Shown piece after piece: positions 1 to 64,000 of a DNA stretch of 64,000 nucleotides (the stretch's first letter is position 1; each line of letters starts with the position of its first letter). This DNA is from Actinomycetales bacterium (GTDB taxonomy: Bacteria; Actinomycetota; Actinomycetes; Actinomycetales; Actinomycetaceae), in assembly GCA_017882885.1 (NCBI GenBank), contig JADGOQ010000019.1:1-64000 (forward strand), given 5' to 3'. The position numbers and the translations under genes are program-made. Under the pieces are notes generated by a model. That model saw only the letters and a program-made list of their open reading frames with translations. It did not search any database and was not told the DNA's origin.

Positions 1-1695
1 GAGACGAACGGCCCCGAGGTCGCTGTCGCGGGCGGCCCTGATCGCGTCGACCGCGCTCCCGAGGGACAGCGCCACCGCCGCGTCCGCGAGCGGCCCGAGG
101 TGGGCGGCCACGGCGGTCTCCCAGCCGTCGGCCACATGCAGGCGCTGCGGCAGCGAGCCGTCGAGCCCGGGGGCGCCGGCGGCCAGCATCTCCCCGGTGG
201 CGTCCGTGCGGCGCAGCGAGAGCGCCAGTGCCTCGTATCGGGTGGCGGCGGCGGCGTGGGCGGACTTGGCCGCGCGCTCGCGCTCCTGCAGGGCACGCAG
301 GGCCTCCTGGGCGGCGTCATGGGCGGCGAGGGCGGCCTCGTGGGCCTCGTCCAGGCCCTCCTCGCCCTCCTGGGCGCCCGCGACCTGCTGTTCCAGAACG
401 GTGAAGTCGCGTTCCGCCTCCGCGGCACGGCGGCGGGCGGAGTCCAGCGCCTCACGGGTGCGGCCGAGTTCGGACTCGGCTGCTTCCAGCCGAGAGCGCC
501 GCGCCGCGACCTGGCCGCTGAGGCGCGCCAGGCCCTCACGCCGGTCCGCGAGACCACGGTTGACCGCGGCGAGCCGGTGCTCGGCCGCCCGTTCGGTGTC
601 CTCGGCGGCGCTCCTGCCGGTGACCGCGTCGGCGAGTCGCGCCCGGGCACCCTCCGCGAGGGCGCGCAGGCCCTGCTCCTCCTCCCGCGCCGCACTCGCC
701 CGTGCGTCGAGGAGGTCCGGCTCCTCGCCGGGGCGTTGCTGCGCGGGGGTTCCGAGGTGGCGCACACGCTCGCCGGCGAGCGTGTGCACGGAGGTCAGCC
801 GCTCGCGCAGGGAGGAGAGGGCGTAGTAGGTCTCGGTGGCCTCCCGCAGGGCGGGCGCGAGGGCGGAGGCATCCGACTCGGCCGCCGCGAGGGAGACCCG
901 GAGCTGGTTCGCCCGTTCCTCGGCCTCCCGCTTCCGGCCGAGGTGGGTGGCCTCGTCCGCCCGGCCGGAGCTCAGCCGCGCCTGCGCCTGCACCAGGTCG
1001 TCCGCGAGCAGGCGCGCGCGGGCGTCACGGACGTCGGACTGGATGGCGGCGGCACGCCGGGCCACGTCGGCCTGCCGGGCGAGCGGCCCGAGCTGGCGGC
1101 GGATCTCCGTGGACAGGTCGGTGGCGCGCTGGAGGTTGGCCGCCATTGCCTCAAGCTTGCGCAGCGCCTTCTCCTTGCGCCGGCGGTGCTTCAGCACGCC
1201 CGCGGCCTCCTCGATGAAGCCGCGCCGCTCCTCCGGGGTTGCCGACAGGACGGCGTCCAGCTGGCCCTGCCCCACGATCACGTGCATCTCGCGGCCCATG
1301 CCGGTGTCCGAGAGGAGCTCCTGGATGTCCAGCAGGCGGCACTGGGCTCCGTTGATGGCGTACTCGGAGCCCCCGTTGCGGAAGAGGGTGCGCGAGATCG
1401 TCACCTCGGAGTACGCGATGGGCAGCGCCCCGTCGGTGTTGTCGATCGTGAGCGAGACCTCGGCCCTGCCCAGCGGCGCACGGGTGGAGGTGCCGGCGAA
1501 GATCACGTCGGCCATGGCCCCGCCGCGCAGCGACTTGGCGCCCTGTTCCCCCATGACCCAGGCGAGGGCGTCCACGACGTTCGACTTGCCGGAGCCGTTC
1601 GGTCCCACCACGCAGGTGATGCCGGGCTCGAGGTGCAGTGTCGTGGCCGATGCGAAGGACTTGAAGCCTCGCAGCGTCAACGTCCGTAGGTGCAC
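1..1695 (-). CDS. smc: Chromosome segregation protein SMC, N-terminal part (cut by window edge)
   Basis: Structural maintenance of chromosomes ATPase, the core of the condensin that compacts and separates the nucleoid. The first 565 residues are present and the frame runs open off the left edge. The GTG start at 1695 gives [15 protein letters not shown], the usual SMC beginning, and an in-frame TAG lies only three codons upstream, so the start is well fixed. Walker A GPNGSGKS sits near residues 32-39, the Q-loop region (GQGQLDAVL) near 141, then a long Ala/Glu/Arg-rich coiled coil from about 165 to 500. The last ~50 residues ([14 protein letters not shown]) begin the hinge. The other coiled-coil arm and the Walker B/signature half lie outside the window. 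It follows ndk in the same direction after 86 bp. Confidence 0.95.
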
Positions 1696-1736
1696 CCGTT
1701 CACACTAGCGCGAACACCTTGCCCGAACGCCACGGC

Positions 1737-1758
1737 GCGGCGCGCGGACCCGCGCCGC
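1737..1758 (-). terminator. GC hairpin between ndk and smc
   Basis: Perfect 8-bp stem (GCGGCGCG / CGCGCCGC) with a 6-nt loop in the ndk-smc gap. There is no T-tract, so termination is only a guess; in DNA this GC-rich such hairpins also occur by chance. Confidence 0.25.
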
Positions 1759-1781
1759 CGCGGGCGGGCGGCCGCGGCAGG

Positions 1782-2210
1782 TCAGAGTCCGGGGAACCAG
1801 ATCTCGATCTCGCGCGCGGCCGATTGGGCCGAGTCCGAGCCGTGCACGATGTTCTCGATCATCGGCGTGCCCCAGTCGCGCCCGAGGTCCCCGCGGATGG
1901 TGCCGGGGGCAGCCGCGGTGGGGTTGGTGACGCCCGCCAGCGAACGGAATCCCTCGACCACCCGGTGGCCCTCGACCACGATCACGGCGATTGGTCCCGA
2001 CTCCATGTACTCGATGAGGCCGGGGAGGAACGGCTTGCCGGCATGCTCCGCGTAGTGCGTGCCCAGGAGTTCGTCGGTGGCGGTGCGAATGCCCATCGCC
2101 ACGATGGCGTACCCCTTGGCCTCGATCCGCCTGATGACCTCGCCGATGAGGCCCCGCCGGACGCCGTCCGGCTTCACGATGACGAGCGACCGCTCGATGG
2201 TGGTGTTCAC
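1782..2210 (-). CDS. ndk: Nucleoside diphosphate kinase
   Basis: Transfers the gamma-phosphate of ATP to other (deoxy)nucleoside diphosphates through a phosphohistidine, in the cytoplasm. The 142-residue protein has the full family length, opens with ERSLVIVKPDGVRRG and carries the active-site signature NIVHGSDS near residue 120. The start is a GTG that overlaps the TGA of the upstream membrane-protein gene by four bases (GTGA), so the two are probably translationally coupled. In related actinobacteria ndk normally closes an ileS-folC-DUF4233-ndk cluster; here the dha operon separates folC from this pair. Confidence 0.97.
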   Translation of the reverse strand: MNTTIERSLVIVKPDGVRRGLIGEVIRRIEAKGYAIVAMGIRTATDELLGTHYAEHAGKPFLPGLIEYMESGPIAVIVVEGHRVVEGFRSLAGVTNPTAAAPGTIRGDLGRDWGTPMIENIVHGSDSAQSAAREIEIWFPGL

Positions 2211-2608
2211 TCCCCCAGCCTAGCGGCGTGGTCGAGGTCCACACGGTACCGTTCCGCGCGTTCCCGGTCGATCCGAGGGCCCAGACGCTGCCCGACCACC
2301 CAGAGGGCGGCGAACACCACCCCGATGACCACCATGGTGGGCACCGCGAACGACGCGGCGAGGATCACGACCTGGGCGGCCCATCCCAGCGCGTACCCGG
2401 CGCGGTTCCGCACCAGCCCTGCCGCGACCACGCAGAGGGCCATGATCGCCCCTGCGGCCAGCCACACGCTGGACGAGGGCGCCAACTCGAGGCCGATGGC
2501 CACCGCCGCTGCCAGGAGGACCACGATCGCCTCGCTCACGAGGATCGTCGCACTGAACATCCGCCGCGCCGACGATGGCGGCCTCGGCGGCGTGGGGGAC
2601 GTGGTCAT
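2207..2608 (-). CDS. DUF4233 family small membrane protein
   Basis: A 133-residue protein with about four hydrophobic segments (around residues 17-40, 47-65, 70-88 and 90-107), a basic N-terminus and a charged C-terminal tail (RIDRERAERYRVDLDH). Composition and position directly before ndk match the actinobacterial DUF4233 family, whose function is not known. The ATG start at 2608 lies 18 bp after the dhaM stop, and its own stop overlaps the ndk GTG. Its fixed place between folC and ndk in related genomes suggests co-expression rather than a shared pathway. Confidence 0.85.
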   Translation of the reverse strand: MTTSPTPPRPPSSARRMFSATILVSEAIVVLLAAAVAIGLELAPSSSVWLAAGAIMALCVVAAGLVRNRAGYALGWAAQVVILAASFAVPTMVVIGVVFAALWVVGQRLGPRIDRERAERYRVDLDHAARLGE

Positions 2609-2626
2609 GCGGTCAAGCGTGCCACA

Positions 2627-3289
2627 TCAGCCGATCGTGAAGCCGGAGGTGACCAGCCGCTCCATGGCGTCCAGCGCCATGGCGGCCTGGGGGCCCTCGG
2701 CGGCCAACTCGAACTGTGCGCCCCTGCCCAGGTCGAGGGACATCAGGGAGAGCACGGAGGTCGCATCGGCGCCGTCCACCGTGATGGTGGCGTCGAACTC
2801 CGCCGCGAGGTTCGCGAGCCGCGCCGCGGGGCGCGCGTGCAGCCCCACGTCGTTGACGAGCGTCAGCACGCGGGTGAGGGCCGACGACGGCGCCGGACCC
2901 CGCACGTCGGGCGCGCGTGCCGCGTCCTCCGCGGCGCGGACCACCGCGTCGAGGCCGCGGCCGATGCGTGCGGCCACCGCGGCGGCGACCGCGCCCTCCA
3001 CCAGCGGCGCGTCGGCCACGCGGACCGGGGCATCGGCGTCGAACATCTCCCGCGCGGCCTGCGCGGTCATCGTGGCCGACCCGAGGTCCGTGAGCACCAC
3101 GACCTCGTGCCCGCCCGCGAGGAGCCCGGTGATCGCGGCCAGCACCGCGTCGAACGAGGTGCCGATGCCGCCGTCGCCGGTGCCGCCGGCAGCCCGCAGC
3201 GGCACCCCCGCCGCCATCTGGCCGGCCACCTCGACCACCCCCTCGGCAAGCTTCGCCGAGTGGGACACGATGACCAGGCCGACCGTCAC
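2627..3289 (-). CDS. dhaM: PTS-dependent dihydroxyacetone kinase, phosphotransferase subunit DhaM (EIIA-HPr)
   Basis: Relays phosphate from PTS enzyme I to the ADP bound in DhaL. About 220 residues in two domains: an N-terminal mannose-type EIIA domain (GLVIVSHSAKLAEG, active His10) and a C-terminal HPr domain (NDVGLHARPAARLA, His151, followed by the LxSLMSLDLGRG segment with the regulatory-Ser region). The third, enzyme I-like domain found in E. coli DhaM is absent. The GTG start at 3289 overlaps the dhaL stop (GTGA). A matching enzyme I gene lies at 43286-44956 in this window. The embedded HPr might also serve other PTS proteins; that is inference. Confidence 0.93.
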   Translation of the reverse strand: MTVGLVIVSHSAKLAEGVVEVAGQMAAGVPLRAAGGTGDGGIGTSFDAVLAAITGLLAGGHEVVVLTDLGSATMTAQAAREMFDADAPVRVADAPLVEGAVAAAVAARIGRGLDAVVRAAEDAARAPDVRGPAPSSALTRVLTLVNDVGLHARPAARLANLAAEFDATITVDGADATSVLSLMSLDLGRGAQFELAAEGPQAAMALDAMERLVTSGFTIG

Positions 3290-3921
3290 GGCAGCGCCTC
3301 CGCCGCATCGGCCGCGGCGGCCAGGAGCAGCGCCGAGGACTGCGCCCCGGGATCGCGGTGCCCGGCTGACCGTTCGCCCAGGTAGGAGGCCCGCCCCTTG
3401 GTGGCCAACATCGACTCCGTGGCCCGCGCCCCGGCGGCGGCCGCGGCGGCGGCGGCCCGCAGCACACCCGCGGGCGCGGCGCCACCCTCGGCCAGCCCCC
3501 GCGCCGCCAGGGCGGCCGGGCTCCAGGCGTCCACCATGGTCTTCTCGCCCACCGTTGCCCTGCCCCGCGCCACGATCCCCTCCAGCGCGGCTGCCAGCAC
3601 GTCGGCCACCCCCACGCCGTCGAGCTCGCCGGTGGCCGCCTTCGAGGCGCGCAGGAAGGCGGTGCCGTAGAGCGGGCCGGCGGCGCCGCCCACGGTGGAC
3701 ATCAGGGCGGCGGCCACCGTGCGCAGCACCTCGGCGACGTCCCCGAGCGGCGGCTCCAGCCGCGCCACGACGGCGGTGAACCCGCGGTCCATGTTCTCGC
3801 CGTGGTCCCCGTCCCCGATCGCGCGGTCCAGTTCGATCAGGTCGATGCGGTTCTCGGACATCGCCCGCTGGGCGCGGCGCATCCAGTCGAGCGCCCACGC
3901 GGCGCCAAGCGTGGTTGTCAT
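3286..3921 (-). CDS. dhaL: Dihydroxyacetone kinase subunit DhaL (ADP-binding)
   Basis: Holds ADP as a tightly bound cofactor, is rephosphorylated by DhaM and phosphorylates dihydroxyacetone on DhaK. The 211-residue protein shows the family motifs in order: the Mg-ADP-binding IGDGDHGENMDRG near residues 35-47, the glycine turn STVGGAAGPLYG near 74-85, TMVDAW near 127-132, and KGRASYLGERSAGHRDPG near 174-191. Length is normal for DhaL. The ATG start at 3921 is 9 bp after the dhaK stop; the 3' end overlaps dhaM by four bases. The linker at about 145-170 is very Ala-rich. Confidence 0.96.
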   Translation of the reverse strand: MTTTLGAAWALDWMRRAQRAMSENRIDLIELDRAIGDGDHGENMDRGFTAVVARLEPPLGDVAEVLRTVAAALMSTVGGAAGPLYGTAFLRASKAATGELDGVGVADVLAAALEGIVARGRATVGEKTMVDAWSPAALAARGLAEGGAAPAGVLRAAAAAAAAGARATESMLATKGRASYLGERSAGHRDPGAQSSALLLAAAADAAEALP

Positions 3922-3930
3922 GGCAACCCC

Positions 3931-4932
3931 CTACCTGCCGCGGCGCAACGCGGCGGTGTGGACCGGGGCGTCCCAGAGAGCCGTCAGCCCGTCGTCGAGC
4001 CGCAGCAGCGTGAGCGAGACGCCCTGCATCTCCAGGGATGTGATGAAATTCCCCACGAGCGAGCGCTCCACGACCACGCCGATGTCCTCGAGCCGCCGGC
4101 GCGCGTGGCCGTAGACGATGTACAGCTCGGACTCGGGTGTGCCGCCCATGCCGTTGACGAGGAGCAGCACCCGCTCGCCCGCGCGGACCCGCAGGTCCGC
4201 GACGACGGCGTCGAGCAGCTGGTCGGTGATGGCGTCGGCGCCGGCCATGGGCACGCGGTGGCGGCCGGGCTCACCGTGGATGCCGATGCCGATCTCGATC
4301 TCGTCCTCGCCGAGGTCGAAGGACGGGCGGCCCGCGTGCGGCACGGTGCATGCCCGCAGCGCCACGCCCATCGTGCGTACGTTGTCGATGACGTGCTGCG
4401 CGACGGCGGCCACCCCGTCGAGGTCGTCGCCGCGCTCGGCCGCCGCGCCGGCGATCTTCTCGACCAGCACGGTGCCGGCCACCCCGCGCCGCCCGGCGGT
4501 GTACAGCGAGTCCTCCACCGCGACGTCGTCGTTCACGGTGACGGCCCGGACCGTGAGGCCCTCCATCTCGGCCAGCTCGGCCGCCGTCTCGAAGTTGAGT
4601 ACGTCGCCGGTGTAGTTCTTCACGATGTGGAGCACCCCGGCCCCGCCGTCCACGGCGCGGGTGGCCGCGAGGATCGGGTCCGGCGGCGGTGACGTGAACA
4701 CCGCTCCCGGGACCGCCGCGTCCAGCATGCCCGCCCCCACGTAGCCGATGTGCAGTGGCTCGTGGCCCGAGCCCCCGCCGGAGACCAGCCCCACCTTCCC
4801 CGCGACGGGGGCGTCGGCCCGCACCACGAACATGGGGTCGAACTCGGCCCGCACGATGTCCGCGTGGGCCGCCGCGAAACCCGCGACGGACTCCGCGACC
4901 ACATCGGCAACGCTGTTGATCAGCTTCTTCAC
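3931..4932 (-). CDS. dhaK: Dihydroxyacetone kinase subunit DhaK (substrate-binding)
   Basis: Binds dihydroxyacetone covalently as a hemiaminal to a histidine; with DhaL and DhaM it makes dihydroxyacetone phosphate, feeding glycolysis. The GTG start at 4932 gives [12 protein letters not shown], matching the family N-terminus, and has a strong AAGGAG seven bases upstream; an in-frame ATG 13 codons earlier lacks support. The 333 residues include the substrate loop [16 protein letters not shown] near 45-60, NYTGDVLNF near 100 and the covalent His219 in GIGIHGEPG. It is the first gene of dhaKLM. The 127-bp leader contains a direct repeat CCGAGGTG (5031 and 5049) but no clear regulator gene adjoins. 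Confidence 0.96.
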
Positions 4933-5059
4933 CCCGGGGCTCCTTCGACTCGCACGGCGGGCGTCAGCCACTACTCTGCCCCCTCCAGTCGGCGCATGGG
5001 AGGGCTTCGGCGCAACGAGGCGCTGCGGCTCCGAGGTGTGGCGGTGCCCCGAGGTGCGG

Positions 5060-6402
5060 TCAGGCGTCGGTGCGCCCCAGCAGCGCCCGCGCCTCCGCGG
5101 CGAGGACCACCGACCCCGCCACGAGCACGCCCGTGGTGCCCGCGGGATCCCCGTCCCGCTCCGCGAGGCCGGCCGCGGTGTCGATGGCCTCGGCCAGCGA
5201 GGGGACGAGGTGGACCCGGTCCGTGTCGAACACGTCCTGGGCGATCTCGTACAGGTCGGCGGCGTCCATCGCCCGCGGCGAGCGCATCTGGGTGATCACC
5301 ACCTCGTCCAGCAGCGGCTCCAGTTCCGAGAGCATCGCCTCGGCCTGCTTGTCCGCCATGCAGGAGACCACTCCCACGAGGCGGCGGAACACGAAGGACT
5401 CCTCGATGGCGGCACGCAGGGCCTCGATGCCGTCCGGGTTGTGGCCGGCGTCCACGAGCACGGTGGGGGACGAGCGGACCACCTCCAGCCGTCCCGGGGA
5501 GGTGACCTTTCCAAACGCCTCCTCGACGACGTCGCCCGGCAGCGCCACGCCCCCGAACAACGCCTCGGTCGCCGTCAGCGCGAGCACCGCGTTGTGCGCC
5601 TGGTGCTCGCCGTGCAGCGGCAGGTAGATGTCCACGTAGGTTGCGGCCGGCGTCCGCAGCGTCAGCAGCTGCCCACCCACGGCCACCTGCCGCTGGACGA
5701 CGGCGAGGTCGCGCCCCTCCTCGAGGAGCCGTGAGCCGTTCGCCGCGGCGGCGACCGCGATGATGCCGTCCACCTCCTCGCGCTGCTGCGCGGTGACGAC
5801 CGTGGCACCCTCCTTGATGATGCCCACCTTCTCCCCCGCGATCTCGCGCAGGGTGGATCCCAGCCACTGCATGTGGTCCCAGGAAATGGGCGTGAGGACG
5901 GCGACGTCGCCGTCGACGACGTTGGTCGCGTCCCAGCGCCCGCCCATGCCCACCTCGATGACCGCCACGTCCACGGGTGCGTCCGCGAACGCCGCGAACG
6001 CCATGACGGTGAACACCTCGAAGAAGCTGAGCCGCGGGCCGCCGTCGGCGAGCGAGCGCTCGTCCACCATCTCGACGAACGGCGCCACGTCCTCCCAGGC
6101 GGCGACGAAGGCCGCCGGGCTGATGGGCTCGCCGTCGATCGCGATGCGCTCGCGCACCGAGTGGAGGTGGGGCGAGGTGAACCGGCCGGTTCGCAGCCCC
6201 ATCGTGGTCACCAGCTTCTCCACCATGCGGGCGGTGGAGGTCTTGCCGTTCGTACCCGTGATGTGGACGGCCCGGAATGTGCGTTGCGGGTCGCCGAGCA
6301 GGTCACAGACGGCGATCACCCGGTCCAGCGAGGGCTGGACCTTGTGCTCGGGTGACCGGGTCAGGATGCCCCGGTAGATCTCGTCGACCCGCTCGTCGAT
6401 GG

Positions 6403-6406
<4 letters not shown>
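5060..6406 (-). CDS. folC: Bifunctional folylpolyglutamate/dihydrofolate synthase
   Basis: Adds glutamate to dihydropteroate and to folates with ATP, giving retained polyglutamyl folates. About 448 residues, a typical length. The P-loop [11 protein letters not shown] is near residue 47, followed by the folate-loop segment [13 protein letters not shown] and the Mur-ligase-like lysine and Mg site ([13 protein letters not shown]); the C-terminal domain carries VDAGHNPDG near 315. The GTG start at 6406 overlaps the ileS stop (GTGA), so it should be translated with ileS. The upstream open frame extends far into antisense ileS sequence and is not coding. Confidence 0.95.
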
Positions 6407-9636
<3,230 letters not shown>

Positions 9637-9822
9637 GGGGTTCTCCTTGGTGGTGGACAGGGCCGTGAGGACGACGCCGACGGCGCCGCGGTACCACCTC
9701 GATTGCCCCCGCGGATGCGGGAACCGCTCGTTGCACGCTGTGACGGGCGCGCCCGTCCGGTTCTACTGGGCTCGCGCCGTTCTTCCGGAGGCTCACCGGT
9801 GATGGCCGGGTCGAAGCCTGTC
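9637..9822 (-). promoter_or_regulatory. T-box leader of ileS (tRNA-Ile sensing)
   Basis: On the minus strand, the T-box consensus reads GAGGTGGTACCGCGG (9686-9700), the antiterminator/antisequestrator bulge that pairs with the uncharged tRNA NCCA end. About 100 bases upstream, a short stem-I region contains GCCATCACCGGTGAGCC; ATC at 9802-9804 is the likely specifier codon for isoleucine. No run of T follows the T-box, and AAGGAG sits just before the start codon, which fits the translational (ribosome-site sequestering) type described for actinobacterial ileS leaders. The leader ends at the ileS start. The 5' boundary is approximate. Confidence 0.88.
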
Positions 9823-9828
9823 CGACCA

Positions 9829-9857
9829 GTCTAGCCGCTCGCGGTGGTCGGCCGGAA
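9829..9857 (-). promoter_or_regulatory. Promoter of the ileS T-box transcript
   Basis: Minus-strand -10 hexamer TAGACT (9829-9834), with a weak -35 candidate TTCCGG (9852-9857) 17 bases upstream. Transcription would begin near 9822, just before the T-box stem I. The stretch GGCCGACCACC followed by GGCTAGACT recurs at the tRNA-His promoter (see findings). Confidence 0.5.
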
Positions 9858-9865
9858 TACGCCGA

Positions 9866-11347
9866 TCAGGAGGCGAAGGGATCGGGGAAGCCCACGTACA
9901 CGGTCTCGAGGTAGTCCTCGATCCCCTCGGAACCGCCCTCGCGCCCCATCCCGGAGTGCTTCACGCCCCCGAACGGGGCGGCCGCGTTGGAGATGGTTCC
10001 CGAGTTGACCCCGAGCATGCCCACCGCGAGCCGCTCCGTCAGGCGCAACACCCGGGCCATGTCCGCGGTGTGCACGTAGCCGGCAAGGCCGACATCGGTC
10101 GCGTTTGCCATGGCCACGACTTCCTCCTCGGTCTCGAACGTGACCACGGGCGCCACGGGGCCGAAGATCTCGTCGTTCGTGATCGCGGCCCCGGGCCGGA
10201 CGTCGGCAAGGACAGTGGGGCGGTAGAAGTAACCGGGGCGGTCGACGGCGCACCCGCCGGTGACGATCCGGGCGCCGGCCGCGACGGCGTCGCGAACCAT
10301 CGCGTCGATGCGGGCGCGCTGGCCCTCCGAGACGATCGGGCCCATCTGGGAGGTGGGGTCCATGCCGTCCGCGATGGTGAGCGCCTCGAAACGATCGGCG
10401 AGCCGGCGCGAGAACTCCTCGGCGATGGAGGCGTGGACGTAGAAGCTGTTGGCCGCATTGCACGCCTCCCCCATGTTCCGCATCTTGCTCTGGAAGGCCC
10501 CTGCCACCGCTGCGTCGAGATCGGCGTCCGCGAACACGATGAAGGGGGCGCACCCGCCGAGTTCCATCGAGGTCCGCACCACGTTGGTGGCGGCCTCCTT
10601 GAGCAGGGCCATGCCGACCGGGGTGGACCCGGTGAAGGAGAGCTTGCGCAGTCGGCGGTCCTGGATCATCGGACCCGTCACCGGGGGCGCGAAGGAGGTG
10701 GGGATGATGCCGACCACGCCATCGGGCACGCCGACGTCCCGCAGCACCTTGATGAGGGCGAGGGAGGTCAGCGGCGTCAGTTCGGACGGTTTGAGGATCG
10801 CGGTGCACCCGGCGGCGAGCGCCGGCGCCACCTTCCGGGTCCCCATGGCGAGCGGGAAGTTCCAGGGGGTGAGGAGGAGAGCCGGGCCCACGGGCCGCTT
10901 GACGGTGAGGATGCGGAGGTTGCCCTCCGGGGATGGGCTGTAGCGCCCGTTGATCCGCACGGCCTCCTCGGAGAACCAGCGGACGAATTCGGCGCCGTAG
11001 ACGAGTTCGGCCCGCGACTCCGCGAGGGGCTTGCCCATCTCGAGGGTCATCAGTGCGGAGAACTCGTCGGCGAGCTCGTGGATGCGTTCGAAGGCGGCGC
11101 GGAGCAGTTCGGCACGCACCCGCGCCGGCGTCGCGGCCCACCCGGCCTGGGCGGCCGCGGCGGCGTCGAGCGCGGCAATGCCGTCGGCGGGTCCGGCGTC
11201 GGCCACGGTCGTGAGGACGGCGCCGGTTGCGGGGTTGAGGACGTCGAACCGCCGGCCGTCGGCGGCGGGGCACCACTGGCCCCCGATGAGGAGGTCGGTG
11301 GGCGCGATCGCGAGAGCCCGGGTGGCGAGCTCGTCGGGGTTGGTCAT
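9866..11347 (-). CDS. NAD(P)-dependent aldehyde dehydrogenase, succinate-semialdehyde dehydrogenase-like
   Basis: Oxidises an aldehyde to its acid with NAD(P)+. About 493 residues with the ALDH core: LLTPWNFPLAMGTRKVAPALA near 155, SFTGSTPVG near 240, general base Glu in SMELGGCAPF near 262, and catalytic Cys in GEACNAANS near 296, then FGPVAPVVTF near 395 and the closing APFGGVKHSGMGREGG. The C-terminal pattern and length resemble the GabD class, but the substrate cannot be read from sequence. The start is the ATG at 11347 (MTNPDELATRA), which overlaps the upstream dehydrogenase stop (ATGA). The two oxidoreductases form an operon. Confidence 0.88.
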   Translation of the reverse strand: MTNPDELATRALAIAPTDLLIGGQWCPAADGRRFDVLNPATGAVLTTVADAGPADGIAALDAAAAAQAGWAATPARVRAELLRAAFERIHELADEFSALMTLEMGKPLAESRAELVYGAEFVRWFSEEAVRINGRYSPSPEGNLRILTVKRPVGPALLLTPWNFPLAMGTRKVAPALAAGCTAILKPSELTPLTSLALIKVLRDVGVPDGVVGIIPTSFAPPVTGPMIQDRRLRKLSFTGSTPVGMALLKEAATNVVRTSMELGGCAPFIVFADADLDAAVAGAFQSKMRNMGEACNAANSFYVHASIAEEFSRRLADRFEALTIADGMDPTSQMGPIVSEGQRARIDAMVRDAVAAGARIVTGGCAVDRPGYFYRPTVLADVRPGAAITNDEIFGPVAPVVTFETEEEVVAMANATDVGLAGYVHTADMARVLRLTERLAVGMLGVNSGTISNAAAPFGGVKHSGMGREGGSEGIEDYLETVYVGFPDPFAS

Positions 11348-12108
11348 GTCCGGGCGACCAGGGTGTTCGTGGCTTGCGCGACCGGACGCACGACGAGGGA
11401 GTCCACGTTGACGTGGCGGGGCAGTTCGAGCGTCCACGCGATGGCCTCCGCGACGTCCGCCCCCACGAGGGGCTCGGCCACCCCCGCATACACCGCGTCC
11501 GCCGCGTCCTGCGAGCCGAGGCGGTTGAGCGAGAACTCCGGGGTGCGCACCATCCCGGGGGCGATGTCGATCACCCGGATCGGCTCCCCCACCAGTTCCA
11601 TCCGCAGTGTCCGCGGGATCACCCGCTCCGCGTGCTTCGCCGCCACGTAGCCACCGCCGCCCGGGTAGGTGTCGTGGCCCGCCGTCGAGGAGATGAACAC
11701 GAGGTCGCCCCCACCCCGGGCCCGGAAATGGGGCAGGACCGCCTTCGTCACTCGCAGGGTGGCGAGCACGTTGCGGTCGTACATGGCCTGCCAGCGCGCC
11801 AGGTCGGCCTCCGCGATCGAGTCCATCCCCAGTGCGCCGCCTGCCACGTTCACCAGCGCGGACAGCGGCGGCCCCGGGCGGCTGGTGGCGAACTCGACAA
11901 GCCGGGCGACGTCGTCGTCCACCGTGAGGTCGGCCGCGAACGGCTCGCAGCCCGTCTCCACGGCCAGCGCGTCCAGCCGCTCCTCGCGCCGCGCCGTCGC
12001 GACCACGTTCCAGCCGCGAGAACGCAACAGCCGGACGGTGTCGGCGCCGATGCCGGTGGACGCCCCGGTCACGAGGGCGCGTCGGGGCTGGGGATACGCG
12101 TTCGTCAT
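11344..12108 (-). CDS. Short-chain dehydrogenase/reductase (SDR), classical type
   Basis: A 254-residue NAD(P)-linked oxidoreductase of unknown substrate. It has the Rossmann glycine motif TGASTGIG near residue 14, the structural NVAGG near 90, catalytic Ser in FISSTAG near 140 and the YVAAK active site near 155. An Arg-rich stretch after beta-2 (TARREERLDAL) suggests NADP preference. It is translationally coupled to the following aldehyde dehydrogenase by an ATGA overlap, so the pair could interconvert alcohol, aldehyde and acid forms of one compound; this is inference. It is divergent from proC over a 52-bp gap. Confidence 0.88.
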   Translation of the reverse strand: MTNAYPQPRRALVTGASTGIGADTVRLLRSRGWNVVATARREERLDALAVETGCEPFAADLTVDDDVARLVEFATSRPGPPLSALVNVAGGALGMDSIAEADLARWQAMYDRNVLATLRVTKAVLPHFRARGGGDLVFISSTAGHDTYPGGGGYVAAKHAERVIPRTLRMELVGEPIRVIDIAPGMVRTPEFSLNRLGSQDAADAVYAGVAEPLVGADVAEAIAWTLELPRHVNVDSLVVRPVAQATNTLVART

Positions 12109-12148
12109 GCCCCCATCATGCCGCTCCTCCGGCGCACTCGTCCGGTCC

Positions 12149-12160
12149 TACGATGGCCCC
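12149..12160 (+). promoter_or_regulatory. -10 element of a probably leaderless proC transcript
   Basis: TACGAT at 12149-12154 ends six bases before the proC ATG, which places the transcription start on or next to the start codon. There is no ribosome-binding sequence in the short gap, in keeping with leaderless initiation, common in actinobacteria. Confidence 0.45.
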
Positions 12161-12979
12161 ATGACGACCTTCGGATTCATCGGTGCGGGCAACATGGCGG
12201 GCGCGATCGTGCGGGGGGCCGTGCGGGCGGGCACGGACCCGATGAACCTGGCGGTCACGGACGCCAACCCGGCCGCCGGCGCGGCCCTCGCGGGCGAGCT
12301 CGGGGTGCGCGCGGTGGCGTCCAACCAGGACATCGTGGAGACGTGCGACTACGTGGTCCTCGCGGTGAAACCCCAGGTCCTCAGCGCCGTGGCGGCGGAG
12401 ATCCGCGAACCGCTGGCGGAGTGTCGCCCGGTGGTGGTCTCCATCGCCGCCGGCCAGACGTTGCACAAGTTGGCGGGCCTGCTCCCGCCCGGGCTCGCGA
12501 TCGTGCGGGTGATGCCGAACGTGAACGCGATGATCGGCGAGGGAATGGCCGCGGTGTGTGGGAACGCCCACGCCACCCCCGAGCAGGTGGGGGCGGTGAT
12601 CGAGCTGTTCGCCGCCGTCGGGCAGGCGATCGAGCTCCCGGAGAAGGACTTCCCCGCCTTCACCGCTGTCGCCGCCTCCGGTCCGGCCTTCGTCTTCACG
12701 TTCATCGACGCCCTCGCGCGTGCGGCATTGAAGAGCGGCGTCCCAAAGCCCCTCGCGGTCCGGATCGCGGCCCAGACGGTGCTCGGCTCGGCGAAACTCG
12801 TGCTAGAGCGCGCCGCCGACGGCGCCACCCCGGCCGACCTCGCCGACATGGTGAGCTCGCCCGGTGGCACCACCATTGCGGGCCTCATTGCTGCCGAGGA
12901 GGCCGGCTTCTCGCCCGCGGTGGTCCGCGCCGTCGACGCGACCATTGCCCGTGACCGCGAACTGGGCGCGCTGGCGTAG
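12161..12979 (+). CDS. proC: Pyrroline-5-carboxylate reductase
   Basis: Last step of proline synthesis: reduces pyrroline-5-carboxylate with NAD(P)H. The 272 residues begin MTTFGFIGAGNMAGAIVRG, with the Rossmann GxGxMA motif at once, then AVKPQVL near 65, VRVMPNVNAMIGEGMAAV near 112 and the C-terminal dimer domain signature SGPAFVFTFIDALARAALKSG near 170 ending in TVLGSAKLV and SPGGTTIAGL. Full length for the family. An ATG eight bases upstream is closed by TGA after two codons, supporting the chosen start. Confidence 0.96.
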   Translation: MTTFGFIGAGNMAGAIVRGAVRAGTDPMNLAVTDANPAAGAALAGELGVRAVASNQDIVETCDYVVLAVKPQVLSAVAAEIREPLAECRPVVVSIAAGQTLHKLAGLLPPGLAIVRVMPNVNAMIGEGMAAVCGNAHATPEQVGAVIELFAAVGQAIELPEKDFPAFTAVAASGPAFVFTFIDALARAALKSGVPKPLAVRIAAQTVLGSAKLVLERAADGATPADLADMVSSPGGTTIAGLIAAEEAGFSPAVVRAVDATIARDRELGALA

Positions 12980-12991
12980 AATTCGACCGAT

Positions 12992-13011
12992 CCCCCGCGC
13001 CCGCATGCGGG
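12992..13011 (+). terminator. Hairpin between proC and the F420-0 importer operon
   Basis: CCCCGC pairs with GCGGGG across an 8-nt loop, 12 bp after the proC stop. No T-run follows. It may end proC transcription or be part of the leader of the next operon; nothing else is visible in this 98-bp gap. Confidence 0.3.
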
Positions 13012-13077
13012 GAGCCTGGACCGGTGCCTTGGTTCATGATCGACGCCTCCCTCCCTCCCGCCCACCCGGAGTCACCG

Positions 13078-14100
13078 ATGAACCGCACCCTCACGCCCCT
13101 TGCCGCGAGCGCCCTCGTCCTCACCCTCGCGGCCTGCGGCGCCACCGCACGGACACCGGCGACGTCGGCCCCCGCGACGTCCGCGATGTCCGCCACCACC
13201 ACGACCGACCTGACCGCCCTGACCTCCTGCGGCGTCACGGCGGAATTCCCGGTTCCCGCCGGCGCGGTGGTGACGATCAAGTCGTCCGCCACCGAGGCGG
13301 TGGTGGCGCTCGGGGCCGCGGACCGCCTGGTGGGCGTTGCGGCCCTCGACGGACCGCTGCCCGAGCACGTCACGGGAGTGGACGACGCCGTCTGGGACGT
13401 GGAGCTCCCCGTGATCTCGGAGAAGGTGCCCTCGTTCGAGGCCGTGGCCGAACTGGGCCCCGAGGCGATCCTCGCGGGGTGGGAGTCCAACCTCTCCGCC
13501 GACGGCGCGGGCAGCAGGGAGACCTGGGAGTCCATCGGGGTCGCCACGTGGGTCTCGCCCTCGGCGTGCCGGGACCCCCACCTCCAACCGGAAATCCTCA
13601 CCTTCGACGACGTGTTCGACGAGATCACCACCCTGGGCCTGGTCCTCGGCCGCGAGGACGCCGCCGCGACCCTCGTCGCGGCGCAGCGGGACGCGCTCAC
13701 GGACCTCGCCGCGGCGCGGGACGGTCGGACGGTGCGGGCCCTGTGGTACTCCTCCGGCTCGGACACCCCCTTCGTGGGGGCGGGCATCGGCGCCCCGCAG
13801 CTCATCATGCAGACCGCGGGACTGGAGAACATCGCCGCCGACGTCCGGGACACCTGGGTCTCGATGTCCTGGGAGGAGGTGGCCCAGCGCGACCCCGAGG
13901 TGATCGTGCTCGTGGACTCCGTCTGGAACACCGCCGCGCACAAGCGCGAGGTGCTCGCCGCCAACCCGGTGACCGCGGCGATGGACGCCGTGGTCGCCGG
14001 ACGGTACCTCGTCGTGCCCTTCCCCGCCTCGGAGTCGGGCGTTCGCACGGTGGACGCGGCGCTCTCACTGCACGAGCAGTTGGCGGCGGTGGCACCCTGA
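13078..14100 (+). CDS. Putative F420-0 ABC transporter, substrate-binding lipoprotein
   Basis: A 340-residue extracytoplasmic binding protein of the iron-siderophore/B12 type (helical-backbone fold). The ATG start at 13078 gives a lipoprotein signal with lipobox LAAC near residues 17-20, then a Thr/Ala-rich linker. The mature part shows the family landmarks TEAVVALGAADRLVGVA and ELGPEAILAGWES. Taken alone it could bind a siderophore or a corrinoid. The actinobacterial cassette of binding protein, permease and ATPase next to cofE, however, is the arrangement for which import of coenzyme F420-0 has been proposed (TIGR03868, TIGR03869 and TIGR03873). The ligand has not been shown; the call rests on context. 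Confidence 0.72.
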   Translation: MNRTLTPLAASALVLTLAACGATARTPATSAPATSAMSATTTTDLTALTSCGVTAEFPVPAGAVVTIKSSATEAVVALGAADRLVGVAALDGPLPEHVTGVDDAVWDVELPVISEKVPSFEAVAELGPEAILAGWESNLSADGAGSRETWESIGVATWVSPSACRDPHLQPEILTFDDVFDEITTLGLVLGREDAAATLVAAQRDALTDLAAARDGRTVRALWYSSGSDTPFVGAGIGAPQLIMQTAGLENIAADVRDTWVSMSWEEVAQRDPEVIVLVDSVWNTAAHKREVLAANPVTAAMDAVVAGRYLVVPFPASESGVRTVDAALSLHEQLAAVAP

Positions 14101-15092
14101 GGGGTTCGCGGCTGGCGCTCCCCGCCCTCGGGGTCGCCCTCGTCCTCCTCGCCCTGTGGGCCGTGACGGTGGGCCACGCCGCCGTTGGCATGGGCGACGT
14201 CGTCGCCTCGGCGTGGTCCCACCTGTCCGGCCGGGGCGCCTCACTGTCCGCCGTCGACGAGGCGATCGTGTGGCAGGGCCGGGCGCCACGAGTGGTCACC
14301 GCCGTCGGCGTGGGGGCCGGTCTCGCCGTCGCGGGCGTGGTCATGCAGGCGCTCACCCACAACCCGCTCGCGGACCCGTACCTGCTGGGCGTCTCCTCCG
14401 GCGCCTCCGTCGGCGCCGTGGGCGCCCTGGTCCTGGGGGTCACGGCGCTGTGGGTCCTGCCGGCGGCCGCGTTCGGCGGCGCGCTGGCGGCGCTCGCGAC
14501 CACGATGGCGATTTCGGGCCGGGGCGCCTCCCCGGTCCGCATCATCCTCTCGGGCGTGGCCGTGGGGTACCTCGCCTCGGCGCTGGTCTCGCTGCTCGTG
14601 TTCTCCTCCACCCGGGGGGACGCATACCGCGAGATCCTCTCGTGGCTGCTCGGTTCACTGGGGTCGTCCCGCTGGTGGGAGGCCGGCGTCGCGACCGGGG
14701 CGGCGGCGCTGGCGGCCATCGTCGTCGCCACCCGGGCACGCACCCTCGACGCGCTCCTGCTGGGCGACGACGCCGCCGTCTCGCTCGGCGTCGACGTGCG
14801 GCGGGAACGGCCTTGGCTCATGGTCCTCGTGGCTGTCCTCACCGGCGCCCTGGTCTCGGTGTCGGGGGCGATCGGCTTCGTGGGGCTGGTGGTCCCGCAC
14901 ATGGCGCGCCTCGTGGCGGGCCAGCGCCACCGGTTGCTGCTGCCGACGGCGGCCCTCGGCGGGGCATTCTTCCTGCTGCTCGCGGACACCGCCGCCCGCA
15001 CCGTTTTCGAGCCGGTGGAGGTGCCCGTGGGCATCGTCACCGCGCTCGTCGGCGGGCCGGCCTTCGCCGTGCTGCTGCGGAGGTCCAGGTGA
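14097..15092 (+). CDS. Putative F420-0 ABC transporter, permease (FecCD family), likely CTG start
   Basis: Membrane channel subunit of the importer, about 331 residues with eight to ten hydrophobic helices. Family motifs are present: VTAVGVGAGLAVAGVVMQ, then THNPLADPYLLGVSSGAS near 100, and GAIGFVGLVVPHMARL near 260, which contacts the ATPase. No ATG, GTG or TTG lies in frame between the far-upstream antisense-like region and TM1. The CTG at 14097 overlaps the preceding TGA as CTGA and yields a family-length protein beginning LRGSRLALPALG; the next GTG (14161) would cut off TM1. The 3' end overlaps the ATPase gene (GTGA). Confidence 0.75.
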   Translation: MRGSRLALPALGVALVLLALWAVTVGHAAVGMGDVVASAWSHLSGRGASLSAVDEAIVWQGRAPRVVTAVGVGAGLAVAGVVMQALTHNPLADPYLLGVSSGASVGAVGALVLGVTALWVLPAAAFGGALAALATTMAISGRGASPVRIILSGVAVGYLASALVSLLVFSSTRGDAYREILSWLLGSLGSSRWWEAGVATGAAALAAIVVATRARTLDALLLGDDAAVSLGVDVRRERPWLMVLVAVLTGALVSVSGAIGFVGLVVPHMARLVAGQRHRLLLPTAALGGAFFLLLADTAARTVFEPVEVPVGIVTALVGGPAFAVLLRRSR

Positions 15093-15841
15093 GCGCGCTC
15101 GCGGTGCGGGACCTCACGGTCACCCTGGGGGGATCACGGATCCTGCACGGCATCACGGCCAGGTTCCCGGCCGGCGAGTTCAGCGCGGTGGTCGGCCCCA
15201 ACGGTTCGGGCAAGTCCACGCTGCTGCGCACGCTCGTCGGGATCCACCGGCCGTCGTCGGGCTCCGTGGACCTCGAGGGCGACGGCGCCCCCCGGCCCGT
15301 GCACGCACTGCCCGGCCGGGAGCGCGCCCTCCTCATCGCCCTCGTGGAGCAGGACGGCCCCGTGCCGGCGGGCCTGACCGTGCGCGACGTGGTCGCGCTC
15401 GGCCGGCTGCCGCACCGGCGCTGGTTCGACGACGTCGATCTGGCGCCGTTCCTGGAGCGGGGCGGCGTGGCGGCGCTGGCGGACCGCCGGTTCGAGACCC
15501 TCTCCGGCGGCGAGCGCCAGCGGGTGCACATGGCGCGCGCCCTCGCACAGGAGCCCACGTGGCTGGTCCTTGACGAGCCGACCAATCATCTCGACCTCGC
15601 GGCGCAACGCGATGTCCTTCGACTGGCGCGCGAACTCGCGGAAGGGGGAATCGCCGTGGTCGCGGCGCTGCACGACCTCAACCACGCGCTCGAGTATGCG
15701 GACTCGGTGCTCGTGCTGCGGTCCGGGGGCGTGCACGTGCACGGCGTGCCCGGCGACGTGCTGCGGCCGGACCTCGTGCGCGACGTGTGGCACGCCGAGG
15801 TCGAGTCCGTGACCACCACCCGCGGACGGCGCCTGCTGTAG
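15089..15841 (+). CDS. Putative F420-0 ABC transporter, ATP-binding subunit
   Basis: Powers the importer. 250 residues with Walker [12 protein letters not shown] near 34-44, Q-loop region LIALVEQDGPVPAGLTV near 87, signature LSGGERQRVHMARAL near 138-152, Walker B WLVLDEPTNHLD near 158-169 and switch His in AALHDLNHALEYAD near 193. The GTG start overlaps the permease stop by four bases. The pattern is that of the FepC/BtuD group. The gene is convergent with cofE, 13 bp away, and it is the last gene of the three-gene operon. Confidence 0.88.
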   Translation: MSALAVRDLTVTLGGSRILHGITARFPAGEFSAVVGPNGSGKSTLLRTLVGIHRPSSGSVDLEGDGAPRPVHALPGRERALLIALVEQDGPVPAGLTVRDVVALGRLPHRRWFDDVDLAPFLERGGVAALADRRFETLSGGERQRVHMARALAQEPTWLVLDEPTNHLDLAAQRDVLRLARELAEGGIAVVAALHDLNHALEYADSVLVLRSGGVHVHGVPGDVLRPDLVRDVWHAEVESVTTTRGRRLL

Positions 15842-15854
15842 GAGCCCTGCCTGA

Positions 15855-16592
15855 TCAGTCCGCGCCGTGCCGGAACAGGTCCTCCTCCGGCGTCCGGATG
15901 AGGGAACGGGCGCCGGGGCCGTCGTCGTCCGTGACGAGGCGCGCCACCCCGCGCACCACCGCCACCGGAAGCCCCGCGGCCTTGCCCTTCACGAGTTCCG
16001 CGGCGGCGGCGACCTCGTCCGCGGCCGCCATCACGGTGGCGGTGAGCGGGCGGCCGTAGCCGTCGACGCCGCCGCGCAGGTCCTCCAGCACGAGGACGCC
16101 CGCCGCGCCGATGGCGATGTCGGCGACGCCGCGGCGCCACGGCCGGCCCGACGTGTCAGTGACGAGCACGCCCGGATTGACACCGAAGCGCGCGTGGAGG
16201 CCGCGGCGGATGCGGCGGGCGGAGGCGTCCGGGTCCTCCGGGAGCAGGAGCACGGTGCCGGGCGGGGTGTTGGACGCGTCCACGCCGGCGGCCGCCATCA
16301 CCAACCCGAGCGGGTTCTCCACGATGCGCAGCACGGTGCCGTCCGCCCGCTCACGGCGCGCCACCTCTCGCACGGTCTGGGACGTGATCGCGTCCTCCCG
16401 GTCGCGGGCCGCGACCATGCGACCCTCCGCCTTGGACACGATCTTCGAGGAGATGACGACGACGTCGCCCGCGGCCAGACCCGTCGTCCCGTCCGGCCAC
16501 ACGAGGGCGGCCAGGGCGGGGGTGATCAGGGCGGCGACGTCGTCGCCCTTCGTGAGGACGGGGATGCCGCCGGGCGCCTGGACGAGCAGCAC
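15855..16592 (-). CDS. cofE: Coenzyme F420-0:L-glutamate ligase
   Basis: Adds glutamate residues to F420-0 with GTP, giving retained polyglutamyl F420. The 245 residues match the CofE domain: [17 protein letters not shown] near 42-58, [17 protein letters not shown] near 145-161 and [27 protein letters not shown] (split: [13 protein letters not shown] near 190-202). There is no fused FMN/nitroreductase domain of the mycobacterial FbiB kind. The GTG start abuts the TAG of the LLM oxidoreductase gene with no gap, so both share a transcript. It sits tail-to-tail with the importer genes, which supports a salvage role. Confidence 0.9.
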
Positions 16593-17585
16593 CTACGCCA
16601 CCAGTTTCGGCAGGACCTCGCGGCCGAAGACCTCGATCCACTCGCGCTGGTTGCGCCCCACGTTGTGGAGGTAGATGGCGTCGAAGCCGAGGTCCGCGTA
16701 CTTCTGGAGGGCGGCGCGGTGGACGTCCGGGTCCGCCGAGATGACGAGCCGGCCCTCGAAGTCCTCGGGGCGCACCAGCCGCGCCATCTGGGCGAGCTCG
16801 AAGGGCGAGCGGATGTCGGCCTTGGGGAACTTCATGCCGCCGTTCGGCCACTGGTCCAGCGCGTTGGCGAGCGCTTCGGAGTCCGTTGGCGCCCAGGAAA
16901 GGTGCACCTGGAGGAGGCGCGGCATGGTGGACGGGTCCTTCCCGGCTTCCCGGGCGCCGGCGTCGAACCGCGCGAAGAGGCCGTCGATCTTCTCGAGCGG
17001 GGCGCCGACCGTGATGAGGCCGTCCGCGTGGACCCCGGCGCGGCGCGCGGTGACCGGGCCGCCCGTGGCGACGTAGATCGGGGGCGGGGTGGCGGGCATG
17101 GTCCACAGCCGGGTGGACTCCAGCTTGTAGTACGACCCGATGTGCTTCACATCCTTGCCCGCGAGCGAGCCGGTGAACAGCTTGGTGATGATCTCGATGG
17201 CCTCGAACATCCGGTTGATGCGTTCGGGGGCCTCCGGCCAGTACTGGCCCACGATGTGCTCGTTGAGGGCCTCCCCCGACCCGATTCCGAGCCAGTGCCT
17301 GCCCGGGAACATGGCCTCAAGGGTGGCGGAAGCCTGGGCCACCATCGCCGGGTGCCAACGGAAGGTGGGAGCCGTGACCCCGGGGCCGAGGTCCCCTCGT
17401 GTGGCCATCCCGAGGGCGGAGAGCACGTTCCACACGAACGAACTCTGGCCCTGCGCCGGCACCCACGGCTGGAAGTGGTCCGCGGCCATCACGCCGCTGA
17501 AGCCGTTGGCCTCCGCGAACGCGGCGTACTCGAGGATCTCGGTGGGATGGAACTGCTCCAGGGCGGCCGCGTATCCGATGCGCAT
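16593..17585 (-). CDS. F420-dependent LLM-class oxidoreductase, glucose-6-phosphate dehydrogenase (Fgd)-like family
   Basis: A 330-residue TIM-barrel, luciferase-like oxidoreductase. Fgd-type landmarks are clear: ADHFQPWVPAQGQ near 38, a non-prolyl-cis-type stretch PTFRWHPAMVAQASATLE near 76, LGIGSGEALNEHIVGQYWPE near 102 and the phosphate-binding IYVATGGPVTARRAG near 170. The exact hydride donor (glucose-6-phosphate or another) cannot be fixed. The ATG at 17585 (MRIGYAAALEQ) is preferred over the one at 17603 because GGGGAG lies nine bases upstream of it. It is followed at once by cofE, so coenzyme maturation and use are in one operon. Confidence 0.85.
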   Translation of the reverse strand: MRIGYAAALEQFHPTEILEYAAFAEANGFSGVMAADHFQPWVPAQGQSSFVWNVLSALGMATRGDLGPGVTAPTFRWHPAMVAQASATLEAMFPGRHWLGIGSGEALNEHIVGQYWPEAPERINRMFEAIEIITKLFTGSLAGKDVKHIGSYYKLESTRLWTMPATPPPIYVATGGPVTARRAGVHADGLITVGAPLEKIDGLFARFDAGAREAGKDPSTMPRLLQVHLSWAPTDSEALANALDQWPNGGMKFPKADIRSPFELAQMARLVRPEDFEGRLVISADPDVHRAALQKYADLGFDAIYLHNVGRNQREWIEVFGREVLPKLVA

Positions 17586-17621
17586 TGGCCCATTCTCCCC
17601 CATCCGGGGCCCATCTCACGA

Positions 17622-17745
17622 TCGAGGGGGAGGGTTGGCGCAGAAACCACCTTGCGCGCCGCGCGGCCTCGACTCCAACCCTCCCCCTCAGCGCGGCCCC
17701 TCCCGGCCACCACCCGCACCCCCAGCGCGAACCCTCCCCCTCAGC
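17622..17745. repeat. Copy A of a ~124-bp intergenic repeat
   Basis: Begins TCGAGGGGGAGGGTT, holds the complementary arm CCAACCCTCCCCCTC about 45 bp further on (an inverted repeat around a GC-rich core with CGCGCGGCCTCG), and ends with a third AACCCTCCCCCTC. Copy B at 18971-19095 has the same order and most of the same bases, in the same orientation. The two copies bracket the AbiEi-like gene. Nothing else is visible in the 244-bp gap 17586-17829. Confidence 0.85.
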
Positions 17746-17829
17746 ATCCACAGCGAGCCTGGCGGGCGTCGATCCACAGCCGCGGGTTCGCGGCAAGCCC
17801 CTCACGGCAGGAACTTGGTTCCATCAGGC

Positions 17830-18903
17830 ATGGACATGCTTCAGGAAGCGCGCGATCGACTCCTTCTCACACGGGACATCGGCCATTGCGCCGTACGTGC
17901 GCTCGCGGCTGCGGAGGGCCTCGAGCGAATCGGCAGGGGCTCGTACCTGAAGCCCGATCCCGCGTGGGAAGCCTGGCAACGCGCTCGGATCATCCATCTC
18001 GCACGAATGGTCGTCGCCATCGAGAAGCGACCGGATGCCGTCGCCTGCCTGACATCCGCCGCGGTGCTCTGGGACCTGCCGGTTTGGCAGAATCCGGCAA
18101 CCGTCGAGATCTGGGCGGGCAGGAATGGGTGGCGGCGTGCGGTGGACCTGCCCGCCTCGGGCAACCAGGCGGAGAAGGAGAAACTCCGCCGGTACTCCTA
18201 CACGCTTGGAGAGACTGACCGGGCGACCGTGAAAGGGATCCCCACCCTCACACTCGAGCGAACCGCGCTGGATGTCGCGCTGCGCTGGCATCCCCGGGAT
18301 GCCCTCGTGACGGTTGACGGCATCTTCCGCCGCATCGTGGCACCGGATCGACGGGAGCCCGAGGGCGTCAACGCGCGCACCGACGTCCTTCGGGCCGAGC
18401 TCCTCGACCGCCTGGCGCAACTGGGTCACCAACGAGGAGTGGTCCGGGCACGCGCGATCCTGACCTACGCGACGCCGTGGAGCGAGTCGCCCGGGGAGAG
18501 TGTCGTGCGATGGGCCGCCTTGGCTCTCGGGCTGCCGGAACCAACCTGCCAGTGGCCCTTCGCCCGCTCCGACGGCCGCTACTTCTATCTCGACCTCTTC
18601 TGGGAGTCCGTCAAGGCTTGCATCGAGTTCGACGGGATGGTCAAGTACCGCGGAGAACACCCGGTCAACGTCATCGTGGCGGAGAAGAAGCGCGATGACG
18701 AGATCCGACGCTCGGGGATCGACGTCATCCATCTCGACACCAAGACCGCCAACAACCTTCCCACCCTCGTGGGGGTGCTGCACAAAGAAATCCCGCCGGA
18801 GTTGTGGAGAGGTGCGCATCCCCGGCGGGGTCTCTGGACGGGTGATCTCGCCGCCTGGAGGATGAGGGCGGACACCGGACAACCAGCCCGGCGGACCGCG
18901 TGA
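17830..18903 (+). CDS. AbiEi-like antitoxin/regulator with C-terminal Vsr/DUF559-like nuclease fold
   Basis: A 357-residue protein of a type widespread in actinobacteria. The N-terminal part (residues 8-50) looks like the winged-helix AbiEi antitoxin domain: a helix pair then RALAAAEGLERIGRGSYL. The middle has LTSAAVLWDLPVW and TLTLERTALDVAL, as in AbiEi C-terminal domains. The last third resembles a PD-(D/E)XK/DUF559 fold: YLDLFWES, then IEFDGMVKYRG with E-x-D and Lys, then EKKRDDEIRRSGIDVIHLD. The ATG at 17830 is chosen; a second ATG two codons on is possible. No AbiEii toxin adjoins. GC and codon bias look lower than the neighbours. Function not known; the domain calls are by pattern. Confidence 0.72.
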   Translation: MDMLQEARDRLLLTRDIGHCAVRALAAAEGLERIGRGSYLKPDPAWEAWQRARIIHLARMVVAIEKRPDAVACLTSAAVLWDLPVWQNPATVEIWAGRNGWRRAVDLPASGNQAEKEKLRRYSYTLGETDRATVKGIPTLTLERTALDVALRWHPRDALVTVDGIFRRIVAPDRREPEGVNARTDVLRAELLDRLAQLGHQRGVVRARAILTYATPWSESPGESVVRWAALALGLPEPTCQWPFARSDGRYFYLDLFWESVKACIEFDGMVKYRGEHPVNVIVAEKKRDDEIRRSGIDVIHLDTKTANNLPTLVGVLHKEIPPELWRGAHPRRGLWTGDLAAWRMRADTGQPARRTA

Positions 18904-18970
18904 GCCGCCCTCGCCCCCGGAACCCGCCGCCACGGGCGACCGAGCTCGGCACCCCCCGGTAGCCCAAATG

Positions 18971-19095
18971 TCGAGGGGGAGGGTTCGAGCCGAGGCCGCT
19001 TGGCGCGCCACGCGGCCTCGGCTCCAACCCTCCCCCTCAGCGCAGCACCTCCCCGCCACTACACGCACCCCCAGCGGCAACCCTCCCCCTCGGCG
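18971..19095. repeat. Copy B of the ~124-bp intergenic repeat
   Basis: Begins TCGAGGGGGAGGGTT, has the opposite arm CCAACCCTCCCCCTC at about 19024-19040 and ends AACCCTCCCCCTC, as in copy A at 17622-17745. The core between the arms (GCCGAGGCCG ... CGGCCTCGGC) is itself a strong inverted repeat here. It occupies most of the 261-bp gap between the AbiEi-like gene and valS; the last ~70 bp of the gap would hold the valS promoter. Confidence 0.85.
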
Positions 19096-19164
19096 CACAA
19101 CCGCCCCCGGAGCACCGCGAACCCGCGCCCACGGACATTCACGTGCCCATGGAACAATGGACCC

Positions 19165-21825
19165 ATGACGAATCCCTCCATCGGCCAGCCCACCACGCCC
19201 GCGACCCATCCCGCGCCGTCGGTACCGGGGAAGGTCAGCGCGGACGGCCTCGAGGATCGCTGGAACGCCGCCTGGGACGACGGGCGCACCTACGCGTTCG
19301 ACCGCACGGCGGACCGCGAGCAGGTGTTCTCCATCGACACCCCGCCGCCCACCGTCTCCGGCTCCCTCCATGTGGGCCATGTGTTCTCCTACACCCACAC
19401 GGACCTGGTGGCCCGCTACCAGCGCATGCGCGGCAAGAAGGTCTTCTACCCGATGGGTTGGGACGACAATGGCCTGCCCACCGAGCGTCGCGTCCAGAAC
19501 TACTTCGGCGTCCGCTGCGACCCATCCCTCCCCTACGCGGAAGGCTACGAGCCGCCGCACCTGGGCGGTGAGGGCAAGTCCGTGAAGGCCGCCGACCAGC
19601 AGCCGATCTCCCGCCGGAATTTCGTGGAGCTGTGCGAGCGGCTCACCGCGGAGGACGAGCAGCAGTTCGAGGCGCTGTGGCGCCACCTCGGCCTCTCGGT
19701 GGACTGGAACCACCACTACCAGACCATCGGCGCGAAGGCCCAGACGGTGGCCCAGGCCGCCTTCCTGCGCAACCTTGCCGATGGCCAGGCGTACGCGGCC
19801 GCCGCCCCCGGGCTCTGGGACGTCACATTCCAGACCGCCGTCGCCCAGGCCGAGCTGGAGGCCCGCGACTACCCGGGCCACTACCACAAGGTCAACTTCC
19901 ACACCCCAGGAGGCGCCGTCGTCGCGATCGAGACAACCCGGCCGGAGCTGTTGCCGGCCTGCGTCGCGCTGATCGCCCACCCGGACGACGAGCGGTACCA
20001 AGGTCTCTTCGGCACCACGGTGACGTCCCCGCTGTTCAACGTCGAGCTCCCCGTGCTCCCCCACCCGCTGGCGGAGATGGACAAGGGCGCCGGCATCGCG
20101 ATGTGCTGCACATTCGGTGACCTGACCGACGTCGTGTGGTGGCGCGAACTCGACCTGCCCACCCGCTCCGTGCTGGGCCGGGACGGCCGGATCCTGCGCG
20201 AGACCCCGGAGTGGATCACCGACGGCGACGGTCGGGCCGTCTACGAGGCCATGGCCGGCAGGACCACCTTCTCCTCCCGCGAGGTGGTGGTGGACGCGCT
20301 GCGCGCCGCCGGCGACCTGGACGGCGAACCCTCCCCCACGATGCGCAAGACCAACTTCTTCGAGAAGGGCGACAAGCCGCTCGAGATCGTCACCTCGCGG
20401 CAGTGGTACATCCGCAACGGCGGCCGGCCGGGGCAGACCCATGGCGGCGCGGACCTGCGGGAGAAGCTGCTCGCACGGGGCCAGGAACTCAGGTTCCACC
20501 CCGAGTTCATGCGGGTGCGCTACGAGAACTGGGTGAACGGGCTCAACTCGGACTGGCTGATCTCCCGCCAGCGCTTCTTCGGCGTCCCGCTCCCGCTGTG
20601 GTATGCCGTGGGGCCCGACGGCGAGGTCGATTTCGACCGCTTCCTCACGCCCGCCGAGGCCAGCCTGCCCGTCGACCCGACGGTGGACGTGCCCGCGGGC
20701 TACACCGCGGAGCAGCGCGGGAAGGCGGGCGGCTTCGTCAGCGAGGTGGACATCATGGACACGTGGGCGACGTCGTCCCTCACCCCCCAGATCGCCGGCG
20801 GCTGGCTGCACGACGACGACCTGTTCGCCCGCGTCTACCCCATGGACCTGCGCCCGCAGGGCCAGGACATCATCCGGACCTGGCTGTTCTCCACCGTGGT
20901 GCGCGCCGAACTCGAGTTCGACGGCCTCCCGTGGTCCGACGCCGCCATCTCCGGCTGGATCCTGGACCCGGACCGCAAGAAGATGTCCAAGTCCAAGGGC
21001 AACGTGGTCACCCCGATGGACCTGCTGGTCAAGCACGGGTCCGACGGCGTGCGCTACTGGGCGGCGTCGGCCCGCCTCGGCACGGACGCGGCGTTCGAGG
21101 AGGGGCAGATGAAGATCGGGCGTCGCCTCGCCATCAAGATCCTCAACGCCTCGAAGTTCGCCCTCACCATGTCCCGGGGCGAGATCACGGTGGACCCGGC
21201 CGCCGTCGTCGCCCCGCTCGACCGTGCGATGCTGGCGAGCCTCGCCCAGGTGGTCACGACGGCGACCGATGCGTTCGAGCGCTACGACCACACCCGCGCG
21301 CTGGAGGCCGCCGAGACGTTCTTCTGGACGTTCTGCGACGACTACCTCGAGCTGGTGAAGGACCGGGCGTACAACTCGACCGGTGAGTACGGCGCGGCCG
21401 AGGCGACCTCGGCCCGGGTGGCCCTGGTGATCGCGGTGGACACGCTGCTGCGCCTCTTCGCGCCGGTGCTGCCCTTCGCGACCGAGGAGGTCTGGTCCTG
21501 GTGGCGGGCGGGCTCGGTCCACAGGGCACCGTGGCCGGAGGCGGCGGCGCTTGCGGCGATCGGCGCGGGCGCGGACCCGAACACCATCGCGGTCACCGGC
21601 ACGGCCCTCGCCGCGCTGCGCAAGGTGAAGTCCGAGGCCCAGGTCTCGCAGCGCACCGGGCTGCGCGCCGTGACGCTCGCCGTCCCGGCCGGCTGGGCCG
21701 CCACCCTGCGCCTCGCCGAGGGTGACCTCAAAGCGGCGGGCCGCGTGATCGGGGACCTGACGATCGCTGAGGACACCGGCGCCACCGAGGCCCGCGTGGT
21801 GGCACACGAACTTGAGGTGGAGTGA
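19165..21825 (+). CDS. valS: Valine--tRNA ligase
   Basis: Charges tRNA-Val. The 886-residue protein has HIGH as HVGHVFSYTHTD near residue 70, the editing domain with IETTRPELLPACVALIAHP near 255, WYAVGP and DIMDTWATSSLTP in the catalytic half, and KMSKSKGN near 610. The sequence GWDDNGLPTERRVQNYFGV marks the actinobacterial form, which lacks the long C-terminal coiled-coil arm of E. coli ValRS. ATG at 19165 is chosen; two earlier ATGs (19149, 19157) are out of frame. AACAAT ends six bases before the start, so the transcript may be leaderless. No T-box is seen. Confidence 0.96.
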   Translation: MTNPSIGQPTTPATHPAPSVPGKVSADGLEDRWNAAWDDGRTYAFDRTADREQVFSIDTPPPTVSGSLHVGHVFSYTHTDLVARYQRMRGKKVFYPMGWDDNGLPTERRVQNYFGVRCDPSLPYAEGYEPPHLGGEGKSVKAADQQPISRRNFVELCERLTAEDEQQFEALWRHLGLSVDWNHHYQTIGAKAQTVAQAAFLRNLADGQAYAAAAPGLWDVTFQTAVAQAELEARDYPGHYHKVNFHTPGGAVVAIETTRPELLPACVALIAHPDDERYQGLFGTTVTSPLFNVELPVLPHPLAEMDKGAGIAMCCTFGDLTDVVWWRELDLPTRSVLGRDGRILRETPEWITDGDGRAVYEAMAGRTTFSSREVVVDALRAAGDLDGEPSPTMRKTNFFEKGDKPLEIVTSRQWYIRNGGRPGQTHGGADLREKLLARGQELRFHPEFMRVRYENWVNGLNSDWLISRQRFFGVPLPLWYAVGPDGEVDFDRFLTPAEASLPVDPTVDVPAGYTAEQRGKAGGFVSEVDIMDTWATSSLTPQIAGGWLHDDDLFARVYPMDLRPQGQDIIRTWLFSTVVRAELEFDGLPWSDAAISGWILDPDRKKMSKSKGNVVTPMDLLVKHGSDGVRYWAASARLGTDAAFEEGQMKIGRRLAIKILNASKFALTMSRGEITVDPAAVVAPLDRAMLASLAQVVTTATDAFERYDHTRALEAAETFFWTFCDDYLELVKDRAYNSTGEYGAAEATSARVALVIAVDTLLRLFAPVLPFATEEVWSWWRAGSVHRAPWPEAAALAAIGAGADPNTIAVTGTALAALRKVKSEAQVSQRTGLRAVTLAVPAGWAATLRLAEGDLKAAGRVIGDLTIAEDTGATEARVVAHELEVE

Positions 21826-23627
21826 TGCAGGAGACGACCAACACCATGCCGGTGGACTGGGACCCGGACATGTCAATCACCGGCCTCCTGCGGCAGAAGT
21901 GGGAGGCGAACCCCGCCAAGGTCCAGTGGGAACGCAAGGCGTCCCTCGGTACCCGGTGGGTACCGGTCACGATCGGCCAGTTCGTGGACGAGGTCAGGCA
22001 GGCCGCCAAGGGCCTCATGGCCTCCGGGGTGCAGCGCGGTGACCGCGTGGGGATCATGGCCCACACCAGCTACGAGTGGACCCTGCTCGACTTCGCCAGC
22101 TGGTGGTGCGGCGCCATCCCCGTCCCCGTCTACGAGACCTCGTCCGCGGACCAGGTCGAGTGGATCGTCAACGACTCCGGCATCTCGCTGCTGTTCGCGG
22201 AGAACGCCGCGCTCGCCAGCCTCGTGCGCGGTCTCGGGGAGCGCGCCCCGACCCTGCGTGAGGTCCTCGTGATCGACGACGGCGCCGTCGCGGAACTCGC
22301 CGTGCGGGGCCAGGGGGTGGCCGACGCCGAACTCGAGCGCCGCAGCCTCGCGACCAGGGGCGACGACGTGGCCACCATCATCTACACGTCGGGCACCACC
22401 GGGCGGCCCAAGGGCGTGGTGCTGTGGCACCGCAACTTCGTCTTCATCACGCACTCGGGCAGGCTCGGCTTCGCCGACGTCGTCAACAAGCCGAACTCCC
22501 GCACGCTGATGTTCCTGCCGCTCGCGCACGTGTTCGCGCGGTTCATCGAGGTCCTGGCGGTCGCGACCACCACGGTGCTCGCCCACTCCCCCGACACCAG
22601 GAACCTCATCGCCGACGTCGGCACCTTCAAGCCCACCTACCTGCTCGCCGTTCCCCGGGTCTTCGAGAAGATCTACAACTCCGCGGACGCGAAGGCGGGC
22701 AACGGGCTCAAGCAGGTGATGTTCCGCCGGGCGGCCAAGATCGCGATCGCCTACTCCCGCGCGCTCGAGGAGCCGGAGGGTCCCTCCGCCGCACTCAAGG
22801 CCCAGCACGCGCTCGCCGACAGGCTCGTCCTGGCGAAGCTCACCCACCTCCTGGGCGGGAAGCTCGAGTACGCCGTCTCGGGCGGCGCGCCGCTCGGCGA
22901 ACGGCTCGGCCACTTCTACCGGGGCATGGGCGTCAACATCCTCGAGGGCTACGGCCTCACCGAGACCACGGCGCCGCTCAGCTGCAACCTCTCGGACCGC
23001 TCGAAGATCGGCACCGTGGGCGTCACCTTCCCGCAGACCTCGGTCCGCGTCGACGACGGCGGCGAGATCCTCGTGAAGGGCGAACACGTCTTCCGCGGCT
23101 ACCACGACAACCCCGAGGCGACGGCCGCCGTCATGCGGGACGGCTGGTTCGCCACCGGTGACCTCGGCTCGATCGATGACGACGGCTTCCTGCGCATCAC
23201 GGGGCGGGCGAAGGAGATCATCGTGACCGCGGGTGGCAAGAACGTCGCCCCCGCACTGCTCGAGGACCGCCTCCGGGGCCACCCCATCGTCTCCCAGGTC
23301 CTGGCGGTGGGCGACGGCAAGCCGTTCATAGCGGCGCTCGTGACGCTGGACCCGGAGATGCTGCCGGGGTGGCTCACCAACCACGGGCTGCCCGCGATGA
23401 CCGTGGCGCAGGCCGCGAAGGACGAACGGGTGCTCGCCGCCATCGACCGCGCCGTCACGCGCGCCAACGACGTGGTCTCGCGCGCGGAATCCATCCGGAA
23501 GTTCACGGTGCTAACCGAGGAGTTCACGGAGGCCAACGGGTTGCTCACGCCGTCCCTGAAGATCAAGCGCCGGCCCGCGCAGGAACGGTTCGCCGCCGAG
23601 ATCGCCGAACTCTACGGCGAGGCCTGA
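21825..23627 (+). CDS. Long-chain acyl-CoA synthetase (AMP-forming)
   Basis: Activates fatty acids to acyl-CoA via acyl-AMP. About 600 residues with the ANL family motifs: IIYTSGTTGRPKGVVLWHRNF near 185-205 (P-loop), LPLAHVFARF near 227, EGYGLTETTAPLS near 375 (A5), GWFATGDLG near 440 (A7), and the lysine-bearing end SLKIKRRP near 583. The membrane-spanning helices of transporters are absent; it is likely membrane-associated. The ATG at 21825 overlaps the valS stop (TGATG); a GTG three bases earlier is equally possible. Co-transcription with valS is likely. Confidence 0.93.
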   Translation: MQETTNTMPVDWDPDMSITGLLRQKWEANPAKVQWERKASLGTRWVPVTIGQFVDEVRQAAKGLMASGVQRGDRVGIMAHTSYEWTLLDFASWWCGAIPVPVYETSSADQVEWIVNDSGISLLFAENAALASLVRGLGERAPTLREVLVIDDGAVAELAVRGQGVADAELERRSLATRGDDVATIIYTSGTTGRPKGVVLWHRNFVFITHSGRLGFADVVNKPNSRTLMFLPLAHVFARFIEVLAVATTTVLAHSPDTRNLIADVGTFKPTYLLAVPRVFEKIYNSADAKAGNGLKQVMFRRAAKIAIAYSRALEEPEGPSAALKAQHALADRLVLAKLTHLLGGKLEYAVSGGAPLGERLGHFYRGMGVNILEGYGLTETTAPLSCNLSDRSKIGTVGVTFPQTSVRVDDGGEILVKGEHVFRGYHDNPEATAAVMRDGWFATGDLGSIDDDGFLRITGRAKEIIVTAGGKNVAPALLEDRLRGHPIVSQVLAVGDGKPFIAALVTLDPEMLPGWLTNHGLPAMTVAQAAKDERVLAAIDRAVTRANDVVSRAESIRKFTVLTEEFTEANGLLTPSLKIKRRPAQERFAAEIAELYGEA

Positions 23628-23689
23628 TTCACAGCTCGCTCACAGCCTGCACCTGCGGGCGCCACACCGACGGCGCCTAGAAATGGGGA

Positions 23690-24670
23690 ATGAGGTTGAA
23701 ACACCGGGTCCGAACCCCCATCCTTGCCGCCGCATTGGCACTCTGCTTGACAGCGGGTGGCGCGGCCGCCTGGGCGCTGGATCGCTTCGTCATCGAGGAC
23801 GTCAAGATCGCCGACGTCGCGGCCTACGAGGCCGCCCAGGCGCCGTCCGCGGCTGAGTCGACCGCGTCCGACGACGCCGCCACGGTCACCGCCGCCGGCA
23901 CCACGACGGCCGGGGGCGGCGTCGTCGTCACCGACACGACCTACGAGTCCGCCGACGCCTCCATCACGATCACGGAGCACACGACGGCGGACGGCTCGGC
24001 GATCTGGTTCGTCGCCGATGTCGTGCTCTCCGACGCCACTGGGCTGCGTTCCGCCTTCGCGAACAACCAGTTCGGGCAGAACATCATCGCGGACACCAGC
24101 GACATCGCGGCGGCGAACAACGCGATCCTGGCGATCAACGGGGACTACTACGGGTTCCGGGAGACGGGGATCGTCATCCGCAACGGCGTCGTGTACCGCG
24201 ACGAGGGCGCCCGGCAGGGACTCGCGTTCTACACGGACGGCACCGTGGCGCTGTACGACGAGACCGCCACCAGCGCCGCAGAACTCCTGGCCGACGGCGT
24301 GTGGAACACCCTCTCCTTCGGGCCCGGCATCGTCGAGGACGGGCAGGTCGTTGACGGCATCGACACCGTCGAGGTCGACACCAACTTCGGGAACCACTCC
24401 ATCCAGGGCCTCCAGCCCCGCACCGGCATCGGCCTGGTCGACGAGAACCACCTGGTCCTCGTCGTGGCCGACGGCCGCTCCAGCACCTCCCAGGGGGTGA
24501 CCATGACTGAGTTCGCGCAGATCTTCGTCGACCTCGGCGCCACGACCGCCTACAACCTCGACGGCGGCGGCTCCTCCACGATGTGGTTCAACGGCGAGGT
24601 GGTCAACGGCCCCAGTGAAGGACATGAGCGGGGCGTCTCGGACATCCTGTACGTGGCGGCGTCATCATGA
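23690..24670 (+). CDS. Exported phosphodiester glycosidase family protein (NAGPA domain)
   Basis: A 326-residue protein with an N-terminal signal or anchor (RTPILAAALALCLTAGGAAAW), a Ser/Ala/Thr-rich linker to about residue 80 and a C-terminal phosphodiester glycosidase domain: NNAILAINGDYYGF near 140-155, SFGPGIVEDG near 207, RTGIGLVDENHLVLVVADGRS near 243 and TAYNLDGGGSSTMWFNGEVVN near 286. The domain is related to the enzyme that uncovers mannose-6-phosphate and is common next to cell-wall polysaccharide genes. The start ATG at 23690 has only GGGGA close by. It is coupled by ATGA to a glycosyltransferase, suggesting a role in surface glycan or teichoic-acid-like phosphodiesters. Confidence 0.85.
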   Translation: MRLKHRVRTPILAAALALCLTAGGAAAWALDRFVIEDVKIADVAAYEAAQAPSAAESTASDDAATVTAAGTTTAGGGVVVTDTTYESADASITITEHTTADGSAIWFVADVVLSDATGLRSAFANNQFGQNIIADTSDIAAANNAILAINGDYYGFRETGIVIRNGVVYRDEGARQGLAFYTDGTVALYDETATSAAELLADGVWNTLSFGPGIVEDGQVVDGIDTVEVDTNFGNHSIQGLQPRTGIGLVDENHLVLVVADGRSSTSQGVTMTEFAQIFVDLGATTAYNLDGGGSSTMWFNGEVVNGPSEGHERGVSDILYVAASS

Positions 24671-25764
24671 TCGTCCTCATCCCGGCATACGAGCCCGGGA
24701 GGCGTCTCGTGGAACTCGTGCGTGACCTGCGATCCGCTGATCCGGGACTCGGCGTCCTGGTGGTCGACGACGGCTCCGGCGCCGGGTACGCCGACGTCTT
24801 CCGGCGCGCCGGGGTGGCCGGTGCCGACGTGCTCACCCATGACCGGAACCGCGGCAAGGGCGCCGCCCTCAAGACTGGCTTCGCGCACCTCGAAGGAGCC
24901 GGGGAGGCCGTGGTCTGCGCGGACTGCGACGGCCAGCACGCCGTGGCGGACATCCTCCGGGTGGCCGGCGCTGTTGGGCAACGCACCGGGGCGGCGCCGG
25001 CGGACACCGGCCGCGGGGGCCTGGAGATCGTCCTCGGTGGGCGGGCGTTCAGCGGCCAGGTGCCCCTCCGCAGCCGGTTGGGGAACAGCGTGACCCGGAG
25101 CCTCTTCCGCGCGGTGACCGGCACCGCGATCCGCGACACGCAGACGGGGCTGCGCGGGTACCCGGCCGGACTCCTCCCGTGGCTGTTGGGGATCCCGGGA
25201 GAGCGATTCGAGTACGAGTTCAACGTCCTGCTCGCCGCGCCGGGGGCCGGGATCGCGCTGCACGAGGTCGAGATCGCCACCATCTACCTGGAGGGCAACA
25301 CGTCCTCGCACTTCCGGCCGGTCGCGGACTCCGTGCGGATCTACGCTCAACTGCTGCGGTTCGCGGCCTCCTCGTTCGGCGCGTTCCTGCTGGACGCCGC
25401 GCTGCTCTTCGGGTTCAGCGCGCTCTCGGCCCCGCTGGTGGTGGCCGTGGTGGGCGCGCGGGTCATCTCCTCGGTGGTGAACTTCACGGTCAACCGCACC
25501 CTGGTCTTCCGGGGCTCGACGGCGCCCGTCCGGGTGGCCGCCACGAAGTACTTCGCGCTGGCGGCGGCCCTGCTTGCCGTGAACTACGCGCTGATCCAGG
25601 CGCTCACCTGGCTGGGCATCGGGATCGTGATGGCGAAGGTGGTCACCGAGGCGGCGATCTGGCTCGGCAGCTACGTGGTGCAGCACCGGTACATCTTCAC
25701 CGGGCGAACCCCCGGCGCCACGGCCCGCGATCGCGGCCGTGGCGCGGTGGCGTCACTACACTGA
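24667..25764 (+). CDS. Bifunctional glycosyltransferase family 2 / GtrA-like membrane protein
   Basis: A 365-residue fusion. Residues 1-225 are a GT-A fold: VLIPAYEPG at the start, VLVVDDGSG near 32, NRGKGAALKTGF near 62, CADCDGQH (the DxD-type metal site) near 84 and TQTGLRGYP near 160. Residues 235-350 carry four hydrophobic helices with the GtrA pattern VVNFTVNRTLVFRGS near 275 and SYVVQHRYIFTG at the end. Such fusions move lipid-linked sugars for cell-surface decoration. The ATG overlaps the glycosidase stop. The 3' end overlaps the convergent chorismate mutase gene by nine bases. Confidence 0.9.
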   Translation: MIVLIPAYEPGRRLVELVRDLRSADPGLGVLVVDDGSGAGYADVFRRAGVAGADVLTHDRNRGKGAALKTGFAHLEGAGEAVVCADCDGQHAVADILRVAGAVGQRTGAAPADTGRGGLEIVLGGRAFSGQVPLRSRLGNSVTRSLFRAVTGTAIRDTQTGLRGYPAGLLPWLLGIPGERFEYEFNVLLAAPGAGIALHEVEIATIYLEGNTSSHFRPVADSVRIYAQLLRFAASSFGAFLLDAALLFGFSALSAPLVVAVVGARVISSVVNFTVNRTLVFRGSTAPVRVAATKYFALAAALLAVNYALIQALTWLGIGIVMAKVVTEAAIWLGSYVVQHRYIFTGRTPGATARDRGRGAVASLH

Positions 25765-26072
25765 CTCCCGCGCGATCTCCTCGTGGTGGTGGATCACCTC
25801 GGCGACGATGAAGTTCAGGAACTTCTCCGCGAAGACCGGGTCCAGTCCGGACTCGTGGGCGAGGAGGCGCAGCCGGGCCACCTGGCGCTGCTCGCGCTCG
25901 GGGTCCGCGGGCGGCAGTTCGAGGCGGGCCTTCAGGATCCCCACCTTCTGGGTGCACCGGAACCGCTCGGCGAGGAGGTGCACCAGTGCGGCGTCGATGT
26001 TGTCGATCGTGTGGCGGTACTCGCGCAGTTCAGCGGGGACGTCGGGTCCCTCGGGACTCGCGTGTGCCCCCA

Positions 26073-26073
<1 letters not shown>
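25756..26073 (-). CDS. Chorismate mutase (AroQ type)
   Basis: Converts chorismate to prephenate for Phe/Tyr synthesis. The 105-residue all-helical domain has the AroQ pattern ELREYRHTIDNIDAALVHLLAERF in helix 1 (Arg and Asp of the active site; written here as R19-T21 and D24-D27), then VGILKARLELPPADPEREQRQ with the catalytic Lys and Arg/Glu, and a last helix FLNFIVAEVIHHHEEIARE. Cytoplasmic, no signal peptide. Its ATG shares one base with the clpX stop (TGATG), so it is the last gene of the clpX transcript. The link between clpX and chorismate mutase is position only. Confidence 0.9.
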
Positions 26074-27332
<1,259 letters not shown>

Positions 27333-27476
27333 GCCACCTCCACTCTGGTTGCCCTCACCCCATCGAACACCATTGCAGGGGATGTGTCCCGGAAGCGAGC
27401 AGCCTCGGCACAAGCATGCGCGCCAAACCGGGGAACTCCAAACGCATTCTGCCCGGCGTGGCGCGCACGCCTCGTG

Positions 27477-28154
27477 TCACTTCTTGGTGAGTGTCGCGGC
27501 CTTGCGCGAGGTCAGCACCTGGTCCACCAGACCGTACTCGAAGGCCTGCTGGGCGGTCAGGATCTTGTCACGCTCGATGTCGATGCGCACCTTCTCGAGG
27601 GGCTGGCCCGTGTGCATGGCCAGGGTCTCCTCCAGCCACTCGCGCATCCGGATCATCTCGTTGGCCTGGATCTCGATGTCGGAGGCCTGCAGGTACCCGC
27701 CGCCCTCGAGGGCAGGCTGGTGGATGAGCCCCCGGGCGTTCGGCAGCGCCAGTCGCTTGCCGTGCGTACCGGCGGCGAGGAGCACGGCGGCGGCCGAGGC
27801 CGCCTGGCCGAGGCACACCGTCTGGATCTGGGGCTTGATGTACAGCATCGTGTCGTAGATCGCCGTCAGCGCCGTGAAGGAGCCGCCGGGCGAGTTGATG
27901 TACATGGTGATGAGTCCGTCGGGGTCCTGCGACTCGAGAACCAGCAGCTGGGCCATGACGTCGTCGGCGGACGCGTCGTCCACCTGGACACCCAGGAAGA
28001 TGATGCGGTCCTCGAACAGCTTGGTGTAGGGGTCCTGCCGCTTGAAGCCGTAGGCGGTGCGCTCCTCGAACTGGGGAAGGACGTACCGGGAGGAGGGCGC
28101 GGTGGGGGCGAGGCCGCCGAAGCCGGCCTGGGACATGGGGGTGAACTGGTTCAT
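27477..28154 (-). CDS. clpP2: ATP-dependent Clp protease proteolytic subunit ClpP2
   Basis: Serine peptidase ring subunit. 225 residues including a longer N-terminal leader (about 30 residues) before the conserved core [11 protein letters not shown]. Active-site Ser lies in [14 protein letters not shown] near 117, His in [11 protein letters not shown] near 143 and Asp in [24 protein letters not shown] near 190. ATG at 28154 follows AAGGA by eight bases. It is 11 bp behind clpP1. Actinobacterial ClpP1 and ClpP2 form a mixed complex, and the pairing here fits that. Confidence 0.95.
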
Positions 28155-28165
28155 GGTGGTTGTCC

Positions 28166-28771
28166 TTAGTCCAGGCCACCGCTGCCGGTGACCGAGCCGG
28201 CATGCGTGACGACGTGGTCGATGAAGCCGTACTCCAGGGCTTCCTGGGCGGTGAACCAGCGGTCGCGGTCGGCGTCGGAGTTGATCTGCTCCACCGACTT
28301 GCCGGTCTGCTCCGCGGTGAGCTCCGCCAGCAGCTTCTTCATGGCCAGGATCAGCTGCGCGTTGATCCGGATGTCCGTCACGGTGCCGCCGATGCCGCCG
28401 GACGGCTGGTGCATCATCACGCGGGCGTGGGGAGTGGCGTAACGCTTCCCCGGTGCTCCTGAGGAGAGCAGGAACTGCCCCATGGAGGCGGCGAGCCCCG
28501 TTGCCACCGTGGCAACGTCCGGCTGGATGTACTGCATGGTGTCGAAGATGGCCATCCCCGCGGTGATGGAGCCCCCCGGGGAGTTGATGTAGAGGTAGAT
28601 GTCCTTGTCCGGGTCCTCCGCCGCCAGCAACAGCATCTGGGCGCAGATCGCGTTCGCGTTCTCGTCGCGCACCTCGGTGCCCAGCCAGATGATGCGTTCC
28701 TTGAGCAGACGATTGTAGATGCTGTCGTTCAGGCCCAGGGACATCCCCTCGGCCTTGGCAAACTCACTCAC
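28166..28771 (-). CDS. clpP1: ATP-dependent Clp protease proteolytic subunit ClpP1
   Basis: Partner ring subunit of ClpP2. About 201 residues. Core begins RIIWLGTEV; catalytic Ser in [14 protein letters not shown] near 96, His in VMMHQPSGG near 121, Asp in [23 protein letters not shown] near 170 (the catalytic Asp precedes RDRWFTA). Start: a GTG at 28771 has AAGGAG five bases upstream, which is better placed than the GTG two codons earlier at 28777. First gene of clpP1-clpP2; see the promoter/ClgR-like site upstream. Confidence 0.95.
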
Positions 28772-28800
28772 GAGCACTCCTTGTGGTTTCGAATACTGGC

Positions 28801-28858
28801 AATCTAACGCCCCCGGGGCGCGGCACGTTCCGGCCGGGCGGCCTTTTCGCTATCGGCG
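28801..28858 (-). promoter_or_regulatory. clpP1P2 promoter with candidate ClgR operator
   Basis: Minus strand: a -10 candidate TAGATT (28801-28806) and, about 45 bases upstream, CGCCGATAGCGAA (28846-28858), which fits the core CGCYNANRGCGWW reported for the actinobacterial clp gene activator ClgR. The position, upstream of the -35 region, is right for an activator. The binding is inferred from the match alone. Confidence 0.5.
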
Positions 28859-28865
28859 CACGACA

Positions 28866-28891
28866 ACGGGCCCGGCACCAGCCGGGCCCGT
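28866..28891 (-). terminator. tig: Intrinsic terminator-like hairpin between tig and clpP1
   Basis: Perfect 11-bp stem ACGGGCCCGGC / GCCGGGCCCGT with a 4-nt loop, 11 bp after the tig stop. Only a short T-run follows on either strand, so efficiency is uncertain, but place and stability fit a tig terminator. Confidence 0.7.
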
Positions 28892-28902
28892 TTGCGTGCT
28901 CA

Positions 28903-30348
28903 CTACTCGCCTGCGGGCGCGTCCTCGGCCGTCGCCTCGGGAGCCGCCTCCGTGGCGACGTCGTCGCCCGGCTCGGGAGCGGGCTCCCCGCCGTCGGCCT
29001 CCTTGGCCGCCTTCTTGGCTGCCTTCTTCTTGGCCGGCTTCTCCGCCTCGGCCGGGGCCTCAGCCTCGTCGTCCTGCCCGATGAACGGGGTCAGGTCGAC
29101 GGCGTTGCCCGCGGCGTCCAGGACCCGCACCCTGCGCAGCGCGACCGCGAGGGACTTGTTGCGGGAGATCTCCCCGACGAACTGCGGGATCTGACCGTTG
29201 CGGTCCGCGGAGGTGATGAACTCCGAGGGGTCCACGCCGTACTGCTGGGACGCCGAGAACAGGTACTGCAGCAGTTCGTCCTGGGTCACCTCGACCGTGA
29301 ACGTCTCCGCGAGCACGTCAAGCAGGAGCTGGTCCCGCAACTGCTTCTTCGTGTCCTCACGGATCTCCTCACCGTGCGGGTCGTCCTCCGGCTTGCCCTC
29401 ACGCTCGAGGTGCGCCTTGATCTCGTCCTCGATGATGCGCTTCGGAAGCGGGAAGTCGGCGTTCTCCCGCAGGTGCACCATCAGGGCCTCACGCGCGGCG
29501 ACGGCCTGGTTGGCGGCCCTGTCGGAGGCCACCTTGGCGCGCAGGTCGTCCAGCAGTTCGTCGATGGTGTCGAACTCGGAGGCGAGCTCAGCGAACTCGT
29601 CGTCGGCCTCGGGAAGCTCGCGCTCCTTCACTGCAGTGACAGTGACCAGGACCTCGGCATCCTCGGAGGCGTGCTCGCCGGCGAGGAGTTTGGTGGCGAA
29701 GGTCTTCTCCTCGTCCACGGCCATCCCGACGAGCGCCTCGTCGAGACCGTCGATCATGTTGTGGGAGCCGATCTGGTAGGAGATGCCGGAGACGGACTCG
29801 ATCTCCTCCTCGCCGATCGTGGCGTGCAGGTCGACGACGACGAAGTCGCCGTCCTGTGCCGGCCGGTCGACGCCGACGAGGGTGCCGAAACGCTCCCGCA
29901 GCGACGTGAGGCGCTCCGCGACGTCGTCGTCGGTCACCTCGGACGTCGCGACCTCGAGGACCACGCCGGAAAGGTCGGGGATCACGATCTCGGGGCGGAT
30001 GTCCACCTCGGCGGTGAATACCAGCTGGCCGCCGAGAGGCCCGGTGACGGCGGGGACCTCGGTGACGTCGACCTCGGGGCTCCCGAGCGCCTTGATCTCG
30101 TTCTCGGCGATGGCGTCGCGGTAGAGCTGCGGCAGCACGGCGTTGACCGCCTGCTCGATCACGGCGGCGCGGCCGACCCGCTGGTCGATGATGCGCGCGG
30201 GGATCTTGCCGCGGCGGAAGCCCGGCACCGTGATCTGGTTCGCGATCTCCCGATAGGCGGCGTCGATGCCCTGCTTGAGCTCGTCGTACGGGGCCTCGAC
30301 GGTGACCTTCACGCGCGTTGGCTCAAGGTTCTCGACGGCGCTCTTCAC
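28903..30348 (-). CDS. tig: Trigger factor (ribosome-associated chaperone/PPIase)
   Basis: Binds ribosomal protein L23 at the exit tunnel and shields nascent chains. The 481 residues show the ribosome-binding signature GFRRGKIPARII near 43-54, a PPIase (FKBP-like) domain near 155-240 (VDRPAQDGDFVVVDL, then YQIGSHNMIDGLDEALVGM), and the long C-terminal chaperone arms to about 430. The tail from 435 on is a low-complexity Ala/Glu/Lys region (KKKAAKKAAK), typical of actinobacterial proteins. The GTG start has GGAG eight bases upstream. tRNA-Gly lies 56 bp upstream in the same direction. Confidence 0.95.
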   Translation of the reverse strand: MKSAVENLEPTRVKVTVEAPYDELKQGIDAAYREIANQITVPGFRRGKIPARIIDQRVGRAAVIEQAVNAVLPQLYRDAIAENEIKALGSPEVDVTEVPAVTGPLGGQLVFTAEVDIRPEIVIPDLSGVVLEVATSEVTDDDVAERLTSLRERFGTLVGVDRPAQDGDFVVVDLHATIGEEEIESVSGISYQIGSHNMIDGLDEALVGMAVDEEKTFATKLLAGEHASEDAEVLVTVTAVKERELPEADDEFAELASEFDTIDELLDDLRAKVASDRAANQAVAAREALMVHLRENADFPLPKRIIEDEIKAHLEREGKPEDDPHGEEIREDTKKQLRDQLLLDVLAETFTVEVTQDELLQYLFSASQQYGVDPSEFITSADRNGQIPQFVGEISRNKSLAVALRRVRVLDAAGNAVDLTPFIGQDDEAEAPAEAEKPAKKKAAKKAAKEADGGEPAPEPGDDVATEAAPEATAEDAPAGE

Positions 30349-30404
30349 AGCTGTTCTCCAGTCAATTGTTGGGTGCCCGCTCGGGGCTGGTGTCCGCCCG
30401 GGTG

Positions 30405-30478
30405 TGGAGCGGATGACGGGAATCGAACCCGCACCATCAGCTTGGAAGGCTGAGGCTCTACCATTGAGCTACATCCGC
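30405..30478 (-). tRNA. tRNA-Gly (anticodon TCC)
   Basis: Acceptor stem GCGGATG pairs with CATCCGC; discriminator T and an encoded CCA (30405-30407) follow. D-arm AGCTCAATGGTAGAGC, anticodon loop CTTCCAA giving TCC, T-arm GCGGGTTCGATTCCCGT. Cloverleaf is complete, without intron. Confidence 0.97.
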
Positions 30479-30501
30479 GGCGCCGCGCTGGCGGCTGACC
30501 G

Positions 30502-30531
30502 ATTCTATCGTCATGGTCCGGATGCGTCGAA
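30502..30531 (-). promoter_or_regulatory. Promoter of tRNA-Gly
   Basis: Minus-strand -35 TTCGAC (30526-30531) and -10 TAGAAT (30502-30507), spacer 18 bp, about 24 bp before the mature tRNA 5' end. Might also serve tig. Confidence 0.5.
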
Positions 30532-30592
30532 CTCGGCCCACGGCACTGCGGCACCCCCGGGCAGTGCGCGTCCCGGTCCGGAGCGCGTGCAA

Positions 30593-30598
30593 TAGACT
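30593..30598 (+). promoter_or_regulatory. -10 element of tRNA-Pro
   Basis: TAGACT ends 13 bases before the tRNA-Pro 5' end. No good -35 is seen. The same hexamer marks the tRNA-Arg, tRNA-His and ileS leader promoters. Confidence 0.45.
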
Positions 30599-30611
30599 GT
30601 CTGATTGACCC

Positions 30612-30685
30612 CGGGGTGTGGCGCAGTTTGGTAGCGCACCTGCTTTGGGAGCAGGGGGTCGCAGGTTCAAATCCTGTCACCCCGA
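30612..30685 (+). tRNA. tRNA-Pro (anticodon TGG)
   Basis: Acceptor CGGGGTG pairs with CACCCCG; discriminator A; CCA not encoded. D-arm GGCGCAGTTTGGTAGCGC, anticodon stem CCTGC/GCAGG with loop TTTGGGA giving TGG, T-arm GCAGGTTCAAATCCTGT. Complete cloverleaf of 74 nt. Confidence 0.97.
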
Positions 30686-30707
30686 CTGCTGTCGCGACCT
30701 GCCTCAC

Positions 30708-31469
30708 TCAGCGGAGCAGGTTGAGCGCCGAGACGAGGGTCAGCGCGATGACCAGCCGCTCGAAGAGTTTCTGGTCCATGTGGGAGGCCACCTTCCGGCC
30801 CGCGAACGCGCCGACGATCACGAGCGGCGCGAGGACGGCGTCGATCACCAGCGACTCGGCCGTGATGAGGCCGAGTCCCACCGAGAACGGCACCTTCACC
30901 AGGTTGACCGCGAAGAAGAACCACGCTGACGTCCCGAGGAACGCCCACACGCCCAGGCGCATGGCGAGGAAGTACATCGACATCACGGGTCCGCCCGCGT
31001 TGGCCACCATGGTGGTGAACCCGCCGAGGGCGCCATAGGCGGTGGCCTCGAGGCGCTGCCGCCCGGGCGAGACCTGGTCGCCGACGGCGGCGCCACCCCT
31101 CGTCGGACCGTACCGGCGCACGAGGGTGACGGCGATGAGGGCGAGCAGGATGACCGCGATGACGCGCCGCACCACCGCGTCTCCCGTCGCGGCGAGGAAC
31201 ACCGACCCGAGCACGATGCCGACGAGGACGGTGGGTACCAGGCGGCGCAACAGCGCCCAGTCGGCGGACCTCCGGTAGGCGAGGATCGCGAACACGTCCC
31301 CCACAATGAGGAGGACGAGCAGGGTCCCCGTTGAGTTCCTGGCGGGCAGGACGGCCGCGAAGAGCGCGACGGCGAGGGTCCCGCCACCGGGGAGCGCCGC
31401 CTTGCTGAGCCCCACCACGACCGCGCCCGCGGCGAGGATCACCCAGGACCACGCGGTCAGTTCCACCAT
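30708..31469 (-). CDS. TSUP (TauE/SafE) family membrane permease
   Basis: A 253-residue integral membrane protein with about eight hydrophobic helices. The two inverted-repeat signatures of the family are visible: GLSKAALPGGGTLAVALFAAVLPA (glycine-rich; positions 20-43, quoted in part) and YGALGGFTTMVANAGGPVMSMYF near 145-165. Family members export or import sulphite, sulphoacetate or other organosulphur anions; the substrate here is unknown, though a cysteine-biosynthesis unit lies 1.1 kb away. The ATG at 31469 gives the normal family length. It ends 22 bp from tRNA-Pro, convergently. Confidence 0.85.
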   Translation of the reverse strand: MVELTAWSWVILAAGAVVVGLSKAALPGGGTLAVALFAAVLPARNSTGTLLVLLIVGDVFAILAYRRSADWALLRRLVPTVLVGIVLGSVFLAATGDAVVRRVIAVILLALIAVTLVRRYGPTRGGAAVGDQVSPGRQRLEATAYGALGGFTTMVANAGGPVMSMYFLAMRLGVWAFLGTSAWFFFAVNLVKVPFSVGLGLITAESLVIDAVLAPLVIVGAFAGRKVASHMDQKLFERLVIALTLVSALNLLR

Positions 31470-31543
31470 GAGGCCATCATGGCACCGGGTTCCCTGCGCG
31501 AACGTCCTGCGGCGAGCTGGGAGCGTCCATGCGCCAGGGCAAC

Positions 31544-31569
31544 AAAAAAGGGAACCCGCACGGGTTCCC
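31544..31569 (-). terminator. rpmF: Intrinsic terminator of rpmF
   Basis: Minus strand: GGGAACCCG, a 2-nt gap, CGGGTTCCC, then six T. A textbook rho-independent terminator 15 bp after the rpmF stop. Confidence 0.93.
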
Positions 31570-31584
31570 TCCTCTGCCAGGGTC

Positions 31585-31752
31585 TCAGTCCTCGACGACG
31601 AGGCCCTTCTGGTACGCCTTCGCGAGGCGACGCGGGACCTTGATCGCGCGACCGCGCACGCGAACGGTGACGAGCTGGGGAAGGTCAGCCTTCCACTGGG
31701 ACCGGCGCGAGCGGGTGTTGCTGCGGGACATTTTGCGCTTGGGAACTGCCAT
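31585..31752 (-). CDS. rpmF: 50S ribosomal protein L32, zinc-free form
   Basis: A 55-residue ribosomal protein that begins [20 protein letters not shown], the L32 signature, and ends [17 protein letters not shown]. The four Cys of the zinc-ribbon form are all missing, so this is the C-minus type known from mycobacteria and relatives. The ATG at 31752 has AAAGGAG 11 bases upstream; an upstream in-frame ATG would add 22 unrelated residues. Monocistronic, with its own terminator. No clear Zur box was found in the 193-bp divergent gap to yigZ. Confidence 0.95.
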
Positions 31753-31931
31753 TGCCCTGCCGCTCCTTTCACATGGGAGAATTACGAAGCCACCGATTAC
31801 CCTGCCATCCCGGACCACCGTCGTGCCAGCCGTGGAGGCGGGTCGGTGGTGTGAGATTCGCCAAGTCGTGTCGGCAACCTGTCGATCCTACCGTGCGAAC
31901 GGCCACGGGACGAAACCGCGAGGCGGCTGGC

Positions 31932-31945
31932 TAGGCTGGAACCCC
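31932..31945 (+). promoter_or_regulatory. -10 element of a probably leaderless yigZ transcript
   Basis: TAGGCT at 31932-31937 lies eight bases before the ATG at 31946, with no ribosome-binding sequence between. Confidence 0.4.
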
Positions 31946-32587
31946 ATGTGGCTCCCGTCCGGATTCCAGTCCCACAGCGAACTCCTTGTCAGGCACTCCC
32001 GGTTCCTGACGCTGCTGGCGCGCACGGACGACGAGGAGGCCGCGCGTGCCGCCGTCGCCGGCGAGCGAAAGCGCTTCCCCGACGCCCGGCACCACTGCTC
32101 CGCGTTCATCGTCGAGGTGCCCGGCGCCCAGCCCGTCGAGCGGTCCTCCGACGACGGCGAGCCCGCCGGGACCGCCGGGACGCCCATGCTGGAGGTCCTG
32201 CGCGGCAGCGGCGTGACCAACGCGACCGTGGTCGTCACCCGGTGGTTCGGCGGGGTGAAGCTCGGCACGGGCGGCCTCGTGCGGGCGTACTCCGATGCCG
32301 TCGAGGGAGCCCTCGCCGCCGCCCCGCGCGTCCGGCCCCTGCGCCGCTCGCTCTTCACCCTCACGCTCGACCACGCGGACGCGGGCCGCATCCAGAGCGA
32401 ACTGCTCGCCCGCGGCGTGGAGGTGCTGGACGTCGCCTACGCGGACCGGGCCACCCTCACCCTCAGCAACGACGACGACGCCGCCCTCCTCGACGTCGTC
32501 GCCCACCTGACCCGGGGCGGTGCGTCGCCCTCGCCGGCGGGGACGCGCGTGATCGAGGTCCCGGTACCAGCCCCGGCCGGCTCTTGA
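31946..32587 (+). CDS. yigZ: YigZ/IMPACT family protein (UPF0029)
   Basis: A 213-residue conserved protein. The N-terminal IMPACT domain shows SRFLTLLARTDDEEAARAAV near 17, HHCSAFIVEV near 50, the signature DDGEPAGTAGTPMLEVLRG near 70 and TRWFGGVKLGTGGLVRAYSD near 95. A second ferredoxin-like domain (DUF1949 type; RIQSELLARGVEVLDVAY) follows at 150-200. The eukaryotic relative affects translation control; the bacterial role is not settled. The stop codon overlaps the -35 element of the cysteine unit promoter. Confidence 0.92.
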   Translation: MWLPSGFQSHSELLVRHSRFLTLLARTDDEEAARAAVAGERKRFPDARHHCSAFIVEVPGAQPVERSSDDGEPAGTAGTPMLEVLRGSGVTNATVVVTRWFGGVKLGTGGLVRAYSDAVEGALAAAPRVRPLRRSLFTLTLDHADAGRIQSELLARGVEVLDVAYADRATLTLSNDDDAALLDVVAHLTRGGASPSPAGTRVIEVPVPAPAGS

Positions 32588-32612
32588 GGAGCGCCACCCG
32601 GTGGGATAGGTT
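32584..32612 (+). promoter_or_regulatory. Promoter of the Cys-leader/cysK/cysE unit
   Basis: -35 TTGAGG (32584-32589), 17-bp spacer, -10 TAGGTT (32607-32612). It is the best sigma-70-type match in the window. Transcription would start near 32619, about 30 bases before the leader peptide start. Confidence 0.65.
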
Positions 32613-32649
32613 AATCTTCAACTGCCAGCACTCGTGGAAGGGACGCGCG

Positions 32650-32715
32650 ATGAGATTCTCCGCCACCGTCCCCACGTGCTGCGTTCGCTGCTGTCTGCAG
32701 GGCGTCCGGCTGTAG
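32650..32715 (+). CDS. Cysteine-rich leader peptide (attenuator) of the cysK operon
   Basis: A 21-codon reading frame with ATG at 32650, a GGAAGGGA ribosome site eight bases upstream and TAG at 32713. It begins MRFSATVPT, carries the run CCVRCC, and ends LQGVRL. Four Cys in six codons directly upstream of cysteine synthase fit ribosome-mediated sensing of Cys-tRNA, as described for Cys-rich upstream peptides in mycobacteria and other actinobacteria. It lies between the promoter and cysK, 67 bp before the cysK ATG. The mechanism (transcription attenuation or translational coupling) is not decided; the following gap lacks an evident U-tract terminator. Confidence 0.82.
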
Positions 32716-32782
32716 CCGCGCCCTCGTGCGTGCCTGGCGCTCCCGACACCCCTCCACTTTCCCCCCAGCAGACAGGACCAGC

Positions 32783-33712
32783 ATGATCTACAACAACGTC
32801 ACCGAACTCGTCGGCAACACCCCGCTCGTGCGCATCAACAGGATCACGGACGGTGCGGGCGCCACGGTCGTCGGGAAGCTCGAGTTCTACAACCCCGCCA
32901 ACTCCGTCAAGGACCGCATCGGCGTGGCGATCGTGGATGCGGCCGAGGCCGCGGGCGCGCTCCCCCCGGGCGGCACCATCGTGGAGGCCACCTCCGGCAA
33001 CACCGGCATCGCGCTGGCGATGGGGGGCGCGGCTCGCGGCTACAACGTCGTGCTGACCATGCCCGAGTCCATGTCCAAGGAGCGCCGCGCCCTGCTGCGC
33101 GGTTTCGGAGCCGAACTGGTCCTCACGCCCGCCGCGACCGGCATGAAGGGCGCGGTCGAGCGCGCGGAGCAGATCGCGGCCGAACGGCCCGGTTCCGTGC
33201 TCGCCCGCCAGTTCGCGAACGAGGCCAACCCGGAGATCCACCGCCGGACCACCGCGGAGGAGATCTGGCGCGACACCGACGGCGCCGTGGACATCGTGGT
33301 GGCAGGTATCGGCACCGGCGGCACCATCACCGGCGTCGGGCAGGTGCTGAAGGCGCGCAAGCCGGGCCTGCAGGTCATCGGCGTCGAGCCGGCCGAGTCG
33401 CCCATCCTCCACGGCGGCGCCCCCGGCCCGCACAAGATCCAGGGCATCGGCGCGAACTTCGTGCCCGAGATCCTCGATACCACCGTCTATGACGAGGTCA
33501 TCGACGTCAACTCCGAGACCGCTGTCGCCTACGCCCGGCGCGCCGCCCGCGAGGAGGGACTCCTCGTCGGGATCTCCTCCGGTGCCGCACTGGCCGCGGC
33601 GATCGAGGTGGCGAAGCGACCCGAGAACGCCGGGAAGCTGATCGTGGCGATCATCCCCTCGTTCGGCGAGCGTTACCTCTCCACGGTGCTCTTCGAGGGG
33701 CTCGTGGACTGA
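32783..33712 (+). CDS. cysK: Cysteine synthase A (O-acetylserine sulfhydrylase)
   Basis: PLP enzyme that makes cysteine from O-acetylserine and sulphide. The 309 residues have [14 protein letters not shown] near 5, the PLP lysine in [11 protein letters not shown] near 41, the substrate loop [11 protein letters not shown] near 70, the phosphate cup [12 protein letters not shown] near 178 and [11 protein letters not shown] near 267. The C-terminal part keeps the residues for CysE docking. ATG at 32783 with AGGA seven bases upstream. It is coupled to cysE (TGATG). Confidence 0.96.
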
Positions 33713-34290
33713 TGCACGACTCCGGTATCCCCGTGCTGAGCCTCATGCTCGAGGACCTGCACACCGCCCGCCGCGAGGACCCGGCGGCGCGCACCCTCAT
33801 CGAGGTGGCACTGGGGTACCCGGGCGTGCACGCCATCTGGGCGTACCGCATCACACACCGCATGTGGCACGCCGGGCTGAAACTGCCCGCGCGGCTCATC
33901 TCCCAAGCCATCCGGGGACTCACCGGGGTGGAGATCCATCCCGGTGCGGTCCTCGGGCGCCGGCTCTTCATCGACCACGGCATGGGGGTGGTGATCGGCG
34001 AGACCGCCGAGGTGGGCGAGGACGTCACCATCTTCCACGGCACCACCCTGGGCGGGACGTCGATGTCGAAGGGGAAGCGTCACCCCACGGTCGGCAACCG
34101 CGTCGTGATCGGCGCCGGGGCGAAGGTCCTCGGGGCGATCACCATCGGCGACGACGTCAAGATCGGGGCCAACGCAGTCGTCGTCAAGGACGTGCCCGCG
34201 GGCTCGATCAGCGTGGGGGTGCCGGCACGGTCGCACCCGGCGGCGCCGGGACCCTACGTCCCGCACCTCGACCCGGCCATCTACATCTGA
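33712..34290 (+). CDS. cysE: Serine O-acetyltransferase
   Basis: Acetylates serine with acetyl-CoA, the committing step of cysteine synthesis. The 192 residues are the short EpsC-like form. A helical N-terminal part (HRMWHAG) is followed by a left-handed beta-helix of hexapeptide repeats: [19 protein letters not shown] near 70-88, [19 protein letters not shown] near 90, [18 protein letters not shown] near 112. It ends IYI; the C-terminal Ile is the usual anchor for CysK binding in the cysteine synthase complex. Start ATG shares one base with the cysK stop. Confidence 0.95.
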
Positions 34291-34473
34291 TGCCGCGCGA
34301 CGTCGCCGCGCACGGCGTGTCGTGCGTCCACGGCGACGGCGCGGACGCAGGACACGCATGTCGACGTCGCCGAGCGGGTTTCCACCGCGCGGCGGAGCCT
34401 CACGGGAGCGCGCTGATCCTCACGGGCGCATGGCCGGGCGGCCCGATCCGCCGGGCGGGCGCGAGGGGCGGGG

Positions 34474-34932
34474 TCAGTCGCGGTTCTCGTATGCGGTCAG
34501 CATGTCGATCCGCCGCTGGTGCCGCGGGTCGTTGCTGAACGGCTCGGCGATGAACGCGTCGGCGATGGCGAGCGCCTCGCCGACCGTGTGCATCCGGCCA
34601 CCGATGCCCAGCACGTTCGCATCGTTGTGCTGCCGGGTGAGACGCGCGGTCTCGAGGTTCCAGCCGAGGCCGCAGCGCACGCCCTTGACCTTGTTGGCCG
34701 CGATCTGCTCGCCGTTTCCCGACCCGCCGATGACGATCCCGAGCGAACCGGGGTCCGAGACAACCGCTTCCGCGGCGTCAAGGCACATCGGCGGGTAATC
34801 GTCGTTCTTGTCGTATTCCAGCGCGCCGTGGTCCACGACGTCGTGGCCGGCGAGGGTGAAATGGTCGACCATGGCCGCCTTGAGTTCGAATCCGGCGTGG
34901 TCCGAGGCAATGTGAATCCGCATACCGCTCAT
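34474..34932 (-). CDS. rpiB: Ribose-5-phosphate isomerase B
   Basis: Interconverts ribose-5-phosphate and ribulose-5-phosphate in the pentose phosphate pathway. The 152 residues show MRIHIASDHAGFELKAAM at the start, the catalytic region GIVIGGSGNGEQIAANKVKGVRC near 66-88 and the HNDANVLGIGGR motif near 101. Two starts are possible: the ATG at 34932 or, three codons on, the one giving MRIHIASD. Divergent from pepO across only 28 bp. The 183-bp gap to cysE (34291-34473) shows nothing but GC-rich imperfect repeats. Confidence 0.95.
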   Translation of the reverse strand: MSGMRIHIASDHAGFELKAAMVDHFTLAGHDVVDHGALEYDKNDDYPPMCLDAAEAVVSDPGSLGIVIGGSGNGEQIAANKVKGVRCGLGWNLETARLTRQHNDANVLGIGGRMHTVGEALAIADAFIAEPFSNDPRHQRRIDMLTAYENRD

Positions 34933-34948
34933 TGTGGTCCGTCTCGGT

Positions 34949-34960
34949 TAGCTTTGGACC
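34949..34960 (+). promoter_or_regulatory. -10 element of a probably leaderless pepO transcript
   Basis: TAGCTT at 34949-34954 ends six bases before the pepO ATG. No Shine-Dalgarno sequence precedes the start, so the transcript probably begins at the ATG. Confidence 0.5.
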
Positions 34961-36928
34961 ATGGCTCACGCGCAATCCGACCCCGAGGTCCGCCCGCAGG
35001 ACGACCTATTCCGCCACGTCAACGGGATCTGGCTGAAGGAACACGACATTCCCGCGGATCGCGGCCGCGACGGCGCCTTCCACGCGCTCGTCGACGCCGC
35101 CGAACTGGACGTCCGCGAGATCATCGAGGACTGCGCGGCAGGAATGGTCGAGGGGCCGAACGCACGGAAGATCGGGGACCTGTTCGCCTCCTTCATGGAC
35201 ACCGACGCCATTGAGGCGCTCGGGCTGGCGCCGCTCGAGGTGGACCTCTCCCCCGTGCGCGCCGCCGGGACGAAGGCGGACCTGGTGCGCCTGCTCGGCG
35301 AACTCGCGCCCACCGGCGTCCCCGGTGTCTTCTCGGACTACGTCTCGAACGACCCCAACAACCCGGACAACTACACGATGTACGTGTGGCAGGGCGGGCT
35401 GGGCCTCCCCGACGAGGCCTACTACCGCGACGAGGCGCACGCCGCGACGCTGTCGGCCTACGAGGCCCACATCGCGACCATGTTCTCCCTGGCGGACATC
35501 GCGACCCCCGCGGAGGCCGCCGACCTGGCCGGCCGTGTCATGGCCTTCGAGACGGCGCTGGCCGCGGGGCACTGGGACCGGGTCAGGACCCGGGACGCGG
35601 ACCTCACGAACAACCCCATGGGCTTCGCCGAGTGGCAGGCGCTCCTCCCCGACTTCGACCTCCGGGCCTGGAGGACCGCCACCGGGCGGCCCGAGGCGTT
35701 CGAGCGACTCGCCAACGAGACGCCGTCGTACTTCTCGCACCTCGCCGGGGTCTGGGAGTCCACCGGCCTCGAGGACATCCGGTCCTGGCTGATGTGGCGC
35801 ATCATCGGGGCACGCGCCCCCTACCTCTCCGAGGCGATCGCCCAGGAGCGGTTCAACTTCTACGGCCGCACCCTCACCGGGTCCGAGGAGATCAAGGAGC
35901 GCTGGAAGCGCGGCGTCGGTCTGGTCGACGGCGCCTTCTCGGAGGCCGTCGGCGAGCTGTACGTGGAACGCCACTTCCCGCCGTCGCACAAGGCCGCGAT
36001 GGACCATCTGGTGGCGAACCTGATCACGGCGTACCGGGAGTCGATCTCCGCGCTGGACTGGATGGGCGAGGAGACGCGAGGCCGCGCCCTCGAGAAGCTG
36101 GACACGTTCACCCCGAAGATCGGCTACCCGAGCAAATGGCGCGACTACTCCGCCCTCGAGGTGCGGGCGGGCGACCTGATGGGCAATGTGCGCGCGGCGA
36201 GCCGGTTCGAGTTCTCCTACCTGGCCGACAAGCTGGCCGGACCGGTCGACCGCGACGAATGGCAGATGCCGCCGCAGATGGTCAACGCCTACTACATGCC
36301 GACCACGAACGAGATCGCCTTCCCAGCGGCAATCCTGCAGCCGCCGTTCTTCGCCGCGAACGCCGACGACGCCGCGAACTACGGCGGCATCGGCGCCGTG
36401 ATCGGGCACGAGATCGGGCACGGTTTCGACGACCAGGGCTCGAAGTTCGACGCGAACGGCGCCCTGAACTCGTGGTGGACGGATGACGACCGCGCGGAGT
36501 TCGAGAAACGGACCGCGGCCCTGATCGGCCAGTACGACGTGCTCGTCCCCAAGCAGCTCGAGGGCAGCGCCCACCACGTGAACGGGGCACTGACCATCGG
36601 CGAGAACATCGGGGACCTCGGCGGCCTCTCGATCGCCATCACGGCGTACGCCATCGAGTTGGCCGCCCGCGGCAGTTCGTTCGACGACGAGCCGGTGATC
36701 GACGGCGAGACCGCGCTGCAACGGCTCTTCCTCAACTGGGGGCGGATCTGGCGTGAGAAGGCGCGCGAGGAGGAGGCCATCCGGCTGCTCTCGATCGACC
36801 CGCACTCCCCGTCGGAGTTCCGGTGCAACGCGGTGGTCCGCAACGTGGACGCGTTCGCGCAGGCATTCGGCCTGACGGAGGGTGACGCACTCTACCTCGA
36901 CCCGGCCGAGCGGGTGCGGATCTGGTAG
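34961..36928 (+). CDS. pepO: M13 family zinc metallopeptidase (neprilysin-like)
   Basis: A 655-residue oligopeptidase without signal peptide, so cytoplasmic. The zinc site HEIGH lies in GAVIGHEIGHGFDDQGS near 482, the third ligand Glu in ALTIGENIGDLGGLS near 545, and the substrate-binding NAYYMPTTNEIAFPAAILQPPF near 440 (quoted in two parts: NAYYMP and EIAFPAAILQPPFF). The C-terminus ends VRIW, as in the family. The N-terminal M13 domain (residues 15-390) is complete. Convergent with the next gene over 3 bp. Confidence 0.95.
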   Translation: MAHAQSDPEVRPQDDLFRHVNGIWLKEHDIPADRGRDGAFHALVDAAELDVREIIEDCAAGMVEGPNARKIGDLFASFMDTDAIEALGLAPLEVDLSPVRAAGTKADLVRLLGELAPTGVPGVFSDYVSNDPNNPDNYTMYVWQGGLGLPDEAYYRDEAHAATLSAYEAHIATMFSLADIATPAEAADLAGRVMAFETALAAGHWDRVRTRDADLTNNPMGFAEWQALLPDFDLRAWRTATGRPEAFERLANETPSYFSHLAGVWESTGLEDIRSWLMWRIIGARAPYLSEAIAQERFNFYGRTLTGSEEIKERWKRGVGLVDGAFSEAVGELYVERHFPPSHKAAMDHLVANLITAYRESISALDWMGEETRGRALEKLDTFTPKIGYPSKWRDYSALEVRAGDLMGNVRAASRFEFSYLADKLAGPVDRDEWQMPPQMVNAYYMPTTNEIAFPAAILQPPFFAANADDAANYGGIGAVIGHEIGHGFDDQGSKFDANGALNSWWTDDDRAEFEKRTAALIGQYDVLVPKQLEGSAHHVNGALTIGENIGDLGGLSIAITAYAIELAARGSSFDDEPVIDGETALQRLFLNWGRIWREKAREEEAIRLLSIDPHSPSEFRCNAVVRNVDAFAQAFGLTEGDALYLDPAERVRIW

Positions 36929-36931
36929 CGG

Positions 36932-37513
36932 TCAGAGGGCGAAGTCGGCGCGGCGCAGGCTGAACTCCTGGCCCGCGGCGTTGCTGCAGCTGATGCCCGC
37001 CTCGGAGGACGTGCAGGTGAACTCACCCACCGTGCGGGACTCGCCGTACGGGAGCTGGGCGGCGTCACCGAACTCAGGCGTTCCCGTGGAACAGACGTGC
37101 GCCGTGCCGGCGGAGTCGAGCCTGAAGGCCACGCCGGTGTCGGCGGTGCACCCCGCGACGTCGGGCGGCTGGTAGTCGAAGCTCCGGATCGCGCACAGGA
37201 CGGACTCCTCCGACATGACGCAACCGATGTTCCCGGACGGCATCTGGAAGCTGTACCCCAGGGATGCGACGTCGGCCGCCGAGGCGTCAGGACCGGAGGT
37301 GACGCCCGCGGTGGTGCCGGCTCCCTCGCCGGCCGCCACGCCATCGCCGGACGCCAAGCGCTGGACGAACAGCACGAGGAAGACGAGCACCAGGACGGCG
37401 ACGACCACGACGAGGGCGGTCTCGCCCGGCGAAAGGCGCCGTCGGGCCGTGCTAGCCAAAGTTCGGCCCCACCGTCCGGCTCCGCACCCACGGGCGGACT
37501 GGGTCGACGTCAT
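36932..37513 (-). CDS. Membrane-anchored protein with DUF6636-like Cys-rich domain
   Basis: A 193-residue protein with a basic N-terminus, one strong transmembrane helix (TALVVVVAVLVLVFLVLFV near 33-51), a Gly/Ala/Ser linker and an outer domain with three probable disulphide pairs: FQMPSGNIGCVMSEESVLC, then VAGCTADTG and AHVCSTG, then FTCTSSEAGISCSN. The FxMPSGNIxC start is typical of the actinobacterial DUF6636 group, function unknown. The first 20 codons are doubtful: another frame starts at an ATG at 37529 with a good -10 (CACAAT, 37536-37541) and stops at TAG 37452 (see findings). Confidence 0.72.
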   Translation of the reverse strand: MTSTQSARGCGAGRWGRTLASTARRRLSPGETALVVVVAVLVLVFLVLFVQRLASGDGVAAGEGAGTTAGVTSGPDASAADVASLGYSFQMPSGNIGCVMSEESVLCAIRSFDYQPPDVAGCTADTGVAFRLDSAGTAHVCSTGTPEFGDAAQLPYGESRTVGEFTCTSSEAGISCSNAAGQEFSLRRADFAL

Positions 37514-37636
37514 TCACGGTGTCGGTCATGGACCCATTGTGCGCGATCGGGCCGGCGATGTCCGCCCCCATCCGCCGCTTCGGTGCTCCCGTGCGGTTCG
37601 TGGAAGGATCGCGGTACCGAAACCAGAAGGAGAACC

Positions 37637-40198
37637 ATGCCCGGGCAGAACCTCACCCGTCTCGAGGCGCTGCAGCGTGCCGCCGTCGTCACCACGTCGG
37701 CGTACGACGTCGTCCTGGACCTCGCGTCGCCCGGCGACACGTTCCGGTCCCGCACCACGATCCGCTTCGCGGCCCACGAGGGCGCCGGCACGTTCGTCGA
37801 CCTGATCGCCCGCAGCGTGGAGGAGATCACCCTCAACGGCCGCACTGTCGACCCGTCGGCCCACGGGGACTCGCGGATCGCGCTGGATGGCCTCGCAAGC
37901 GAGAACGAGCTCGTGGTGGACGCAACCTGCCTCTACACCAACACCGGCGAGGGCCTGCACCGCTTCGTAGACCCAGCCGACGGCGAGGTCTACCTCTACT
38001 CGCAGTTCGAGGTGGCGGACTCGCGGCGGGTGTTCGCGGTCTTCGAGCAACCGGACCTGAAGGCGACCTTCACCTTCTCCGTCACTGCCCCGGAACACTG
38101 GGTGGTGGTCAGCGGCCAGGCGGGGACGCGCGGCGTGCCGTCCAGCGGCGCGGCCACCTGGACCTTCGAGCCGACCGAACGCATGAGCTCGTACGTCACC
38201 GCCATCGTGGCCGGCCCCTACCACACCGAGTTCGGGGAACTCACGTCGGGCGACGGCCGCACGATCCCGCTCGGGGTCCACTGTCGCAGGTCGCTGGCCG
38301 CGCACCTCGAGACCGACGAGATGATCGCCATCACGAAGGCCGGCTTCACGTTCTACGAGCAGGCGTTCAAGCGACCCTACCCCTTTACGAAGTACGACCA
38401 GATCTTCGTCCCCGAGTTCAACGCGGGCGCGATGGAGAACGCCGGGTGCGTGACCTTCACCGAGTCCTACGTGTTCCGCTCCAAGGTGCCGGACGCGCGC
38501 CGCGAGCGCCGGGTGGTCACGGTGCTGCACGAGCTCGCGCACATGTGGTTCGGGGACCTGGTGACGATGCGCTGGTGGAACGACCTGTGGCTGAACGAGT
38601 CCTTCGCGGAGTTCATGTCGACCCTCGCCACCGCCGAGGCCACCGAATGGAAGGATGCGTGGACCACCTTCAACTCGCTGGAGAAGTCCTGGGCCTACAG
38701 CCAGGACCAGCTCCCCTCCACGCACCCCATCGTGGCGGAGATCAACGACCTGGAGGACGTCGAGGTCAACTTCGACGGCATCACCTACGCGAAGGGCGCG
38801 TCCGTGCTGCGCCAGCTGGTCGCCTGGGTGGGCCAGGACCACTTCCTCGACGGCGTCGCCGTGTACCTCGCGAAACACGCGTGGTCCAACACCGAGCTCG
38901 GCGACCTGCTCTCCGAGCTCGAGGCCACCTCGGGCCGCGACCTCGGTGAGTGGTCCCGGCTGTGGCTGGAGACCGCGGGCGTCAACCTGCTGCGGCCCGT
39001 CGTCGAGACACATGACGCCGACGGCGTGCCGACGTTCACGCGGTTCGCCATCGCCCAGGAGGCGACCGCTGACCAGCCGACCCTGCGGCCGCACCGCGTC
39101 GTCGTCGCCGGCTACCGCGTGGAGGACGGGGCGCTCGTCCGCCGCGACGAGGTCGAACTCGACGTCGTCGGGGCACTGACCGAGGTTCCCGCGTGGGCGG
39201 GGAGGCCGGTTCCGGACCTCGTGCTCGTCAACGACCAGGATCTCGCGTACGCCAAGATCCGGCTGGACGAGCGCTCGCTCGCCACGGCCACCGCCCACCT
39301 CGCGGGGTTCGCCGAGTCGCTGCCGCGCGCGCTCATTCTCTCGGCGGCCTGGGACATGACCCGTGACGGCGAGTGGTCCGCGTCCCGGTTCTGCGACCTG
39401 GTGCTCGGCAACATCGCCGCGATCACGGACTCCACGGTGGTGATGGTGCTGCTACGGCAACTCGCCACGGCCGTGAACCACTACAGCGCGCCGGCCACCC
39501 GCGACCAGTTGGCCGCGGGTGTCGCCGACGACCTCCTCCGCCTCGCCGCCCAGGCCGCGCCGGGCTCCGACCTCCAGTTCCAGCTCGCGAAGGCAGCCGC
39601 CGCGCACGCGCGCATGCCGGCCCAGCTGGACATTGTGGCCGCCCTTCTCTCGGGCGAGCTGACCTGGGAGGGCCTCGAGATCGACACGGACCTGCGCTGG
39701 GACCTCCTCACCTCGCTGGTGGCCGGGGGCCGTGCGGGATCGCTGGAGGTGGACGCCGCCCTGGCCGCCGACCTGACCGCGAACGGCGAGCAGGCGGCCG
39801 CGCGCGCTCGCGCCGCGCTGCCGACGGCGGAGGGCAAACTGGCCGCGTGGGAGGCCGTGATGAGTGGCCGGCTCCCGAACGCGATCCAGCTCGCCACCAT
39901 CGGGGGCTTCACCCACGTGCAAGACAGGTCGCTGCTGGTGGACCACGTCACGCCCTACTTCGCCGCACTGGAGGACGTGTGGGGGCAACGGACCAGCGAG
40001 ATGGCCGAGCAGATCGTCGTGGGCCTCTACCCGCTTCGCCTGGCCGGCCTCGGGCTGGAGGGCATCGACGTCCTCGCGCTCACCCGGGAGTGGCTGGACG
40101 GCCACCCGGAGGCCCCGGCCGCGCTTCGCCGCCTCGTGGTGGAGTCCATGGACACGGCCCGGCGCGCGATCGCCGCGCAGGCGGTGGACGCCGGGTAG
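37637..40198 (+). CDS. pepN: Aminopeptidase N (M1 family)
   Basis: An 853-residue zinc aminopeptidase. The exopeptidase signature GAMENAGCVTF is near residue 266, the zinc site HELAHMWFGDLV near 300 with the third ligand in WLNESFAEFMS near 322, and the catalytic Tyr in the following helical region (DGITYAKGASVLRQL near 380). A long C-terminal helical domain (ERAP1-like type, residues 530-850) closes the protein. ATG at 37637 follows AAGGAG by five bases. No signal peptide; it acts on peptides in the cytoplasm. The 123-bp gap before it carries the start of the divergent membrane protein. Confidence 0.96.
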   Translation: MPGQNLTRLEALQRAAVVTTSAYDVVLDLASPGDTFRSRTTIRFAAHEGAGTFVDLIARSVEEITLNGRTVDPSAHGDSRIALDGLASENELVVDATCLYTNTGEGLHRFVDPADGEVYLYSQFEVADSRRVFAVFEQPDLKATFTFSVTAPEHWVVVSGQAGTRGVPSSGAATWTFEPTERMSSYVTAIVAGPYHTEFGELTSGDGRTIPLGVHCRRSLAAHLETDEMIAITKAGFTFYEQAFKRPYPFTKYDQIFVPEFNAGAMENAGCVTFTESYVFRSKVPDARRERRVVTVLHELAHMWFGDLVTMRWWNDLWLNESFAEFMSTLATAEATEWKDAWTTFNSLEKSWAYSQDQLPSTHPIVAEINDLEDVEVNFDGITYAKGASVLRQLVAWVGQDHFLDGVAVYLAKHAWSNTELGDLLSELEATSGRDLGEWSRLWLETAGVNLLRPVVETHDADGVPTFTRFAIAQEATADQPTLRPHRVVVAGYRVEDGALVRRDEVELDVVGALTEVPAWAGRPVPDLVLVNDQDLAYAKIRLDERSLATATAHLAGFAESLPRALILSAAWDMTRDGEWSASRFCDLVLGNIAAITDSTVVMVLLRQLATAVNHYSAPATRDQLAAGVADDLLRLAAQAAPGSDLQFQLAKAAAAHARMPAQLDIVAALLSGELTWEGLEIDTDLRWDLLTSLVAGGRAGSLEVDAALAADLTANGEQAAARARAALPTAEGKLAAWEAVMSGRLPNAIQLATIGGFTHVQDRSLLVDHVTPYFAALEDVWGQRTSEMAEQIVVGLYPLRLAGLGLEGIDVLALTREWLDGHPEAPAALRRLVVESMDTARRAIAAQAVDAG

Positions 40199-40199
40199 C

Positions 40200-40658
40200 T
40201 CACGTCCACCGGAAGAGGACGTCGCCCGGAAGCACGTCGGTCCCGGCGGGGGCCGCGATCTCGAGGTCGCCGGCCTTGGCCCCGAGCGCGATCACGACGA
40301 CGAGCGGCGCCAGCCCCGCGGCGGCGACGGCATCCGGGTCCCAGCGCACGACGTCGTCGCCGGCGGCCACGTCCTCGCCCTTCGGCACCAGCATCTCGAA
40401 GCCGTCGCCATGAAGACTGATCGTGTCTATCCCGAGGTGCACCATGACGGCGCCACCCGGCGCCTGGACGACGAACGCGTGGGGGTGGGCCACCTTGAGG
40501 TTCCCGGCCACGGGCGCCCGGGCAGCGAGCACGCCGGTTGCGCCCCCGGTGCGGGGCTCGAGCGCGAGGCCCGGGCCGACCATGGCGGCGGCGAACACGG
40601 GATCGGGCACCTCGGCAAGGTCGACCACCCTGCCGGCAGCAGGCGCACGGACCTCCAT
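40200..40658 (-). CDS. PTS glucose-type enzyme IIA protein
   Basis: A 152-residue soluble EIIA(Glc)-fold phosphocarrier. It opens with VRAPAAGRVVDLAEVPDPVFAAAMVG (the beta-barrel start; quoted from residue 3 in part), and the phosphorylated His lies in VMVHLGIDTISLHG near residue 75-80, with the partner His in PHAFVVQAPGG. It ends with a LEIAAPAGTDVLPGDVLFRW-type tail. The ATG shares a base with the EIIB stop (TGATG). No membrane IIC subunit is in the window; phosphate would pass from enzyme I through an HPr to IIA and IIB. Might also regulate, like Crr. Confidence 0.9.
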   Translation of the reverse strand: MEVRAPAAGRVVDLAEVPDPVFAAAMVGPGLALEPRTGGATGVLAARAPVAGNLKVAHPHAFVVQAPGGAVMVHLGIDTISLHGDGFEMLVPKGEDVAAGDDVVRWDPDAVAAAGLAPLVVVIALGAKAGDLEIAAPAGTDVLPGDVLFRWT

Positions 40659-40888
40659 CAGCGCAGGTCGGAGAGTTCCTCCACGAGGTCGTCCGCCTCG
40701 GGTCCCACCACGACCTGGACGGTGTGCCCGTGGATGACCACCCCGAATGCGCCGGCCTTCTTCAGCCCCTCCTCGTCGACCTTGTCCGTGTCCTCGACGA
40801 CCACCCGCACGCGGGTGATGCACGCCTCCAGGTCGGCAACGTTGTCCGTGCCGCCAAGTGCGGCCAGGATGTCTTCGGCCTTGCTCAC
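40658..40888 (-). CDS. PTS glucose/N-acetylglucosamine-type enzyme IIB protein
   Basis: A 76-residue stand-alone EIIB domain. The phosphorylated Cys is in NVADLEACITRVRVVVED near residue 20, followed by the DEEGLKKAGAFGVVIHG and QVVVGPEADDLVEEL elements of the fold. GTG start at 40888 with AAGGAG five bases upstream. Usually this domain is fused to a IIC channel; here it forms a small operon with IIA. A short perfect hairpin CTGCTG/CAGCAG (40911-40925) stands in the 77-bp gap to malQ. Confidence 0.92.
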   Translation of the reverse strand: MSKAEDILAALGGTDNVADLEACITRVRVVVEDTDKVDEEGLKKAGAFGVVIHGHTVQVVVGPEADDLVEELSDLR

Positions 40889-40965
40889 GATCTCTCCTTC
40901 GAACGTTACGCGCCTGCTGCACCAGCAGACCACACTTGCGAGGCACCCGCAGCGGCAACCGGCAA

Positions 40966-43110
40966 TCAGGCGAGGCGGTCGTCCTCCCCCAGTTGCGCGC
41001 GCACCGCCGCCACGAGGGACAGGAGGCGAGCGGTGGACGGCAGGGCCTCGACGAGGACCGGCGTCTCGCTGCCGTCGGCGAGCGGGAGCTTCCAGTTGGG
41101 ATACTCGGTGTCCGTGCCCGGCTGGTTCTGGGCACGGCGTTCGCCGACGGCGTCGGTGAGGGACACCCCGAGCAGCACGGACGGCGTCATCGCGATGTAG
41201 CGGTGCACCGCCTCCACGATCTCGCGCTCGGTGGGCTCGTCCTGCAGCAGGTTGTAGTCGTACAGCCGACCGAGCATCCGGTCCCGCTCCAGGTTCGCCT
41301 CGGCCCGCACCCTGGCCTCCGGCTCCGTGAGCAGGCCGAGGCGCGCCCGCAGGTCCACGTGCTCGCCGGCGAGGTAGCCCGCCACGGGTGGCAGGTCGTG
41401 GGTGTCGACGGTGGCCAGTACGAGCTCGCGGAAGTCCGTGGCCGGGAGCGGGTGGCCCGTCTGGTCCTTCTCGAACCACAGCACGGAGGTGCCGAGCACG
41501 CCACGTTCCGTGAGGTAGACGCGCACCCACGGCTCCACCGTGCCGAGGTCCTCACCGATGACGATCGCGCCGGCGCGGTAGGCCTCCAGCAGTAGCACCC
41601 CCACCATGGACTCGTGGTCGTAGCGAACGTAGGTGCCCTCCCCCGCGCCCGCGCCCTCCGGGATCCACCACAGCCGGAAGAGCCCCGGGATGTGGTCCAC
41701 GCGCAGGGCGCCGGCGTGGCGCATGACCGAACGGGCCATGTCACGGAGGGGGGCGAAAGCGTCGCGGGCGAGGTTGTCCGGCCGCCACGGCGGCTGGTGC
41801 CAGTTCTGGCCCTGCTGGTTGTACATGTCGGGCGGGGCGCCGACGCCGATCCCGGCCGCGAACACCTCGGGGTTCGACCACGAGTCCGCGTTGACGGGGT
41901 GGACCCCCACGGCCAGGTCCTGCATGATGCCCATGCCCATGCCGGATTCCTTCGCCGCTCGCTGGGCCGCCTCGAGCTGCTCGTCGACGATCCACTGCTG
42001 CCAGCAGTAGTACTCCACGCGGGCCGCCAGCTCACGGCGCTGCCGGGCGACGTAGGGCGAGGTGGCCGAGGCGATCTCGGGCGGGAAGGGCTCCCCCTGG
42101 TACTTCTCCATGAGGGCGCACCACAGTGCGAAGTCCTCGAGTCCGGACCCACCCTCCTCGCGGAACCGCTCGAAGTCCCGCTGCCTGCCGCGCGAGCGAC
42201 CGGCGCCGTGGATGACCTCGAGCGCCTGGTTCTTCGCCTCCCACACCGGGTCCCGTTCGATTGGCGCGCTGGAGGTGTTGGTCGGCCGGATGTCCTCCGC
42301 CGCCCATTCCACCAGCGAACGCTGGGGCCCGGAGAGGTAGGCCACTTCCGGGATGTCCTCCGGGCGGATGTAGATCGGGTTGACGAATCGCCGCGTCGCC
42401 GGCAGGTAGGGCGACGGCGTCATCGGCGTCACGGGCGCGGTGGCGTGCAACGGGTTGATCAGCAGGAAGTCAGCTCCGAGGTCGCCGAAGAGGGAGGCCA
42501 GCTCCGACAGGTCCCGCGTGTCCCCCATCCCCCACGAGTTCTTCGAACGCACCGAGTAGAGCTGCGCCATCATGCCCCACCCGCGGACGCGGGCGAGTTG
42601 CGGGAATGGCAGCCGGTCGGGCGAGACGGCGAGGGGGGCACGGACGGGTTCGCGCCCCTCGACGCGCGCCACGATCGTGTGCCAGCCCAGCGGCAGGTCC
42701 GCCGGGATCACGAAGGTCGCACGTCCGAGCGTCTGGCCATCCACAACGCGGGGGTGGACCCAGACGTCGGCCTGCCGCAGCTCCACACGGCCGTCCTCCT
42801 CGAGCTCCACCTCGACGGCCACCTCGGTCCCGTCGAGCACGTGCACGGGGACCATGTGGTCGGTCCCGTGCCGCATCACCACGCAGGGGGGCAGGGTGTC
42901 GCGCCAGGGCGCCAGGTCGGCGTCCCTGAGGGAGGCCTGGATCTCGCCCTCGTCGCCGGCGCGCACCCCCAGCGCGTGCAGCACGGAACGGATCGTCCAT
43001 GCCGTGACGATCTGGTGGTGCCCGTCGAAGTTCCAGAAGTCCGTGGCGACGCCGTGCGCCCGGGCCAGCTCCTGGAGGGATTCGCTCGGCGGCTCACCGT
43101 GAGGAGTCAT
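40966..43110 (-). CDS. malQ: 4-alpha-glucanotransferase (amylomaltase, GH77)
   Basis: Transfers alpha-1,4-glucans between maltodextrins. The 714-residue actinobacterial form has an N-terminal beta-sandwich (about residues 60-165) before the GH77 barrel: MMAQLYSVRSKNSWGMGD near 175, PYLPATRRFVNPIYI near 230, the nucleophile Asp in GIMQDLAVGVHPVNAD near 390, the acid/base Glu in VIGEDLGTVEP near 522 and the third acid in VDTHDLPPVAGY near 567. ATG at 43110. A -10 candidate TAGTGT lies at 43194-43199. Divergent from ptsI, sharing a 175-bp gap. Confidence 0.95.
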   Translation of the reverse strand: MTPHGEPPSESLQELARAHGVATDFWNFDGHHQIVTAWTIRSVLHALGVRAGDEGEIQASLRDADLAPWRDTLPPCVVMRHGTDHMVPVHVLDGTEVAVEVELEEDGRVELRQADVWVHPRVVDGQTLGRATFVIPADLPLGWHTIVARVEGREPVRAPLAVSPDRLPFPQLARVRGWGMMAQLYSVRSKNSWGMGDTRDLSELASLFGDLGADFLLINPLHATAPVTPMTPSPYLPATRRFVNPIYIRPEDIPEVAYLSGPQRSLVEWAAEDIRPTNTSSAPIERDPVWEAKNQALEVIHGAGRSRGRQRDFERFREEGGSGLEDFALWCALMEKYQGEPFPPEIASATSPYVARQRRELAARVEYYCWQQWIVDEQLEAAQRAAKESGMGMGIMQDLAVGVHPVNADSWSNPEVFAAGIGVGAPPDMYNQQGQNWHQPPWRPDNLARDAFAPLRDMARSVMRHAGALRVDHIPGLFRLWWIPEGAGAGEGTYVRYDHESMVGVLLLEAYRAGAIVIGEDLGTVEPWVRVYLTERGVLGTSVLWFEKDQTGHPLPATDFRELVLATVDTHDLPPVAGYLAGEHVDLRARLGLLTEPEARVRAEANLERDRMLGRLYDYNLLQDEPTEREIVEAVHRYIAMTPSVLLGVSLTDAVGERRAQNQPGTDTEYPNWKLPLADGSETPVLVEALPSTARLLSLVAAVRAQLGEDDRLA

Positions 43111-43285
43111 CTGTGAACACCTGTCCTTCGGGTCGACGGCCGCGGCGTCACGGTGGCCCCGCTCAGCGACGTGCGACGCTCGTGACCTGTCCCACACTAC
43201 CGGTTTCGAGGGGGAAGGGGACGGCGGCGATCCGTCGTGGTGGCGATCCGTGGTGGAATGGTCCCGTGCTGGATTCGAGTGCCCA

Positions 43286-44956
43286 TTGAGCAACGGAACG
43301 CGGTTCCAGGGCATCGCCGTCAGCCGCGGGCGCGCCGTCGGCCCGGTGGCCCGAATGGCCGGACCGGCCCAGCCACCTCCCCCCACCCGGTTGACCGGCC
43401 CCGCGGACGCCGCGTGCGACCTGATCTCCGCCAGCGCGCGCGAGGTCCGTGATGCGCTGCGCTGGAAGGCCGGGCTCACGGCCGGTGTGGCGCGCGAGGT
43501 GCTGGAGATGACAGCGACCATGGCCGTGGACCCGGCGCTGCTGAAGGCAGCCCACCACCTCGTGCGCGAGGGGAACCTCGCGCCCGCTCCCGCGCTCTGG
43601 CAGGCCGCTTCCGACCTCGCGTCCAAGCTGGAGGGCCTCGGCGGGACCATGGCCGAACGCACCACCGACGTGCGCGACGCCGCCGCGCGCATCGTCGCCC
43701 AGATCACGGGCGCGCCCGTGCCGGGGATCCCCGAGAGGAACGAGCCGTACGTGCTCGTCGCCGAGGACCTCACGCCGGCCGACGCCGCCACCCTGGACCG
43801 GGCGAAGGTCCTCGCCATCGTCACCGCGCTCGGCGGACCCACCACCCATACGGCGATCATCGCCCGCGAGCTCGGCATTCCCGCGGTCGTGGCCCTCGAA
43901 CGGCAACTCGACGCCGTCGTCGACGGGGACCTCGTGGGGGTGGACGGCACCCGCGGCACGGTCCACGTCGGTGACTTCGACCCAGCGCAGTTCGCTGCCA
44001 GCGACTTCCCGGAGTTCACCTTCACCGGTCCGGGCGGCACGGCGGACGGTCACCTCGTGGCGATGCTCGCCAATGTGGCCGACGGCGAGGGGGCGCGAGC
44101 CGCGGCGGCCGCGGGCGCCGAAGGCATCGGGCTGCTCCGCACCGAGATCTGCTTCGCGGACGCCGTGCGCGAGCCGAGCCTTGAGCAGCAGGAGGAGGCG
44201 TACGGGGAGGTGTTCGCGGCGTTCCCCGGCCGGAAGGTGGTGGTCCGCACGCTGGACGCGGGCGCCGACAAGCCGATGCGGTTCCTCCACCAGGTCCCCG
44301 AAACGAACCCCGCACTCGGCGTGCGCGGCTTCCGCACCGCGAACCTCGACCGGCCGGTGCTAGTCCGCCAGCTGACCGCGATCGCGCGTGCCGCCACCGC
44401 GCACACGGCCGACGTGTGGGTGATGGCTCCCATGGTCTCCACCGTGGCAGAGGCGGAGGAGTTCGTCCGCCTGGCCCACGAGGCCGGCCTCGCAACGGCG
44501 GGCGTGATGGTGGAGGTGCCCTCGGCCGCCCTCAACGCCGGCCCCATCCTTGCGCGGGCGGCGTTCGCCTCCATCGGAACGAACGACCTCACGCAGTACA
44601 CGCTCGCCGCGGACCGGACGATCGGCCAGCTCGGCGCCATCGCGAACTCGTGGGATCCGGCGGTGCTCCGCCTGGTCGAGTTCACCTGCCGTGGCGGGGC
44701 GCAGCAGGACCGCCCGGTCGGGGTGTGCGGGGAGGCGGCGGCGGACCCGGCGCTCGCCGTCGTCCTCGTGGGCCTTGGCGTCTCCAGCCTCTCCATGTCC
44801 GCGCGTGCGCTCGGGCCCGTGTCCGCGGTGCTGTCGCGCACCGCGTTCGCGGAGTGCGAGCGGCTGGCGGGCCTGGCCCTTGGCTGCGAGTGCGCCGCCG
44901 ACGCACGGGCCGTCGTGCGTGCCAACCTCGCCGTGCTCGACGAATCCGTGCTGTAG
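43286..44956 (+). CDS. ptsI: PTS enzyme I (phosphoenolpyruvate-protein phosphotransferase)
   Basis: Takes phosphate from PEP and passes it to HPr. About 556 residues. The phospho-His lies in LGGPTTHTAIIARELGIP near 190; the PEP-binding barrel has GAEGIGLLRTEICF near 277, MAPMVSTVAEAEEF near 380, GVMVEVPSAAL near 407, GTNDLTQYTLAADR near 431 and active Cys in GVCGEAAADP near 482. The start is uncertain: TTG at 43286 gives SNGTRFQGIAVSRGRAVGPV, aligned with other enzymes I, while GTG at 43250 or 43253 would add about 11 residues. It can serve the DhaM and IIA/IIB proteins of this window. Followed after 2 bp by a globin gene. Confidence 0.93.
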   Translation: MSNGTRFQGIAVSRGRAVGPVARMAGPAQPPPPTRLTGPADAACDLISASAREVRDALRWKAGLTAGVAREVLEMTATMAVDPALLKAAHHLVREGNLAPAPALWQAASDLASKLEGLGGTMAERTTDVRDAAARIVAQITGAPVPGIPERNEPYVLVAEDLTPADAATLDRAKVLAIVTALGGPTTHTAIIARELGIPAVVALERQLDAVVDGDLVGVDGTRGTVHVGDFDPAQFAASDFPEFTFTGPGGTADGHLVAMLANVADGEGARAAAAAGAEGIGLLRTEICFADAVREPSLEQQEEAYGEVFAAFPGRKVVVRTLDAGADKPMRFLHQVPETNPALGVRGFRTANLDRPVLVRQLTAIARAATAHTADVWVMAPMVSTVAEAEEFVRLAHEAGLATAGVMVEVPSAALNAGPILARAAFASIGTNDLTQYTLAADRTIGQLGAIANSWDPAVLRLVEFTCRGGAQQDRPVGVCGEAAADPALAVVLVGLGVSSLSMSARALGPVSAVLSRTAFAECERLAGLALGCECAADARAVVRANLAVLDESVL

Positions 44957-44958
44957 CG

Positions 44959-45351
44959 GTGTACATCACGACAGGGCGATCGTTCGAGGCGATGGGCGGT
45001 GAGGAGATGTTCACCAGGCTCGTGGAGGGCTTCTACCGCCGCGTCCGCGCCGACGACGTCCTGGCGCCGATGTACCCGGCCGACGACTTCGAGGGCGCCA
45101 AGATGCGACTCCGCATGTTCCTGGTGCAGTACTGGGGCGGTCCCACGACCTACTCCGAGGTGCGCGGTCACCCCAGTCTCCGACGCCGCCACCTGCCGTT
45201 CCGCGTGGACGCGGCGGCACGGGACCGATGGCTGACCCACATGCGGGCCGCGCTCGACGACCTCGATCTCGCCCCCGAGATCGAGCGGCCGCTGTGGGAC
45301 TACCTCCGGCGTGCCGCTTTCGCGATGCAGAACTCCGAGGAGGACCGATGA
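44959..45351 (+). CDS. glbO: Truncated haemoglobin, group II (TrHbO)
   Basis: A 130-residue haem protein of the 2-on-2 globin fold. Typical group II features: SFEAMGGEEMFTRLVEGFYRRV at the start (Phe/Gly turn), VLAPMYPADDFEGAKMRLRMFLVQYWGG near 38-65 with Trp at G8 and Tyr nearby, then GHPSLRRRHLPFRV with proximal His at HLPF (F8), and WLTHM near 95. Such proteins handle oxygen or peroxide/nitric oxide. GTG start two bases after the ptsI stop; it is coupled by ATGA to an acyl-CoA thioesterase gene. Confidence 0.92.
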   Translation: MYITTGRSFEAMGGEEMFTRLVEGFYRRVRADDVLAPMYPADDFEGAKMRLRMFLVQYWGGPTTYSEVRGHPSLRRRHLPFRVDAAARDRWLTHMRAALDDLDLAPEIERPLWDYLRRAAFAMQNSEEDR

Positions 45352-46244
45352 CCGAGGGCATCCTGCCATTGCCGCAGGTTGACACCCAGCCCCTGGAGTA
45401 TGTCCTCAGGGTCCTGGAGCTCACCCGTACCGGAGAGACCACGTTCACCGGCCTCTCCCTCCCCCAGGTCCACAACCGCGTCTACGGCGGCCAGGTGATG
45501 GCCCAGGCCCTGATCGCCGCCGGCTCGACCCTCGACCCGGACCGCATCGGCCCGCGCCTGCCGCACTCGATGCACGGCTACTTCCTCCGCCCGGGACGGC
45601 TCGACCTGCCCCTCGACTTCTCGGTTGAAGTGCTGCACGACGGGCGGTCGTTCTCGACCCGGCGCACGCACGCCCTCCAGGACGGCGTCCCCATCCTGTC
45701 GATGATCTTCTCCTTCCAGCTGGACCAGCCCGGCCTCGACCACCAGATCCCCGCCCCCGCGGCACCCGACCCGCTCACCCTCCCGAGCGCCGTGGACCTG
45801 TTCGCCTCGGCGAACCACCCCGCTGCTCGGATGCTGCTGCGCACGGGGGCGTTCGACATTCGCCATGTGGAGCCGAACGTCTACTTCGAGCCAGACCCGG
45901 ACAGGAGCCACACCCAACTCCTGTGGATGAAGGCGCGGTCCCCCTTGCGGGATGCGACGCCCCAACTCCTCCATCGCGCCCTGCTGGCCTACGCCTGCGA
46001 CCAGGTCATGCTCGAGCCCGTGGTGCGATCGCACGGCCTGAGCTGGTCCGACTCGCAACTCAAGGTCGCGAGCCTCGACCACGGCATGTGGTGGCACCGC
46101 CCGCTCGACGTCACGCAATGGCTGCTGTACGTGCAGGACTCGCCCACCGCCGTCGGCGGCCGCGGTCTCGGGACGGCGCGCATCTACACCCGTGAGGGCA
46201 TCCACGTCGCCACCGCGGCGCAGGAGGGGATGGTCCGCGCCTGA
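45348..46244 (+). CDS. tesB: Acyl-CoA thioesterase II
   Basis: Hydrolyses acyl-CoA to fatty acid and CoA. The 298-residue double hot-dog protein has VYGGQVMAQALIAAGSTL near 46-63, HSMHGYFLRPGRLDLP near 73, a second hot-dog with LAYACDQVMLEPVV near 215 and SLDHGMWWHRPLDVTQWLLY near 243, and ends GRGLGTARIYTREGIHVATAAQEGM (quoted in part). The catalytic Asp of TesB is in YACDQ. ATG overlaps the globin stop; GAGGAGG lies just upstream. Convergent with the next gene, 10 bp apart. Confidence 0.95.
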   Translation: MTEGILPLPQVDTQPLEYVLRVLELTRTGETTFTGLSLPQVHNRVYGGQVMAQALIAAGSTLDPDRIGPRLPHSMHGYFLRPGRLDLPLDFSVEVLHDGRSFSTRRTHALQDGVPILSMIFSFQLDQPGLDHQIPAPAAPDPLTLPSAVDLFASANHPAARMLLRTGAFDIRHVEPNVYFEPDPDRSHTQLLWMKARSPLRDATPQLLHRALLAYACDQVMLEPVVRSHGLSWSDSQLKVASLDHGMWWHRPLDVTQWLLYVQDSPTAVGGRGLGTARIYTREGIHVATAAQEGMVRA

Positions 46245-46254
46245 GGCGCGCGGA

Positions 46255-46701
46255 CTAGTTACCGCGGCGGAACTGGACGGGTTCGTCCATGAACCGCGAC
46301 CAGAGCGCGCGTTCGTCGTCCGTGAGGCGCCGTGGCCTCCCGGTTGTGGCGTTCACCATGACGATCGTGGTGCGGGCGCGGGCAGCGACGCCGCCGTCGA
46401 GGGTCGGGACCTCGTAGCACACCTCCGCGCTCGCGCCGCCCAGCCGGGAGATCCACATGCTCACCGGGATCGGCGCACGGGGATACCCCAGCGGCGCGAG
46501 GTACTCGATCTCCTGATGGGCCACGAAGGTGGCGGACTCGTCGCGGTCCAGGGTGGCCGATTCGCCGGCCGGCAGATGGTGCCCGTGCCAGAAGACCGCC
46601 ACGCGCACCTCCTCGAGGAGCACGAGCATGGCGGCATTGTTGACGTGACCGTAGGCATCGAGGTCACCCCACCGAACCGTCACGGGCACGACGAGCTTCA
46701 T
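46255..46701 (-). CDS. Hot-dog fold acyl-CoA thioesterase (4HBT family)
   Basis: A 148-residue single hot-dog protein. The active-site segment VTVRWGDLDAYGHVNNAAML near residues 7-26 has the conserved Asp of the 4-hydroxybenzoyl-CoA thioesterase/YbgC group, followed by the long helix LVLLEEVRVAVFW. Substrate unknown. ATG at 46701, 14 bp after the ettA stop, same strand, so probably co-transcribed with ettA. Confidence 0.88.
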   Translation of the reverse strand: MKLVVPVTVRWGDLDAYGHVNNAAMLVLLEEVRVAVFWHGHHLPAGESATLDRDESATFVAHQEIEYLAPLGYPRAPIPVSMWISRLGGASAEVCYEVPTLDGGVAARARTTIVMVNATTGRPRRLTDDERALWSRFMDEPVQFRRGN

Positions 46702-46715
46702 TGCGGCGCTCCCCG

Positions 46716-48398
46716 TCAGCCGCGGGTGAGCTTGCGGTAGGTGACCCGGTGCGGGCGCGCCGCCTCGATGCCGAGCCGCTGGACCTTGTTCTCCTCGTAG
46801 GAGTCGAAGTTGCCCTCGAACCAGTACCACGCGTCGGGAGCCTCTGTGGTGCCCTCCCAGGCGAGGATGTGGGTGGCGACGCGGTCGAGGAACCAGCGGT
46901 CGTGGGTGATGACCACGGCACAGCCGGGGAACTCGAGCAACGCGTTCTCCAGGGAGCCGAGCGTCTCGATGTCGAGGTCGTTGGTCGGCTCGTCCAGGAG
47001 AAGGAGGTTGCCGCCCTGCTTCAGCGTCAGTGCCAGGTTCAGCCGGTTGCGCTCCCCCCCGGAGAGGATACCCGCGGGCTTCTGCTGGTCCGGGCCCTTG
47101 AACCCGAACGCCGAGACGTAGGCACGCGACGGCATCTCCACGTTCCCGACCTTGATGAAGTCGAGCCCGTCGGAGACCACCTCCCACAGTGTCTTGTCCG
47201 GGTCGATCCCCGCCCTGTTCTGGTCCACGTAGGAGATCCGCACGGTGTCGCCGATTCGCAGGACCCCCGAATCGAGTTCCTCCAGTCCGACGATCGTCTT
47301 GAACAGCGTCGTCTTCCCGACGCCGTTCGGGCCGATGATGCCGACGATCCCGTTGCGCGGCAGCGTGAAGCTGAGGTCCCGGATCAGGGAGCGCTCGCCG
47401 AAGCCCTTGCACACCCCGTTCGCCTCGATGACGAGCGACCCGAGGCGTGGCCCCGGCGGGATCTGGATCTCCTCGAAGTCGAGCTTCCGCGTGCGCTCCG
47501 CCTCCGCGGCCATCTCCTCGTATCGCCCGAGGCGGGCCTTCGACTTCGCCTGGCGACCCTTCGCGTTCTGGCGGACCCATTCGAGTTCGCTCCTCAGGCG
47601 CTTGGCGAGCTTCGCGTCCTTCTTGCCCTGGACCTGGAGGCGGTCCGCCTTCTTCTCGAGGTACGTGGAGTAGTTCCCCTCGTACGGGTAGAGGCGACCC
47701 CGGTCCACCTCCGCGATCCAGCCGGCCACGTGGTCGAGGAAGTAGCGGTCGTGGGTCACGGCGATGACGGCGCCGGGGTAGGCGGCGAGGTGCTGCTCGA
47801 GCCACTGCACCGACTCGGCATCGAGGTGGTTGGTGGGCTCGTCGAGCAGGAGAAGGTCCGGCTGCTCGAGGAGCAGCTTGCACAACGCCACGCGACGGCG
47901 CTCCCCGCCCGAAAGGATCGAGACGTCCGCATCGCCCGGGGGCAGCTGCAGCGCGTCCATCGCCTGCTCGAGCTGCGCGTCGAGGTCCCACGCGTTGGCG
48001 GCGTCGATCTCCGTCTGCAGCTTCCCCATCTCGTCCAGGAGGGCGTCGAAGTCCGCGTCCGGCTCCGCCATCGCCTCACCGATCTCGCTGAACCGGTCGA
48101 GCTTGCCCTTGATCTCGGCCACGCCCTCCTCGACGTTGCCCAGCACGTCCTTGTCCTCGTTCAGCGGCGGCTCCTGGAGGAGGATGCCCACCGTGTAGCC
48201 CGACGTGAGGCGCGCCTCGCCGTTGGACGGGTGCTCCAGGCCGGCCATGATCTTGAGGATGGTGGACTTGCCGGCGCCGTTCGGGCCCAGCATGCCGATC
48301 TTGGCGCCCGGGAGGAACGCCATGGTGACATCGTCGAGGATGACCTTGTCCCCGTGCGCCTTGCGCGCCCTGACCATTGAGTAGATGTACTCGGCCAC
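46716..48398 (-). CDS. ettA: Energy-dependent translational throttle protein EttA (ABC-F)
   Basis: ABC-F ATPase that binds the ribosomal E site and gates entry into elongation according to ATP/ADP. The 560 residues have two nucleotide-binding domains: Walker A GPNGAGKSTIL near 37 and GPNGVGKTTLF near 355; signatures SILSGGERRRVALC near 162 and GILSGGERNRLNLAL near 449; Walker B LLLLDEPTNHLD near 183 and LLLLDEPTNDLD near 472. Between them is the short arm/linker with RSELEWVRQNAKGRQAKSKARL near 268. No membrane segments. GTG start at 48398. A 126-bp gap to ssb holds nothing clear. Confidence 0.96.
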   Translation of the reverse strand: MAEYIYSMVRARKAHGDKVILDDVTMAFLPGAKIGMLGPNGAGKSTILKIMAGLEHPSNGEARLTSGYTVGILLQEPPLNEDKDVLGNVEEGVAEIKGKLDRFSEIGEAMAEPDADFDALLDEMGKLQTEIDAANAWDLDAQLEQAMDALQLPPGDADVSILSGGERRRVALCKLLLEQPDLLLLDEPTNHLDAESVQWLEQHLAAYPGAVIAVTHDRYFLDHVAGWIAEVDRGRLYPYEGNYSTYLEKKADRLQVQGKKDAKLAKRLRSELEWVRQNAKGRQAKSKARLGRYEEMAAEAERTRKLDFEEIQIPPGPRLGSLVIEANGVCKGFGERSLIRDLSFTLPRNGIVGIIGPNGVGKTTLFKTIVGLEELDSGVLRIGDTVRISYVDQNRAGIDPDKTLWEVVSDGLDFIKVGNVEMPSRAYVSAFGFKGPDQQKPAGILSGGERNRLNLALTLKQGGNLLLLDEPTNDLDIETLGSLENALLEFPGCAVVITHDRWFLDRVATHILAWEGTTEAPDAWYWFEGNFDSYEENKVQRLGIEAARPHRVTYRKLTRG

Positions 48399-48524
48399 AA
48401 CTCTCCCCGTGATGGATCAACAGATTTCGATGCGTGCAGACGCGGGTCCACTATGCCACAACGGGCGCGGGGCACCGCCCGACCGACCGCCCGCCCGGGC
48501 GCCGCACCCGCCCGGCGCCCCGGC

Positions 48525-49031
48525 TCAGAATGGCGGCTCCGGCGCGGGGACCATGGCGTCCTCCGGCGCCACGTCGGCGTTGTCCTCGGGGCACTCGGCC
48601 GCACCTGTCAGGTCGACGGGCGTGGAGGCGGGTGTCCCGTCGGTCGCGTCCGCCTCCGGCGAGTTGCGGACCACACGCGAGAAACGTGCGACACCGGAGT
48701 GCAGCTCGATCCCGACGGCGTCCGCCCGGACCACCTGGCGGCTCCTCGGCTCGCCGTTGCCGTTCGTCCAGTACTCCGTCACGAGCTCGCCGCGGACGAG
48801 CACCGGCGTGCCCTTCGCCGCCGATTCGGTGACGTTCTCGCCCAGCTGCCCGAAGGCCTTGACGGCGAACCACTGCGGGGGCAGCACATCCGTGGACTCG
48901 CTCTCCCGCTGGTAGCGGGCCACGGCGACGGCCACGTCGAAACGCGCCACCCTCCCGCCGGACGCACCCGTGTGCAGCACGGGCTTGGCGCCCAGGTTGC
49001 CGCGAATCGTCACGTAGGTCTCGTTGGACAT
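48525..49031 (-). CDS. ssb: Single-stranded DNA-binding protein, second (paralogous) type
   Basis: A 168-residue SSB with an OB fold: TYVTIRGNLGAKPVL near 5, ARFDVAVAVARYQ near 28, DVLPPQWFAVKAFGQLGENVTES near 47 and GTPVLVRGELVTEYW near 75. The tail is acidic and ends PAPEPPF rather than the DDDIPF that binds partner proteins, so partner docking may differ. Main actinobacterial ssb genes sit between rpsF and rpsR; this one, next to ettA and a GTPase pair, is the accessory paralogue seen in related genera. ATG at 49031 with GGAAGGAAG upstream. Confidence 0.9.
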   Translation of the reverse strand: MSNETYVTIRGNLGAKPVLHTGASGGRVARFDVAVAVARYQRESESTDVLPPQWFAVKAFGQLGENVTESAAKGTPVLVRGELVTEYWTNGNGEPRSRQVVRADAVGIELHSGVARFSRVVRNSPEADATDGTPASTPVDLTGAAECPEDNADVAPEDAMVPAPEPPF

Positions 49032-49103
49032 GGGACTTCCTTCCCTCTGTGGTCCGCACCGTGCGGATGGAAGGAAGCCTGCCCGCGCGACCGCGTCGGG
49101 CGC

Positions 49104-50600
49104 TCAGCCCGCGTGGGCGCCTGTGGAGGGTGCGTCGCTGCCCGCCGCTGTGGAAAGCCGCGCCTCCTCGAACGCACCGCGGACCGCGCGGTGCCGCTCC
49201 AGCAGCACCGCCGCCGGTGCCGCGAGTTCGGCGTCCACCGTGGCCGCCAGCGCGGCGCGGACATCGCGCTCGTAGGCGGCCGCCCATGCGGCCCCCACGG
49301 CCGTGCGCGTGCCCCGCGCGGCACCGAGCAGCATGCCCGCGACCCCCACCAGGACGATCGCCGGCCCGATCACCCACGCCACCGGCCAGCCCTGGAGAAT
49401 CCCGGCGACCACGAGCGTCACCGCAGCGAGGGCGCCGGCCACTGCCGCCCAGCCGAAGGCCTCCGCCTTCGGCACGCGAACCTCCGGGAGTGGTACGGAC
49501 GCCACCGCATCCGCCGTCGAACGCAGGAGGGACTCCACACTTGGCAGCGAGGCATCCACCGCCCGGGACCACAGCCGCGGCAGCCCCTGCTTGACCCGCC
49601 CGGCCCACGTGGAACCGATTGCGGCCATCGTGGCCCGTGCGGGCGGTTGCGGCGCCGCGAGCGCGCCACCGACCCACCGGCTCGTCGCCTCCTCGATCGA
49701 TCGCGTGACGGCGCCGATGCCGTTCGCCCGCATGAGCTCGTCGGCGGTGAGGTCGACCACGGCGGCATCCGTGGTCGCCTCCCCGGCGCCGACGTGCGTG
49801 AGCAGTTCCGTGGCGACCGCGGCGATCCCGGCGCGGGCGGTGCGGTGCGCCGTCGACTCCTCCCCCACGGCGGCGCGCAGCAGCGAGTGCACCGCCCCGA
49901 TGCCCTCCCCGGTGAGCGCACAGGTGTGCAGCACCGGCACCTCCCCGAGGCCGTCGGCGGCGAGGAGGCGACGCACGTCGCCGTCCACGATATCGAGCCC
50001 GCGGTCGTCCAGCGTGTCCACCTGGTTGAGTACCACCACCATCGCATCCGCGCGGGAGCGCAGCGCGCGCAGGTAGTTCTCGTGCAGGATGTGGTCCGCG
50101 TACTTCTGGGGGTCCACCACCCAGATGAGGACGTCCACCACCGGGAGCAGCCGGTTGACCTGCGCGGAGTGGTGCTCCTCCACCGAGTCGTGGTCCGGGA
50201 GGTCCAGCAGCACGAGCCCGTCGATCGCCTTCAGGTCCTCGCGCTCGAGCAGGGTGTCGCGGAACATACGCCGGGAAGGCCGCACGCCGAGGAACCCCAT
50301 CAGCTCGTCGGCGCGGCTCCCCCAGGCGCAGGCGCTGGTCTGGCGGGTGGACGGCCGGATGAAGCCCGAGTCCGCGAACGTCGAGCGGGTGATCGCGTTG
50401 AACAGGGACGACTTGCCCGATCCCGTCCCACCCACGAGGGCCACCACCGTGTGGTCGCCTGTCGTCCTGAACCGTGCGAGCACCTCGTCGAGGTCGCGGT
50501 TCGCCCGCTCCGCCGCCGCCGGTTCCAGCTCCGTGCCGGCGGTCTCGATGCCGCGCCGGATCGCGGCCACCCTGAGGTCGAGGTCAGACTGCATCGACAT
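49104..50600 (-). CDS. Dynamin-like/50S-binding-type GTPase with membrane segments (second of pair)
   Basis: A 498-residue GTPase. Residues 50-230 form the G domain: G1 GGTGSGKSSLFNAI near 57-70, G3 LDLPDHDSVEEHHS near 130, G4 NQVDTLDD near 192. Two hydrophobic helices near 385-430 (VAGALAAVTLVVAGILQG and VIGPAIVLVGVAGMLLG) suggest membrane insertion, and the rest is helical. This matches the paired dynamin-family GTPases of actinobacteria, some of which (DynA/DynB of Streptomyces) act at the division septum. Start ATG at 50600 or 50594; it overlaps the upstream GTPase gene by 17 or 11 bases. Confidence 0.82.
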   Translation of the reverse strand: MSMQSDLDLRVAAIRRGIETAGTELEPAAAERANRDLDEVLARFRTTGDHTVVALVGGTGSGKSSLFNAITRSTFADSGFIRPSTRQTSACAWGSRADELMGFLGVRPSRRMFRDTLLEREDLKAIDGLVLLDLPDHDSVEEHHSAQVNRLLPVVDVLIWVVDPQKYADHILHENYLRALRSRADAMVVVLNQVDTLDDRGLDIVDGDVRRLLAADGLGEVPVLHTCALTGEGIGAVHSLLRAAVGEESTAHRTARAGIAAVATELLTHVGAGEATTDAAVVDLTADELMRANGIGAVTRSIEEATSRWVGGALAAPQPPARATMAAIGSTWAGRVKQGLPRLWSRAVDASLPSVESLLRSTADAVASVPLPEVRVPKAEAFGWAAVAGALAAVTLVVAGILQGWPVAWVIGPAIVLVGVAGMLLGAARGTRTAVGAAWAAAYERDVRAALAATVDAELAAPAAVLLERHRAVRGAFEEARLSTAAGSDAPSTGAHAG

Positions 50601-52173
50601 GCCCCTTGAGTTCGGACGCGCGCACCCTCAGCCGCGTTGCGAGGTCGGCGCTCGGGAGAGCCTGCAGCACGGTCAGGTAGGGTCGCGCCGCCCCCTGGAC
50701 CGCGAGCCGCACCTCCCGCACCAGCTCGTCGCGCGCGCGGCCGCAGATCTCCGCGTCCCCGAGGACCTCCCCGGCCGCCGCCGCCGCCCCGGCGATCCCG
50801 GCCGCACCGGCGATGACGAGGTCGAGGGTGCCGGCCGGCCCGAGCAGGTCGGTGGCGCGCCGGGAGAGCTGGATGCCGCTCGCGTCGAGCAGGCCCCCAA
50901 CCCCGTCCCGCCATGTCGCCGTCGCACGGGCAGCCCGCTCCCGGGCGTCGTCGGCGGTGAGCAGCTCGTCGCCGGCGAGGAGATGGCCGGCGCCCGACTC
51001 CTGCCACACCCGCTGGATCGTGGCCGAGGCGTCGCGGATCGCGTCGGAGAGCAGCGTGGTGATGGCGGCGCTCACGTCCTCCGCGAGGAGGCCGACGGCG
51101 GCCGTCCGCCGGTCGCGCTGGCGGCCACGGACACCGGCCCGTGCCCTCCGTTCGTGTTGCACGAGGGGCGCGAGCGCACCGCCCGTCGACGCGAGCGTCA
51201 GCCACCTGGTCGTCGGTGCGCCGACCGCGCAGTCCCCCGCGGCGACGGCGCGCGCCATGTCCTCCTCGGGCCCCCGGGTCGCGTCGTGCGTGGCGTCGCG
51301 AAGGACGCGGGCGGCGTCGGCCTGCGCCGTCAGGCCATCGGCCAGTTCGAGCAGGTTGTCGTGCAGTGAAGTCCACGCTCCCGCCGTCGTCCGCCTGATG
51401 ATCGCGCGCGCCTGGTGGCGGCCGGCGACCGCGACGAGCCAGTCACGGAGCTCGCGCACCGCGGCGGGCGGGAGCGGGCCCTCGTGCGGCGAGGTGTCGG
51501 CGATGAGGAACAGGGGCGCGAACCCGAGACCCATCCTGTCGAGCCGCGTCAGGAGATCGGCGCGGACGGTGGTCCGCGCCGCCGGCGGCACGCGGTTCAG
51601 GACAACGGCCACCTGTAGGCCCCGCCGGTGGGCCCGCACCAGGTTCGCCCACGGCACCTGGTCGCCGTACCGGGCGGCGGACGTCACGAAGATCCAGAGG
51701 TCCGCCGCCTCGAGCAGCCGGCGAGCCATGTCCCGGTTGGACGCTTCGAGGGAGTCCAGGTCCGGGGCGTCGAGCACGACGAGGCCCGGCGGTATGGCGG
51801 CACCGGCGACGGCGTCCGCGAGGTCGCGAAGCGGAACGGCGTGGACGCTCGGGTGGTGGGCGATGACGGCGCGGCGCGTGGTGGGCCGCAGCACCCCGGC
51901 GGCCGAGACCTCACGGCCCACGAGCGAATTGAGGAGCGTGGACTTGCCGACGCCGGTGGAGCCGCCCAGCACGACGACGGCCGGGTTGGCGTCGTCGGCG
52001 AGGCGCGGCAGTAGGTGCGACTTCACCTGCGTGGCGGCCCGCGTGGCAAGGTCGCGCAGGTGGTCCGAGTCCTCCAGCTCGAACGGGAACGAGAGCGTCC
52101 CGACGTCGCGGTGGACGTCGTGCAGCAGGTGGAGGAGGGAGGCTGAGGGCTCTGACCGGCTCGGTTCACTCAT
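50584..52173 (-). CDS. Dynamin-family GTPase (first of pair)
   Basis: A 529-residue GTPase. G1 GGSTGVGKSTLLNSLVG near 70-86, a switch region RPTTRRAVIAH near 97, G3 VLDAPDLDSLEASNRDMA near 132, and a G4 equivalent VVLNRVPPAA near 182. The rest is long, helical and Ala/Arg-rich, with a hydrophobic segment near 460 (LVIAGAAGIAGAAAAAGEVL). The G4 motif NRVP departs from N/TKxD, as is frequent in this family. Overlap with the next gene suggests that both proteins form a hetero-oligomer at the membrane; inference. It lies head-to-head with tRNA-Arg. Confidence 0.82.
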   Translation of the reverse strand: MSEPSRSEPSASLLHLLHDVHRDVGTLSFPFELEDSDHLRDLATRAATQVKSHLLPRLADDANPAVVVLGGSTGVGKSTLLNSLVGREVSAAGVLRPTTRRAVIAHHPSVHAVPLRDLADAVAGAAIPPGLVVLDAPDLDSLEASNRDMARRLLEAADLWIFVTSAARYGDQVPWANLVRAHRRGLQVAVVLNRVPPAARTTVRADLLTRLDRMGLGFAPLFLIADTSPHEGPLPPAAVRELRDWLVAVAGRHQARAIIRRTTAGAWTSLHDNLLELADGLTAQADAARVLRDATHDATRGPEEDMARAVAAGDCAVGAPTTRWLTLASTGGALAPLVQHERRARAGVRGRQRDRRTAAVGLLAEDVSAAITTLLSDAIRDASATIQRVWQESGAGHLLAGDELLTADDARERAARATATWRDGVGGLLDASGIQLSRRATDLLGPAGTLDLVIAGAAGIAGAAAAAGEVLGDAEICGRARDELVREVRLAVQGAARPYLTVLQALPSADLATRLRVRASELKGHVDAV

Positions 52174-52262
52174 GCATGCTCGCTCGCTTTCCCACGGGTC
52201 AAGAGTGCCTCCTCAAGTCCTCCCGTCCAAGCGCGCACGCCGAGCGACCGGCCGATTGCGGA

Positions 52263-52268
52263 TAGACT
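52263..52268 (+). promoter_or_regulatory. -10 element of tRNA-Arg
   Basis: TAGACT at 52263-52268, preceded by GGCCGA as in the tRNA-His and ileS leader promoters. Transcription would begin near 52275, at the start of the duplicated stretch. Confidence 0.45.
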
Positions 52269-52272
52269 GGGC

Positions 52273-52316
52273 GCGCACGGGCCCTCACAGCTCCGCGCAC
52301 GGGCCCTCATAGCTCA
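52273..52316 (+). repeat. 22-bp tandem duplication of the tRNA-Arg 5' end
   Basis: GCGCACGGGCCCTCACAGCTC (52273-52293, 20 of its 21 bases shared) is followed at once by the same stretch with T for C at 52295-52315. The second copy contains the real tRNA 5' end (from 52303), the first repeats the acceptor and D-stem start. Confidence 0.85.
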
Positions 52317-52378
52317 ATGGATAGAGCACCGGACTTCTAATCCGACGGTTGCAGGTTCGAGTCCTGCTGGGGGCGCCA
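52303..52378 (+). tRNA. tRNA-Arg (anticodon TCT)
   Basis: Acceptor GCCCTCA pairs with TGGGGGC (one G-T pair); discriminator G; CCA encoded at 52376-52378. D-arm GCTCAATGGATAGAGC, anticodon stem CCGGA/TCCGA-type with loop CTTCTAA giving TCT, T-arm GCAGGTTCGAGTCCTGC. Complete. Confidence 0.96.
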
Positions 52379-52419
52379 GGACCGGGCAGCCCCGGCTGAC
52401 AACGTGAGGAGGGGGCAAC

Positions 52420-53076
52420 GTGAGCCCCAAGGACGCACTCGTCTGGATCGATTGCGAGATGACAGGCCTCGACGTGGACACCGACGCCCTCATCGAGGTT
52501 GCGGTGATCGTGACCGACTCGGACCTGAACCCGGTCGACGACGGCCTCGACGTCGTCATCGCGCCGCCCCCCGGAGCCCTCGACACCATGGTCGACCTGG
52601 TGCGCACCATGCACACGTCCTCCGGGCTGCTCGACGAGCTCGCCGCCGGCGTGACCATGGAGGAGGCCACCGGTCTGGTGATGGGCTACATCAAGCGCCA
52701 CGTGCCCGCCGTGGGCCGCACCCCGCTGGCGGGCAATTCGGTGGGAACCGATCGCGTCTTCCTCGAACGCAACATGCCGGACGTGACGAACCACCTCCAC
52801 TACCGCGTGGTCGACGTGTCGTCGATCAAGGAGCTGGCACGCCGGTGGTACCCCCGCGCGTACTTCGCCTCGCCCACCAAGCAGGGCGGGCACCGCGCCC
52901 TGGCGGACATCCTCGAATCCATCGCCGAACTGCGCTACTACCGGGCGGTCCTCTTCCCCCAGGACGGCGGGCCCGACCTCGAGACGTGCCGGGAGGCGGC
53001 GCGGTCCATCACCGGTGCGCCGGCCACGTCGGCCTCCGCCGACACGGTCCCATCCCCACAGAGCCCCGAGGACTGA
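52420..53076 (+). CDS. orn: Oligoribonuclease
   Basis: 3'-5' exoribonuclease of the DEDDh class that degrades di- to penta-nucleotides, including pGpG from c-di-GMP. The 218 residues have Exo I LVWIDCEMTGLD near 8, Exo II GNSVGTDRVFLERNMP near 108, and Exo III with catalytic His in KQGGHRALADILESI near 158. The acidic residues D, E, D and D are all present. A Ser/Pro-rich tail of about 25 residues follows. GTG start at 52420 with GAGGAGGGGG upstream. The gene ends at a strong terminator. Confidence 0.96.
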   Translation: MSPKDALVWIDCEMTGLDVDTDALIEVAVIVTDSDLNPVDDGLDVVIAPPPGALDTMVDLVRTMHTSSGLLDELAAGVTMEEATGLVMGYIKRHVPAVGRTPLAGNSVGTDRVFLERNMPDVTNHLHYRVVDVSSIKELARRWYPRAYFASPTKQGGHRALADILESIAELRYYRAVLFPQDGGPDLETCREAARSITGAPATSASADTVPSPQSPED

Positions 53077-53109
53077 AGTGGTCCGGCGCGGGACACCCCG
53101 CCAACAGGA

Positions 53110-53146
53110 GAGGGCCGGCCCGGAGCTCCCGGGCCGGCCCTCGTTT
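53110..53146 (+). terminator. orn: Intrinsic terminator of orn
   Basis: Perfect 13-bp stem GAGGGCCGGCCCG / CGGGCCGGCCCTC with a 7-nt loop (itself self-complementary GGAGCTCC), then GTTT. It sits between the convergent orn and tRNA-His and may end both transcripts. Confidence 0.85.
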
Positions 53147-53152
53147 CCTGCA

Positions 53153-53229
53153 TGGGGTGAGTGACGGGGCTCGAACCCGCGACATCCTGGACCACAACCA
53201 GGTGCTCTACCTGCTGAGCTACACCCACC
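53153..53229 (-). tRNA. tRNA-His (anticodon GTG)
   Basis: Acceptor GTGGGTG pairs with CACTCAC; the base before it is G (G-1) opposite discriminator C, the special tRNA-His feature; CCA encoded at 53153-53155. Anticodon stem CCTGG/CCAGG with loop TTGTGGT giving GTG; T-arm GCGGGTTCGAGCCCCGT. Confidence 0.97.
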
Positions 53230-53255
53230 ATTGTGCGTTGACGCAACGGAGAGCA

Positions 53256-53275
53256 AGTCTAGCCGGTGGTCGGCC
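53256..53275 (-). promoter_or_regulatory. Promoter of tRNA-His
   Basis: Minus-strand -10 TAGACT (53256-53261), preceded by GGCCGACCACC (53265-53275) in the spacer/-35 region. The same two blocks occur at the ileS leader promoter. Confidence 0.5.
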
Positions 53276-53314
53276 CGCCGGGAAAATCCGGGTGAGTGTC
53301 CTGCGTCATACGCA

Positions 53315-54223
53315 TCACCAGAAGGCGCGCACCACGATCGCGTCCGCGAAGTTCTCGAGCGCCCCGTCCACCACCGAGAGATAGAGGTTGACATCCATGA
53401 GGTTCACCTCGAGGACCTTGAGACCCTCCTCGGTGTGGATCATGTCCACGCGGCAGTAGAGCAGGAGGTGGTCGCGGCCGGTGAGCTCCTTGATCCCCTC
53501 GTGGAGCGTGTTGCGGACGTCATCGCCGAGGTGGCGTTCCTCCACCGTGACGACGTGGGGGAACGCCCGGGAGCGGGCGTGCCGGCCGGGGTCGACCTCC
53601 GTCTGCAGGATCGCCTCCTTCTCGATCGCGTGCGAGTTGAGCCCGTTGAAGAAGAACATCGAGATCTCGCCGCGGTTGTCCACCGACTGGAGGTACCGCT
53701 GCACGAGTGCCGCCCGCCCTGAGGCCATGATGTTGAGCGCGTGCTGGATGGCGGCGGCGCGAGACCGGGCATCGAGGGCCGTGTAGCGCCCCGTGGAGTG
53801 TCGGTTGGAGGAGAGCGAGGACTTGATCACGAAGTCGCCGTTTGCCGGCATGCGGGTGTGCACCTGGTGCTTCGAGAGCTTCCTCTCCGGCTCCAGCCAC
53901 ATCGTGCTGATGGTGGGCATGCCGCGCGCTGCGAGCTCCTGCAGGTAGTGCTTGTCGGAGCTCCAGCGCAGCACCTTCGGGTCGTTGAGGATCCTGGGGA
54001 CCGTCTCCGCCCAGGTGAAGAACTCGTCGGGCCGCTCCGCGAAGTCGGTGACCGTGAGGATGACGCACAGGCCGGCGTCCTCCCAGTCCACCGCGGGGTC
54101 GTCCCACACCGCGATGCGTGGATCGAGCCCCCTCGCCTCGAGGGCCTCGATGAGTCCGTCGCAGTCGGCGGGGAGGTTGGGAAGATCGCTGCTCGTGACT
54201 AGCGTCACCTTGGGTTTCGGCAC
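53315..54223 (-). CDS. ATP-grasp fold protein of unknown substrate
   Basis: A 302-residue protein with the ATP-grasp architecture: an N-terminal pre-ATP-grasp part (VTLVTSSDLPNLPADCDGLIEALEARGL), the central RWSSDKHYLQELAARGMPTI near 90-108, where the Lys contacts ATP, GDFVIKSSLSSNRHS near 130 with the second Lys and Ser-rich loop, VQRYLQSVDNRGEISMFFF near 175 and the metal-binding end YCRVDMIHTEEGLKVLEVNLMD near 255-276. The layout is like RimK/DcsG-type carboxylate-amine ligases. No partner gene shows its product. GTG start at 54223; divergent from the PFOR gene over 328 bp. Confidence 0.75.
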   Translation of the reverse strand: MPKPKVTLVTSSDLPNLPADCDGLIEALEARGLDPRIAVWDDPAVDWEDAGLCVILTVTDFAERPDEFFTWAETVPRILNDPKVLRWSSDKHYLQELAARGMPTISTMWLEPERKLSKHQVHTRMPANGDFVIKSSLSSNRHSTGRYTALDARSRAAAIQHALNIMASGRAALVQRYLQSVDNRGEISMFFFNGLNSHAIEKEAILQTEVDPGRHARSRAFPHVVTVEERHLGDDVRNTLHEGIKELTGRDHLLLYCRVDMIHTEEGLKVLEVNLMDVNLYLSVVDGALENFADAIVVRAFW

Positions 54224-54323
54224 AGGTCCAAACTACCGGAGATCACGCCGTCGGGCGCCCCGTCCGCGACCCCGCGCCCACCCGGTCATCATCACGGGGC
54301 GTCGGGCGAACAAGCCCACAGAC

Positions 54324-54366
54324 GGGACTTTGGTCATCCGTCACACAACCGATCGGCGATTAGCTT
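54324..54366 (+). promoter_or_regulatory. Candidate DosR-like box and -10 element upstream of the PFOR gene
   Basis: GGGACTTTGGTCAT (54324-54337) matches 11 of 14 positions of the mycobacterial DosR hypoxia box core GGGACTTTAGTCCC. A -10 candidate TAGCTT lies at 54361-54366, placing the box near -43 relative to the expected transcription start, as for an activator. The remaining 328-bp gap (54224-54551) shows a 59-codon GTG-started frame ending in an ATGA overlap with the PFOR start, not convincing as a gene. Confidence 0.45.
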
Positions 54367-54551
54367 GAAAGAGGAGTGATCCCCCGCAGGTCCGACACGG
54401 CAGGATGGCACGGCATGGCAACTCAGAGCCGGTTCCCGTCTCACCGGTCGACACCCGCGCCGCCCCGGGGACGGAGCCACACCGTTCGAACCCACCCCCG
54501 GCGAATCCCATCAATCGTTCGCCTTTCCACCGCACCGTTTGGACAACAGCC

Positions 54552-57500
54552 ATGAACGCTCAGCAGCCCAGGTACCCCGGCATCCCCGACGTGATCAACG
54601 GCAACGGCGCCGTCGCCCACGTCATGAAGCACGTGTGCGGGGGCGTCATCGGCTACCCGATCACGCCGTCGACCGAGATCTCGGAACTGTACGAGGCGGC
54701 CCGCGCCGAGGGCTGCGTCAACGTCTGGGGCAAGCACCCGTTCTTCTTCGAGCCCGAGGGCGAACACTCGGCGCAGAGCGGCGCCCTCGGAGCGGCCCTC
54801 ACGGGCGGGCAATTCATCTCGAACGCCTCGTCCAGCCAGGGGATCCTGTACGCGATGGAGTCCCACTTCGTCACCGTCGGCAAGAAGATCGGCGGCTTCG
54901 TCCTCCAGTGCGCCGCCCGGGTGGTCTCGAAGCACTCCCTCAACGTGATGGCCGGGCACGACGACGTCTACGCCCTGCTGCCCTCCGGCTACACCATCCT
55001 GTTCGGCGCCAACCCGCAGGAGGCGGCCGACCTCGCGGCGATCTCCTACCGCGCCTCCGCGCTCTCGCTGATCCCCGTGGCCAACACCATGGACGGGTTC
55101 TCCACGAGCCACATGATGAGCGAGGCACTCCTTCCGGAGCCGGAGTTGCTTCGCGAGTACCTCGGCGACCCCGCCGGCCGGATCAAGGCGCCCACCGTGG
55201 CGCAGGAACTGCTCTTCGGCGCCAAGGGCAGGGTATTCCAGCTGCAGCAGTACCTGGGCCGCAGGGAGGCGGACTTCACCGAGGCGGACCTCGCGGGCGT
55301 GCTGGAGTTCCTGGACACCCACGGCGACGAGGTGGAGCGCGACAACGCGGGCCTTCTCGTGGACGACACGATCGCCTGGATCCCCGAGAAGCTCCACCGC
55401 CAGTGGCGGCGCCAGTGGGTCAACGCGTTCGAGAAGGGGACCCGCCAGTTGGTCCCCGCCCTCGTGGACCCGCACAACCCCGGCATGACCGGCCCGGTGC
55501 AGAACCAGCCGGACTTCCAGGCCGGTGCGGCCGACCACCGCACGCACTTCGCCGCCGACGTCCCGGCCCTCGTCCGCCGCGCCATGGGCGAGTACTCCGA
55601 ACTCACGGGACGTGACTACTCCCCCGTGCAGACCTACATGTGCGAGGACGCCGACTACGTGATGGTGGGCCTCGGCTCGGTGACGGAGGACGTCGAGGCC
55701 GTGCTCCCGTACCTCCGCAGCCTGGGCATGAAGGTGGGCCTGGCGGCCATCAAGCTGCTCCAGCCCTTCCCGGAATCGGAACTCGCGGCAGCGCTCATGG
55801 GCAAGAAGGCCATCACCGTCCTGGAGCGTTCGGACCAGATGGCGCTGACCGACCTCGTCACCAAGGCGCTGTTCAAGGCCCGCGAGAACGCCAACGGGGA
55901 GCGGTACCCCGGCATCCCGGCAATGGAGTCGTCGCCTGCCGTGACGTCGGCCATCTTCGGCCTCGGGGGCCACGACCTGCAGCCGCGCCACCTGATCGCC
56001 GCCTTCAAGAACATGGAGCACGGGACCGGTTCGCCGCTGGTGTACCTCGGAACCCAGTTCTTCGACGACGACGCCTCCCCCGCGATGGCCGACATCCAGG
56101 CCCGCCTCCGCGCCGCATACCCGGAGACCGAGCTGATGGCGCTCGAGACGGAGCCCAACCCGGTGCTGCTCCCCGCGTCCGCGATGCGGATCCGGTTCCA
56201 CTCGGTCGGCGGCTACGGCACGATCGCGACCGGGAAGCTGCTCACCGACATCCTGGCCGGAGTGCTCGACATGCACTCGAAGTCGGCGCCCAAGTACGGC
56301 TCCGAGAAGAGCGGCGCCGCGACGAACTACTACATCACGCTCAGCCCCGAGCCGGTGAAGATCACCAATGCGGAGCTGGAGGACGTCGAGGTCGTCATCT
56401 CGCCGGACCACAAGGTCTTTGCCCACACCGATCCCCTGAAGGGGCTCGTCGAGGGCGGCACCTTCATGATGCAGACCAACCTCTCCCCCGTGGACGTGTG
56501 GCGTGAGCTGCCCCGCAAGGCGCGCAGGATGATCCGCGCGAAGAAGATCAACTTCTACATCGTGGACGCCTTCGCGGTGGCCAAGCAGCACGCACCCACC
56601 GCCGAGCTCGAGACCCGGATGATGGGCATCGCCTTCATCGGCGCCGTCGCCGCGCATGTCGACCGCGTGGCGGCCGGCGCGTCGCGCGAGGAGATCCTGG
56701 GGAAGGTGCGCCAGCAGATCGTCAAGAAGTTCGGACGCAAGGGCGCCGCTGTCGTCGAAGCCAACATGGCCGTGATCCGCGACGGCGTCGAGGTCACCCG
56801 CCGCGTGGACTACGACTCCGAGGAGATCCTGGCGATCAGCGACGACGTCGCGCCCGTCCGGTTGCGAACCGTTGCGTTGTCGAAGACCATCAGCGCGCAG
56901 GACGGTTGCTCCAGCTGCGCCGGGCTCTTCGACGCCGAATACTACGAGCGGATGGTCGCGAAGCCGTTCCGTGAGGGCACGATCGGCGAGGCGCCGGTCC
57001 TTCCCGGCACCGGTCTGTTCATGCCACCCGGCACTGCCGCCGGCAAGGACAAGGGCCTCTTCCGTCGCACCGTCCCGGTCTTCCAGGCCGACCTCTGCAC
57101 GGGCTGCATGGAATGTGCGCTGGTCTGCCCGGACGCCGCCATCCCGAACACCGTCATCGAGATCGACACCCTGCTGCTGACCGGAATCCGCGAGAGCTAC
57201 GCGGAGGACGTGGACCGGAACCTGCTGCGGGCGCGAGTCCCTGAACTGGCCGGGGCGGTCCGGGCGCTGTACAGGCAGACGAAGGGCGACCGCGCCTTCT
57301 CAGCCCTGGTGTCCGAGGCGGCCGCCGCTCTCGTGGCCGCCGAGCCGGCACTCCGCCACCCCATCGACGCACTCGTCGCGGCGCTCGAGCACTTCCCGGT
57401 GGCGCGCACTCGCGCCTTCTTCGACTCCATGGAGAAGAAGGAGTCCGGTTCGGGCGCCCTCTTCACGGCCACGGTGGACCCGTGGAAGTGCACGGGCTGC

Positions 57501-59558
57501 CTCGAGTGTGTGGACGTCTGTGGACCCAACGCCCTGGTGCCCAGCGAGCAGGACGTCGACCTGCTGGACATGCTCCAGGAGCGTTTCGAGTTCCTCACCG
57601 AGCTGCCGAACACCCCGGAGCGGTACTCCGAGGTCCTCCCCGGGCCCGGCGGCGACCCCAAGAGGATGCTGCTGGACCACGACAACTACTACGCGACGAC
57701 GGGTGGCCACGGCGGCTGCCGCGGGTGCGGTGAGGTCACCTCGATCCGCCTGGTCACCTCGACGAGCCACGCGATCACCGAGAAGCGCCAGCAGCGCCAT
57801 CTGACGGAACTGGAGGACGTCGTCGACCGGCTGACCGACCGGCTCGCCACCATTCCCCCGGAGGAGGCGGACCGCCGCCGCCGGGTAGGCGAGATCCTCG
57901 AGACGCTGGAGAAGCGCCTCTACCTCTACGAGGGTGGACCGACCGGGAGCGGGCCGTCGGGCACGGTCATCGCGAACTCGACCGGCTGCTCGAGTGTCTA
58001 CGCCTCGACGATGCCGTTCAACTCCTACACGGACCCGTGGGTCAACAGCCTCTTCCAGGACGCCCAGCCCCTCGCGAAGGGCCTCTTCGAGGGCATCGCG
58101 GCGCAGGCCGTGGGAGACGTCAAGGCGCTGCGGCTGGCACGCCTGGAACTCAAAGGGGCCTACGACCCCGCGCGGGACGACGAGGCGCTCCGGATGCTCT
58201 CGTGGCAGGAGTTCACCACCGCGGAAATGGACCTGCTCCCGATGATGCTGACGATCGGGGGCGACGGCGCCACCTATGACATCGGCTTCGGCGCACTCTC
58301 CCGCATCCTCACGACCAACACCCCGATCAAGGTGATGGTGCTGAACAGCGGGGCATACTCGAACACCGGCGGCCAGGCCTCCACCGCGAGCTTCACGTCC
58401 CAGGACTCCGACCTCTCCCGGGCGGGCGCCGCACACCACGGCAAGCAGGAGTCCCGGAAGGAGCTGGGGCTCATCGCCTCGTTCCACCCGAACGTGTTCG
58501 TGGTCTCGACCTGCACCGCGTTCCAGGCGCACTTCCTCAAGAACACCCTCGAGTTCCTCAGCGAGCAGCACATGCCGGCCGTGATGGACGTGTACACGCC
58601 GTGCCAGTCCGAGCACGGCGTGGCCGACGACGCCGCGAACCGGCGGGCGCGCATGGCGGTCAAGTCGCGTGTGAACCCGCTGTTCGTGCATGACCCGCGC
58701 CTGGGTGACAACATCCACGATCGGTTCTCGCTGGATGGAAACCCGGAACCGACGAAGACCTGGTCCACCAACAAGCTGGAGTACGTGGACACCTCGGGGA
58801 GCCTGCAGCTCCTCACCACGGTGGTGACCCCAGCGGACTTCGCCCTGGCGGAGACCCGGTTCAAGTCCCAGTTCCGCAAGCTACGCCGGGAGGAGGAGGC
58901 GGCCGCCCTGCCCGTCTACGAGTACATCGAACTGGACGAAGCTGACAAGGCCGGGCACATCCCGTTCGTCCACACCACCGACCCCGACATGCACCTCCTG
59001 AAGATGGTCTGCTCCCCGGAGATGATCGCCCTGGTGGAGGACCGCCGCCGCAACTGGCAGCTGCTCCAGTACCTCGCCGGCCAGGACGTGGACAAGCTCA
59101 CCTCGCTGCACAAGACCCAACTCGCCGAGCTGCAGGCCAGGTACGACGAGGCCACCACCGCGCGCGAGACATCCCTGGACGACATCGCGCGGATGATGGC
59201 GGAGCTGGCCGAGTCCGGCACGATGCCCGCCACCGCACCGCTCGCGGCGGCCGCGGCCACCGTGGCCGTGAGTGCGCCCGCGCAGGCCGCCGCCGCGGTG
59301 GCCACTGCGACGGCGTCGTCGGGACCGCGGCCGGTGGTCTCCCTGGCGGAGGCCGACCAGACCCTGTGCACCGACTGCAAGACGTGCTACCAGGAGATGC
59401 CGGAGATCTTCGAGCCCGTGCGCGTGATCGTCGACGGCGAGGCGCGGACGGTGGCCCGGATCATCCCGGGGGCGCTCGAGCAGCTGCAGGTGACCCCGGA
59501 CGTCGAGGCGCGCATCAAGAAGATCGTGGCCAACTGCGACTCCGAGATCATCCGATGA
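54552..59558 (+). CDS. nifJ: Large pyruvate:ferredoxin (2-oxoacid:acceptor) oxidoreductase, single chain, extended form
   Basis: Oxidatively decarboxylates pyruvate (or a related 2-oxoacid) to the acyl-CoA, passing electrons to ferredoxin-type acceptors. The 1668 residues exceed the usual ~1170-1200. Order: pyrimidine-binding domain with GGVIGYPITPSTEISELYE near 30; a domain II near 370-530; gamma domain with VGGYGTIATGKLL near 553; CTGCMECALVCP near 849; a second cluster CTGCLECVDVCG near 980 (CG, not CP); TPP domain with GGCRGCGEV near 1053 and GDGATYDIGFGALSR near 1236, then NSGAYSNTGGQASTA near 1262; an Ala-rich linker near 1555-1590 and a C-terminal CTDCKTCYQE ferredoxin-like end near 1605. 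ATG 54552 is chosen; an in-frame ATG at 54405 would add a Pro-rich tail not seen in the family. Coupled (ATGA) to the next gene. Confidence 0.92.
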   Translation: MNAQQPRYPGIPDVINGNGAVAHVMKHVCGGVIGYPITPSTEISELYEAARAEGCVNVWGKHPFFFEPEGEHSAQSGALGAALTGGQFISNASSSQGILYAMESHFVTVGKKIGGFVLQCAARVVSKHSLNVMAGHDDVYALLPSGYTILFGANPQEAADLAAISYRASALSLIPVANTMDGFSTSHMMSEALLPEPELLREYLGDPAGRIKAPTVAQELLFGAKGRVFQLQQYLGRREADFTEADLAGVLEFLDTHGDEVERDNAGLLVDDTIAWIPEKLHRQWRRQWVNAFEKGTRQLVPALVDPHNPGMTGPVQNQPDFQAGAADHRTHFAADVPALVRRAMGEYSELTGRDYSPVQTYMCEDADYVMVGLGSVTEDVEAVLPYLRSLGMKVGLAAIKLLQPFPESELAAALMGKKAITVLERSDQMALTDLVTKALFKARENANGERYPGIPAMESSPAVTSAIFGLGGHDLQPRHLIAAFKNMEHGTGSPLVYLGTQFFDDDASPAMADIQARLRAAYPETELMALETEPNPVLLPASAMRIRFHSVGGYGTIATGKLLTDILAGVLDMHSKSAPKYGSEKSGAATNYYITLSPEPVKITNAELEDVEVVISPDHKVFAHTDPLKGLVEGGTFMMQTNLSPVDVWRELPRKARRMIRAKKINFYIVDAFAVAKQHAPTAELETRMMGIAFIGAVAAHVDRVAAGASREEILGKVRQQIVKKFGRKGAAVVEANMAVIRDGVEVTRRVDYDSEEILAISDDVAPVRLRTVALSKTISAQDGCSSCAGLFDAEYYERMVAKPFREGTIGEAPVLPGTGLFMPPGTAAGKDKGLFRRTVPVFQADLCTGCMECALVCPDAAIPNTVIEIDTLLLTGIRESYAEDVDRNLLRARVPELAGAVRALYRQTKGDRAFSALVSEAAAALVAAEPALRHPIDALVAALEHFPVARTRAFFDSMEKKESGSGALFTATVDPWKCTGCLECVDVCGPNALVPSEQDVDLLDMLQERFEFLTELPNTPERYSEVLPGPGGDPKRMLLDHDNYYATTGGHGGCRGCGEVTSIRLVTSTSHAITEKRQQRHLTELEDVVDRLTDRLATIPPEEADRRRRVGEILETLEKRLYLYEGGPTGSGPSGTVIANSTGCSSVYASTMPFNSYTDPWVNSLFQDAQPLAKGLFEGIAAQAVGDVKALRLARLELKGAYDPARDDEALRMLSWQEFTTAEMDLLPMMLTIGGDGATYDIGFGALSRILTTNTPIKVMVLNSGAYSNTGGQASTASFTSQDSDLSRAGAAHHGKQESRKELGLIASFHPNVFVVSTCTAFQAHFLKNTLEFLSEQHMPAVMDVYTPCQSEHGVADDAANRRARMAVKSRVNPLFVHDPRLGDNIHDRFSLDGNPEPTKTWSTNKLEYVDTSGSLQLLTTVVTPADFALAETRFKSQFRKLRREEEAAALPVYEYIELDEADKAGHIPFVHTTDPDMHLLKMVCSPEMIALVEDRRRNWQLLQYLAGQDVDKLTSLHKTQLAELQARYDEATTARETSLDDIARMMAELAESGTMPATAPLAAAAATVAVSAPAQAAAAVATATASSGPRPVVSLAEADQTLCTDCKTCYQEMPEIFEPVRVIVDGEARTVARIIPGALEQLQVTPDVEARIKKIVANCDSEIIR

Positions 59559-62383
59559 GCACCGTGACCGGCGGGGACATCCGCCAGTACCTCAGCGCGC
59601 GGGAGGCGCTCGAGAGCACGAGGCAACAGCTCGAGGAGCTGGAGAAGTCCGAGGCCGTGGGATCGTTCAACTCCCAGCTCGCCGTGCTGCGCCAGCACCT
59701 CGCGAGCAACCCGCGACAGTTCCGCGACATGTTCATCAGCTCCGGGATGGGCGCGGTGGCCGCGGAGTTCCAGAAGGACGAACTCGGTGCCGAGTTCACC
59801 CGCACCCTGTGGGACATGCTGGTGCGGGACGACGACGGTTCCACCGTGGTGATGAGGTTCCTCTGGGACCTGCCGCTGCGCCTGAAGCGCAAGTTCATCC
59901 GCGCGCTCGACGCCCACATGACCGAGCGGTACCCGATGTTCGCGGGCCTGTCGGAGGCCTGGCCGGCGGGGAACAACATCCGGCCGTACATCCGCGAACC
60001 CGAGGTGCGCGCGACGGACTTCGAGCTCGTCAACCAGGGCTACCTGGGCTACCGGAGCATCGGCTACAGCCAGCGGGAGGTGGACCTGTTCGTCTGGCTC
60101 GAGGCGTTGCGCGACAAGCAGTGCGCCGACAGCCCGTGCGAACTCGGTGTCCTTCTCGAGGGCCGGAAGGAGCGCAAGGGCGGCTGCCCGGTGCAGATCC
60201 ACATCCCCTCGATGCTCGACCTGCTGGGCAAGGGCAAGTTCCGGGAGGCCCTGGAACTCCTCGAGGGCTGCAACCCCCTCCCGAACGTGACCGGGCGGGT
60301 CTGCCCCCAGGAGGTGCAGTGCCAGGGCGTGTGCGCCCACCTCAAGCGGCCGATCGAGATCGGCCAGCTGGAGTGGTTCCTGCCCCAGCGGGAGAAGGCC
60401 GTCGAGCCCGACTCGATCGTGGCCCGGTACGGCGGGCGCCCGGACCCCTGGCGCAAGGCCGCGAAGCCCCCGATCGCCATTGTGGGTTCCGGTCCCTCGG
60501 GCCTGATCAACGCGTTCCTCCTCGCGGCGGAGGGCTTCCCCGTCACCGTGTTCGAGGCCTTCCATGAGCTCGGCGGCGTCCTCCGGTACGGCATCCCCGA
60601 GTTCCGGCTGCCCAACGAGCTCATCGACGACGTCGTCGCCAAGATCAGGCTGCTCGGCGGCCGGTTCGTCACGAACTTCGTGGTGGGCAAGACCGCCAGC
60701 CTCCAGGACCTGCGCGATGCCGGCTTCTGGCGCATCTTCGTGGGCAGCGGCGCGGGCCTCCCCCAGTTCATGAACGTGCCCGGGGAACACCTGCTCAACG
60801 TCATGTCCGCGAACGAGTTCCTCACCCGCGTGAACCTGATGCAGGCGCGGCGGGAGGACTACGACACCCCACTGCCGGAGGTGCGCGGCAAGCGCATCAT
60901 GGTCGTCGGCGGCGGCAACACCGCCATGGATGCGGCCCGAACCGCCCACCGCCTCGGGGGTCGCGTCACCATCGCGTACCGCCGCACGCAGAGCGAGATG
61001 CCTGCCCGGGTGGAGGAGCTGCACCACGCACTCGAGGAGGGCATCGAGCTGGCGGTGCTCCGCGCCCCCAGCGAGTTCGTGGGCGACGACAGAACGCACT
61101 TCGTCAAGGCGGCCGTGCTCGACATCATGCAACTCGGGGAGCCGGACGCGTCCGGACGTCGCCGCCCGGTCGCAACCGGGGAGAAGCAGACCGTGCGCAC
61201 CGACCTCGTGATCATGGCGCTCGGCAACGCGTCGAACCCGATCATCAAGGACTCGCAGCCGGACCTCGAGACCACCAAGTGGGGGAACATCGCCGTCCGC
61301 GAGGGCTCCCAGGAGACCTCCCTCGAGGGCGTCTTCAGCGGTGGCGACGCCGCCCGCGGCGGTTCCACGGCGATCCGCGCCGCGGGCGACGGACAGGCGG
61401 CCGCGCGTGAGATCGCGAAGGCGGCCACGCTGGACGCGGACGATGTCCGGGCGCGTGTGCAGGCCGCCAATGCCTATTCGAAGCTCGCCGCCGCCGAGGC
61501 GCGCATCCTCGGGAAGGTCGAGCTCGCCGGCGGGATCGTCGAGTTCACGGTGTACGCCCCGATGGTGGCGAAGGCGGCGCGCGCCGGTCAGTTCGTCCGC
61601 GTGCTCGGCTGGCCCAAGGGCGAGCTCATCCCGCTGACGCTGGCGGACTGGGATGCCGCGGCGGGCACGATCACGCTGGTGATCCAGGGCATGGGTACCA
61701 GCTCGATCGAGATGAATCGCATGCGGGTCGGGGACTCCTTCGCGGGGATCGCGGGTCCGCTCGGCCTGCCGAGCGTGCTGCACCGCTACGGCCCCGACCA
61801 GACGGTGGTGTTCACCGCGGGCGGCGTCGGGCTCCCCCCGGTGTACCCGATCGCGCGGGAGCACCTCCGCCGCGGCAACCACGTCACCCTGATCTCGGGT
61901 TTCCGCACGGAGTCCCTGCAGTTCTGGACCGGCGAGGCGGAGCGACTCGGCTTGCTCAAGGCCGAGTTCGGGGACCAGCTCGACGTGGTCCTCACCAGCG
62001 ACGATGGCAGCTTCGGCATCAAGGGCTTTGTGACGACGCCGCTTGAGGCGATGCTGGAGGCCAACAGGCGAGGCGAAGGCCGGCAGGTGGCCGAGGTCGT
62101 GACGATCGGACCGCCGCTCATGATGCGGGCGGTCACCACCCTGACGCGGGGCTACGGCGTCCACACCGTGGCGAGTCTCAACTCGATCATGGTGGACGCC
62201 ACCGGGATGTGCGGGGCCTGCATGGTGCCGGTCACCGTCGACGGCAAGCTCGTGCGCAAGCACGCCTGCATCGACGGCCCGGAGATCGACGCCCACATCA
62301 TCGACTGGGACATGTACCTGCCGCGGTTCACGCAGTTCCGCACCCAGGAACAGCGCGCGATGGTGAGCCACGACCTCACCTGA
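59555..62383 (+). CDS. Fused NfnB-NfnA-like flavoprotein (NADH/NADPH:ferredoxin transhydrogenase type)
   Basis: A 942-residue iron-sulphur flavoprotein. Residues 1-170 are helical with no family recognised. Residues 185-660 are a GltD/NfnB-type unit: Cys residues in QCADSPCELG near 189, GGCPVQIHIP near 209 and GCNPLPNVTGRVCPQEVQC near 239-257 for [4Fe-4S] clusters; FAD site AIVGSGPSGLINAFLLA near 308; NADPH site VVGGGNTAMDAARTAHRLG near 450. Residues 665-940 are an NfnA/PyrK-like unit: FAD part GQFVRVLGWPKGELIPLTL near 680, NAD part FTAGGVGLPPVYPIA near 750, and a [2Fe-2S] motif MVDATGMCGACMV near 878-890 plus KHACIDGPEIDA. The Asp in MVDATGMCG is the unusual cluster ligand known in NfnA. Couples to PFOR by ATGA. 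Confidence 0.85.
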   Translation: MSTVTGGDIRQYLSAREALESTRQQLEELEKSEAVGSFNSQLAVLRQHLASNPRQFRDMFISSGMGAVAAEFQKDELGAEFTRTLWDMLVRDDDGSTVVMRFLWDLPLRLKRKFIRALDAHMTERYPMFAGLSEAWPAGNNIRPYIREPEVRATDFELVNQGYLGYRSIGYSQREVDLFVWLEALRDKQCADSPCELGVLLEGRKERKGGCPVQIHIPSMLDLLGKGKFREALELLEGCNPLPNVTGRVCPQEVQCQGVCAHLKRPIEIGQLEWFLPQREKAVEPDSIVARYGGRPDPWRKAAKPPIAIVGSGPSGLINAFLLAAEGFPVTVFEAFHELGGVLRYGIPEFRLPNELIDDVVAKIRLLGGRFVTNFVVGKTASLQDLRDAGFWRIFVGSGAGLPQFMNVPGEHLLNVMSANEFLTRVNLMQARREDYDTPLPEVRGKRIMVVGGGNTAMDAARTAHRLGGRVTIAYRRTQSEMPARVEELHHALEEGIELAVLRAPSEFVGDDRTHFVKAAVLDIMQLGEPDASGRRRPVATGEKQTVRTDLVIMALGNASNPIIKDSQPDLETTKWGNIAVREGSQETSLEGVFSGGDAARGGSTAIRAAGDGQAAAREIAKAATLDADDVRARVQAANAYSKLAAAEARILGKVELAGGIVEFTVYAPMVAKAARAGQFVRVLGWPKGELIPLTLADWDAAAGTITLVIQGMGTSSIEMNRMRVGDSFAGIAGPLGLPSVLHRYGPDQTVVFTAGGVGLPPVYPIAREHLRRGNHVTLISGFRTESLQFWTGEAERLGLLKAEFGDQLDVVLTSDDGSFGIKGFVTTPLEAMLEANRRGEGRQVAEVVTIGPPLMMRAVTTLTRGYGVHTVASLNSIMVDATGMCGACMVPVTVDGKLVRKHACIDGPEIDAHIIDWDMYLPRFTQFRTQEQRAMVSHDLT

Positions 62384-62384
62384 G

Positions 62385-62439
62385 TCATGACGGTTGGGGG
62401 GGCGGTTCCGCGGCGGAGCCGCCCCCCCAACCGTCATGA
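62385..62439. repeat. Long palindrome with 26-bp stem between nfn fusion and guaD
   Basis: Arms 62385-62405 and 62419-62439 are perfectly complementary over 21 bp (TCATGACGGTTGGGG... with seven G against seven C). The 13-nt loop folds further, giving a 26-bp stem with one wobble and a 3-nt loop. It begins one base after the nfn stop codon (TGA 62381-62383) and ends seven bases before the guaD ATG. There is no T-run. Confidence 0.9.
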
Positions 62440-62446
62440 TTGGCGC

Positions 62447-62917
62447 ATGGGTACCGATGCCGAGTGGCTCTTGCGGGCAATCGACCTGGCGACCGCGAAC
62501 GTCGCCGACGGCGGCGGGCCATTCGGCGCCGTCGTCGCAGCGGGTGGTGCGGTGGTGGGTGCGGGCGCCAACCGGGTGACGGCGTCGCTCGACCCGACGG
62601 CGCACGGCGAGATCGTGGCGATGCGCAACGCATGCCTCCGCACCCGTGACTTCAGCCTTGCGGGCGCCACCCTCTACACCTCCTGCGAGCCGTGCCCCAT
62701 GTGCCTCTCAGCCGCGCTCTGGGCGCGGGTCGACCGAGTGGTCTACGCGGCGGATCGTCACGATGCCGCCGCCGCGGGTTTCGACGACGCCGCCTTCCAC
62801 GGCCTGCTCCGCACCGACGACTCCGGCTGGCCGCTCGTCGTCGAGCACCTCAGCGTTCCCGAGGCGAGCCGCCCATTCGACGCTTGGCGGGCGAACGAGG
62901 CGCGCATCCCCTACTGA
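62447..62917 (+). CDS. guaD: Guanine deaminase (cytidine-deaminase fold)
   Basis: Hydrolyses guanine to xanthine and ammonia. The 156 residues match the small bacterial GuaD type: GGGPFGAVVAAGGAVVG near 22, zinc-binding His and catalytic Glu in DPTAHGEIVAMRNA near 49-62, zinc Cys pair in YTSCEPCPMCLSAALWAR near 76-93, then YAADRHDAAAAGFDD near 99, and the C-terminal PFDAWRANEARIPY that ends in the Tyr needed by this family. TadA-type tRNA deaminases differ in these last two parts. ATG at 62447; an upstream in-frame ATG would translate the palindrome and is rejected. Confidence 0.9.
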   Translation: MGTDAEWLLRAIDLATANVADGGGPFGAVVAAGGAVVGAGANRVTASLDPTAHGEIVAMRNACLRTRDFSLAGATLYTSCEPCPMCLSAALWARVDRVVYAADRHDAAAAGFDDAAFHGLLRTDDSGWPLVVEHLSVPEASRPFDAWRANEARIPY

Positions 62918-62959
62918 GAAGAGCAGCGGGACACGCGCCTCGCCCGATCCCGGTGCGAG

Positions 62960-63673
62960 TCAGCCCTTCCGGATCGTGGCCTCCACTTCCTCGGCGGAGA
63001 TCGGGCGCGTGCAGAAGAACCAGTCCTCGCACTCGATGCCCTCGACAGCGCCCTCCATCCGGTCCTTGGCCACGCCGCAGGAACCCGCGGTGGGCACGAT
63101 GACCCGTTCGCCGGGCCGCCAGTCCGCCGGCAGCGCCACCTCGAACGCGTCAGCGGTCTGCAGGGCCTTGACCACGCGGAGCAGTTCGTCGAAGTTCCGC
63201 CCGACGCTGAGTGGGTAGTAGATGATCGTCCGGATAATGCCCTTGGGGTCGATGAAGAAGACGGCGCGCACGGCCTTCGTCGTGGCCTCGCCCGGCATGA
63301 TCATGCCGTACTTCCGAGCGACATTCATGGTGATGTCCTCGATCAGCGGGAACGTGACCTCCACGTTCTCCATGTCCCGGAACCTGATCTTCTCCTTGAT
63401 GGTCCGCAGCCACGCGATGTGGCTGTAGAGGCCATCAACCGAGAGCCCCACCAACTCGGTGTTGTATGCGAGGAATTCGTCCTGCATCGTCGCAAAGGTC
63501 ATGAATTCGCTCGTGCACACGGGCGTGAAGTCGGCCGGGTGCGAGAAGAGGATCACCCACTTCCCCTCGTAGTCGGCTGGGAAGTTGATCATGCCCTGGG
63601 TCGTGACCGCGGTGAACGCCGGGGCGGCGTCCCCGATACGCGGCATTGCGGGAGCTGCGGCTTCGTCGCTCAT
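62960..63673 (-). CDS. Peroxiredoxin (AhpC/Prx6-like, archaeal long type)
   Basis: Reduces peroxides by a peroxidatic Cys. The 237 residues have the active site FSHPADFTPVCTSEF near 47-61 with Thr and Cys, the Arg of the catalytic set in the VRAVFFIDPKGIIRTII region near 133, GRNFDELLRVVKALQ near 158, and a C-terminal Cys cluster TAGSCGVAKDRMEG and CEDWFFCTRPISAEE near 193-225, as in thermophile-type long peroxiredoxins. ATG at 63673 with GGAAGGAACGAG upstream. A 12-base inverted repeat stands at 63706-63735 in the promoter region. Confidence 0.92.
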   Translation of the reverse strand: MSDEAAAPAMPRIGDAAPAFTAVTTQGMINFPADYEGKWVILFSHPADFTPVCTSEFMTFATMQDEFLAYNTELVGLSVDGLYSHIAWLRTIKEKIRFRDMENVEVTFPLIEDITMNVARKYGMIMPGEATTKAVRAVFFIDPKGIIRTIIYYPLSVGRNFDELLRVVKALQTADAFEVALPADWRPGERVIVPTAGSCGVAKDRMEGAVEGIECEDWFFCTRPISAEEVEATIRKG

Positions 63674-63705
63674 CAGCTCGTTCCTTCCTGTGATGGTTCG
63701 ATGGC

Positions 63706-63735
63706 CGAACGACCGTCCACCTGACGGTTCGTTCG
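63706..63735. promoter_or_regulatory. Inverted repeat upstream of the peroxiredoxin gene (possible operator)
   Basis: CGAACGACCGT (63706-63716) and ACGGTTCGTTCG (63724-63735) form an inverted repeat with one extra base, 33 bp upstream of the peroxiredoxin start. It could bind a redox-responsive regulator; no known consensus was matched. Confidence 0.4.
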
Positions 63736-63888
63736 CCTTCATCGTCTCTCGAACAGCGGCACCGGGAGGCGGGATCGGTGGGGACCGCGTGGGCACGGCC
63801 AACGATGGCAGCGCTCACAGCATTGCCTGCGTCGCTAGTGGCGCGTGTCGTTAGTTCCTAAACGGTTGGGGTTTTGGGATGATGGGGT

Positions 63889-64000
63889 ATGGCGAATCGT
63901 GCTGCCCCGGCCTTGTCATTGCGTCCTGGTGATCGGGAGGAATTGGTGGCTTGGACGCGCGCGACGACGGCGCGGGCGGGTTTGGCGTTGCGGGCTCGGA
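63889..64000 (+). CDS. IS630-type transposase, N-terminal start only (cut by window edge)
   Basis: ATG at 63889 opens MANRAAPALSLRPGDREELV, followed by AWTRATTARAGLALRA, which matches the first helix-turn-helix of actinobacterial IS630-family transposases. The reading frame is open to the window end. Third-position GC is lower than in the neighbouring genes, as expected for a mobile element. The left end of the element should lie between about 63830 and 63888 (GTTAGTTCCTAAACGG region), but its inverted repeat cannot be checked because the right end is outside. Confidence 0.75.
   Translation, partial: MANRAAPALSLRPGDREELVAWTRATTARAGLALRAR

Follow-up and report, generated by a model that had tools for sequence, protein, structure and literature searches.

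A long PFOR-like enzyme with a C-terminal ferredoxin domain is paired with a single-chain NfnB-NfnA protein in Actinomycetaceae

Pyruvate:ferredoxin oxidoreductase (PFOR) and the electron-bifurcating flavoenzyme Nfn are normally linked only by diffusible ferredoxin. In an Actinomycetales bacterium, a PFOR-like gene is directly followed by a gene for an Nfn-like protein (contig JADGOQ010000019.1; the window analysed here is the whole stretch of its first 64,000 nucleotides), which raises the question of whether the two products pass electrons to each other within a dedicated complex. An earlier note on this DNA, made from the letters and their translations, had proposed such a complex, in which pyruvate oxidation would drive NADP(H)/NAD(H) reduction without free ferredoxin. 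We compared the two proteins and their genomic surroundings with profiles, solved structures and related genomes.

The two genes and their products

The cassette at 54552-62383 is as the earlier note described it: two genes with an ATGA overlap, products of 1668 and 942 amino acids, and the same coordinates and domain content (Table 1). The first product matches the Pfam families POR_N, POR, PFOR_II, Fer4 and TPP_enzyme_C, and its start codon is consistent with the starts of its homologues. It has the fold and cofactor sites of a PFOR, with TPP domains and 12 cysteines for three [4Fe-4S] clusters, and these cysteines are invariant in the alignment of 18 long PFOR homologues. Judged from its sequence it is a divergent PFOR, scoring 390 bits against the TIGR02176 equivalog model (cut-off 911 bits). 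Because it falls so far below this cut-off, pyruvate is its putative rather than proven substrate, as suggested by alignment to the solved PFOR 6cin. The same genome also encodes canonical PFORs, on two further contigs (1612 and 1376 bits with TIGR02176).

Table 1. Features of the PFOR and NfnB-NfnA genes, in nucleotide positions of the window.
Feature	Position	Strand	Basis or remark
Long PFOR-like 2-oxoacid oxidoreductase, 1668 aa	54552..59558	+	POR_N/POR/PFOR_II/TPP domains, TIGR02176 390 bits
Domain-V-type [4Fe-4S] pair, C849/852/855/859 and C980/983/986/990, long insert between	57096..57521	+	Invariant in 18/18 PFOR homologues
Ala/Gly/Pro-rich linker, residues about 1545-1599, length varies among homologues	59184..59348	+	Alignment of C-termini
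C-terminal single-[4Fe-4S] ferredoxin domain of PFOR, C1606/C1609/C1612/C1662	59349..59555	+	Pfam Fer4_15; PDB 7m1n/7m1o
ATGA stop/start overlap of PFOR gene and fusion gene	59555..59558	+	Suggests translational coupling
NfnB-NfnA single chain, 942 aa, NF009415/PRK12779, Pattern C	59555..62383	+	Pfam, NCBIfam and PDB matches
N-terminal helical domain, residues 1-170	59555..60064	+	Predicted helical
NfnB-like module: distal D187/C190/C195/C260, proximal C211/C250/C256/E273, b-FAD R351, NADP(H) Rossmann with YRR (R476, R477)	60077..61429	+
Asp187 codon, replacing the first Cys of the NfnB RCx2Cx4C motif	60113..60115	+	Asp in 15/15 members
NfnA/PyrK-like module: FAD and NAD(H) domains, [2Fe-2S] D881/C886/C889/C905, ERxPxT reads ELIPLT	61487..62380	+

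The second product carries, in order, the Pfam domains Fer4_20 and Pyr_redox_2 (NfnB-like) and DHODB_Fe-S_bind (NfnA/PyrK-like), and matches the Pyrococcus furiosus chains NfnL (5jca_L, E 5e-108) and NfnS (5jca_S, E 3e-67). AF2 gave a weak model of the whole fusion (pLDDT 61, pTM 0.50); NfnL and NfnS were among the top Foldseek matches for its two modules, and this speaks against a C-terminal module devoid of a flavin or pyridine-nucleotide site, the outcome that the earlier note had named as fatal to its reading.

The joining of NfnB and NfnA in one chain, which that note had contrasted with the usual separate subunits, turned out to be known. Single-chain Nfn proteins are common in the A-B order (PRK12778), and the B-A chain has been published as Pattern C (NF009415/PRK12779). 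The window chain scores 1719 bits with NF009415 (cut-off 1519) over residues 7-940 of 942, and only 718 bits with the A-B model PRK12778 (cut-off 1103). Of the four Nfn patterns distinguished in PMC6405883, Pattern C, with Mobiluncus curtisii as its representative, combines the B-A order with about 200 additional residues; by that definition (B-A order, C-terminal NfnA cofactor domains, about 200 extra residues) the window chain belongs to it. The M. curtisii protein (ADI67453) shares with it the NfnB-NfnA order, a length some 200 amino acids beyond that of other fused Nfn proteins and the C-terminal NfnA cofactor domains, and has a basal position in the tree of Nfn proteins (PMC6085437). Pattern C is without biochemical characterization in both papers, and their descriptions of it contain neither the pairing with a PFOR, nor a ferredoxin tail on that PFOR, nor the aspartate described below, nor the restriction of the N-terminal domain; PFOR is listed among the abbreviations of Figure 2 of PMC6405883.

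Other fused or paired enzymes share part of this arrangement. Thermotoga maritima NfnAB and P. furiosus NfnI (4ylf, 5jca) have both modules, the FAD and cluster ligands and the b-FAD arginine in common with the window chain, but consist of two subunits, have a four-cysteine distal site, use free ferredoxin as partner and lack the N-terminal domain. The fused Pattern B proteins (PRK12778) show about 45% identity to the window chain in the B module, but have the A-B order, no N-terminal domain and no adjoining PFOR in the loci examined. In the pyruvate:NADP+ oxidoreductase (PNO) of Euglena and Cryptosporidium, a PFOR is joined to an NADP+-reducing flavoprotein, as is proposed here, although in PNO the partner is a P450-reductase-like module within one chain and not an Nfn.

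Distribution and surroundings of the pair

Among 200 genomes of the window's family, NF009415 was detected above its cut-off in 10, and one further copy is cut by a contig end. Together with six contigs labelled Propionibacteriaceae or Propioniciclava, these make 17 NfnB-NfnA chains of this type (loci L008 and L009 duplicate the contigs G014 and G045 and were counted once), and all 17 examined lie directly behind a long PFOR. The adjacency and co-occurrence that the earlier note had proposed to check are thus strict. The long PFORs of several genera share about 56-82% identity with that of the window in full-length comparisons, and the fusions 63-87%. Most relatives share the ATGA overlap; genus g20 instead shows short gaps or a GTG/ATG re-start. 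Conservation of the pair across several genera is far beyond chance. No conserved third gene was found around it, and therefore the two genes form a unit that has been maintained despite rearranged surroundings.

In the phylum samples, the fusion was detected in one of 397 genomes (E 1e-150) and the long PFOR in one of 297 (E 1e-60), in both cases only the window's own genome, and no B-A chain was found in plasmid records. Relatives of the fusion outside the family in the genome collection are mostly A-B single chains (Pattern B, PRK12778), for which no adjoining PFOR was found. A 2615-amino-acid frame that spans both genes in locus L141 was rejected as a PFOR-Nfn fusion, the PFOR being read in another frame.

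A different gene set has been described in propionibacteria, where the PFOR gene nifJ1 is transcribed together with an NfnB-like gene and a dihydroorotate-dehydrogenase-like one, its knock-out cripples growth, and a bifurcating complex has been proposed (PMC7650540). The window cassette has a PFOR, an NfnB-like gene and the proposal of a bifurcating complex in common with that cluster, but pairs a long, tail-bearing PFOR with a B-A chain where the nifJ1 cluster has separate NfnB-like and dihydroorotate-dehydrogenase-like genes, a composition that the cassette does not have. In a Nitrospirae MAG (L016:741-4612), an 847-amino-acid NfnB-NfnA chain lies directly behind POR beta and gamma genes. 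This chain has a normal CxxC in NfnB and an N-terminus that differs from those of the window-type fusions. Searching 60 relatives of the L016 genome yielded no similar B-A chain, with matches limited to the NfnB part. L016 is possibly an independent POR-Nfn coupling. Because the propionibacterial gene set differs and L016 adjoins split POR genes, the coupling of PFOR or POR to Nfn seems to have arisen more than once.

Several other genes in the window and its genus were noted in passing. By eye, from the translations, two P-loop GTPase-like genes of 498 and 529 aa, neighbouring and overlapping, lie on the reverse strand at 49104-52173 of the window, and a peroxiredoxin-like gene lies near the cassette at 62960-63802, also on the reverse strand. 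In the window's genus, a canonical PFOR adjoins a separate NfnB-like gene at G000:C114:1-2345 (L147), in the window's own genome, and at G014:C17:3622-8648, partly like the nifJ1 cluster (PMC7650540). A 1063-amino-acid open frame with an NfnB-like domain at 120-509 (L149:3810-7001, G000:C133) shares its contig with aceE, at a distance of about 9 kb.

The ferredoxin tail, the N-terminal domain and the altered cluster site

Beyond the three canonical cluster sites, the PFOR carries a fourth, which the earlier note does not mention. It lies in a C-terminal domain assigned to Pfam Fer4_15 (pattern C1606xxC1609xxC1612...C1662), whose matches in the PDB are the solved single-cluster ferredoxins 7m1n/7m1o (E 4e-5). 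Among the 14 of 200 family genomes with a long PFOR, 11 have both the fusion and the tail and three (G091, G129 and G136) have neither. The same holds in the alignment of 18 long PFORs, where linker and ferredoxin tail are present in all 15 fusion-linked proteins and in none of the three fusion-less ones, which terminate upstream of the linker. No remnant of the tail was found downstream of these three genes, nor was the domain found anywhere in the three genomes. The fusion-less PFORs (loci L139, L144 and L145) are candidates for a return to a free electron carrier.

In the tree of the PFOR core, G091 stands beside G020 within genus g20 (support 97/96) and G129 and G136 fall with the g32 group, all three on long branches. 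Because of these separate positions, and provided that the pair is ancestral, tail and fusion would have been lost jointly at least two times independently. Of the three tail-less genomes, two are MAG-like with many contigs, and the absence of the fusion there depends on their 96-97% completeness. Of all the evidence, the apparent joint loss speaks most strongly for a tail that serves the fusion. The phrase "without free ferredoxin" in the earlier proposal is better put as ferredoxin tethered to the PFOR, the tail tracking the presence of the fusion exactly.

It could be argued that the coupling is functional and not physical, with the PFOR reducing a soluble ferredoxin pool on which the Nfn chain draws, and with the tail as an extra relay cluster. 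This is the usual arrangement for PFOR and Nfn, and several of the genomes also encode canonical PFORs or four-subunit PORs, for which soluble carriers are presumably required. Such a pool, however, gives no reason why tail and fusion should have been lost together, and the ATGA coupling and an N-terminal domain exclusive to the PFOR-linked fusions favour a stable pair; on balance we think a soluble pool unlikely.

That N-terminal domain is restricted to the PFOR-linked fusions, at one place each in 11 of the 200 family genomes. It is predicted to be helical (AF2, pLDDT 73) and has the invariant residues W86, R101, F102, W104, P107, Y126-P-M-F129 and W136-P137. The earlier statement that these ~170 residues belong to no recognizable family is borne out, as no match was obtained in Pfam with 17 members, in the PDB by profile search or with Foldseek from the AF2 model, but needs the correction that a named model, NF009415, covers the whole fusion, this part included. 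Given its occurrence only in these fusions, the domain is plausibly a dock to the PFOR.

The ligands of the chain are also strongly conserved. In all 15 fusion members compared, C190, C195, C211, C250, C256, C260 and E273 are kept, as are R476 and R477 of the NADP site, the b-FAD arginine R351 (R201 in P. furiosus, R187 in T. maritima) and the [2Fe-2S] ligands D881, C886, C889 and C905; the retention of D881, the unusual aspartate ligand of NfnA, had been noticed before. The two [4Fe-4S] sites assigned to NfnB in the earlier note are upheld as to their other ligands, but the distal site is non-canonical, with Asp187 as its first ligand. Position 187 is aspartate in 15 of 15 family members; of 72 other NfnB modules, 71 have cysteine there and one has a gap. 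The window chain therefore departs from the NfnB motif RCx2Cx4Cx3CPV in its leading cysteine and in the last spacing (15 residues instead of 3), and conforms to the second motif, GRVCPQExQCx3C...E. Following the pattern of dihydropyrimidine dehydrogenase (DPD) and Nfn, we take D187, C190, C195 and C260 to hold the distal cluster and C211, C250, C256 and E273 the proximal one. Further substitutions common to all 15 members are R274 to W, R271 to Q and, in the ERxPxT motif of the a-FAD, R691 to L, with T695 kept. The aspartate was also considered as a feature of any B-A chain, which was rejected, as the L016 chain has cysteine.

In Nfn, ferredoxin is predicted to dock near the distal NfnB cluster (PMC6405883). 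The cluster facing the low-potential donor might thus have been altered in the fusion family, a change that would make sense with the family's own PFOR as donor. The changes at D187 and R691 may also mean that bifurcation is altered or lost, and PMC6405883 warns that bifurcation is not recognizable by sequence alone. The pair might then be a non-bifurcating pyruvate:NADP+ (or NAD+) oxidoreductase complex, functionally like the eukaryotic PNO, with an NfnA module that is vestigial or serves another acceptor. Both substitutions are present in all 15 members, P. furiosus NfnII keeps the fold without NAD activity (PMC6405883), and oxidation of quinols by an NfnA-like partner has been proposed in propionibacteria (PMC7650540). 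The invariance of the [2Fe-2S] ligands, the FAD threonine T695 and R351 would nevertheless be unexpected for a vestigial module, and we consider such a non-bifurcating enzyme quite improbable.

Proposed electron path and its meaning

The functional coupling of PFOR and Nfn, the conserved ligands and the strict adjacency and co-occurrence put forward in the earlier note are all supported. We infer that the two proteins probably form a dedicated physical complex in which the tethered ferredoxin of the PFOR feeds a confurcating NfnB-NfnA chain. The PFOR-like enzyme would oxidize pyruvate with CoA and release single electrons via TPP, through its three internal [4Fe-4S] clusters, to the fourth cluster in the C-terminal ferredoxin domain. 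This domain would swing on the Ala/Gly/Pro linker and dock at the Asp-ligated distal cluster of the chain, where free ferredoxin would dock in an ordinary Nfn. From there electrons would pass to the proximal NfnB cluster and on to the b-FAD, where they would be joined by electrons from NADH that enter at the NfnA module and travel by way of the a-FAD and the [2Fe-2S] cluster. The chain would then act as an electron-confurcating Nfn, both branches meeting at the b-FAD to reduce NADP+, with the predicted net reaction pyruvate + CoA + NADH + 2 NADP+ -> acetyl-CoA + CO2 + NAD+ + 2 NADPH.

Nfn can carry out NADPH bifurcation in vitro and PFORs are reversible. The pair might accordingly run in reverse as a pyruvate synthase, with NADPH driving the formation of pyruvate from acetyl-CoA and CO2 via bifurcation. 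Against this, several carriers without detectable aceE would need an oxidative route to acetyl-CoA, and no setting of CO2 fixation was noticed in passing; we regard the reverse direction as very improbable. AceE (PDH) is present in the window's genus and in g22, and was not found in g20 or in three of the four g32 genomes. RnfC was found in none of the 20 carriers tested.

Within the literature searched, the dedicated pair, the co-lost tethered ferredoxin, the Asp-ligated distal cluster and the exclusive N-terminal domain look new. Returning to the dedicated complex, we suggest tentatively that it may represent a class of 2-oxoacid oxidoreductase complexes not described before: a PFOR hard-wired through a covalent ferredoxin to a bifurcating Nfn that has aspartate at its distal cluster and a domain dedicated to docking. 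Such a complex would be a transhydrogenase driven by pyruvate, yielding two NADPH per pyruvate and never releasing the ferredoxin. The fusion-less genomes offer natural controls. If true, this would be an example of a bifurcating enzyme wired to one low-potential donor by a tethered ferredoxin, and would give a function to the basal Pattern C Nfn, for which attention has been called (PMC6085437, PMC6405883). A route to NADPH for actinobacteria without Rnf would be a further implication.
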